The notes under the pieces are model-generated. The model did no database searches. It was not told where the DNA came from and saw only the letters and a program-made list of their open reading frames with translations. Below, piece by piece: positions 1 to 35,364 of a stretch of 35,364 bases of DNA (position 1 is its first letter; each line of letters opens with the position of its first letter). Both the position numbers and the translations under genes were made by a program. The DNA is from an uncultured bacterium (GTDB lineage Bacteria; Bacillota_I; Bacilli_A; RF39; UBA660): the NCBI GenBank assembly GCA_900314465.1, contig OMVK01000015.1, forward strand, positions 1-35,364. The letters are read 5' to 3'.

Positions 1-24
1 AGACTATTTATATAGTCTTTTTTT
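1..24 (+). terminator. Intrinsic terminator of the gene left of the window
   Basis: AGACTA (1-6) pairs with TAGTCT (13-18) around a six-base loop and is followed by seven Ts. The left arm may extend beyond the window edge. The gene it serves is not visible. Confidence 0.65.
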
Positions 25-25
25 A

Positions 26-47
26 TGTTATACTGATTGTAGGGTGG
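26..47 (+). promoter_or_regulatory. Extended -10 and ribosome binding site of the decayed acyltransferase gene
   Basis: TG at 26-27, one base, then TATACT (29-34) makes an extended -10. The predicted start of transcription (about 41) falls on the Shine-Dalgarno-like AGGGTGG (41-47). This is the same spacing seen at intact genes in the window, so the promoter appears to have outlived its gene. Confidence 0.5.
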
Positions 48-53
48 TAAGGT

Positions 54-259
54 ATAAAAGAGTTTATTTCTAGTGACACAAAAAAATAAAAGGAATCGCA
101 ATTATATTAATGCTTATTCATCATTTATGGACTTTCCCAGAAAGACTAGTAGGTGGAGAACTAAATCATTTATTTAATATTTTCGGTGGCAGTTCAATAT
201 TTATTATAGGTAGTTTTGGACAAATATGTGTTTCAATATTCTTTTTCTTAGGAGGATAT
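54..259 (+). pseudogene. 5' remnant of an acyltransferase-3 (OafA/YrhL-like) membrane protein gene
   Basis: Read from 54, the codons give (I/M)KEFISSDTKK. After adding one base in the A-run at 80-86, the reading continues IKGIAIILMLIHHLWTFPERL and on to a hydrophobic FFFLGGY end. This resembles the first 60 or so residues of acyltransferase family 3 proteins, which begin with a short charged segment, KG(I/L)AI and a first membrane helix carrying HH. The expected ATG is ATA at 54-56, suitably spaced from AGGGTGG. A one-base deletion in the homopolymer creates an in-frame stop at 87-89. The rest of the roughly 350-residue family is absent after 259. I infer a dead gene. The family assignment rests on recognition of the N-terminal pattern only. 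Confidence 0.6.
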
Positions 260-574
260 GATAACCAGTGTCCAGGTCAAGATGTTGGATTTATAACATA
301 TGATCCTAATAATGAATATTTACAAAAGATTGGTGGATATGAAAAAATATTAGAAATAGCAAAATTTGTTCATAACAATAACACTGGATTTGATAACTAT
401 TATGACTATAACCATATAGCAGAAAGAGGTGGCAATCCAGGATTATATTCAACTTATAAAGCAAAAGTAGATGGCTATTTTGGCACAATCTCCAATAAGG
501 GTAGTGTAAGATATGACAATAACATGGAAAATTTTAAAACTATGGTAGAGTATTACTACTATATAATGAAATAA
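260..574 (+). pseudogene. Open stretch of unknown origin joined to the acyltransferase remnant
   Basis: The frame that carries the acyltransferase remnant stays open for about 104 more codons and ends at TAA 572-574. The translated part is hydrophilic and rich in Asn, Tyr and Gly (for example AERGGNPGLYSTYKAKVDG), unlike the hydrophobic helices an acyltransferase should continue with. I do not recognise it. It looks like the 3' end of another gene joined by deletion, because there is no start codon or ribosome binding site at the junction. It could instead be expressed from the ATG at 110 as a chimeric 154-residue protein, but no Shine-Dalgarno precedes that ATG. Confidence 0.4.
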
Positions 575-607
575 AATAATTCATAAATTAATCACACATT
601 AATTAAT

Positions 608-636
608 TTGATTAAAAAAGGTATATATTATATAAT
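608..636 (+). promoter_or_regulatory. Promoter in front of the lipid-kinase remnant
   Basis: TTGATT (608-613) and TATAAT (631-636) are separated by exactly 17 bases, a good sigma-A type promoter. It fires toward the kinase remnant. The first ATG after it (667) opens only a 12-codon frame (MTLSTICPRRAK), so the promoter seems to be stranded in front of damaged coding sequence. Confidence 0.55.
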
Positions 637-671
637 GATTACGGAGACAAAAAGTGTTGTGAAAAGATGAC

Positions 672-691
672 TTTGTCCACAATTTGTCCAC
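672..691 (+). repeat. Tandem 9-base direct repeat TTTGTCCAC
   Basis: TTTGTCCAC occurs at 672-680 and again at 683-691, an 11-base period. The unit is one base off a DnaA box (TTATCCAC), but only two copies are present and no replication gene is near. The role is unknown. Confidence 0.5.
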
Positions 692-711
692 GTAGAGCAA
701 AATAATCAAAA

Positions 712-728
712 TATTCATAATATGAATA
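712..728. repeat. Perfect inverted repeat TATTCATA-A-TATGAATA
   Basis: Eight-base arms flank one central base. It could be an operator or a chance palindrome in AT-rich DNA. It lies between the promoter at 608-636 and the kinase remnant, in sequence that is otherwise non-coding. Confidence 0.4.
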
Positions 729-773
729 ATACTGATAATAAACACTGCTAAATGCCCATGAAATAATGAAATT

Positions 774-1319
774 ATGCATAGTACTATATGTACCAATAAT
801 TGTATAAATACATCCAAATGGTTAGCATATAAAACAAGTAGGGAAGATAAAAAGAAATTAGGTTATTTAGCATACTTAGGTAATGGTGTAAAAGATTTCT
901 TTCAAGATATTCATATGTATGATATTACTTATGAAGTAGATAATAAAATAAATCATGTTAAGACATCTATGATTTTAATATGTTCAGCAACTAGAGTAGC
1001 AGGCTTTGATTCGTTTTTTAAAGATGTAAAACTAGATGATAATAAATTTGAAGTATATATAATGCCAGCATCAAAAAGACTAGATTTACTTGGTGCACTT
1101 GGATTATCAGTTACTGGTAATCCAGAAAAAGTAAATAATGTTATTGCTTTTAGAACTAATAAAATAAAAATACATTTTAATAAATTATCACATAAAGCCT
1201 GGGATGTAGATGGTGAAGAATTAGAAATAAGAAAAAAAGATTATGAAATACATAATGAATGTGGTATTAAAATATTAATGCCAAATAAAAATATAAATAA
1301 ATTATTTATAAACAAATAA
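774..1319 (+). pseudogene. C-terminal remnant of a diacylglycerol/lipid kinase (DagK/YegS family)
   Basis: From about residue 22 the 181-residue frame reads like the second half of the DagK/YegS/BmrU lipid kinase family: TSREDKKKLGYLAYL, then a beta-rich segment with a substrate-domain pattern (SMILICSATRVAGFDSFFKDVKLDDNKFE, shown here only as landmarks), KLSHKAWDVDGEE near residue 140 (the conserved DGE) and a C-terminal IKILMPN strand. The N-terminal nucleotide-binding half with GGDGT is missing, and the first 20 residues look scrambled. Upstream sequence has stops in all three forward frames. Full-length members are about 290-310 residues. I infer a truncated, non-catalytic gene. In an intact form the enzyme would phosphorylate diacylglycerol for phospholipid recycling, for example after lipoteichoic acid synthesis. 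Confidence 0.75.
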
Positions 1320-1348
1320 AGAGCTCATTATCATGAACTCTTCTTTTT
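1319..1348. terminator. Shared hairpin between the kinase remnant and yfhO
   Basis: AAGAGCTCAT (1319-1328) pairs with ATGAACTCTT (1333-1342) with one mismatch around TATC, followed by CTTTTT on the plus strand. The yfhO stop codon (1331-1333) lies at the loop, so the hairpin probably ends convergent transcripts from both sides. Confidence 0.65.
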
Positions 1349-4060
1349 GAATTTAATATTACCTAATATATTTTTACATTTATCTTTTATTTTATTAAAT
1401 ATATTACTAAATATTTTATATAATTTATTATTTATTTTATCTATAAATTTACCTAATCGTGTTTTCTTTTTAGGTAATAAACTATCTATAAATTTATGTA
1501 TTTTTTTACTAAATATAATAATTAAAGCAGATATTATTGAGATAATTAAACCCTGTTTTAAACCATTAGCTTCATAATAAATAACAATATTATGACTACC
1601 ACTACTAGTATCAAAACCAAGTAATACATCACCATTTTTATATGTTTTAACTTCATTACCATCAACAAGTACATGCCATCCATCATCATATGGAATAGAT
1701 GTATATACACTCATGTTATCATCAAGAGTAATGTTTGCAGTTATCTTTGATTCACTAAAACTAGTTATATCAGCTTTATAATTAGACAAATAATCATAAG
1801 CATCAACAAATTTATTATTATTTATTTGATACATATAAAAGGCATTACTAACATAACCATTATATCCAATAATAACATCAACTTTATCAGCACTTGAATT
1901 AATATTTATAACTTTTTTTTCATCATAACTTTCTGCATAATTATATGTAACTTCATCAGCAACACCAATATAATTTGAATAATTATCGTTATTATAATAA
2001 ACATTACCACCGATAATAATAAAATCTATATTATAATTATTAGAATAAAAATATAAATTATCACCAGGATTAATATAACTATATTTAATTATTTTCTCTG
2101 TGCCATCATCATATAATTCATTAGTTTTATAAAGAATAGCTTCTTCAAGTACATCATTAACTCCACTAGCTTTATATATATAATCATTTTGTACTTTAAA
2201 TGGATTATATAAATTATATTCCCAATCTTTAATAGTATTTTTAACACCATATATCAATCCGATATCATTATTAAATCTATTAGCTGTTTCATCAATAGTT
2301 TTAATTTTAGTATATCTCTTAGTATCATTACTATCACCAATAAAATACTTTATATCAAACATCATATCAACTATCGGAGTAGATTGAACATAATAATAAC
2401 TATTAATACCATTACCAGGTATTCCAAGTTTTCTCATGAGTTTTGCCATAGATTCATAAGCCATTGATGAGAATGTTGTAAAGCCATGATAGTTATACCA
2501 TGATGCATCGTTTAAAGTAAGCATTTGCGTATTTTCGATACGATAAAAATTAGAATTATCTTGATTTTTAACATAGCCTAATAGTTCTTCTGTAGAATCA
2601 TAATCTGCATAAAAAACACTTAATACTTGTGTTATATTCCAGTTAGTATTAATAGATACTATACAATCAATAGATGCTGTAACTATTAATGCTATATAAA
2701 ATAACATTTTCATATCACTAACATATTTAGTACCACTATAAAATATAAAATATAAAGTTAATAATATCATATTGATATATATTAAATTATTAGTAATACC
2801 AGCCCAACTATCTTTAGTAATCGCAAGTAATAAAGCCATTAAGAATACATATCCTAATACCATTAATCTATAATCATTTTTATTAATATATGTTATTGAA
2901 TATCCTGCAATTGTAACCATTACAAATGTATATAAGAATGAATATCTATAAGGTAAATCATTAGGTACATGAAAAGCTGTTAATATATAATCAAGTGGTG
3001 CCCAGAAGAATGCTAAGATAAAGAAAACTAGTAAACATAAATAACATATTTTATTTTTAATTGGTATATCTAAATTAAGTAAGTATGCAAGTAATAAACC
3101 AACACCTAGAATACCACACGATATATTAGGTGCTGTGATATCATCAGATGCAAATACTGTAGTTGTAACACCAGTTAAATGATATTTTAAAAAATCTTCT
3201 AACTTGAATGCATAATATTGAGTAGTAGGCATCTTTCCACCAGTTGCACTTATGGATGACATAGATAAATACATTGGAATTAAAGCAACAGCAACAAGAC
3301 CACCAGCTAATAGTGAAGAAATACCAAAATATACACATCTTTTAAAGAATAATTTAATATTTTCTTTAATATGTCCTCTTTTTAAATGGGTCTTATATAT
3401 ATTATAAATAAGGAAATATACTACTGAGAATATACATACCATATAACCTATAAAATAATTACTGAATAACATTAAAGCAAGCCATAACGTATAACCCTTC
3501 CATTTACCTTCATTAACAAGTCTTTCAATATTTAGTGTGATAAGTGGAGTAAATACCATACCATCAAGCCACATCAAGTCCCAATAATATGCACCAAAAT
3601 ATGCTGAGAAACCATAAATAAGACCTAAAGCTACATAAAACAAACTTTTATTTTTAAACTTCTTGGTTAAAAAATATACCATTGTAACTGATGCAAATAC
3701 TGCTTTAGCACCAATAATATATGAATAAGAAGTTATTAAATTACTTCGATTAAATAAAAACATTATTAAATTAAATGGACTAGATAAATAATTAAAGAAA
3801 TTTCTAAAGAATGGAAGCCCGAGACCCATATTAAAAGAATAAATCAACGATGAACCATGATGAACTCTATCATATAATTCAGCCATCATTGGACCATATT
3901 GATGAAAGAAATCCACACATAGTAACGATTTACTACCAAATGGAGTTACATCATTAAATACATATAATAACGATATAATAACTGTAGCTGCAATAAAAGT
4001 AATTACGTATATTTTACCATTACTAATAGATTTTAATAGTTTTTTTAATTTGTCTTTCAC
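1331..4060 (-). CDS. yfhO: YfhO family multi-pass membrane protein
   Basis: The 909-residue protein matches the YfhO family of large membrane proteins with a GT-C-like topology. In Bacillus, YfhO works with an undecaprenyl-phosphate-sugar synthase to place sugars on lipoteichoic acid outside the membrane (family knowledge). Visible are a cytoplasmic N-terminus with one helix (about 18-36), the typical VDFFHQYGP segment near residue 50 with acidic and His residues expected at the active face, roughly a dozen further helices to about residue 460, an extracellular beta-rich domain (about 470-830) and a last helix near 845-862 followed by a very basic tail. The start is GTG, chosen because AGGTGA lies six bases upstream. 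No partner glycosyltransferase is adjacent. The sugar transferred cannot be deduced. Confidence 0.85.
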   Translation of the reverse strand: MKDKLKKLLKSISNGKIYVITFIAATVIISLLYVFNDVTPFGSKSLLCVDFFHQYGPMMAELYDRVHHGSSLIYSFNMGLGLPFFRNFFNYLSSPFNLIMFLFNRSNLITSYSYIIGAKAVFASVTMVYFLTKKFKNKSLFYVALGLIYGFSAYFGAYYWDLMWLDGMVFTPLITLNIERLVNEGKWKGYTLWLALMLFSNYFIGYMVCIFSVVYFLIYNIYKTHLKRGHIKENIKLFFKRCVYFGISSLLAGGLVAVALIPMYLSMSSISATGGKMPTTQYYAFKLEDFLKYHLTGVTTTVFASDDITAPNISCGILGVGLLLAYLLNLDIPIKNKICYLCLLVFFILAFFWAPLDYILTAFHVPNDLPYRYSFLYTFVMVTIAGYSITYINKNDYRLMVLGYVFLMALLLAITKDSWAGITNNLIYINMILLTLYFIFYSGTKYVSDMKMLFYIALIVTASIDCIVSINTNWNITQVLSVFYADYDSTEELLGYVKNQDNSNFYRIENTQMLTLNDASWYNYHGFTTFSSMAYESMAKLMRKLGIPGNGINSYYYVQSTPIVDMMFDIKYFIGDSNDTKRYTKIKTIDETANRFNNDIGLIYGVKNTIKDWEYNLYNPFKVQNDYIYKASGVNDVLEEAILYKTNELYDDGTEKIIKYSYINPGDNLYFYSNNYNIDFIIIGGNVYYNNDNYSNYIGVADEVTYNYAESYDEKKVININSSADKVDVIIGYNGYVSNAFYMYQINNNKFVDAYDYLSNYKADITSFSESKITANITLDDNMSVYTSIPYDDGWHVLVDGNEVKTYKNGDVLLGFDTSSGSHNIVIYYEANGLKQGLIISIISALIIIFSKKIHKFIDSLLPKKKTRLGKFIDKINNKLYKIFSNIFNKIKDKCKNILGNIKFKKKSS

Positions 4061-4066
4061 ACTAGG

Positions 4067-4084
4067 TCACCTAAATTAATTATA
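4067..4084 (-). promoter_or_regulatory. -10 box and ribosome binding site of yfhO
   Basis: On the minus strand TATAAT (4084-4079) is followed after six bases by AGGTGA (4072-4067), so the predicted transcript begins on the Shine-Dalgarno itself. No good -35 box is seen. Confidence 0.45.
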
Positions 4085-4124
4085 TCTAAAATAACCTTTG
4101 ATTGATAGTTAATCTCGTTTTTTC

Positions 4125-4153
4125 TTGCAAAATAAAGTAGTTTGTTATATTAT
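4125..4153 (+). promoter_or_regulatory. Promoter of typA
   Basis: TTGCAA (4125-4130) and TATTAT (4148-4153) are 17 bases apart. Transcription would begin near 4160, leaving a leader of about 23 bases with the Shine-Dalgarno GGGAGTGAG at 4171-4179. Confidence 0.65.
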
Positions 4154-4182
4154 TTAGTAGTTAAGAAAAAGGGAGTGAGTTT

Positions 4183-6006
4183 ATGGATAAAATCATAAAT
4201 GTTGCTGTAGTTGCACACGTCGATGCTGGAAAAAGTACTTTAGTAGATGCTCTATTAAGACAAAATGGTGCTTTTGGTGCACACGATGAAATAATTGATC
4301 AACAAATGGATTCAGATCAAATAGAAAGAGAAAGAGGTATCACAATATATTCTAAAAATTGTGCTATTAAATATAAAGGATATAAAATAAATATTGTTGA
4401 TACTCCGGGACATGCTGATTTCTCATCAGAAGTAGAAAGAATAATAAGAACAGTTGATACTGTTATCTTGATTGTAGATGCTGCTGAAGGACCAATGCCG
4501 CAAACAAGATTTGTTTTATCAAAGGCACTTGAACAACATTTAAGACCAATATTATTTATTAATAAAATTGATAAGAAAGATGCACGTATACAAGAAGTAG
4601 TTAATGAAACTTTTGATCTGTTTGTTGATTTAAATGCAACAGATGAACAATTAGATTTCCCAATTGTCTATGGTATAGCTCGTGATGGTATTGCTACTTT
4701 AGATCCTAACGATTTAGGTAATAAGACAATTGAACCATTACTAGACGTTGTATTAAAACAAGTTAAACCATATGAAGGTAGTGAATCTGATGATTTACAA
4801 CTTCAAGTATCTCAACTTGCGTATGATGATTATATAGGTCGTTTAGGTATCGGTCGTATTTCTAAAGGTGTAATTAAGTCTGGTGAACAAGTTACCTTAG
4901 TAAAAAATAGTGGTGAAGAAACTAATTTTAAGATAACTAAGTTATTTGTTAACGAAGGTATGAAGAGAGTTGAAAAGACTGAAGCATACTATGGTGATAT
5001 CGTAACATTTGCTGGATGTGATCATATTTCTATTGGTGATACTGTATGTTCATTTGGCAAACCTAATCCACTTCCTCCAATTAAAATCGAAGATCCAACT
5101 TTATCTATGAATTTTTTAGTAAATGATGGACCTTTTGCTGGTAAATCAGGTAAGTTTGTAACATCAAGACATATCAGAGAACGTTTATTCCGTGAACTTG
5201 AAACTAACGTTGGTTTACGAGTTGAGGAATTACCTGGAACTGATGGTTATAAAGTATCAGGTCGTGGTGAATTACACTTATCTATTTTACTTGAAAATAT
5301 GAGAAGAGAAGGATATGAATTATGTGTATCTAAACCACAAGTTTTATATCACGAAGAAAATGGTGTTAAAACTGAACCTTTTGAAGAAGTAATAGTAAAT
5401 GTACCAAATGATTATGCATCAAAAGTAGTACAAGATATTCAAGAGAGAAAAGGTGTACTTACAAGTATGAGTACAACACCTGATAATTATACTCACTTAA
5501 TTTTTTCAGCTCCTACTAGAGGTTTAATAGGTTATCGTTCAGCATTTATTACTAATACTCGTGGTCAGGGTATAATGGTAAGATCATTTGAAGGATATAA
5601 ACCATATGCTGGTGAAGTTCAATCGCGTAAAAATGGTGTACTAGTATCTATGGAAACAGGAAAGACTTTAGGATTCTCTCTATATAATTTACAAGATAGA
5701 GGAGAATTAATAGTTGGACCAGCAACTGATGTATATGTTGGTATGATAGTTGGTATTCATAATCGTGAAAATGATTTAAATGTTAACCCATGCAAGAATA
5801 AGGAAATGTCAAATACTCGTTCTAAATCATCAGATGAAGCAATTACACTTGCACCATATAGAACATTCTCACTTGAGGAAGCTCTAGAATTTATCGCTGA
5901 TGATGAATATGTCGAAGTAACTCCAGATGCTATTAGACTTAGAAAAGCAGTATTAGATCCAAACGAAAGATTTAGAATAAATAGAAACAATAAAAAAGAA
6001 CAATAA
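4183..6006 (+). CDS. typA: Ribosome-associated GTPase TypA/BipA
   Basis: The 607-residue translational GTPase has the family's normal length. The G1 motif AHVDAGKST lies at about 11-19, the switch I region DQIERERGITI near 45-55, G3 DTPGHAD near 74, and G4 NKID near 128. EF-G-like domains and the TypA-specific C-terminal domain follow (GLIGYRSAFITNTRG near 440, and the conserved HNRENDLNVNPCK near 530). TypA binds the ribosome and assists 50S assembly and stress or cold adaptation (family knowledge). It has its own promoter and ends in a perfect 12-base-pair terminator, so it is transcribed alone between two minus-strand genes. Nothing in the sequence is unusual. Confidence 0.97.
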   Translation: MDKIINVAVVAHVDAGKSTLVDALLRQNGAFGAHDEIIDQQMDSDQIERERGITIYSKNCAIKYKGYKINIVDTPGHADFSSEVERIIRTVDTVILIVDAAEGPMPQTRFVLSKALEQHLRPILFINKIDKKDARIQEVVNETFDLFVDLNATDEQLDFPIVYGIARDGIATLDPNDLGNKTIEPLLDVVLKQVKPYEGSESDDLQLQVSQLAYDDYIGRLGIGRISKGVIKSGEQVTLVKNSGEETNFKITKLFVNEGMKRVEKTEAYYGDIVTFAGCDHISIGDTVCSFGKPNPLPPIKIEDPTLSMNFLVNDGPFAGKSGKFVTSRHIRERLFRELETNVGLRVEELPGTDGYKVSGRGELHLSILLENMRREGYELCVSKPQVLYHEENGVKTEPFEEVIVNVPNDYASKVVQDIQERKGVLTSMSTTPDNYTHLIFSAPTRGLIGYRSAFITNTRGQGIMVRSFEGYKPYAGEVQSRKNGVLVSMETGKTLGFSLYNLQDRGELIVGPATDVYVGMIVGIHNRENDLNVNPCKNKEMSNTRSKSSDEAITLAPYRTFSLEEALEFIADDEYVEVTPDAIRLRKAVLDPNERFRINRNNKKEQ

Positions 6007-6026
6007 TTATTGCTCTTAATATCATA

Positions 6027-6056
6027 AAAACTCTTAGATTTTCTAAGAGTTTTATT
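6027..6056. terminator. Terminator between typA and the FemA-like gene
   Basis: AAAACTCTTAGA (6027-6038) pairs perfectly with TCTAAGAGTTTT (6042-6053) around TTT. A- and T-rich flanks on both sides would let it work for both converging genes. Confidence 0.85.
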
Positions 6057-7320
6057 ATTTTTTATTATCTTGTTTAATATCTAAATGATCTAAGTTTTGA
6101 TTAAATTCATTTTCAATATAATTAGTTGTTATTAACTTCTTAAATATTCTTTGTGAAATTATTAAATCAAATTCACCAATAAATTCATATACCGTTGGAT
6201 TCCATTTTAATTTAAATTGATTAATACCATTATATACTGATTTATCACTGAAATTACCTGATACACCACCTATATCACAAAAATCAAAATATGGTTTATA
6301 TCTTTCACATACAGCATAATACAAGAAATGATTTGGATTTAATGATTTAAATTCTTCTGAATAACCAGATGCAATTATAGATACTCTATTAAAGTGTTTT
6401 ATTACAAGTGCACCAGCTACATAAGCTGTACTATTCTTTTTAAGTTCTCTAGTTGCTTCGATAATATTATTTTTAAAAGATTCAAGTCTCTTATCAGAAG
6501 CCATTTTATTATTTAAATTTCTTGGTGTAGGATCAGTTTGTATAATTCTATTACATTCATCATTATGTTGCTGTTCTTTATTATATTCATCTCTAATATA
6601 AGCAAGTCTCTTTTCAAAATCCACTTTAACGAATAATAAATCAATAGAGTTATCCATATCAAATTTATTATAAAAAGACTTATAATAATTAGCATCCCTT
6701 TTAGTTTTTAGCATTGGATATAATTTATCTATAGATTTAACATCTTCTAATACTAAAGACATGCCTGTTTTTACACATTTTCTTATTTTTTTACGATAAT
6801 TTCTAGATATACTATTAATACTAAAATTCTTTAAGTTAATATAAGCATTAAATCTCGGTAAGACATTATTAAATTCATACAATTCTTTTCTTCTTTTAAC
6901 ACCAATTTCTTTAAGTATATCAATAACTCTAACATTGCCATTATAACTCATTTCATATTTATGTTCTTTGTCAGTTTGACCAATAATAATCTCTGGATTA
7001 AATTTAATAAATATAAAATTTTGTTCATAATAATATTTTCTTAAATCTTTAAAGAAATTTTTAACTAGATTTTCATCATAATAATTAATTAAGAAACCTT
7101 TAGGTGCATAACCATATTTAGTATCACCAGTTATTTTTTTAGTTAATATTAAAGCAGCAGCTTGCAAACTTCCATTATCATCTTGATAGCCAATAAAATC
7201 AAAGTTAAAACCAATATCAGACATTAATGATGCATATTTATATGTTTGCATATAGTTATTTAATGGATGATATTTGGCAAAGTTTTCAAATTGAGAATAT
7301 TCTAGACTTACAATTCTCAC
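6055..7320 (-). CDS. FemA/FemB-like aminoacyl-tRNA:peptidoglycan ligase
   Basis: The protein resembles the FemABX family, which adds amino acids from aminoacyl-tRNA to the lysine of lipid II or peptidoglycan to build the interpeptide bridge at the inner face of the membrane. It shows an N-terminal GNAT half with NYMQTYKYASLMSDIG (about 22-37), a YGYAPKGFLINYYD substrate segment near 90, and a second GNAT half from about 170 (NYRKKIRKCVKTGM). A charged helical insertion (about 245-310) corresponds to the coiled-coil arm of FemA. A C-terminal YDFCDIGG-like segment follows. There is only one such gene here, so the bridge may be one residue or other copies lie elsewhere. The start is ambiguous: GTG at 7329 is flush with AGGAAGG, while GTG at 7320 is eight bases from it and is preferred, giving 421 residues. 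Confidence 0.8.
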   Translation of the reverse strand: MRIVSLEYSQFENFAKYHPLNNYMQTYKYASLMSDIGFNFDFIGYQDDNGSLQAAALILTKKITGDTKYGYAPKGFLINYYDENLVKNFFKDLRKYYYEQNFIFIKFNPEIIIGQTDKEHKYEMSYNGNVRVIDILKEIGVKRRKELYEFNNVLPRFNAYINLKNFSINSISRNYRKKIRKCVKTGMSLVLEDVKSIDKLYPMLKTKRDANYYKSFYNKFDMDNSIDLLFVKVDFEKRLAYIRDEYNKEQQHNDECNRIIQTDPTPRNLNNKMASDKRLESFKNNIIEATRELKKNSTAYVAGALVIKHFNRVSIIASGYSEEFKSLNPNHFLYYAVCERYKPYFDFCDIGGVSGNFSDKSVYNGINQFKLKWNPTVYEFIGEFDLIISQRIFKKLITTNYIENEFNQNLDHLDIKQDNKK

Positions 7321-7329
7321 ACAAGCCAC

Positions 7330-7352
7330 TTCCTTCCTAGTAGATTATATCA
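7330..7352 (-). promoter_or_regulatory. Extended -10 and ribosome binding site of the FemA-like gene
   Basis: On the minus strand TG-A-TATAAT (7352-7344) is followed after six bases by GGAAGGAA (7337-7330). The predicted start of transcription coincides with the Shine-Dalgarno. Confidence 0.5.
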
Positions 7353-7416
7353 TAATATATATTATAATAATAATGAAAATAATTAGTATTTACAAGGTTA
7401 ATTTATTAAGTTATTG

Positions 7417-7445
7417 TTGTATTTGACTCTAACTTATGCTAAATT
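7417..7445 (+). promoter_or_regulatory. Promoter of secG
   Basis: TTGTAT (7417-7422), a 17-base spacer and TAAATT (7440-7445), with TG one base before the -10 (extended -10). The leader would be about 15 bases, ending in AGGTGAT before the ATG. Confidence 0.55.
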
Positions 7446-7466
7446 ATTAAGGAATCAGGTGATATT

Positions 7467-7685
7467 ATGGAAACAGCATTAATAGTTATATCAGTTATCT
7501 TAATAGCTTTAGTTTTATTACAAAGTGGAAATGCAGAAGATAGTGGACAAATTATTTCTGGAGGAAATTCTGATTTATTTCGTAATGTAAAAGAAAGAGG
7601 ATCAGAACTTGTTTTATCTAGATTAACTATGATTTTAGGAATAGCATTCTTCGTTATTTCTCTAGTTATCTATTTACAGGGCTAG
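7467..7685 (+). CDS. secG: Protein translocase subunit SecG
   Basis: The 72-residue protein has the SecG pattern: helix 1 (about 3-19) followed directly by QSGNAEDSG, a glycine-rich loop, then helix 2 (about 51-70). SecG joins SecY and SecE in the membrane channel and eases SecA-driven translocation. The start ATG follows AGGTGAT at good spacing. The secG-rnr-smpB order is conserved in many Firmicutes, although here a terminator separates secG from rnr. Confidence 0.93.
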   Translation: METALIVISVILIALVLLQSGNAEDSGQIISGGNSDLFRNVKERGSELVLSRLTMILGIAFFVISLVIYLQG

Positions 7686-7706
7686 GCACTTTATAAGTGC
7701 TTTTTT
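7686..7706 (+). terminator. Terminator of secG
   Basis: GCACTT (7686-7691) pairs with AAGTGC (7695-7700) around TAT, followed by TTTTTT. It begins on the base after the secG stop codon. Confidence 0.8.
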
Positions 7707-7713
7707 ATTTATC

Positions 7714-7741
7714 TGATATTATAATAAAAGAGGTGATTGTT
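7714..7741 (+). promoter_or_regulatory. -10 region and ribosome binding site of rnr
   Basis: TG-A-TATTAT (7714-7722) overlaps TATAAT (7720-7725), just before AGAGGTGATT. Either -10 would start transcription on or next to the Shine-Dalgarno. No convincing -35 is present; read-through from secG is the alternative. Confidence 0.35.
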
Positions 7742-10081
7742 ATGAACAATGATATGAAGCAAAAAGGAATTCAAAATGATATTAAAAACTTTTTAGATAA
7801 TAAATATGATGCAGTAACTTATCAAGATATTGAAGACCATTTCGTTAAGATGCTAGGAAGAGCATTATCAGTAAATGAAACCACTGAACTTATGAGAGCT
7901 TTAAATGAATTAACTAATACAAGTGAATTATATTGTACAAATAAAGGTAAATATATATTAATAAAGAATTTACCAAACTATACTACAGGTGTATTACAAG
8001 TTAAAGCTTCTGGTAATGCTTTCTTAATTCAAGATAAAAAAGGCACTAAAGATGTATTTATTCCTAAAGAACATATTAGAGGTGCAAATGATGGAAAGAT
8101 TGCTTTAGATGGTGATAAAGTACTTGTTGAAATAATAGGAAATCAAACTGTTAAACCTGAAGGTAAAATAATTAAAGTTATTGAAAGAAATGATAAATAT
8201 ATTATTGGTACAGTAAGTCCATATAAAGGTAATATGGAATTTATACCAAAAGATGATAAATATAAAAATATCAATTTATTAATAGATCGAAGAGCTTTAA
8301 ATAAATGTGTTGATGGTGAAGTGTTAGCAGTATGTATTAGAGATAATCCTAATACTAAAGAAATTGAAGGAGAAATTAAAGCACATATTGGTCATAAAGA
8401 CGATCCTAATATGGATAATATAGCATTAGCTGCTGAATATGGTGTATTTGCTGATTTTCCTGAAGAAGTCATGGAACAAGTTAAAAAACTACCTACTGAA
8501 GTTAGAGATGAAGATAGAGTTGGTAGAGTAGATTTAAGAGATAAAATGATTTTTACTATCGATGGTAAAGATACTAAAGATATTGATGATGCAATCAGTT
8601 TAGATAAAGATGAATATGGTAATTATATTCTTGGAGTTCATATCGCTGATGTAGCTTATTATGTTCCAGAAGGTTCACCACTTGATCTTGAAGCATATAA
8701 AAGAGGAACATCAAATTATTTAGGTGACTCAGTATTCCCAATGTACCCACATGAACTATCTAATGGTATATGTTCATTAAACGAAGACGTTGATAGATGT
8801 GCAATAACTTGTGAAATGACTATTAATCCTAAAGGTAAAGTAATTTCTTATAAAGTATTCCCATCAGTAATACATTCAAATAAAAAGATGAATTATGATG
8901 ATGTTAATAGTGTTATTGAGAAAAATATTGTACCTGAAGGTTATGAACCATTTGCTGATAAATTAAAAGAGATGAATGAACTACATAAGCTAGTTAGAAA
9001 TAAAAGAATGAAAAGTGGTGCAATTGACTTTGATACATCAGAGACTAAATATTTATTTGATGAAAATCATAAATGTATAGGTGCTAAAATAATTGAACGT
9101 GGTGAAGGCGAAAAACTTATCGAAGACTTTATGGTACTTGCAAATGAAGCGGTTTCTAAAGCTGTAACATTTGGTATTACTGATAGTGATGCTCAATACA
9201 ATGAAGATAAAGTAAATCCATGTATTTATCGTGTACATGATGTACCAATTCAAGATAAGGTAAATGATTTTATTGCTTTATGTTCAAGATTAGATTGTCA
9301 AATTAAAGGAAAATTTTCTGATGTAACTAAACCAAGTCAATTCAAAAAATTAATAGATCAAATAAATAAATTACCAGATGAAAAAAAAGAATTCTTGTTA
9401 CCATTAGCAATTAGAACTATGGCAAAAGCTAAATATAGTACTGAAAATATCGGACACTTTGGTTTAGCATTACAATATTATTCACATTTTACTTCACCAA
9501 TAAGAAGATATCCAGATACTACATTACATAGATTGATAAGAGATTTATTATTTTCAAAAGAGCAAAATAATAATAGGGCACATTTATATACAGTAAGTGA
9601 TCCAAAAACTTATTGGGAAAACAATTTGCCTGAAGTTGCTAAGCAATCATCTGACAGAGAAACTAATGCCGATGAACTTGAAAGAACTGCTGATGATATG
9701 TATGCAGCCGAATATATGCAAGATCACATTGGAGAATACTTTGATGTTTCAGTATCTGGATTTAATCAAAAGGGTATGTTTGTTAAAGATTTAAAATATG
9801 GCTTTGAAGGCATGCTTAAATATGAAGATATACAAAATAGCCATTTTGAATACAACCAAGACTTAATCTGCGCAGTAGATAGAAAAAGTAAAAAAGTTTA
9901 TAACCTAGGTGATAAACTACACTTAATGTGTATAGGTGCATCTAAAGAACAAAGAATAGTTGATTTTGGCTATCAATTAGTAAAAGAAAATAAACCAGAA
10001 AAAGTTACTAATAGTCATTCATATCGTGATAATAAGAAAAATGATAAACAATTTGGAAAGAAACATAAATCATGGAAATAA
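7742..10081 (+). CDS. rnr: Ribonuclease R
   Basis: The 779-residue 3'-5' exoribonuclease has an N-terminal helix-turn-helix-like region (about 1-70), two cold-shock OB folds (about 75-220), the RNB catalytic domain with [15 protein letters not shown] near 275 that supplies the metal-binding Asp residues, and a C-terminal S1 domain starting near [11 protein letters not shown], ending in a basic Lys/Arg/His tail. RNase R degrades structured RNA and works with tmRNA-SmpB on non-stop messages, consistent with smpB as the next gene. The frame is open further upstream to 7697, but that would run through the secG terminator. ATG 7742, placed after AGAGGTGATT, is the likely start. The last bases overlap smpB by 10. 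Confidence 0.96.
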
Positions 10082-10503
10082 CAAATAGAAAAGCTTATTA
10101 TGATTATTATGTATTAAAAGAAATTGAGTGTGGAATATCTTTAACAGGTACTGAAATAAAATCAATTAGAAAAGGTAGTGCTAATTTAAAAGATACTTAT
10201 GCTCGTATTAAAAATAATGAAGTATATATAATAAATATGTATATAGCTAAATATAATGAAGGTAATAATTTTAATCATGATGAAAGAAGAGAAAGAAAAT
10301 TATTACTACATAAAAATGAAATAATAAGATTAAGTGATAATTTAAGAGAATCAGGTTTAACACTTGTTCCCTTAAAATTATATTTTAAAAATAATAAAGC
10401 AAAAATACTCTTAGGTTTATGTCGTGGTAAGAAAAAATATGATAAAAGAGAGACAATAAAGAAAAGAGATATTGAAAGAGAACAAAAGAATATTAATTAT
10501 TGA
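10072..10503 (+). CDS. smpB: SsrA-binding protein SmpB
   Basis: The 143-residue protein is the tmRNA partner in trans-translation and rescues ribosomes stalled on broken messages. It shows the SmpB core: [18 protein letters not shown] near the start, [18 protein letters not shown] (about 24-41) and [24 protein letters not shown] (landmark residues about 101-124), with a basic C-terminal tail for the decoding site. The start codon lies inside the end of rnr (10-base overlap), so translation is coupled. The ssrA RNA gene itself is not in this window. Confidence 0.96.
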
Positions 10504-10514
10504 TATTCTTTTTT
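10485..10514 (+). terminator. Terminator of rnr-smpB
   Basis: AAAGAATAT (10485-10493) pairs with ATATTCTTT (10503-10511), followed by Ts. The smpB stop codon TGA (10501-10503) sits at the loop edge. Confidence 0.7.
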
Positions 10515-10563
10515 ATATAGAAAATATATACATAACCATTTTTCTTTTATTTTTCATATTATT

Positions 10564-10586
10564 TGTTATAATAATTATAAGGAAGG
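10564..10586 (+). promoter_or_regulatory. Extended -10 of hpf
   Basis: TG-T-TATAAT, with TATAAT at 10567-10572. Six bases later comes AAGGAAGGTGAT, so the predicted transcript starts at its Shine-Dalgarno. The upstream region is only T-rich, with no clear -35. Confidence 0.55.
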
Positions 10587-10593
10587 TGATGTT

Positions 10594-11130
10594 ATGAATA
10601 TTAATATTCGTGGCGACAAAATAAAAGTTACTCAGGCAATCAAAAATTATATCATGGATAAAATGTCCAGACTTGATAAATATTTTGAAGAGCCTAATTC
10701 AATTGATGTGCATGTATTAATAAGAGCTAAGAATAATATTGAGACTATTGAGGTTACAATACCAACAAATAAGTATACTCTAAGAGCTGAGCAAAGCGCA
10801 GAAGACTTATATGCAGCAATTGATTTAGTTATTGATGTGCTTGAAAGACAAATTAGAAAGAATAAGACTAAACTTAATGATCGCAAAAAAGCAGATCCTG
10901 ACCTAGATTTAGCATTTCTTGAACCAATGAAAGATGATGTAAAGGAAGATAAAGGGAAAATAGTAAAAAGAAAAACAGTTGAATCAAAACCAATGAGTAT
11001 TGAAGAAGCTGTCTTACAAATGGAACTAATAGATCATGATTTCTTTATATATGACGATGTTGATGAGGAATGTACTGCTGTAGTTTACAAAAGAAAAGAT
11101 GGAAACTATGGTGTAATCTATTCTAAATAA
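10594..11130 (+). CDS. hpf: Ribosome hibernation promoting factor, long form
   Basis: The 178-residue protein has the two parts of long HPF. The N-terminal S30AE/YfiA fold (about 1-100) begins MNINIRGDKIKVTQAIKNYI and binds the 30S decoding region. After a charged linker, the C-terminal dimerisation domain (about 125-178) carries MSIEEAVLQMELIDHDFFIY and ends with the typical YKRKDGNYGVI. Long HPF joins two 70S ribosomes into inactive 100S particles in stationary phase. In Bacillus and relatives hpf lies directly before secA, as it does here. Confidence 0.95.
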   Translation: MNINIRGDKIKVTQAIKNYIMDKMSRLDKYFEEPNSIDVHVLIRAKNNIETIEVTIPTNKYTLRAEQSAEDLYAAIDLVIDVLERQIRKNKTKLNDRKKADPDLDLAFLEPMKDDVKEDKGKIVKRKTVESKPMSIEEAVLQMELIDHDFFIYDDVDEECTAVVYKRKDGNYGVIYSK

Positions 11131-11149
11131 CTTATTTTTATTATTAATG

Positions 11150-11180
11150 GTGCAATTATTGAACTAATTGCATCTTTTTT
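11150..11180 (+). terminator. Terminator of hpf
   Basis: GTGCAATTA (11150-11158) pairs with TAATTGCAT (11165-11173, one G-T pair) around six bases, followed by CTTTTTT. Confidence 0.8.
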
Positions 11181-11181
11181 G

Positions 11182-11255
11182 TGTTATAATACAATTCATG
11201 TAATAAATAATGATATTATTTATACTTATTTATGATAAAATAAAATTATTGGAGG
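11182..11255 (+). promoter_or_regulatory. Two candidate -10 boxes for secA
   Basis: A distal TG-T-TATAAT ends at 11190 and a proximal TG-A-TAAAAT spans 11233-11241. The proximal one would start transcription near 11248, three bases before GGAGG (11251-11255), matching the layout of most promoters here. The distal one would give a leader of about 67 bases, unusual for this window. Neither has a clear -35. Confidence 0.4.
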
Positions 11256-11263
11256 TTTTTTAT

Positions 11264-13879
11264 ATGGGATTCTTAAGAGGATTATTAGATACACAATATA
11301 AAGAATTAAAAAAATTCAGAAAAATAGCTGATAAAATAGATGCTTTAGATGAAAAGTTCTCTAAAATGAGTGATGATGAACTAAAGCATATGACTAAAGA
11401 TTTAAAAGAAAGACTTCAAAATGGTAAGACAGTTAATGATGAAGATATAATTGTTGATGCTTTTGCTACTGCAAGAGAAGCAGCTTATCGTGTAATTGGT
11501 GAAAAACCATATTATGTTCAATTACTTGGTGGACTTGCACTTCATTTTGGTAACATTGCTGAAATGAAAACTGGTGAAGGTAAAACTATTACTACTGTAC
11601 TTCCTGCTTATTTAAATGCCTTAACTGGTGAGGGTGTGCATGTTGTTACAGTTAATGAATACTTAACAGAACGTAATGCTGAATGGATGGGACCTATTTA
11701 TGAATATTTAGGTTTAACTGTAGGTGTTAATAAGAACTCACTTACTATGTCTAATGAAGAAAAACGTGCAGCTTATGCTTGCGATATTACATATACAACT
11801 AATAACGAAGTTGGTTTTGATTATCTAAGAGATAATATGGTAGTTAGAAAAGAAGATAGAGTTCAACGTGGTCTTAATTATGTAATACTAGATGAAGTAG
11901 ACTCAATCTTAATAGATGAAGCAAGAACACCACTAATTATTTCTGGTGGTAAAGTTAATTCAGCAAACTTATATATACAAGCCGATAAGGCAGTAAAAAC
12001 ATTACAAGAAGATACAGATTATACTGTAGATTTAAAGACAAAAAGTGTAATGTTAACCGAAGAAGGATCTAATAAGATAGAAAAATACTTTGGTATTAAT
12101 AATCTATATGATGCTGATAATACTGTACTTGTTCATCATGTTAACCAAGCATTAAAGGCAAATTATGGAATGAGTAAAGATGTTGATTATGTTGTTAATG
12201 GTGAAGGTAAAGTTGTAATAGTTGATCAATTTACTGGACGTTTAATGGAAGGTAGACAATTCTCTGATGGACTTCATCAAGCTATCGAAGCTAAAGAGGG
12301 CGTAAAGATTAACGAAGAAACTAGAACAATGGCAACAATTACATTCCAGAATTTCTTTAGAATGTATAAGAAAATTTCTGGTATGACTGGTACTGCTAAG
12401 ACTGAAGAAGAAGAGTTCCGCGATATCTATAATATGTATGTTATTGAGATACCTACAAATAAACCATGCATAAGAAAAGATATGACAGATATCATGTATG
12501 CAACAGAAGCTGGAAAATATAAAGCAATAGTTGAATTTATTAAACAAGTACATGAAACTGGCGAACCTATACTAGTTGGTACAATATCTGTTGAAAATAA
12601 CGAAAAATTATCAAAAATGCTTACTAAAGCAGGTATTAGACATGAAGTATTAAATGCCAAAAATAATGCACGTGAAGCTGAAATAATTGCAAAAGCTGGT
12701 CAAAAAGGTGCAGTAACAATTGCAACAAATATGGCAGGACGTGGAACCGATATTAAATTAGGTGAAGGTGTTGCAGAACTTGGTGGACTTTGTGTAATTG
12801 GTACAGAAAGACATGAATCACGTCGTATTGATAATCAGTTAAGAGGTCGTGCAGGTCGTCAAGGTGACCCAGGTTATTCACAATTCTTTATATCATTTGA
12901 AGACGATTTGTTAAAGAGATTTATTCCTGAAAGTGTTAAAAATCAGGTAAAAGCCCTAGGTTTAGATGAAATGCAACAAGTAAGATCTAAAATGTTTGCA
13001 AGATCTGTTGAAAGTGCGCAAAAGAAAGTTGAAGGGAACAACTACGACTTACGTAAGAGTTTACTAGATTATGATAATATTGTTTCTGAACAAAGAAATA
13101 TAATTTATAAAAGACGTAATGAAATACTTGATTCAGAAGATATACATAAAGTAGTTCTTGAAATTATCGAAGATTATATAGATGATTTAGTACATTCACA
13201 TTTAGCACCTGAAGGATATTTAACTGATGATGACTTAGATAATATTTGTGAAACAGTAAATAAATTGACTAAACATGAAAAAGTAGATGCAAAAGAATTA
13301 TCAGGTAAATCTGAAGATGAAGTATATGATTATATAGTTGATAAAGTTAAGAAAGATTACGAAGAGAAAATATCAATAGTTCCTAGTGAAATAGTTAGTG
13401 ACTTTGAAAGACATATCTCACTAAGAGTTATTGATGAAGCATGGATTAAACATATTGCTGATATGGATAACTTACGTGAAGGTATTGGTCTTCGTGGATA
13501 TGGTCAAAGAAGTCCATTACAAGCTTATGCACTCGAAGGTTATGATATGTTTGAAGCAATGCAAGATGGAATTGAAAAGTCTATTGCAGAATTCTTATTA
13601 AGAATGGAAATAAGACAAAATACTCAAGCTAGACCAATTAAAGGTGTTGCTGAAGATGGTAAAAAGAAAGAAAATAAACCTGCAGTAGCAGCTGATAAAC
13701 TTGGTAGAAATGACCCATGTTGGTGTGGATCAGGACTTAAATTTAAGAATTGTCATGGTAGACCTGGTCATGAAAATGATCCAGTACCTGAAAAGACTGA
13801 AAAAGCACCAGAAACTAAAGAAAAGAAAACAACTAAGAAGACAACTAAAAAAACTAGAAAGAATAATAAAAAGAAATAA
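11264..13879 (+). CDS. secA: Preprotein translocase ATPase SecA
   Basis: The 871-residue motor drives unfolded preproteins through SecYEG. Visible are the N-terminal start MGFLRGLLDTQYKELKKF, Walker A MKTGEGKT (101-108), the ILDEVDSILIDEARTP motor region (about 208-223), the second nucleotide-binding half with TNMAGRGTDIKLG and QLRGRAGRQGDPG, the helical wing and scaffold, and a C-terminal SEC-C zinc motif with DPCWCGSG and CH near residue 825. A Lys/Thr-rich tail follows the zinc motif, which is longer than usual. The frame is open upstream to 11210, but ATG 11264 follows GGAGG and starts at the family's conserved first residues. Prokaryotes of this group usually have prfB next; here it lies 12 kb away. 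Confidence 0.98.
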   Translation: MGFLRGLLDTQYKELKKFRKIADKIDALDEKFSKMSDDELKHMTKDLKERLQNGKTVNDEDIIVDAFATAREAAYRVIGEKPYYVQLLGGLALHFGNIAEMKTGEGKTITTVLPAYLNALTGEGVHVVTVNEYLTERNAEWMGPIYEYLGLTVGVNKNSLTMSNEEKRAAYACDITYTTNNEVGFDYLRDNMVVRKEDRVQRGLNYVILDEVDSILIDEARTPLIISGGKVNSANLYIQADKAVKTLQEDTDYTVDLKTKSVMLTEEGSNKIEKYFGINNLYDADNTVLVHHVNQALKANYGMSKDVDYVVNGEGKVVIVDQFTGRLMEGRQFSDGLHQAIEAKEGVKINEETRTMATITFQNFFRMYKKISGMTGTAKTEEEEFRDIYNMYVIEIPTNKPCIRKDMTDIMYATEAGKYKAIVEFIKQVHETGEPILVGTISVENNEKLSKMLTKAGIRHEVLNAKNNAREAEIIAKAGQKGAVTIATNMAGRGTDIKLGEGVAELGGLCVIGTERHESRRIDNQLRGRAGRQGDPGYSQFFISFEDDLLKRFIPESVKNQVKALGLDEMQQVRSKMFARSVESAQKKVEGNNYDLRKSLLDYDNIVSEQRNIIYKRRNEILDSEDIHKVVLEIIEDYIDDLVHSHLAPEGYLTDDDLDNICETVNKLTKHEKVDAKELSGKSEDEVYDYIVDKVKKDYEEKISIVPSEIVSDFERHISLRVIDEAWIKHIADMDNLREGIGLRGYGQRSPLQAYALEGYDMFEAMQDGIEKSIAEFLLRMEIRQNTQARPIKGVAEDGKKKENKPAVAADKLGRNDPCWCGSGLKFKNCHGRPGHENDPVPEKTEKAPETKEKKTTKKTTKKTRKNNKKK

Positions 13880-13889
13880 AATATATAAG

Positions 13890-13919
13890 ATACTTAACAG
13901 TTATGTTGAGTATTTTTTT
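13890..13919 (+). terminator. Terminator of secA
   Basis: ATACTTAAC (13890-13898) pairs with GTTGAGTAT (13905-13913, one G-T pair), followed by a run of Ts. The 225 bases after it up to 14145 are extremely AT-rich, and I see no gene or RNA structure there. Confidence 0.75.
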
Positions 13920-14114
13920 ATCAAAGAATATTTTAAAATATCTAAATTAAACAAGTATAAGATATAGTTAAAATATAAAACTAATTAAATAAAAATCAAT
14001 TTATAAAACAGTATGAAACTCTTAATAAAGATAATAATTATAAAATATTAATTAACTTATTGTATAAAGTATTTGTAAATTTTTAATGATTTCTATTATA
14101 GATAAAGACAATTA

Positions 14115-14136
14115 TGGTATATATATAATAGAGGTG
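14115..14136 (+). promoter_or_regulatory. Candidate extended -10 and ribosome binding site of the 126-residue gene
   Basis: TG-G-TATATA (14115-14123) would start transcription near 14130, one base before GAGGTG (14131-14136). The TATAAT at 14124-14129 is too close to the Shine-Dalgarno to leave it intact in the message. Confidence 0.35.
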
Positions 14137-14144
14137 TGATGAAC

Positions 14145-14525
14145 ATGAATGATTTTGAAATATATGATTTAGTAAAAAAGTTTCCAATCGGAGAACCGGC
14201 AAAAAATAGAGAAGAATTATTAAGCAAAGCTGGAATTATATCTTATTTAGCTCCATATCAAGATGAATTGAGTAACTATGAAAATCAAGATGAACTTGAA
14301 GAAAAAGTTAAAGAATATTTAGGAAGAGTGCTTGAAGTAAGAGAAGACGAAAGAATACCTGAAGTGTATGAAGCTGAAAACATCCTACATTTAAGTAAAG
14401 GTTTCTTACAGGATTATGGTAAAGTTGAATATATAAAAGAAAATGACCCAAATTTTAGTAGGATATATAATATTATTTCTCGTAATTTAGAATTAAACTA
14501 TGAAAAATCTGGTAGAGGAAGGTAA
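14145..14525 (+). CDS. Uncharacterised 126-residue protein
   Basis: I do not recognise this protein. It is soluble, acidic and helical, with no signal peptide, beginning MNDFEIYDLVKKFPIGEPAKNREELL. A charged helix lies near 45-70 (ENQDELEEKVKEYLG) and the end is basic (EKSGRGR). ATG 14145 is chosen because GAGGTG lies eight bases upstream; the in-frame ATG at 14139 is too close. No terminator separates it from the TasA-like gene 63 bases downstream, so it may be co-transcribed with the surface-protein module. That link is an inference from position only. Confidence 0.65.
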   Translation: MNDFEIYDLVKKFPIGEPAKNREELLSKAGIISYLAPYQDELSNYENQDELEEKVKEYLGRVLEVREDERIPEVYEAENILHLSKGFLQDYGKVEYIKENDPNFSRIYNIISRNLELNYEKSGRGR

Positions 14526-14588
14526 TATATTTGTAAAATATTTTAAAAATCATTGACTAATTATTTATAATATAGAGGTGTATGATAT

Positions 14589-15083
14589 ATGAATAAGGAT
14601 GGTAAAAATATTGCGATTGCTTCATTATTAATTTTAGTTTTATTTATGTCAATAGGTTATGCAGCACTTGCACAAACATTAAATTTAAATAGTACAGCAA
14701 CTATTTCAGGAAAATGGAATATTGAAATAACCAATATTACTGCCTCATCTACTACTGGAACAGCAGATGGTGGAACTCCAAGTTTTACAGCATCTCAAGC
14801 AACATTTGATCCAACACTATATAAACCTGGTGACTCTGTAACATATACAATAACTGTTAAAAATATGGGAAACATTGATGCAAAATTCGATAGCATGAAA
14901 CTAACTGAAACAGCTGGTGGTTCTCCTGCAATAATATATACAAATACTGAACCAGGTGCATCATTAACAGCAGGCTCTGAAACTACATTTACAGTAACAG
15001 CAACATATGATTCAAGTTATACAGATATTCCAAGTATTACAACAAAAACTATTACTGGTACAGTAGAATATGTTCAAGCGTAA
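14589..15083 (+). CDS. TasA/camelysin-like secreted protein with a SipW-type signal peptide
   Basis: The 164-residue protein has a signal peptide of the SipW-dependent class: charged start, helix IAIASLLILVLFMSIGYAAL (about 8-27), then AQTLNLNSTATISGKW. The mature part is Thr/Ser-rich and beta-stranded, with a domain (about 60-160) of the kind seen in TasA-like and conserved-repeat surface proteins (YKPGDSVTYTITVKNMGN, then TFTVTATY). It has no Cys and no LPxTG anchor. TasA proteins assemble into extracellular fibres in biofilms (family knowledge). A dedicated signal peptidase is encoded two genes downstream. A strong terminator directly follows, suggesting this product is made in excess over the rest of the module. 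Fibre formation is inferred, not shown. Confidence 0.75.
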   Translation: MNKDGKNIAIASLLILVLFMSIGYAALAQTLNLNSTATISGKWNIEITNITASSTTGTADGGTPSFTASQATFDPTLYKPGDSVTYTITVKNMGNIDAKFDSMKLTETAGGSPAIIYTNTEPGASLTAGSETTFTVTATYDSSYTDIPSITTKTITGTVEYVQA

Positions 15084-15088
15084 TATAT

Positions 15089-15122
15089 AAGCAATAGAAG
15101 GTAATACTTCTATTGCTTTTTT
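15089..15122 (+). terminator. Strong terminator inside the surface-protein module
   Basis: AAGCAATAGAAG (15089-15100) pairs perfectly with the sequence starting CTTCTATTGCTT (15107-15118) around GTAATA, followed by Ts. The next gene has no recognisable promoter between here and its start, so partial read-through probably sets the expression ratio. Confidence 0.85.
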
Positions 15123-15136
15123 ATTGAGGTGTAATG

Positions 15137-16042
15137 ATGAAAAATAAAAAAAGAAAATTTAAAAAGTTTTTTAATAAAAATGGAATATTAATATTTATAG
15201 TATCTGTTGCAACTTTTGTATTATTAATGACGACAGGATATGCAACTCTCAAAACTGATTTATCTCTAAAAAGTGAAGCAAGTATAGTTAAAACACAAAC
15301 AACTACAACTTCTAGTGCAAGTGATGATCAAACAAAAACTTGTGAAACATATATAACATACTCACAAACCACTAGTTGGCAAGAAGGTACTAATTTACAT
15401 TATCAGTTAAATTTAACATTAACTAACAATTCATCAACTGATATCACTAACTGGAGAATTAAATTCTCTGATTCTAATAATTATACTCTTACTAGTTATA
15501 ATGGAACAGTAACTAATTCTAATGATAAGTATTATATTTCTAATCTTAGTTATAATGGAACTATTTCTTCTGGTGGAAACATATCTATTGTAATTGATGT
15601 TGTAACTGCAAGAACAGATATTGATACAATCATGAAAAGTATATATATAGTTGATTGTGGTAGAGCATCTTCAGGAGAAGATAAAACAATTACTTCTGGT
15701 AATGCATCACTTTCAATTGGTCAACTTGAAACACAACTTGATGCTGAAGTCAAAACAACATATGCAGCATATGGCTTTAATCAATATGAGATTAAAATAA
15801 CTAATAATTCGGCATATAAAATAACAAACTGGCGTGGTAATGTATATTTTGGAGATAGTAAGTTACAAGCAATATGGTCTGTAACTCAAACACAAACAAA
15901 TACTAATAATGTATTGATATCAGATAATGGCAATGGTTCAATTGCTATTGGAGGTTCAGTAACACTATATCTACAACTAACAACAAATGATACGTCATAT
16001 GTTCCAGACGTCGTATTTGCCGGAACATATACAACATCTTAG
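15137..16042 (+). CDS. SipW-type surface protein with two CBM2-like domains
   Basis: The protein (301 residues from ATG 15137; ATG 15134 is closer to GAGGTG and less likely) has a very basic start, a helix (about 18-35) ending TTGYATLKTDLSLKSEASI, which is a SipW-class signal, a Thr/Ser linker and two tandem beta domains (about 70-175 and 185-300). The first resembles family 2 carbohydrate-binding modules: SSTDITNWRIKF near 95 and YYISNLSYNGTISSGGNISI near 128, with Cys residues at both ends (CETY and VDCG), like the CBM2 disulfide. The second repeats ITNWRGNVYFG and GNGSIAIGGSVTLYL without the Cys pair. It may bind a polysaccharide of the matrix or the wall. It shares its operon with a signal peptidase. 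Confidence 0.72.
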   Translation: MKNKKRKFKKFFNKNGILIFIVSVATFVLLMTTGYATLKTDLSLKSEASIVKTQTTTTSSASDDQTKTCETYITYSQTTSWQEGTNLHYQLNLTLTNNSSTDITNWRIKFSDSNNYTLTSYNGTVTNSNDKYYISNLSYNGTISSGGNISIVIDVVTARTDIDTIMKSIYIVDCGRASSGEDKTITSGNASLSIGQLETQLDAEVKTTYAAYGFNQYEIKITNNSAYKITNWRGNVYFGDSKLQAIWSVTQTQTNTNNVLISDNGNGSIAIGGSVTLYLQLTTNDTSYVPDVVFAGTYTTS

Positions 16043-16052
16043 GAGATTAACT

Positions 16053-17195
16053 ATGAAAAAAATAAATAATATTGAAATAATATTACTAACTTTAATATGT
16101 TTTATTATAAGTATTATTATACAAATTAATTATAATGATTTATTTATTAAAATAATTAATCCCATATTCTGGCTAATAATAGGAATAATATATTATATTA
16201 AAAGTAAAAAAGTATATTTTAGGTATAACAATTATAAATTATATAAAAATAAATTAATAATTTGGATGATATTATATATATTAATAATATTTGATATAGG
16301 TTTTTTTACTGGATATGGTAAGAATCCCTATAATACAAGTATAATTGGTATATTGAATAATATTATACAAATAATAATACCTATTGTAGGAATAGAAATA
16401 TTAAGATCATATTTTATTAATAAAAATAAGAATAATAAATTAATAAATATTATATTCATTATATTAATATTTATGATTGAAGCTAATATTCCATATTATA
16501 TAAATAATATTAATGATAGAGAATTAATATTTAAGTATTTTTGTTCTACAACTGCACCATTAATATTTACAAGCTTTATAAGTTCATATTTTGTCTTATT
16601 AGGTTCTTATAAATTATCATTAATATATAGACTAATAAGTGAACTTATATTTATATTATTACCTATAATACCTAATATAGATTGGTTTGTTAAAGGTACA
16701 TCATCTATTATATTTATATCAATATTATATATTGTATATAAGTATAAATATGTAAAATTAGACGAAAATGAAGAAAGAATAAATAGAAGTAATAATAAAG
16801 TTATTTATCCATTAACTATTACAGCATGTATATTATTAGTTTTATTTATGTTAGGCGTATTTAAATATGAACCTATAGCTATTGTATCTAATAGTATGGT
16901 TCCTGTATATTCAAGAGGTGATATTGTAATATACGAAAAGTTTAGTGAAGAAGAATTGAAAAAGCTTAAAGAAGGTAATATTATTATTTATAAAGTAGGA
17001 GATAAGCTTGTTGCTCATCGAATTAAAAAAGTTATTATGGAAGATGGAAGAATTAAATATTTAACTAAAGGAGATAATAATCAATCAGAAGATGGTATAC
17101 ATGTTGATGTAAGTGATATCAAAGGTGTTTATGTTGGCTCAATTAAATATTTAGGTTATCCAACAGTAATATTAAATGAATTTTTTGCTAAGTAA
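16053..17195 (+). CDS. SipW-type (ER-like) signal peptidase I with multi-pass N-terminal region
   Basis: Residues from about 255 form the peptidase: a helix, then AIVSNSMVPVYSRGDIVIY with nucleophile Ser281, VAHRI with His322 as base instead of the bacterial Lys, and LTKGDNNQSEDG near 340. The Ser-His pair defines the SipW/ER-type class (S26B), which processes TasA-like proteins. The first 250 residues add about eight very hydrophobic helices, far more than the one or two helices of Bacillus SipW. I do not recognise that region; it could be a membrane platform or sensor. ATG 16053 follows AGGAG at 16041-16045, overlapping the previous stop. The frame is open upstream into the previous gene but that extension is not supported. 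A 15-base gap to the next gene indicates one operon. Confidence 0.85.
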   Translation: MKKINNIEIILLTLICFIISIIIQINYNDLFIKIINPIFWLIIGIIYYIKSKKVYFRYNNYKLYKNKLIIWMILYILIIFDIGFFTGYGKNPYNTSIIGILNNIIQIIIPIVGIEILRSYFINKNKNNKLINIIFIILIFMIEANIPYYINNINDRELIFKYFCSTTAPLIFTSFISSYFVLLGSYKLSLIYRLISELIFILLPIIPNIDWFVKGTSSIIFISILYIVYKYKYVKLDENEERINRSNNKVIYPLTITACILLVLFMLGVFKYEPIAIVSNSMVPVYSRGDIVIYEKFSEEELKKLKEGNIIIYKVGDKLVAHRIKKVIMEDGRIKYLTKGDNNQSEDGIHVDVSDIKGVYVGSIKYLGYPTVILNEFFAK

Positions 17196-17210
17196 TAGAA
17201 AGAGGTTTAT

Positions 17211-18224
17211 ATGAAAATTAATAAAAAAATATCAATTATTAGTATATTATTAATAATAATTGGTATTGCATTAATAGTAAGTACAGTTAGTACAACTGAA
17301 GGAGGAATAGATTCTTTTAATTATAATATTAAAAGAAATGTATATTCTAGTGTAGAACTATTACCTAATAATTTTTATGACAATAATAATGTAATTAGTT
17401 CTTCATATCCTGCTAATTTAATAAATAAGATAAATTTAAATTATGTATATAATTATAGTGGTAATCTTTCTTCTAATTATTCTTATAGTTATAATATTAA
17501 AGCTTATTTGGTAGGTAATTATAATGATTCAGAAGTATGGAGAAAAGAATATGATTTATTACCTACTACAGAAATAAAAAAAGGTAAGAGTATAAATATA
17601 AATGATAATATATCTATAGATTATCAAATATATAAGAATTTAGTTAATCAATATAATTATGACACTAATATAACTACTGATTCTTATTTATTAGTACAAA
17701 TGAATATTAATGGTAGTAATATAATAGATAGTAGTAGTGAAAACGATGATAATAATGTTATAAATGATAAAATAGAAGTTAAGATACCTATAAATAATTA
17801 TGTTACTTCTGTAGAAAATACTTATGATAAGAGTTCAACAGGTACTTATGCTTTAAACAATAAAATTGATAATAATAGATTAATAATTATTGTTACAGGT
17901 TCAGTAAGTATATTAGTTGCTATATTATTAATATTATATAGTTTAAGAAATCAAGAATTAACTCAAGTAGAAAAATATAAGAGAAATGTAAATCAAATAG
18001 AAAAAGATTATTCAGATTTAATTGTTGTTGTAACTAATGAACCTGATGTATTAACACTTAAAAAAATGTATATTGAAAAAATAGAAGATATGATTGATAT
18101 AGCAGATCAAAATAAAGTAAATATAATTCAATATGAAGTTATAAAAAATAGAAAAACTAATTTATATGCAATTATTGGTAAATATGTTTATATTTATACA
18201 ATTACAAGTAAAGATATTAAATAA
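17211..18224 (+). CDS. DUF5305-like membrane protein
   Basis: The 337-residue protein has one N-terminal helix (about 7-26), a long extracellular part (about 30-215) that is rich in Tyr, Asn and Ser, a second helix (about 221-243), and a cytoplasmic tail of about 90 residues with a charged coiled-coil-like start and a mixed alpha/beta end (LIVVVTNEPDVLTLKKMYIEK as landmark). This layout and the extracellular sequence fit DUF5305, which is often encoded beside SipW-type peptidases in archaea and bacteria (family knowledge, recalled). Its function is not known. I infer a role in handling or anchoring the secreted proteins of this module, for example sensing their assembly across the membrane. 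Confidence 0.65.
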   Translation: MKINKKISIISILLIIIGIALIVSTVSTTEGGIDSFNYNIKRNVYSSVELLPNNFYDNNNVISSSYPANLINKINLNYVYNYSGNLSSNYSYSYNIKAYLVGNYNDSEVWRKEYDLLPTTEIKKGKSININDNISIDYQIYKNLVNQYNYDTNITTDSYLLVQMNINGSNIIDSSSENDDNNVINDKIEVKIPINNYVTSVENTYDKSSTGTYALNNKIDNNRLIIIVTGSVSILVAILLILYSLRNQELTQVEKYKRNVNQIEKDYSDLIVVVTNEPDVLTLKKMYIEKIEDMIDIADQNKVNIIQYEVIKNRKTNLYAIIGKYVYIYTITSKDIK

Positions 18225-18252
18225 GAGATGTTAAATACATCTTTTATTTTTT
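18223..18252 (+). terminator. Terminator of the surface-protein module
   Basis: AAGAGATGT (18223-18231) pairs with ACATCTTTT (18237-18245, one G-T pair) around TAAAT, followed by a T-rich run. The left arm starts in the stop codon. Confidence 0.7.
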
Positions 18253-18263
18253 TATAATATAAT

Positions 18264-18292
18264 TTGCAAAATTAATATTATATTGTTATAAT
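18264..18292 (+). promoter_or_regulatory. Promoter of the 20-codon ORF and its downstream gene
   Basis: TTGCAA (18264-18269), 17 bases, TATAAT (18287-18292), with TG at the extended -10 position. This is the best-formed promoter in the window. Transcription would start near 18299, six bases before AAGGGGG. Confidence 0.75.
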
Positions 18293-18320
18293 TAACTAAG
18301 CAAAAAGGGGGATTAATAAT

Positions 18321-18383
18321 ATGTATCGTGGTGAAGTTATAATTATTCCGAATGATGATATTATTGAGAGTGAAATAAAATAA
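18321..18383 (+). CDS. 20-residue small ORF
   Basis: ATG 18321 encodes MYRGEVIIIPNDDIIESEIK and stops at TAA 18381-18383. It is preceded at nine bases by AAGGGGG, one of the strongest Shine-Dalgarno matches in the window, and lies directly behind the best promoter. The stop is nine bases before the ATG of the next gene, and that gene's ribosome binding site (TAAGG) overlaps the stop, so the two are translationally coupled. It could be a real microprotein or a leader peptide. The composition (IIIP then acidic) gives no functional clue. Confidence 0.55.
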   Translation: MYRGEVIIIPNDDIIESEIK

Positions 18384-18392
18384 GGTATATAT

Positions 18393-18716
18393 ATGAATCA
18401 CATGGAAGCTATTGAAAACTTTGTTAGAAAATACAAACTTAATTATGATTTAAAGAAATTAGATTATCAAGAAGCACCACTTGCTCTAGCAAGAGATGGA
18501 CATTTATTGATAAAAATAGTTTATAATCAAGGATTAGCAATCTTTTATATACCAGGTAAAGTAAGTGAAAGACAAAAAGAATGGTTAGATTATCATAAAT
18601 TTGATTTAAGTAAATATGTTAAAATTGGTGGCTATATGCTTAATGATGATAATATTGATGGGTTATATGGGCTGAATAATATTTTATCTGAGATAAATGG
18701 AAAGAGAAAAAGATAA
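18393..18716 (+). CDS. Uncharacterised 107-residue protein
   Basis: I do not recognise this protein. It is soluble and basic at the end (NGKRKR), with a predicted alpha-beta-alpha pattern: helix MEAIENFVRKYKL, a two- or three-stranded centre (GHLLIKIVYNQGLAIFYIPG), then EWLDYHKFDLSKYVKIGGYM. It follows the 20-codon ORF in one short operon that ends in its own terminator. TAAGG at the end of the small ORF serves as the Shine-Dalgarno; ATG 18402 is a possible alternative start. Confidence 0.7.
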   Translation: MNHMEAIENFVRKYKLNYDLKKLDYQEAPLALARDGHLLIKIVYNQGLAIFYIPGKVSERQKEWLDYHKFDLSKYVKIGGYMLNDDNIDGLYGLNNILSEINGKRKR

Positions 18717-18727
18717 TTTCTCTTTTA
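18701..18727 (+). terminator. Terminator with the stop codon in its loop
   Basis: AAAGAGAAA (18701-18709) pairs perfectly with TTTCTCTTT (18717-18725). The stop TAA (18714-18716) of the 107-residue gene lies in the loop. Confidence 0.75.
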
Positions 18728-18772
18728 TTTATGCATAATTTTAGTATAATACTAATAAAAGAGGGAGTTTTT

Positions 18773-20113
18773 ATGGTTAAAGATAAAGTAGAAGATATCT
18801 TAAATGTGGGTATTCCAACATATAATAATATTGAGTTAAATGTTACTAGTTTAACAGCTAATGCTCATAATGATTATTCAAGTACTATTGATGCAGAAAG
18901 ACACATGTTTGATGAAGCAACTAAGAGAGTAGAAGCTACTACAGGATTGTCTAAAGAAGATAAATTAGATAATATATTAAGTAATATTTTATTTCATAGT
19001 AATATTACAAATTCTAAAAGTAATATTTATATAGATAATAAAGAAAAAAAGTTAAATTTATTTAGAAATTTAATAGATTTACATAATTATGAAAATAATA
19101 CAGATATCGAAATATCTAATAGATTAAAACAGTATGATTCTATACGTAATTATGTACAAAATAATAGTTATACTACACAAATGCATAATTATTTAAAAGA
19201 TAATTATTATAGAGTATATTATGCAAGAAGATATGGTGATGATTTGCGTACATATTTAAATGTTGTTGATAGATATTATAATGAATTATTAAATCATCAA
19301 GATGATATAAACAATATAGATTTATCAGATTTAATATCTGAATATATAGAATATTTAGATATAGATAAACTAGTAAATCAAATATTATTATCAGATATTA
19401 ATATAACAAAAAAATTTTTAAATAAAAATGATATATATAATGCTAAACAATACTTCTTTTTAGTATCAGCTTTTATGCATGAATATACAGTAGATCCTAA
19501 TAGTGAATTATTTAAAGAATATTATAAATTAATATATAATTATCCATATTTAGAAACATTATATATGAATAGAGATTTATTTATTAATAATAATTATTCA
19601 GATAATATGAAAGTTATTGATAACTTATTAAATATTAAAAAATTTACAACTAGTGATTCATTTGTAAAACCAGGCATGAATTATGAAAAGAAAGATGATA
19701 ATCCATCTTCTAGAAAAAGAATACCTCTTACTGATGAAGATAAGAAAATAATTAATGATTATCTTAATGAAAAATTATATACATATTTAAAATACAATCC
19801 TATTCTTCAAATTGAAACTATAAATAATTTTAAAAATTATATAGGTTTCTTATATAGTAATGGCATTGTTTTAACAGATCGTATGTATAATGTAAAAAGT
19901 CTAAGTGAATTAAAGAAGGATGCTATATATGTGTTTAATTCATCCAATTTTGAAGAAGCGATTAAACATGATAAACAAGATTTGATTGGTAAAGTTCCAA
20001 GAATAATGCACAAAAATAACTGGCAAGATAAAGTAAAAGATTATGCAAACATGGATACTAATGGTATATATGATGATGACACAAATAATTTAGTATTAAA
20101 AAGAAACAAATAA
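18773..20113 (+). CDS. Uncharacterised 446-residue protein
   Basis: I do not recognise this protein. It is hydrophilic, Asn/Asp/Tyr-rich and mostly helical, with no signal peptide or membrane helix. The first 85 residues contain AERHMFDEATKRVEATTGLSKED, and the middle (about 130-290) looks like a bundle of helices. A basic linker near 318-325 (PSSRKRIPLTDED) is followed by a C-terminal portion with more strand. ATG 18773 follows GAGGGAG; the frame extends up to 18731 but that region is promoter. It is transcribed alone: TATAAT lies at 18745-18750 and a terminator follows the stop. It is probably cytoplasmic. Confidence 0.75.
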   Translation: MVKDKVEDILNVGIPTYNNIELNVTSLTANAHNDYSSTIDAERHMFDEATKRVEATTGLSKEDKLDNILSNILFHSNITNSKSNIYIDNKEKKLNLFRNLIDLHNYENNTDIEISNRLKQYDSIRNYVQNNSYTTQMHNYLKDNYYRVYYARRYGDDLRTYLNVVDRYYNELLNHQDDINNIDLSDLISEYIEYLDIDKLVNQILLSDINITKKFLNKNDIYNAKQYFFLVSAFMHEYTVDPNSELFKEYYKLIYNYPYLETLYMNRDLFINNNYSDNMKVIDNLLNIKKFTTSDSFVKPGMNYEKKDDNPSSRKRIPLTDEDKKIINDYLNEKLYTYLKYNPILQIETINNFKNYIGFLYSNGIVLTDRMYNVKSLSELKKDAIYVFNSSNFEEAIKHDKQDLIGKVPRIMHKNNWQDKVKDYANMDTNGIYDDDTNNLVLKRNK

Positions 20114-20139
20114 AAGGCGATAATAAATATCACCTTTTT
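20112..20139. terminator. Terminator between the 446-residue gene and the M3-like peptidase
   Basis: AAAAGG-C-GATA (20112-20122) pairs with TATC-A-CCTTTT (20128-20138) with one internal mismatch, followed by Ts. It sits between two converging genes and could serve both. Confidence 0.6.
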
Positions 20140-20149
20140 ATGTAGTTTT

Positions 20150-21226
20150 TTACATTTCATCATAGTGCTTCTTTAATACTTTTTTTAAAGATTTAGCAGA
20201 AGTTATACTATTTTCAGTAAGACCATAGGCATTTAATATATTACTATTAGTACCTTTTAGTGAGTCTACAGAAAAATTCATAATGTTATTTTTAGTAGCT
20301 TCGGGATTACATTTATATTGCTCATAAAATTTATAGGCAATAATTTTACCATATAAATATCTATATAAATTTTCATAACAATCATAGTTATATAATATAA
20401 ATTTATTTTTATCTTCACTAATATTAAATTCATATAATAAATTCTTAAGTAATAATAAACTTTCGATAATTAATTTATCATATGCTCTTTGAATAGAATT
20501 ACTATCTTTTTGTAATGATGGTATCTTATTTAAATAATCAGCACATATTATCTCAATAAAAGATGGATATACTTCGATAAATTTAGTCATATTTAAATTA
20601 TTATCCATTAAATCATTATTGTTTTTGGTAGATACAAATGAATGAATAGTTTCGTGTACTAAAGATATAACATCATTTAAATTATTATTTTCTTTAATAT
20701 TAATATATGAAGTAATATTACCTAAGCCACATGTAGTATAACCATCATAATCTTCATCTTGTAAAGTACTACTAAAAGTTATATTTCCATTATTTATTAT
20801 TTTATTAAAATAATCATATATATTTTTATCATATTCTTTAAAAAAATCATTAGCAAGTTTATAAGAATCATAATTACTAATATATCTTTTTTCATTACCC
20901 CATGGAGTATAATAATCACTTATTTTATTATATATCTTACACATTCTTTTATTTAAATCGTATTCATCGTAAAATGAATTAATTCGATAATCTATCCCTT
21001 TTTTTGTAGTTCTATATGTATTTTTCTTTAACATTTCATATTCAAGTTCCTGAGGAATATCAATATCAATATTAGTATCAATAATAACATCTATTAATTG
21101 AGATACTATTGTACATAGCTTTATATATTTTTTCTCACTTGTACATTGCTTTATTTGATCTTTTAATACATATAAATCTTTTTGTAGCTTCTTTTTATAA
21201 CCGATATCATCCATAATAGCCCTCAT
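20150..21226 (-). CDS. Short M3-like (oligoendopeptidase F-type) zinc metallopeptidase
   Basis: The 358-residue protein has HETIH (191-195) preceded by the M3-like run CGLGNITSYINIKENNN (167-182) and followed 23 residues later by FIEVYPSFIE, where Glu218 fits the third zinc ligand. The pattern parallels M3 peptidases (HExGH, then F(V/I)ExPSxxxE). M3 enzymes such as PepF are about 560-600 residues and lack signal peptides; this one is much shorter, missing most of the N-terminal lid, so it is a divergent or minimal form. It has no signal peptide and is probably a cytoplasmic peptide-cleaving enzyme. The start at 21226 is chosen because AAAGGAA lies five bases upstream. An upstream extension to 21280 would cover the promoter. 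Confidence 0.7.
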   Translation of the reverse strand: MRAIMDDIGYKKKLQKDLYVLKDQIKQCTSEKKYIKLCTIVSQLIDVIIDTNIDIDIPQELEYEMLKKNTYRTTKKGIDYRINSFYDEYDLNKRMCKIYNKISDYYTPWGNEKRYISNYDSYKLANDFFKEYDKNIYDYFNKIINNGNITFSSTLQDEDYDGYTTCGLGNITSYINIKENNNLNDVISLVHETIHSFVSTKNNNDLMDNNLNMTKFIEVYPSFIEIICADYLNKIPSLQKDSNSIQRAYDKLIIESLLLLKNLLYEFNISEDKNKFILYNYDCYENLYRYLYGKIIAYKFYEQYKCNPEATKNNIMNFSVDSLKGTNSNILNAYGLTENSITSAKSLKKVLKKHYDEM

Positions 21227-21253
21227 ACTAATTCCTTTATCAATTAAATAAAT

Positions 21254-21280
21254 ATTATAATTTTTTTTAATTGTTTGCAA
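21254..21280 (-). promoter_or_regulatory. Candidate promoter of the M3-like peptidase gene
   Basis: On the minus strand TTGCAA (21280-21275) and TATAAT (21259-21254) are 15 bases apart, shorter than optimal. It is divergent from the -10 (21298-21303) of the next plus-strand gene. Confidence 0.35.
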
Positions 21281-21329
21281 TAATAATAAAGATTATATAT
21301 AATATTTCATATTGAAAAGAGGAATAATA

Positions 21330-21755
21330 ATGGGAAATAACAATGATAAATATTATCAACATACTGATGATTTAATAGATTATATAAAAAAACATATTCA
21401 TAATGATGAAGTTCTTAATAATATATTACTTTATCAAGATAATCAGATAGATAAATATAATAAAATAAATAATGTTTCTAAAAAGACAGCACTATTAAGT
21501 GGATTATCTTTTTTAGTAACTGGTTCAAGAAAGTTTAAAGGGACTAAAACAGGAAAAACATTAAGAGTTGTTTCAAGTGTTTTTATGGGTGTAAATTCAT
21601 TACTTTACTTGTATTCTGCATCTAAATTAGATAAATATAAAAAAGAAAATAAAGATTTTCAAGATTATGTAAATGATTTAGATGATAATAATTATGATTT
21701 AGACGATATCGAAGATGATATTGATGAAAAAGAACATACTAGAATAAGAAAATAG
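21330..21755 (+). CDS. Uncharacterised small membrane-associated protein
   Basis: The 141-residue protein is not recognised. A charged N-terminal part (about 1-52, Asp/Asn/Lys-rich) precedes a hydrophobic stretch TALLSGLSFLVTG (about 54-66), a basic turn (SRKFKGTKTGKT), a second hydrophobic stretch VVSSVFMGVNSLLYLYSAS (about 80-98) and a very acidic tail (DLDDIEDDIDEKE). It may be a two-helix hairpin in the membrane with both ends in the cytoplasm. ATG 21330 follows AGAGGA; the frame runs up to 21312 but lacks a better site. It has its own -10 (TATAAT 21298-21303) and terminator. Confidence 0.7.
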   Translation: MGNNNDKYYQHTDDLIDYIKKHIHNDEVLNNILLYQDNQIDKYNKINNVSKKTALLSGLSFLVTGSRKFKGTKTGKTLRVVSSVFMGVNSLLYLYSASKLDKYKKENKDFQDYVNDLDDNNYDLDDIEDDIDEKEHTRIRK

Positions 21756-21766
21756 TATGTTTTTTT
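21733..21766 (+). terminator. Terminator overlapping the stop codon of the 141-residue gene
   Basis: AACATACTA (21733-21741) pairs perfectly with TAGTATGTT (21753-21761), followed by Ts. The right arm begins with the stop codon TAG. Confidence 0.75.
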
Positions 21767-21792
21767 GTAAATAAAATGAAATGTTTTATAAA

Positions 21793-21808
21793 TGTTGCAA
21801 ATGCAACA
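21793..21808. promoter_or_regulatory. Palindromic operator TGTTG-N6-CAACA upstream of pflB
   Basis: TGTTGCA (21793-21799), AA, TGCAACA (21802-21808) is a perfect palindrome. The geometry, 5-base half-sites separated by six bases, is that of CRP/FNR-family sites (TGTGA-N6-TCACA). Its centre (21800.5) lies 41.5 bases before the start of transcription predicted from the -10. The reverse strand, TTGTTGCATTTGCAACAT, also keeps the outer bases of a Rex site (TTGTT...AACAA). Which regulator binds is unknown. Confidence 0.6.
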
Positions 21809-21826
21809 AATAGATATATTTCTTAA

Positions 21827-21846
21827 TGATATAATCACTTTGGAGG
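21827..21846 (+). promoter_or_regulatory. Extended -10 of pflB
   Basis: TG-A-TATAAT (21827-21835). The predicted start of transcription (about 21842) falls on the first base of GGAGG (21842-21846). At the -35 position (21807-21812) the sequence is CAAATA, a poor match, consistent with dependence on an activator. Confidence 0.55.
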
Positions 21847-21853
21847 TAAGATA

Positions 21854-24082
21854 ATGAGAGACGAATGGAAACGTTTTAAGAAGGGTAATTGGATTAATGA
21901 AATTAATGTAAGTGATTTTATCAAGAAGAATTATAAGCCGTATGATGGTGATGAAAGCTTTCTTGAGGGAACTACTGAAAAAACAGATAAAATATGGCAT
22001 AAATGTGAAGATTTATTAAATGAAGAATTAAAAAAACATGTACTTGATATTGATACTGAGCATATGTCTGGAATAAATTCTTTCAAACCAGGGTATATAT
22101 GTGATGATGATAATGTAATTGTTGGTCTTCAAACTGATGCACCACTTAAAAGAATAGTAAATCCATATGGTGGTATTAGAATGGTTTATGAAGAATTAGA
22201 TGCCTATGGATATAAACTAGATAGTAATGTTGATAAATACTTTAATGAATTTAGAAAGTCACATAATGAAGGAGTATTTGATGCATATACTAGTGATATT
22301 AGAAAAGCAAGACATGTAGGTTTGTTAACTGGTTTACCTGATGCTTATGGAAGAGGAAGAATAATAGGAGATTACAGAAGAATTGCTTTATATGGCATAG
22401 ATAGAATAAAAGAAGAAAAGCAAAAAGATTTAGATAAGTTAGTTGGAGATATGACGGATGATTTAATAAGAAGACGTGAAGAAGTATCTATGCAAATAAA
22501 AGCACTAGATGAAATAGGCAAAATGGGCGCATCATATGGTTTTGATTTATATAGACCAGCATCTTCTGCTAAGGAAGCTATTCAATATACTTATTTTGGC
22601 TATCTTGCTAGTGTTAAAGAAAATAATGGTGCAGCTATGTCTTTGGGTAGAGTAGATGCATTCTTAGATATTTATATTGAAAGAGATTTAAAAGAAAAAA
22701 AGATAACAGAGAAAGAAGCCCAAGAATTAATAGATAATTTTATTATTAAATTAAGACTTGTAAGACATTTAAGAACACCTGAATATGATGAATTATTTTC
22801 AGGAGATCCAACATGGGTAACATGCTCAATTGGTGGCATGAGTAGTGATGGGAGACACATGGTTACTAAGAATTCATATCGTATTTTACATACTCTTGAA
22901 AACTTAGATCCAGCACCAGAACCTAATATGACAATTTTATGGAGTGATAAATTACCAAATAATTTTAAAAGATATTGTGCTAAATTATCTATTAAAACTG
23001 ATTCACTTCAATATGAAAACGATGACTTAATGAGAAAAACATATGGCGATGATTATGGAATAGCATGTTGTGTATCTGCAATGCGTTTAGGTAAAGACAT
23101 GCAATTCTTTGGTGCACGTTGTAACTTGGCTAAATCATTACTTTTATCAATTAATCACGGTGTTGATGAAAGATTAGGTGATCAAGTATTAGATGATATC
23201 GAACCTATGAATGATAAAATACTTGATTATGATAAGGTAGTTAAATCTTATAAAAAAGTATTAAGTGAAGTTGCATATATATATTCAAATGCTATGAATA
23301 TTATTCATTATATGCATGATAAATATGCTTATGAAGCTGGACAAATGGCATTGCATGATACAGATGTACATAGATATATGGCTTATGGAGTAGCTGGTCT
23401 TTCAGTTGCTGTTGATTCACTTTCGGCAATCAAATATGCTAAAGTAAAACCAATTAGAAATGAAAAAGGTATAACAATAGATTTTGAAATAGATGGAGAT
23501 TATCCTAAATATGGTAATGATGATGATCGTGTTGATGATATTGCCATTGAATTATTGAGATATTTTAAGAGTGAGCTTAATAAACATAAAACATATCGTA
23601 ATGCCGAAGTAACATTATCTGTTTTAACTATTACATCAAATGTTGTTTATGGTTCAAAGACTGGTTCAACACCTGATGGTAGAAAATCAGGAGAACCATT
23701 TGCACCTGGAGCTAATCCAATGCATGGAAGAGATTCATCAGGGGCAATAGCATCACTAAACTCAGTTGCTAAACTTCCATATACTGATTGTTGCAAAGAT
23801 GGAATATCAAATACCTTCTCAATTGTACCAAATGCACTTGGAAATACTGATGATGAAAGGGTTACTAATCTTGTTAATTTACTTGGTGGTTATTTCATTC
23901 AAGGAGCACACCATTTAAATGTTAATGTATTAAATAGAGAAACACTTATTGATGCCATGAATCATCCAGAAAAATATCCATTATTAACTATAAGAGTATC
24001 AGGATATGCAGTACACTTTAATAGATTAACAAGAAAACAACAAGAAGAAGTAATATCGCGTACATTCCATGAAAAAATCTAA
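21854..24082 (+). CDS. pflB: Pyruvate formate-lyase (formate C-acetyltransferase)
   Basis: The 742-residue glycyl-radical enzyme converts pyruvate and CoA to acetyl-CoA and formate in anaerobic fermentation. The catalytic Cys pair is C405-C406 ([12 protein letters not shown]). The radical site is Gly717 in RVSGYAVHF, 25 residues from the end, as in true PFL. The length matches the family (about 740-760). The adjacent Cys pair distinguishes it from related glycyl-radical dehydratases, which have a single Cys. The next gene encodes its activase and overlaps it by 14 bases. Regulation is probably through the palindrome at 21793-21808. Confidence 0.97.
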
Positions 24083-24803
24083 TGTAGCAAGTATTGATTC
24101 AATCGAAACAATGGGACTTGTAGATGGTCCAGGAATACGTACAGTAATATTCTTTAATGGGTGCAAACTAAGATGTAAGTTTTGTCATAATCCAGAAATG
24201 TGGAATAAAAGAAAAAATAATATTACTGTAGATGAATTAGTAAATAAGATAAAAAGATCTAAACCATATTTTAAAGATACTGGTGGTGTTACATTTTCTG
24301 GTGGAGAACCATTATTACAAGCAGATTTTATTAAAGAAGTAGCTAAAAGATTGCATGAAGAAGGCATAAACACATGTCTTGATACTGCAGGTGTTGGTTT
24401 AGGTAATTATGAAGAAGTACTTAAACATATTGATTATGTTTTATTAGATATAAAACATACAAATAATGAATCATATAAATATATAACAGGTAAAGAATTA
24501 AAAGAAGTAGAAAATTTTATTGATGCCTGCAATAAAACTCATAAGAAAATATGGATAAGACAAGTTATCATACCAGGTATAACTGATAGTGATGAATATA
24601 TGGAATCATTACTTAAATACCTAATGCATATTAAAGGAATAGAACGTATAGATTTTCTTCCATATCATAGATTAGGAAGAGAAAAATATCTTAAATTAAA
24701 TATTCCATATCCATTTGAAGACAAAAATGATATGGATAAAGATAAATGTAATATTTTATATAATAATTTTATTAATAAGTTTAATAAAATATATGAATGC
24801 TAA
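24069..24803 (+). CDS. pflA: Pyruvate formate-lyase activating enzyme (radical SAM)
   Basis: The 244-residue radical SAM enzyme has the cluster motif CKLRCKFC (Cys32, Cys36, Cys39), [14 protein letters not shown] near 75-88 for SAM binding, and the family's C-terminal [12 protein letters not shown]. It abstracts hydrogen from Gly717 of PflB to form the glycyl radical under anaerobic conditions. The start ATG lies within the end of pflB in another frame, so the two are translated from one message. The length matches E. coli PflA (246). Confidence 0.96.
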
Positions 24804-24822
24804 CTGAATGTTAGCTTTTCTT
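24799..24822 (+). terminator. Terminator of pflB-pflA
   Basis: GCTAAC (24799-24804) pairs with GTTAGC (24810-24815) around TGAAT, followed by TTTTCTT. The stem is short, and the stop codon is in the left arm. Confidence 0.65.
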
Positions 24823-24823
24823 A

Positions 24824-24849
24824 TGTTATAATAAATCTATAAGAAGGAG
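24824..24849 (+). promoter_or_regulatory. Extended -10 and ribosome binding site of the trxB operon
   Basis: TG-T-TATAAT (24824-24832) is followed by AGAAGGAG at about 24841-24849. Predicted leader about 20 bases. No clear -35. Confidence 0.5.
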
Positions 24850-24858
24850 TTAAATATT

Positions 24859-25746
24859 ATGTACGATAGTATAATTATAGGTGGAGGGCCAGCTGGGTTA
24901 TCGGCCGCTATATATTTAAGAAGAGCATTAAAAAAAGTATTAATAATTGAAGAAAAAGTTTATGGTGGTGCTATAGTTGAAGCACTTATGGTAACTAACT
25001 ATCCAGGAATTAAAGCTATAAGTGGACCAAAATTTGCCAAAGATTTATATGATCAAGCTATTGCTTTTGGTAGTGAATATATAAATGAACATGTCGAAGA
25101 AATAATTAATACACAAAATTATAAAGAAGTTAGAACTGATAAAAATACTTATAAAGCTAAAACAGTAATAATAGCAAGTGGAGAAAAAAATAGAAAGACT
25201 GGTTTACCTAATGAAGATAATTTAATAGGTAAAGGAATTTCTTATTGTGCAACTTGTGATGGTCACTTCTTTAAAGGAAAAGAAGTAGCTGTTTATGGCG
25301 GAGGTAATAGTGCTATCGGTAGTGTATTATATCTAGCAGGTATATGTTCTAAAGTATACTTAATAAATAGGAGAGATGTCTTAAGAGCAGATAAATATTT
25401 ACAAGATAAATTAAAAGCTAAAGATAACATAGTATATGTATTAAACAAAACTGTTAAAGCAATTAATGGAACGGATAAACTTGAATCAGTTACTCTATCA
25501 GATGATACTACCTTAAACATCTCAGCTTTATTTGTTCAAATTGGTCAGGTACCTAATACTGATTTTGTTAAAAACTTAATTAGATTAGATGATAGAGGTT
25601 ATGTTATCTCAGATGATTGTAAGACAAATGTTGATGGCATATATGTTGCAGGTGATGTTAGAACAAAAGATTTAAGACAATTAATCACAGCTTCATCTGA
25701 TGGTGCAGTTAGTGCAACACTTGCAATAGATTACTTAGAAAAATAA
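24859..25746 (+). CDS. trxB: Thioredoxin reductase
   Basis: The 295-residue flavoprotein has the FAD-binding GGGPAGLSAA (8-17), the redox-active CATC (Cys130, Cys133), the nucleotide-binding GGGNSAIG (147-154) with INRRDVLR downstream, whose Arg pair suggests NADPH, and the C-terminal FAD motif GIYVAGDVRTKDLRQLITASSDGA. It reduces thioredoxin, keeping cytoplasmic thiols reduced. It is slightly shorter than the usual 305-320 residues. It leads an operon with prfB 22 bases downstream. No thioredoxin gene is in the window. Confidence 0.92.
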   Translation: MYDSIIIGGGPAGLSAAIYLRRALKKVLIIEEKVYGGAIVEALMVTNYPGIKAISGPKFAKDLYDQAIAFGSEYINEHVEEIINTQNYKEVRTDKNTYKAKTVIIASGEKNRKTGLPNEDNLIGKGISYCATCDGHFFKGKEVAVYGGGNSAIGSVLYLAGICSKVYLINRRDVLRADKYLQDKLKAKDNIVYVLNKTVKAINGTDKLESVTLSDDTTLNISALFVQIGQVPNTDFVKNLIRLDDRGYVISDDCKTNVDGIYVAGDVRTKDLRQLITASSDGAVSATLAIDYLEK

Positions 25747-25768
25747 TATTTAAGAAATGAGTGATATT

Positions 25769-26870
25769 ATGAATAACCAAGAATTAGTAAGAAATTATAC
25801 TAATTTAAAAGAAAATATATTAAATATTGGGAGGTCACTTTGACATCGATTCACTAAGAAATAAAAATAAAGAATTAGAAAGTAAATTAAATAGTCCTGA
25901 TATATGGAATAATCAAAGTGAAGTAACTAAAATTACTCAAGAATTAAGTTCTATTAAAAAAGATATTACTGAATATGACCGATTAATTAATCAAATAGAT
26001 GATAATTTGGTATTACTTGATTTAATCAAAGAAGATAATGATGATAGTGAACTTAAAACTATTGAGAGTGATTATTCCAAGTTATCAGATGATGTTAATG
26101 ATTTTGAAGTAAAAACTTTATTAAATGGTGAATTTGATGATCGTAATTGTTATTTAGAATTACATCCTGGTGCTGGTGGTACTGAAGCTATGGATTGGGC
26201 CTCTATGTTATTTAGAATGTATACAATGTTTTGTGATAAATTTGGCTTTAAATATAAAATAATTGAGGAAGAACCTGGTGATGAAGCAGGATTAAAATCT
26301 TTAATGATGAGAATCGAAGGAGATCATGCCTATGGATATTTAAAGTCAGAAATAGGTATACATCGTTTAGTAAGAATGAGTCCATTTAATGCAGCAGGTA
26401 AAAGACAAACATCATTTTGTGCTGTTAATGTAACTCCTGAAATTGATGAAGTACCTAAAGATTTTGAAATAAAAGATGAAGATATCAGAATAGATATAAC
26501 ACGTGCATCAGGTAATGGTGGACAAGGTGTAAATACCACAGATTCAGCTGTAAGAGTAACCCATATACCTACAGGAATAGTGGTATATGCTCAAGAAGAA
26601 AGATCACAAATCCAAAATAAAGAAACAGCTATGAGAATATTAAGATCAAAATTATATCAATTAGAACTTCAAAAAAGAAAAGATAAAATAGATTCACTTA
26701 AAAGTTCAGCTGATATTAATTTTGGCTCTCAGATAAGAAGTTATGTACTTGCACCGTATAAACTAGTAAAAGATTTAAGAACTGGTTATGAATCAACAAA
26801 CCCTGATAGTATTTTAGACGGCAATATATATCCATTTATTAAAAGTTATCTAAGAATGAAAAGGAATTAA
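25769..26870 (+). CDS. prfB: Peptide chain release factor 2, with programmed +1 frameshift
   Basis: ATG 25769 opens a 24-codon frame ending GRSL-TGA (25841-25843). The main frame continues after a +1 shift at CTT-T-GAC, giving about 366 residues, the normal RF2 length. The frameshift signal is classic: GGGAGG, three bases, CTT TGA C. RF2 ends translation at UAA and UGA, and low RF2 favours the shift, so the gene regulates itself. SPFNAAGKRQTSF holds the stop-codon-reading SPF, and GNGGQGVNT holds the GGQ that triggers peptide release. A caller without frameshift handling would lose the first 24 residues. ATG follows GAGTGAT. It lies 22 bases after trxB and two bases before the YitT gene. Confidence 0.96.
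25831..25844 (+). other. prfB: RF2 programmed frameshift site
   Basis: The site reads GAGGTCACTTTGAC: an internal Shine-Dalgarno (GGGAGG from 25829), a three-base spacer, the slippery CTT (25838-25840) and the in-frame TGA followed by C. Ribosomes shift forward by one base when RF2 is scarce. Confidence 0.95.
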
Positions 26871-26872
26871 TT

Positions 26873-27709
26873 ATGAAGAAAATAATACATTACCTAATAT
26901 TAATAATAGGTTCCCTAATAATAGCTTTAACATTTAATATATTAATAATACCTAATAATTTATTATCATTTGGTATAGACGGAATAGGAGCATTACTTTA
27001 TTATGTAACAGGTTTATCACCAAGTATAAATATTTTAGTTATTAATGCTATTATTATATTAATAAGTTCATTATTCTTAAAAAGAGAACATATCGAAGAT
27101 TATTTATTATCTAGTATATCTATACCAGTTATGATATATATAACAAGTATATTTACAAGTAATATTAATTTTGCCCTACCAGAAACAGTATTAACTTTAA
27201 TAGTATCTGGTTTCTTAACAGGTTATGGTTATGCTTTATTATATAAAAATGGTTTTAAATCAGGTACATCCTTTCTCTTTGAAGATTTAATAAGTTACTT
27301 ATTTAAATTACCTAGTAAATATTATTCATTAATAATAGATATTATATTAATAATAAGTATGATATTTATATTTGATTATAAAATAGCTTTTTATTCTTTA
27401 TTTGTTATTTTAATATCTAGATATTTAATAACTAAAGCGAGATTTAATATTAATGACTCTAAGATGTTTTATGTAATAACTACTAAAGAGAATGAAGTAA
27501 AAGATTATATTATTAATAATTTAGGTTATGAACTTACTGAACTAGCTGTTAAAGGTGGATTCACTAAAAAAGATAAGTCTATATTATTATCAGTAGTTTC
27601 AGAAAATGATTATTATAGATTAAAAACGGGTATAACTAGTATTGATCCAAAAGCATTTATTGTTATAACAAATACATATGATGTTATAAATAGAAAGGCT
27701 ATTCAATGA
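26873..27709 (+). CDS. YitT family membrane protein
   Basis: The 278-residue protein has five or six membrane helices in the first 190 residues, with the family's IPNNLLSFGIDGIGALLYY near 27-45 and a GYGYALLYKNGFKSGTSF motif near 115-132. A C-terminal cytoplasmic DUF2179 domain follows (about 197-275; KMFYVITTKENEV to DPKAFIVITNTYDV). The molecular function of YitT proteins is not established. AAGGAA sits before the ATG, which is two bases after prfB, and the end overlaps the lipoprotein gene by four bases (ATGA), so it is in the middle of the trxB operon. Confidence 0.85.
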   Translation: MKKIIHYLILIIGSLIIALTFNILIIPNNLLSFGIDGIGALLYYVTGLSPSINILVINAIIILISSLFLKREHIEDYLLSSISIPVMIYITSIFTSNINFALPETVLTLIVSGFLTGYGYALLYKNGFKSGTSFLFEDLISYLFKLPSKYYSLIIDIILIISMIFIFDYKIAFYSLFVILISRYLITKARFNINDSKMFYVITTKENEVKDYIINNLGYELTELAVKGGFTKKDKSILLSVVSENDYYRLKTGITSIDPKAFIVITNTYDVINRKAIQ

Positions 27710-28209
27710 AAAAATATATTAAATTATTTAGTTTAGTATTAGTTAGTATATTATTACTAACTGGTTGTTCAAGTACAAAAGAAGCAATAAGTGGAGATAA
27801 ATTTGTTGAAGTAGCAAATACATTTTATTATTATCCTAATGATATTACATCATATTATGATTATTCTGAAACAGCTAAATATTATAGCGATAAAGATATT
27901 TCTATGACATTTATTGTTGGCAAAAGAGCATATGATATCGAAGGTGTATTTCTTGATGAAGTAAAAAATGTTTATGAAAAATCAGGATATACGGTATCAG
28001 AAAGTACTACACAAGCTGTAATTAATACAACAACATTAAGTGCCGTTAAAGCAGATATAACTAGTGGAAAAAATTGGCAGAAAGTAATCATAACAAATAA
28101 AAATAAATTCTATTGTGTATCAAGAATAGATGATACATATCTAGAAATAGAAGCAGATATATCACAAAAAGATAATTTAATTAAATTCTTAGACGCTTTA
28201 GGTTATTAA
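27706..28209 (+). CDS. Lipoprotein of unknown function
   Basis: The 167-residue protein has a type II signal peptide with lipobox LLTGC (Cys21) followed by SSTKEA, so it should be lipid-anchored on the outer face of the membrane. The mature part (about 145 residues) is a single alpha/beta domain with alternating strands (ISMTFIVGKRAYDIEGVF; NWQKVIITNKNKFYCVSRIDDTYLEIEAD as landmarks). No family is recognised. It is the last gene of the trxB operon, coupled to YitT by an ATGA overlap. Confidence 0.8.
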   Translation: MKKYIKLFSLVLVSILLLTGCSSTKEAISGDKFVEVANTFYYYPNDITSYYDYSETAKYYSDKDISMTFIVGKRAYDIEGVFLDEVKNVYEKSGYTVSESTTQAVINTTTLSAVKADITSGKNWQKVIITNKNKFYCVSRIDDTYLEIEADISQKDNLIKFLDALGY

Positions 28210-28223
28210 AGTGTCTATTTTTT
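28191..28223 (+). terminator. Terminator of the trxB operon
   Basis: AGACGCTTTA (28191-28200) pairs with TAAAGTGTCT (28207-28216, one G-T pair), followed by ATTTTTT. The stop codon TAA (28207-28209) opens the right arm, so the hairpin encodes the last residues of the protein. Confidence 0.8.
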
Positions 28224-28272
28224 GTAAAATAATTAATTTTTATGAATAATAAATAAACAAAAAAAATATTAT

Positions 28273-28299
28273 TGATATAATTTAGATGAAAGTGGTGAG
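28273..28299 (+). promoter_or_regulatory. Extended -10 of the 149-residue gene
   Basis: TG-A-TATAAT (28273-28281), then six bases to the predicted start of transcription at GAAAGTGGTGAG. No clear -35. Confidence 0.45.
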
Positions 28300-28303
28300 T
28301 TAT

Positions 28304-28753
28304 ATGGCATATTCAGCTGAAGTTGTTGATTTTGATAATCGTATGCAAGGGTATCATATAGCTTTATCAAAAACAAGAACAAATTTTAATAATAATATTC
28401 AAACTAATAAGTTAGATGAAAATACTAAAATAGTTAATTTAAATATGTATAATGCCTATAATAAATTAGCAGATAATTTAATAAGTTATATTGATAGTGG
28501 TAAATTGACCGATGAAGAAGCCAAACATTTAATTGAGATAATTGGAAGAGATCAAACTAGTAGTATTAGTAATAGTGAATCATTTATAAATTTAATGACA
28601 GATTTAAAGGGACTTCAAGATCTTGAAGATAAAAGAGCAGTTTATGATGAATTATATTATGCATTAGTTAATTCAAGTCAATTAAGTGATGGACTAGCAA
28701 GTACTGGTAACCAAAGAATATTAAATAATAATGATAGTAATAAAGCATCTTAA
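28304..28753 (+). CDS. Uncharacterised 149-residue protein
   Basis: I do not recognise this protein. It is soluble, helical and acidic, with no signal peptide: MAYSAEVVDFDNRMQGYHIALSK, then helices around 45-70 (MYNAYNKLADNLISYIDSG) and 95-130 (LMTDLKGLQDLEDKRAVYDELYYAL), ending in an Asn/Ser-rich tail. ATG 28304 follows GTGGTGAG; an in-frame ATG at 28286 would overlap the promoter. It is transcribed alone and ends in its own terminator. Confidence 0.7.
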   Translation: MAYSAEVVDFDNRMQGYHIALSKTRTNFNNNIQTNKLDENTKIVNLNMYNAYNKLADNLISYIDSGKLTDEEAKHLIEIIGRDQTSSISNSESFINLMTDLKGLQDLEDKRAVYDELYYALVNSSQLSDGLASTGNQRILNNNDSNKAS

Positions 28754-28767
28754 ATGTTGCTTTTTTT
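28742..28767 (+). terminator. Terminator of the 149-residue gene
   Basis: AAAGCA (28742-28747) pairs with TGCTTT (28758-28763), followed by four more Ts. The stop codon (28751-28753) lies in the loop. The stem is short. Confidence 0.6.
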
Positions 28768-28831
28768 GTTAAATAATAATTAATATTTCATATTAATTTC
28801 ATATTTGATATATATATTTATTATCGAGGTG

Positions 28832-28850
28832 TGGTAAAATATCATTGGTG
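28832..28850 (+). promoter_or_regulatory. Extended -10 of the Abi-htrA operon
   Basis: TG-G-TAAAAT (28832-28840) places the predicted start of transcription at GGTG (28847-28850), which is the Shine-Dalgarno of the next gene, leaving an 11-base leader. Confidence 0.4.
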
Positions 28851-28857
28851 AAAATAT

Positions 28858-29790
28858 ATGGCAGAGAAAGTATTTAAGACGCTGGATGAGCAATTAGTTA
28901 TACTTAAAGATAAACACCTAGTTATTGATGATGATAACTATGCAAAAGAAGTATTATTACGTGAAAATTATTTCTTTTTGATGGGATATAGACATTTATT
29001 TTTAAATCCTGATAATCATAAAGTATTCCGTGATGGAACTAATTTTCGTGAATTATATGCTTTATTTTATTTTGATAGGCAATTAAGAAATATAATTTTT
29101 AAGAATATATTAATTATTGAAAATAACTGTAAAAGTATATTTTCTTATGAGTTATCAAGAATGCATGGATATAAAGAAGACGATTATTTAAAACCAAGTA
29201 ATTATAATACTGATCCCGATAGAGTAAAACAAGTTAATGATTTACTTAGAAAAATGAGAAGGCAAATTAGAGTTAATGGTGGACAACATGAAGCAACAAA
29301 GCACTATATTACAAATTATGGATATATTCCTCTTTGGGTAGTTGTTAAGGTCTTATCATTTGGAATAACTAGTGAACTCTATACAATTATGAAAAAAGAA
29401 GACCAAGAAAATATAGCTAAACATTTCAATGTTAGTGTTGAATATTTACTTTCATTCTTGCCAGTACTTTCAAATTATCGAAATTTATGTGCTCACGAAG
29501 ATATTCTTTTTGAACATCACACTCAGAAAGTTATCCCAGATAATAAATATCATCAAGCATTAAATATACCCTATATAGATAATGAATATATTTATGGTAA
29601 AGGTGATTTATTCTCAGTAGTATTAATATTTAAATATTTATTAAGTAAAGATAATTTTAAGTTATTTATGAATGAACTTTCATATGAAATAGACCATTTA
29701 TCAGGAATATTAAAAGTAATTCCTATAGATGCTGTACTAGATCGTATGGGATTTCCTACGAATTATAATAATTTATTAGATATAGAATAG
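28858..29790 (+). CDS. Abi_2 family (AbiD/AbiF-like) HEPN protein
   Basis: The 310-residue protein fits the Abi_2 family of abortive-infection proteins. Landmarks are LREN YFFLMGYRHLF near 34-48, FYFDRQLRNIIFKNILIIENNCKS near 70-93 (typical DxxLRxLL-like helix), WVVVKVLSFGITSELY near 160-175, and NYRNLCAHED with the HEPN ribonuclease motif Arg208-x4-His213. Family members cut RNA or stop growth when phage infects (family knowledge); some serve other roles in Firmicutes chromosomes. It has a promoter of its own and is followed 12 bases later by an HtrA protease whose Shine-Dalgarno overlaps the Abi stop. No antitoxin or nucleotidyltransferase is adjacent. Confidence 0.8.
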   Translation: MAEKVFKTLDEQLVILKDKHLVIDDDNYAKEVLLRENYFFLMGYRHLFLNPDNHKVFRDGTNFRELYALFYFDRQLRNIIFKNILIIENNCKSIFSYELSRMHGYKEDDYLKPSNYNTDPDRVKQVNDLLRKMRRQIRVNGGQHEATKHYITNYGYIPLWVVVKVLSFGITSELYTIMKKEDQENIAKHFNVSVEYLLSFLPVLSNYRNLCAHEDILFEHHTQKVIPDNKYHQALNIPYIDNEYIYGKGDLFSVVLIFKYLLSKDNFKLFMNELSYEIDHLSGILKVIPIDAVLDRMGFPTNYNNLLDIE

Positions 29791-29802
29791 GAGATAATTA
29801 AT

Positions 29803-30996
29803 ATGAATAATAATAAAAATACTAATAAATTAGCAGTTATTGTACTTGCATTAATAATAATTATTTTAGTTGCAGTAGTTAGTTTTGATGTATATGATCA
29901 TTATTTTAAAAATGGAAGTAGTAGTACTAATCAATCAAGTAGTACAAGTACTTCAGGTAGTAATGGAGACTTACAAATAAACACATCAGATACTAATTCA
30001 TCTGTCACTGTAAATGATACAGACTTATCTGAAAGTGTAAGTAAAATATATGATGCTACAGTTATTGTTGAAATATATCAAGGAAACGAATTACAAGGTT
30101 GGGGTTCAGGTTTTGTTTATTCAACTGATGATAAATATGCATATATTGTAACAAATTACCATGTTACTGAATCAGCTCAAAGTGTAAAAATAGTTTATTC
30201 TGATGAATCAGAAACTGATGGTACAGTATTAGGCGGAGATAAATATACTGATGTATCTGTTGTAAGAGTAGATAAGAATACTATTAAAGCTGTTGCAACA
30301 ATTGGTTCATCAACAAATACTAAAGTTGGTGATACAGTATTTACTGTTGGAACACCAATAAGTTTAACTTATTCATTTACAGTTACTAGAGGTATCTTAA
30401 GTGGTAAAAATAGATTAGTTCAAACAAGTGATAGTAATAATTCTAATTCAATATTTGGTAATTCAAGTTCTGAATATTGGTATATTAATTTACTTCAAAT
30501 AGATGCATCAATTAACTCAGGTAACTCAGGTGGTCCATTATGTAATGCAGCAGGTGAAGTAATTGGTATTACTAATATGAAACAAAGTTATAGTTTTGGT
30601 TCAAGTGCAACTGTTGAAAATATTGGTTTTGCTATACCAATCGAAGATGTTGCTAATATTGCAAAACAAGTAATTCAAAATGGTAAAGTTGAAAGGCCAT
30701 ATCTTGGTTTACAACTTACAACTGTTGAAGGTGCTCAAACTAATGGAGTATCAATAGATTCAAGTATCAAAGAAGGAGCAGTTGTTGTTAGTGTTGAAAG
30801 TGGTTCACCAGCTGATAAAGCAGGATTTAAAAAAGGTGATGTAATTACTAAATTTGGTGATTATGATATAAGTGATTATATTTATTTAAAATATTATTTA
30901 AATAGATATTATGTTGGTGATACAGTAACAGTTACTTATATAAGAAATGGAAAAACTGAAACAACTAATATAACTCTTTCAGAAAAGAAAGAATAA
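29803..30996 (+). CDS. Membrane-anchored HtrA/DegP-like serine protease
   Basis: The 397-residue protein has an N-terminal helix (about 9-28) with the bulk outside, a Ser/Thr/Asn-rich linker (about 37-75), a trypsin-like domain with catalytic His120 (TNYHV), Asp150 (YTDVSVV) and Ser242 (NSGNSGGPL), and one C-terminal PDZ domain (about 300-395; PYLGLQ, then SPADKAGFKKGDVI). HtrA proteases remove misfolded proteins at the outer membrane face. An insertion rich in Ser and Asn (about 206-224) follows the TRGILSG segment. AGGAG overlaps the stop codon of the Abi gene, so the two are co-transcribed. Confidence 0.93.
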   Translation: MNNNKNTNKLAVIVLALIIIILVAVVSFDVYDHYFKNGSSSTNQSSSTSTSGSNGDLQINTSDTNSSVTVNDTDLSESVSKIYDATVIVEIYQGNELQGWGSGFVYSTDDKYAYIVTNYHVTESAQSVKIVYSDESETDGTVLGGDKYTDVSVVRVDKNTIKAVATIGSSTNTKVGDTVFTVGTPISLTYSFTVTRGILSGKNRLVQTSDSNNSNSIFGNSSSEYWYINLLQIDASINSGNSGGPLCNAAGEVIGITNMKQSYSFGSSATVENIGFAIPIEDVANIAKQVIQNGKVERPYLGLQLTTVEGAQTNGVSIDSSIKEGAVVVSVESGSPADKAGFKKGDVITKFGDYDISDYIYLKYYLNRYYVGDTVTVTYIRNGKTETTNITLSEKKE

Positions 30997-31003
30997 TATA
31001 AAT

Positions 31004-31037
31004 AAAGATTAATTATTATACTAATTAATCTTTTTTT
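31004..31037 (+). terminator. Terminator of the Abi-htrA operon
   Basis: AAAGATTAATTA (31004-31015) pairs perfectly with TAATTAATCTTT (31022-31033) around TTATAC, followed by Ts. Confidence 0.85.
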
Positions 31038-31070
31038 ATTATATAATACCTTATAGAAATGAGTGATATT

Positions 31071-32177
31071 ATGAGTTTAAAAGCGGGTATTGTAGGACTT
31101 CCTAATGTAGGTAAGAGTACATTATTTAATGCTATAACAAAACAAAAAGTATTGGCAGCTAATTATCCATTTGCAACTATTGAACCTAATGTTGGTGTTG
31201 TAATAGTTCCTGATAAAAGATTAGATTTTTTAAATGATTTATATAAACCAAAAAGTTTAGTTCCAACATCATATGAATTTATTGATATTGCAGGACTTGT
31301 AAAAGGTGCATCCAAAGGTGAAGGTTTAGGAAATAAATTCTTATCCCATATACGTGAAGTAGATGCTATTGTAGAAGTAGTACGTTGCTTTATTAATAAA
31401 GATGTTATTAATGTTGAAGGTGAAGTTGACCCTATACGTGATGTTGAAATAATAAGTACTGAACTTACTTTATCTGATTTAGAAGTAGTAGAAAATAGAT
31501 TAGGTAAATTAGGTAAAAAAGCTGAAATGGCTAAGAGTAAACAAGAATTACTTGAAGTAAATACTTTAAAAAAATGCAAAGAAAATTTACTTAATAATAT
31601 ACCATTAAGGCTTGTTGATTTTACTGATGATGAAAAAGAATTCCTAAAAGGTTTTCAATTATTAACTTTAAAACCTATGATTTATCTTGCTAATGTGTCT
31701 GAAGATGATATTGCTGTAGGTAAAAATGAATATACTGAAAAATTAAGTGCTTATGCAGAAAAAGAAAACTCTAGTGTAATTGTTATGTGTGCTAAAGTTG
31801 AAGAAGATTTAGCAGGACTTCAAGATGATGAAAGAGAAGAATTCATGAAAGATTTAGGAATCCAAAACTCTGGTTTAGATAAGTTAATATATGCAACTTA
31901 TGATTTACTTGGACTTAGAACATTCTTTACTGCAGGACCTGATGAATGTAGAGCATGGACTTTTAGAAAAGGTATGAAGGCTCCTGAATGTGCAGGACTT
32001 ATTCATACAGATTTTGAAAGAGGATTTATACGTGCAGAAGTTATGAGTTATGATGATTTAGTACAATATGGTTCTGAATTAAAAGTAAAAGAAGCAGGTA
32101 AAGTAAGACTTGAAGGAAAAGATTATGAAATGCAAGATGGAGATATCGTATACTTTCGTTTCAATGTTTCCAATTAG
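31071..32177 (+). CDS. ychF: Ribosome-binding ATPase YchF/OLA1
   Basis: The 368-residue Obg-family P-loop protein has G1 GLPNVGKST near 8-16, ANYPFATIEPNVG (switch region) near 30-42, G3 DIAGLVKGASKGEGLG near 68-83, and the altered G4 (LANVSEDD, N-x-x-E) that shifts preference to ATP. A helical domain and a C-terminal TGS-like domain (TWTFRKGMKAPE-like region to GDIVYFRFN) follow. YchF binds the ribosome and responds to oxidative stress. The start ATG 31071 follows GAGTGAT; an in-frame ATG at 31059 would lack a ribosome binding site. Confidence 0.96.
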   Translation: MSLKAGIVGLPNVGKSTLFNAITKQKVLAANYPFATIEPNVGVVIVPDKRLDFLNDLYKPKSLVPTSYEFIDIAGLVKGASKGEGLGNKFLSHIREVDAIVEVVRCFINKDVINVEGEVDPIRDVEIISTELTLSDLEVVENRLGKLGKKAEMAKSKQELLEVNTLKKCKENLLNNIPLRLVDFTDDEKEFLKGFQLLTLKPMIYLANVSEDDIAVGKNEYTEKLSAYAEKENSSVIVMCAKVEEDLAGLQDDEREEFMKDLGIQNSGLDKLIYATYDLLGLRTFFTAGPDECRAWTFRKGMKAPECAGLIHTDFERGFIRAEVMSYDDLVQYGSELKVKEAGKVRLEGKDYEMQDGDIVYFRFNVSN

Positions 32178-32199
32178 ACTTAGAAATAAGTCTTTTTTT
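32176..32199 (+). terminator. Terminator of ychF
   Basis: AGACTTA (32176-32182) pairs with TAAGTCT (32187-32193) around a GAAA tetraloop, followed by Ts. The left arm starts inside the stop codon. Confidence 0.8.
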
Positions 32200-32218
32200 A
32201 TTAATTAATAAATTGTAG

Positions 32219-32238
32219 TATAATTTACTAAAGAGGAG
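32219..32238 (+). promoter_or_regulatory. -10 box and ribosome binding site of tagO
   Basis: TATAAT (32219-32224), six bases, then AAGAGGAGAT from about 32231. The predicted transcript begins at the Shine-Dalgarno. No -35 recognised. Confidence 0.4.
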
Positions 32239-32243
32239 ATTAT

Positions 32244-33302
32244 ATGAATTTATTTATTAATGGATATAATATATTTTTAATTGTTATCGTTGGTTTCTTT
32301 ACGACCATGATCTTGACCCCGGTTGTTCGTAAAATTGCTATTATGATTGGTGCGGTTGATAAACCTGATCATAAACGAAAAGTGCATGATATACCAATAC
32401 CATCAATGGGAGGACTTGCTATATTTGCATCATTCTTATTAGGTTATTTAATATTTGCACCTAGGACGACACAAATGATACCAATCTTAATTGGAGCATT
32501 TATTATTATCTTAACAGGTATGATTGATGATATACACCCACTTAAAGCACATGAAAAACTAATTGGAGAAATAGCATCGGCATTAGTAGTAACTGTATTT
32601 GGCGGTATTAGTATAAATTCAATTCAAATATTTGGACATATACTTAATTTTGGAATATTATCTTATCCATTAGCTATATTATTTATCGTAGCTATTATGA
32701 ATGCTATTGATTTAGCTGATGGACTTGATGGACTTGCGGCAGGAACAACTGCCATATATTTTATTACTATAGCAGTTATTGGTTATATCATGTCGGAACT
32801 TGGTGGACTTAATGTAATCTTATGTTTAATACTTGCAGGTTCTTGTCTAGGTTTCTTACTATATAATTTTAGCCCAGCAACTATATTTATGGGTGATACT
32901 GGTTCATTATTCTTAGGTTATATTATATCCGTTATTGCTTTACTTGGATTTAAAACTGCTACATTAACATCATTAATAATACCTATACTTATACTTTTTG
33001 TTCCAATTATAGATACAATACTTGCAATGGAAAGAAGATTAATAAAAGGTAAATCCATAGGTAGTGCAGATCGAGAACATTTACATCATCAACTACTAAA
33101 AGCAACTAAATCTACCACAAAAACAGTAATAATAATGTATGTAATAAATGGTTTATTTTCATTAGTATCTATTTTTTATACATTAGGATTTAAAAAAGTA
33201 AGTATAATATTATATTTAATATTACTAGCAATATTCTTAATACTAATATTTACCACCGATATCTTATTTGAACATAAAAAGGATTCAAATAATGAAAATT
33301 AA
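32244..33302 (+). CDS. tagO: Undecaprenyl-phosphate sugar-1-phosphate transferase (TagO/WecA type)
   Basis: The 352-residue protein with about 11 membrane helices belongs to the PNPT family. Motifs are DKPDHKRKVHDIPIPSMGG (39-57), TGMIDDIHPL with Asp95-Asp96 for magnesium, NAIDLADGLDGLA (153-165), FMGDTGS near 217 and DREHLHHQLL near 277, the His-rich loop that separates TagO/WecA from MraY. It links a sugar phosphate, usually GlcNAc-1-phosphate, to undecaprenyl phosphate and so starts wall teichoic acid or other surface glycan. The end overlaps the HAD phosphatase gene by 11 bases. Confidence 0.92.
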   Translation: MNLFINGYNIFLIVIVGFFTTMILTPVVRKIAIMIGAVDKPDHKRKVHDIPIPSMGGLAIFASFLLGYLIFAPRTTQMIPILIGAFIIILTGMIDDIHPLKAHEKLIGEIASALVVTVFGGISINSIQIFGHILNFGILSYPLAILFIVAIMNAIDLADGLDGLAAGTTAIYFITIAVIGYIMSELGGLNVILCLILAGSCLGFLLYNFSPATIFMGDTGSLFLGYIISVIALLGFKTATLTSLIIPILILFVPIIDTILAMERRLIKGKSIGSADREHLHHQLLKATKSTTKTVIIMYVINGLFSLVSIFYTLGFKKVSIILYLILLAIFLILIFTTDILFEHKKDSNNEN

Positions 33303-33867
33303 CTTATATGATTTTGATGGTACTATTTATGATGGTGATTCAACAAGAGACTTTTTCTTTTATGAATTAAGAAGACATCCATTAATATTAATAACTATTC
33401 CATATACATTAATAAGTGCAATATTATATGTATTACATATTATTAATAAGACTAAAATGAAAGAACATTTCTATTTATTCTTAAAATATATAAAAGATAT
33501 TGATATGGAAATAGATTCTTTTTGGGATACACATTATCATAATATAAAGAATTTCTATATTATTAAAGATCATAAAAATGATATTATTATTTCAGCATCA
33601 CCAGAGTTCTTGCTTATGCCTTTAAAAGATAAATTAAAAGTAAAAGATATCATAGCATCTAGAGTAAATAAGTATAATGGTAAGACTACTGGACTAAATT
33701 GTCATGATTATGAAAAGGTAAATAGATTAAATGAAAAATATAAAAATTATCATGTTATTAATGCTTATACTGATTCATATAAAAGCGATTATCCCATTCT
33801 TGAACTTGCAGATAATAAATATCTTGTAAAAAAGAATAAAATAATTAAAACAGATTTTAATAATTAG
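33292..33867 (+). CDS. HAD-IB family phosphatase
   Basis: The 191-residue protein has HAD motif I YDFDGTIYDGDST (nucleophile Asp7, acid Asp9), motif II IISASPEFL, the motif III Lys in the following helix (LKDKLKV), and motif IV YTDSYKSDYPIL. A hydrophobic cap helix HPLILITIPYTLISAILYVLHII (about 30-52) resembles membrane-associated HAD-IB enzymes such as the phosphatidylglycerophosphate phosphatase PgpC. The substrate is unknown; coupling to TagO (11-base overlap, AAAGGA upstream of ATG 33292) suggests a lipid- or sugar-phosphate step in envelope synthesis, which is an inference. Some frames start 24 bases earlier but without better support. Confidence 0.85.
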   Translation: MKINLYDFDGTIYDGDSTRDFFFYELRRHPLILITIPYTLISAILYVLHIINKTKMKEHFYLFLKYIKDIDMEIDSFWDTHYHNIKNFYIIKDHKNDIIISASPEFLLMPLKDKLKVKDIIASRVNKYNGKTTGLNCHDYEKVNRLNEKYKNYHVINAYTDSYKSDYPILELADNKYLVKKNKIIKTDFNN

Positions 33868-33890
33868 TTATATTTAATAAAAAAATATCG

Positions 33891-33920
33891 AAATAGAATA
33901 AATTTATTCTATTTTTTTTA
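33891..33920 (+). terminator. Terminator of tagO-HAD
   Basis: AAATAGAATA (33891-33900) pairs perfectly with TATTCTATTT (33905-33914) around AATT, followed by Ts. Confidence 0.8.
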
Positions 33921-33968
33921 TTAATAATGTGTATACTAATATTGTTGAGAAAGAGTGAAAGGAGTATT

Positions 33969-35364
33969 TTGATTGAACTTAAACATGTATATAAAAAATA
34001 CAGCTCAAATAATAATTATACTTTAAAAAATATTAATCTTAAATTACCATCAACAGGTCTTATATCTATCATAGGTGAATCTGGTTCAGGTAAATCGACT
34101 TTATTAAATTTAATTGGTGGTTTAGACACACCAGCTAAAGGCTCAATTATTGTAAATGGTAGAAATATATCTAATTTTAATAAAAATGAATTAGATTATT
34201 ATCACAATAAATATGTAAGTTTTATATTTCAAGATAATAATTTAATAGATTATCTATCAGTTAAAGATAATATTAATATTTTAAATGATAATAATATTAA
34301 TAATTATATTAAATTATTAAATATAGATAACTTATTAGATAAAAAGATAAATATATTATCAGGTGGAGAACAAGAAAGAGTATCTATTGCTCGTGCACTA
34401 ACTATTAAACCTAAAATACTTTTATGTGATGAACCAACTTCTTCATTAGATAGCAAATCTAGTGAAAATATTGCTAAGTTATTAAAAGAATTATCTAAAA
34501 ATCTATTAGTTATTTTAGTAACACATAATAAAAATATAGCTATTAATTATTCTGATCAAATAATATCTATTAAAGATGGTAATATAATATCTAATCGTAT
34601 TATTAATAAAAAAAGTATTTATAAAAGTTATTTTAAACCAGTAAAAGTAAAAATAAATATATATAAAATAATTAATATTGTTAAATATAGTTTATTATCT
34701 AAATTAAAAAGAAATATATTTATAATATTAGCTATATCTATTGGTTTAATATCATTATCTTTAGTTCTTGGTATATCTGATGGCTTTAATAGTGCACTTG
34801 ATAGGGAAGAAAAAGATTCTTTAAGTAAATATCCTATTTATATATCTAAAATATCTAATAATATTGATAACACTTTATTTAAAGAAAATAATACATATAC
34901 AGATAATAAGATACATTTAATAGATAAAGATCATATAAATAATATATCTAAAGAGTATCTTAATTATATAGATAATATTAATAATGATATTAAATATAAA
35001 ACATATATTTATAACGTTAATGATATAACTTATCAAACTAATTCATTACTTAATACTAGTTCTTATAATGATGAATTTACTAAGATATCTGGTAATAATA
35101 TAACCAATAATAATGATGTTATATTAATAATAGATTCTAATAATAAAATAGATAAAAATACTTTATATTATCTAAATTTAGATAGTAATGAATATAACTA
35201 TCAAGATTTATTAAATTATGAATATAACATTAATGATATAACATATAAGATAGTAGGTATATATAAATCAAATAAAGATAATATATTTAAAGATATGAAT
35301 GGACTTATATATAATTATAATAATTTTAAAGATAATATACCTGTAAGTATAAGTATTTACCCAT
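33969..35364 (+). CDS. ABC transporter, ATPase fused to FtsX/MacB-like permease (partial at window end)
   Basis: From TTG 33969, preceded by AAAGGAG, an open frame runs at least 465 codons to the window edge. The ATPase part (about 1-220) has Walker A GESGSGKS (36-43), the Q-loop FQDNN, signature LSGGEQERVSIARAL, Walker B ILLCDEP and H-loop VTHN. After a linker, a membrane helix (about 243-268, IFIILAISIGLISLSLVLGI) starts a large extracellular domain, very rich in Asn, Ile, Asp and Tyr, as in MacB-type transporters. Such fusions export or extract lipids, peptides or antibiotics, or relay bacitracin sensing (family knowledge). The remaining helices lie beyond the edge. The TTG start means a search for ATG starts alone would miss it. 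Confidence 0.85.
   Translation, partial: MIELKHVYKKYSSNNNYTLKNINLKLPSTGLISIIGESGSGKSTLLNLIGGLDTPAKGSIIVNGRNISNFNKNELDYYHNKYVSFIFQDNNLIDYLSVKDNINILNDNNINNYIKLLNIDNLLDKKINILSGGEQERVSIARALTIKPKILLCDEPTSSLDSKSSENIAKLLKELSKNLLVILVTHNKNIAINYSDQIISIKDGNIISNRIINKKSIYKSYFKPVKVKINIYKIINIVKYSLLSKLKRNIFIILAISIGLISLSLVLGISDGFNSALDREEKDSLSKYPIYISKISNNIDNTLFKENNTYTDNKIHLIDKDHINNISKEYLNYIDNINNDIKYKTYIYNVNDITYQTNSLLNTSSYNDEFTKISGNNITNNNDVILIIDSNNKIDKNTLYYLNLDSNEYNYQDLLNYEYNINDITYKIVGIYKSNKDNIFKDMNGLIYNYNNFKDNIPVSISIYP

Follow-up and report, generated by a model that had tools for sequence, protein, structure and literature searches.

Four genes on the plus strand between positions 14589 and 18224 of the window (the whole stretch of 35,364 nucleotides that was analysed) make up a module, three products of which, a small secreted protein (T), a long signal peptidase and a DUF5305 protein, are a real conserved unit found across genomes. 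From its sequences, the gene set is probably a fibre-type module of the SipW/TasA kind, in which a partner with CBM2 domains would represent a new variation. By analogy with characterized filaments, the reading that we favour, with a probability of roughly 0.5, is that the module would produce a donor-strand fibre with the CBM2 protein as an adhesin and end subunit, processed and anchored by the peptidase–DUF5305 pair. The findings indicate that uncultured gut Bacilli may widely share a fibre system, suggest a route to an exchangeable glycan-binding end on a Gram-positive donor-strand fibre and place DUF5305, an unstudied family, in a specific setting, as the constant partner of a SipW-type peptidase.

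The first gene (14589..15083) encodes T, a small secreted, TasA-like beta-sandwich protein of 164 aa that is proposed to be the major fibre subunit, and the second (15137..16042) encodes a secreted protein of 301 aa with two CBM_2 domains (302 aa if an alternative ATG at 15134 is used), the proposed filament-end adhesin. They are followed by the gene for a SipW-type signal peptidase of 380 aa (16053..17195), in which an N-terminal multi-TM region is joined to an S26 Ser/His domain, and by that for a DUF5305 protein of 337 aa (17211..18224), a proposed membrane anchor or assembly partner. The open reading frames lie in this order on one strand with intergenic gaps of about 50, 10 and 15 nt in the list of open reading frames, as the original prediction described, and the SipW-type signal peptides that it assigned to the two secreted proteins were recovered as a single N-terminal hydrophobic segment in each, ending in GYAA and GYAT. 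The small gene at 14145, which had been suggested as a possible member, is to be left out: it is absent from the module of the closest relative (L105), and its clear homologues are found only in two genomes of the same genus, where they follow a dtd-like gene and lie away from such modules. In our own reading of the open reading frames, the module lies behind secA in the window and behind pheS–pheT in L105, and others adjoin other housekeeping genes; these differing genomic surroundings argue that the genes have moved, or been kept, together. The early description of the module as self-contained is apt for the gene set, but the same genome has two more DUF5305 loci that lack the long peptidase. 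At these loci (L013:7310-9692 on G000:C28 and L014:6782-8316 on G000:C45), DUF5305 is paired with TasA-like small secreted proteins, with no adjoining peptidase. A single long peptidase was found in this genome (a draft assembly, 94% complete) and it may therefore serve all three DUF5305 loci.

The conservation of the unit is seen in two sets of loci. DUF5305 is present in 103 of the 241 genomes of the order, and a long peptidase lies just upstream in 52 of the 60 DUF5305 loci, from the same family, that were read out. A peptidase search of named genomes gave 80 loci, 76 of them with a full peptidase; T is found upstream in 73/76, DUF5305 downstream in 71/76 and both in 68/76. This second set was drawn by peptidase similarity, so that the presence of the peptidase in it is no evidence and the DUF5305-based set provides the independent count; the two overlap partly, as seen from contigs with identical proteins and equal lengths (L069=L117, L085=L108, L093=L126, L099=L107, L075=L141 and L052=L147). 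The 80 loci come mostly from gut metagenome genomes (rumen and deer records and the Lapin series, which we take to be rabbit), and their depositors' labels are uncultured Bacilli, Clostridia, Erysipelotrichaceae, Bacillales and Mycoplasmatota. The gene-set conservation anticipated from the window is thus borne out for T, the peptidase and DUF5305; co-occurrence with tandem CBM2-like proteins holds in that these occupy a constant slot upstream of the peptidase, but in a minority of loci only. Since most loci are without such a partner, the core does not appear to need it. Beyond this family, a signal peptidase, DUF5305 and small secreted proteins are also paired in L230 and L231. In L230, the peptidase adjoins DUF5305 and small secreted proteins lie nearby, as in the module, whereas the peptidase domain is not preceded by a long N-terminal TM region. 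L230 (G316:C49) belongs to a genome assigned to the same class; the genes there are high in GC and look haloarchaeal, and the contig may be a contamination of that MAG or the result of transfer.

The peptidase scores 78.9 bits with TIGR02228 (cut-off 51.85) and its catalytic Ser281, His322 and Asp341 are invariant across 12 relatives, in agreement with the Ser281/His322 signal peptidase originally called. With NF046067, the equivalog model for SipW of Bacillus, it reaches 58.5 bits against a cut-off of 190; judged by these models, the enzyme is of SipW type, yet it is not SipW as NF046067 defines it. About six hydrophobic segments by hydropathy precede the segment that leads into its catalytic domain. 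The downstream protein matches DUF5305 (PF17231) with 46.7 bits against a gathering score of 29, and its model (pLDDT 92) has a TM helix (2-30), an extracellular beta domain, a second TM helix (221-246) and a small cytoplasmic domain, just as expected for the two-helix DUF5305-like protein that had been recognized. A fold search with it gave weak LEA-14/TMEM106B-like matches only, and no paper naming DUF5305 was found in a literature search, the family being one without described function.

The relationship of T to TasA is less straightforward. The T protein of the window has no match above the curated cut-offs of PF12389 and NF046066 (TasA/camelysin) in Pfam and NCBIfam; among its relatives, PF12389 is matched weakly by 14/62 (best E 0.00019) and NF046066 by two. 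A profile alignment of T against the PDB found no TasA. When T was compared with camelysin profiles by hhalign with signal peptides included, the probability was 96%, which is not taken as proof of TasA membership since the match is mostly signal peptide: in a control with signal peptides removed, the probability drops to 28% over a short stretch only. The AF2 model of T is a confident beta-sandwich (pLDDT 95.3) with its first 19 residues unpaired. A Foldseek search with this model against the PDB gave no match under E 0.001, and the top ranks were generic beta-sandwiches; the TasA fibre 8aur (query TM-score 0.45, probability 0.94, E 0.082) and the archaeal thread 7pnb (0.44) had the highest query TM-scores among the 50 matches listed. 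Comparison of predicted folds, one of the checks initially suggested, thus yields a weak resemblance to a TasA fibre and an archaeal thread, and the assignment of T to the TasA family itself (no Pfam M73 match, fold match at E 0.08) remains tentative. By analogy, T probably works like TasA.

Directly after the signal peptide, a motif, GY(A/S)xLxTxLxIxGxAxI, is present in 83 T proteins and, less strictly, in 15 CBM2-like proteins. In the window, this stretch of T (ALAQTLNLNSTATISGKWN; 14664..14720, plus strand), the first residues past the likely signal-peptide end and a coil in the AF2 model, is proposed to be the donor strand, and the donor strand of TasA lies just after the signal peptide (PMC9674648). 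TapA has a complete fold, occurs only at the filament end and has an N-terminal strand in common with TasA (PMC10151520), and it is by analogy with this shared strand that T is read as the shaft and the CBM2 protein as the end subunit. After export of T by Sec, the dedicated peptidase (16053) would process it, and the N-terminal strand freed in this way would insert into the following T subunit to build the polymer. The same peptidase would process the CBM2 protein, whose N-terminal strand is similar; since its CBM2 domains look complete, it could act as a strand donor but not as an acceptor, which would place it at one filament end, in the position of TapA, as a glycan-binding adhesin. DUF5305 might anchor the fibre base or present subunits. 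The idea that a CBM2 protein replaces the fibre accessory protein, put forward in the original prediction, agrees with what is published on TapA (PMC10151520) and with the N-terminal motif that the proteins have in common. Alternatively, the shared motif could serve peptidase recognition and not assembly.

Several large adhesin-like proteins encoded at these loci also show the motif (the first ~15 residues after the signal peptide); they range from ~460 to 2330 aa, and some have Big_2, fn3, Listeria-Bacteroides or glycine-rich domains. Large secreted proteins of ~800-2230 aa with the motif lie beside modules at L045:5068-8607, L070:300-6989, L090:7162-9570 and L098:4404-6800 and may be exchangeable end adhesins. 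Within a TasA-type fibre, the CBM2 protein might instead be a cell-proximal initiator or anchor bound to the cell's own wall or exopolysaccharide, and not an outward adhesin; CBM2 ligands can include non-cellulose polysaccharides, which counts in favour of this possibility. The arguments for a TapA-like end position apply to it equally, and a role at the start of the filament is assumed for TapA (PMC9674648, PMC10151520). However, the sharing of the motif in related modules by adhesin-like proteins with Big_2, fn3 and glycine-rich domains fits adhesins better, and we regard a cell-proximal anchor as unlikely. A different scenario is that no polymer is formed and that the peptidase releases or matures a few small membrane- or wall-bound proteins, T and the CBM2 proteins being monomeric adhesins. 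This would be in line with a T sequence that stays under the cut-offs of the TasA models and with the weak fold matches, but it seems rather improbable in view of the constant T–peptidase–DUF5305 unit, the motif behind the cleavage site and the known requirement of TasA, BsaA and CalY filaments for SipW (PMC7395162, PMC13082335).

The identification of tandem CBM2-like domains in the second protein proved solid: CBM_2 (PF00553) is matched with 61.5 bits (gathering score 24; E 1.1e-16) in two stretches, located at 15353-15598 and 15773-16006 by the genome search, and the nearest solved relatives in alignment are the CBM2 domains of a chitinase, endoglucanase D (EngD) and Cex. The terminal disulfide pair, Cys69/Cys174, is present. 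Of the order's 241 genomes, only 3 have CBM_2 above the cut-off, and in each the match is to the protein encoded immediately before the long peptidase of a module, a placement that is beyond chance since every genome that passes does so inside such a module. On the binding face, Trp81 and an aromatic residue (Y/W) at position 139 are kept in 5/5 clear CBM2 members aligned, as is Trp232 in domain 2, and the third aromatic, at position 121, is variable (Y/A/Q/W). That the CBM2 domains of a TasA-type fibre are a purely structural beta-sandwich from which glycan binding has gone would suit the variation at position 121 and the strong divergence of the partners in L109 and L123, but the aromatic residues kept in both domains count against it, and we regard it as quite improbable.

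Clear CBM2 partners, of ~295-320 aa, are found in L105, L106 and L119, longer ones with CBM2 plus Big_2 repeats in L117 and L127, and more diverged ones in L108, L109, L112, L123, L126, L170 and others; CBM_2 is matched in Pfam at E 0.01 or better by 10 of 14 partner proteins. Several of the diverged partners may, from their sequences, have lost glycan binding. In a quick peptidase tree, the root of which was not inferred, loci with a clear CBM2 partner are placed close to the base of a single large clade, and nine changes are needed to account for presence or absence of the partner, which makes an old CBM2 partner with repeated loss plausible. In two related genomes (L133:1857-2751 and L179:4811-5705), the gene for a diverged CBM2-like partner is broken at the same place into two open reading frames that overlap, which suggests either a frameshift common to both or a site of frameshifting. 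A more speculative extension of the donor-strand reading, which we consider possible, is that DUF5305 and the multi-TM peptidase form a new assembly platform, that the CBM2 tip holds these tiny-genome gut Bacilli on plant fibre, or on some other polysaccharide, in the gut of herbivores and that related modules exchange the CBM2 tip for other adhesins.

The set had been described as ended by one terminator, which does not hold: there are two hairpins and the stronger is internal. The strongest terminator-like hairpin followed by a run of thymines lies in the interval between the T and CBM2 genes (15089..15118, plus strand; 15080-15130 folds at -18.8 kcal/mol), whereas the one at the end of the set, also followed by a run of thymines (18223..18247, plus strand; -9.3 kcal/mol), is weaker and below the threshold of the hairpin scan. 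In C. perfringens sipW-bsaA, a terminator with read-through follows the major subunit gene (PMC7395162), and by likeness to that system the internal hairpin is proposed to be a partial terminator that would raise T over the rest and make it the most abundant product. Equivalents were found by the scan in 5 of 82 T genes of other loci, including the CBM2-type L105, L117 and L119; at this frequency, a hairpin after T is not retained as a general conserved feature.

Compared with known systems, the module most resembles B. subtilis tapA-sipW-tasA in having a small secreted beta-sandwich subunit, another secreted protein whose N-terminal strand is similar and a dedicated Ser/His signal peptidase in one operon (PMC9674648, PMC10151520). 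It differs in that T is under the PF12389/TasA cut-offs, tandem CBM2 domains replace the Ig domain of TapA, the peptidase has a long multi-TM N-terminus, DUF5305 is added and the gene order is different. The sipW-bsaABCRSD locus of C. perfringens likewise has a SipW-dependent filament protein and a terminator that follows the gene of its major subunit, in an anaerobic member of the Bacillota (PMC7395162), whereas the BsaA model TIGR04090 gives 15.9 bits here (cut-off 60), no two-component genes adjoin the window set and no CBM2 has been reported for sipW-bsaABCRSD. In B. cereus, sipW-tasA/calY with CapP is alike in combining structural proteins and an assembly factor that are all SipW-processed (PMC13082335), but CapP has a DUF4047 domain, for which no protein of the module has a match in Pfam. 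The archaeal thread (Saci_0406) and bundling pili are similar small beta-sandwich donor-strand filaments (PMC9715654), the thread being among the best TM-scores of T, with no CBM2 reported.

Other loci in the genome of the window touch on the same families. At L186:1483-2163 and L218, both on G000:C46, a member of the camelysin family that exceeds the PF12389 cut-off shares its contig with a sortase; a sortase was considered as fibre anchor for the present module and discarded, the genome having sortases and none being at this locus. Short SipW-type peptidases occur with TasA-like proteins bearing ATFAYF/STLAYF at L010:2811-6283 (G000:C21) and L011:7438-9628 (G000:C20), and the one on G000:C21 adjoins a two-component system.
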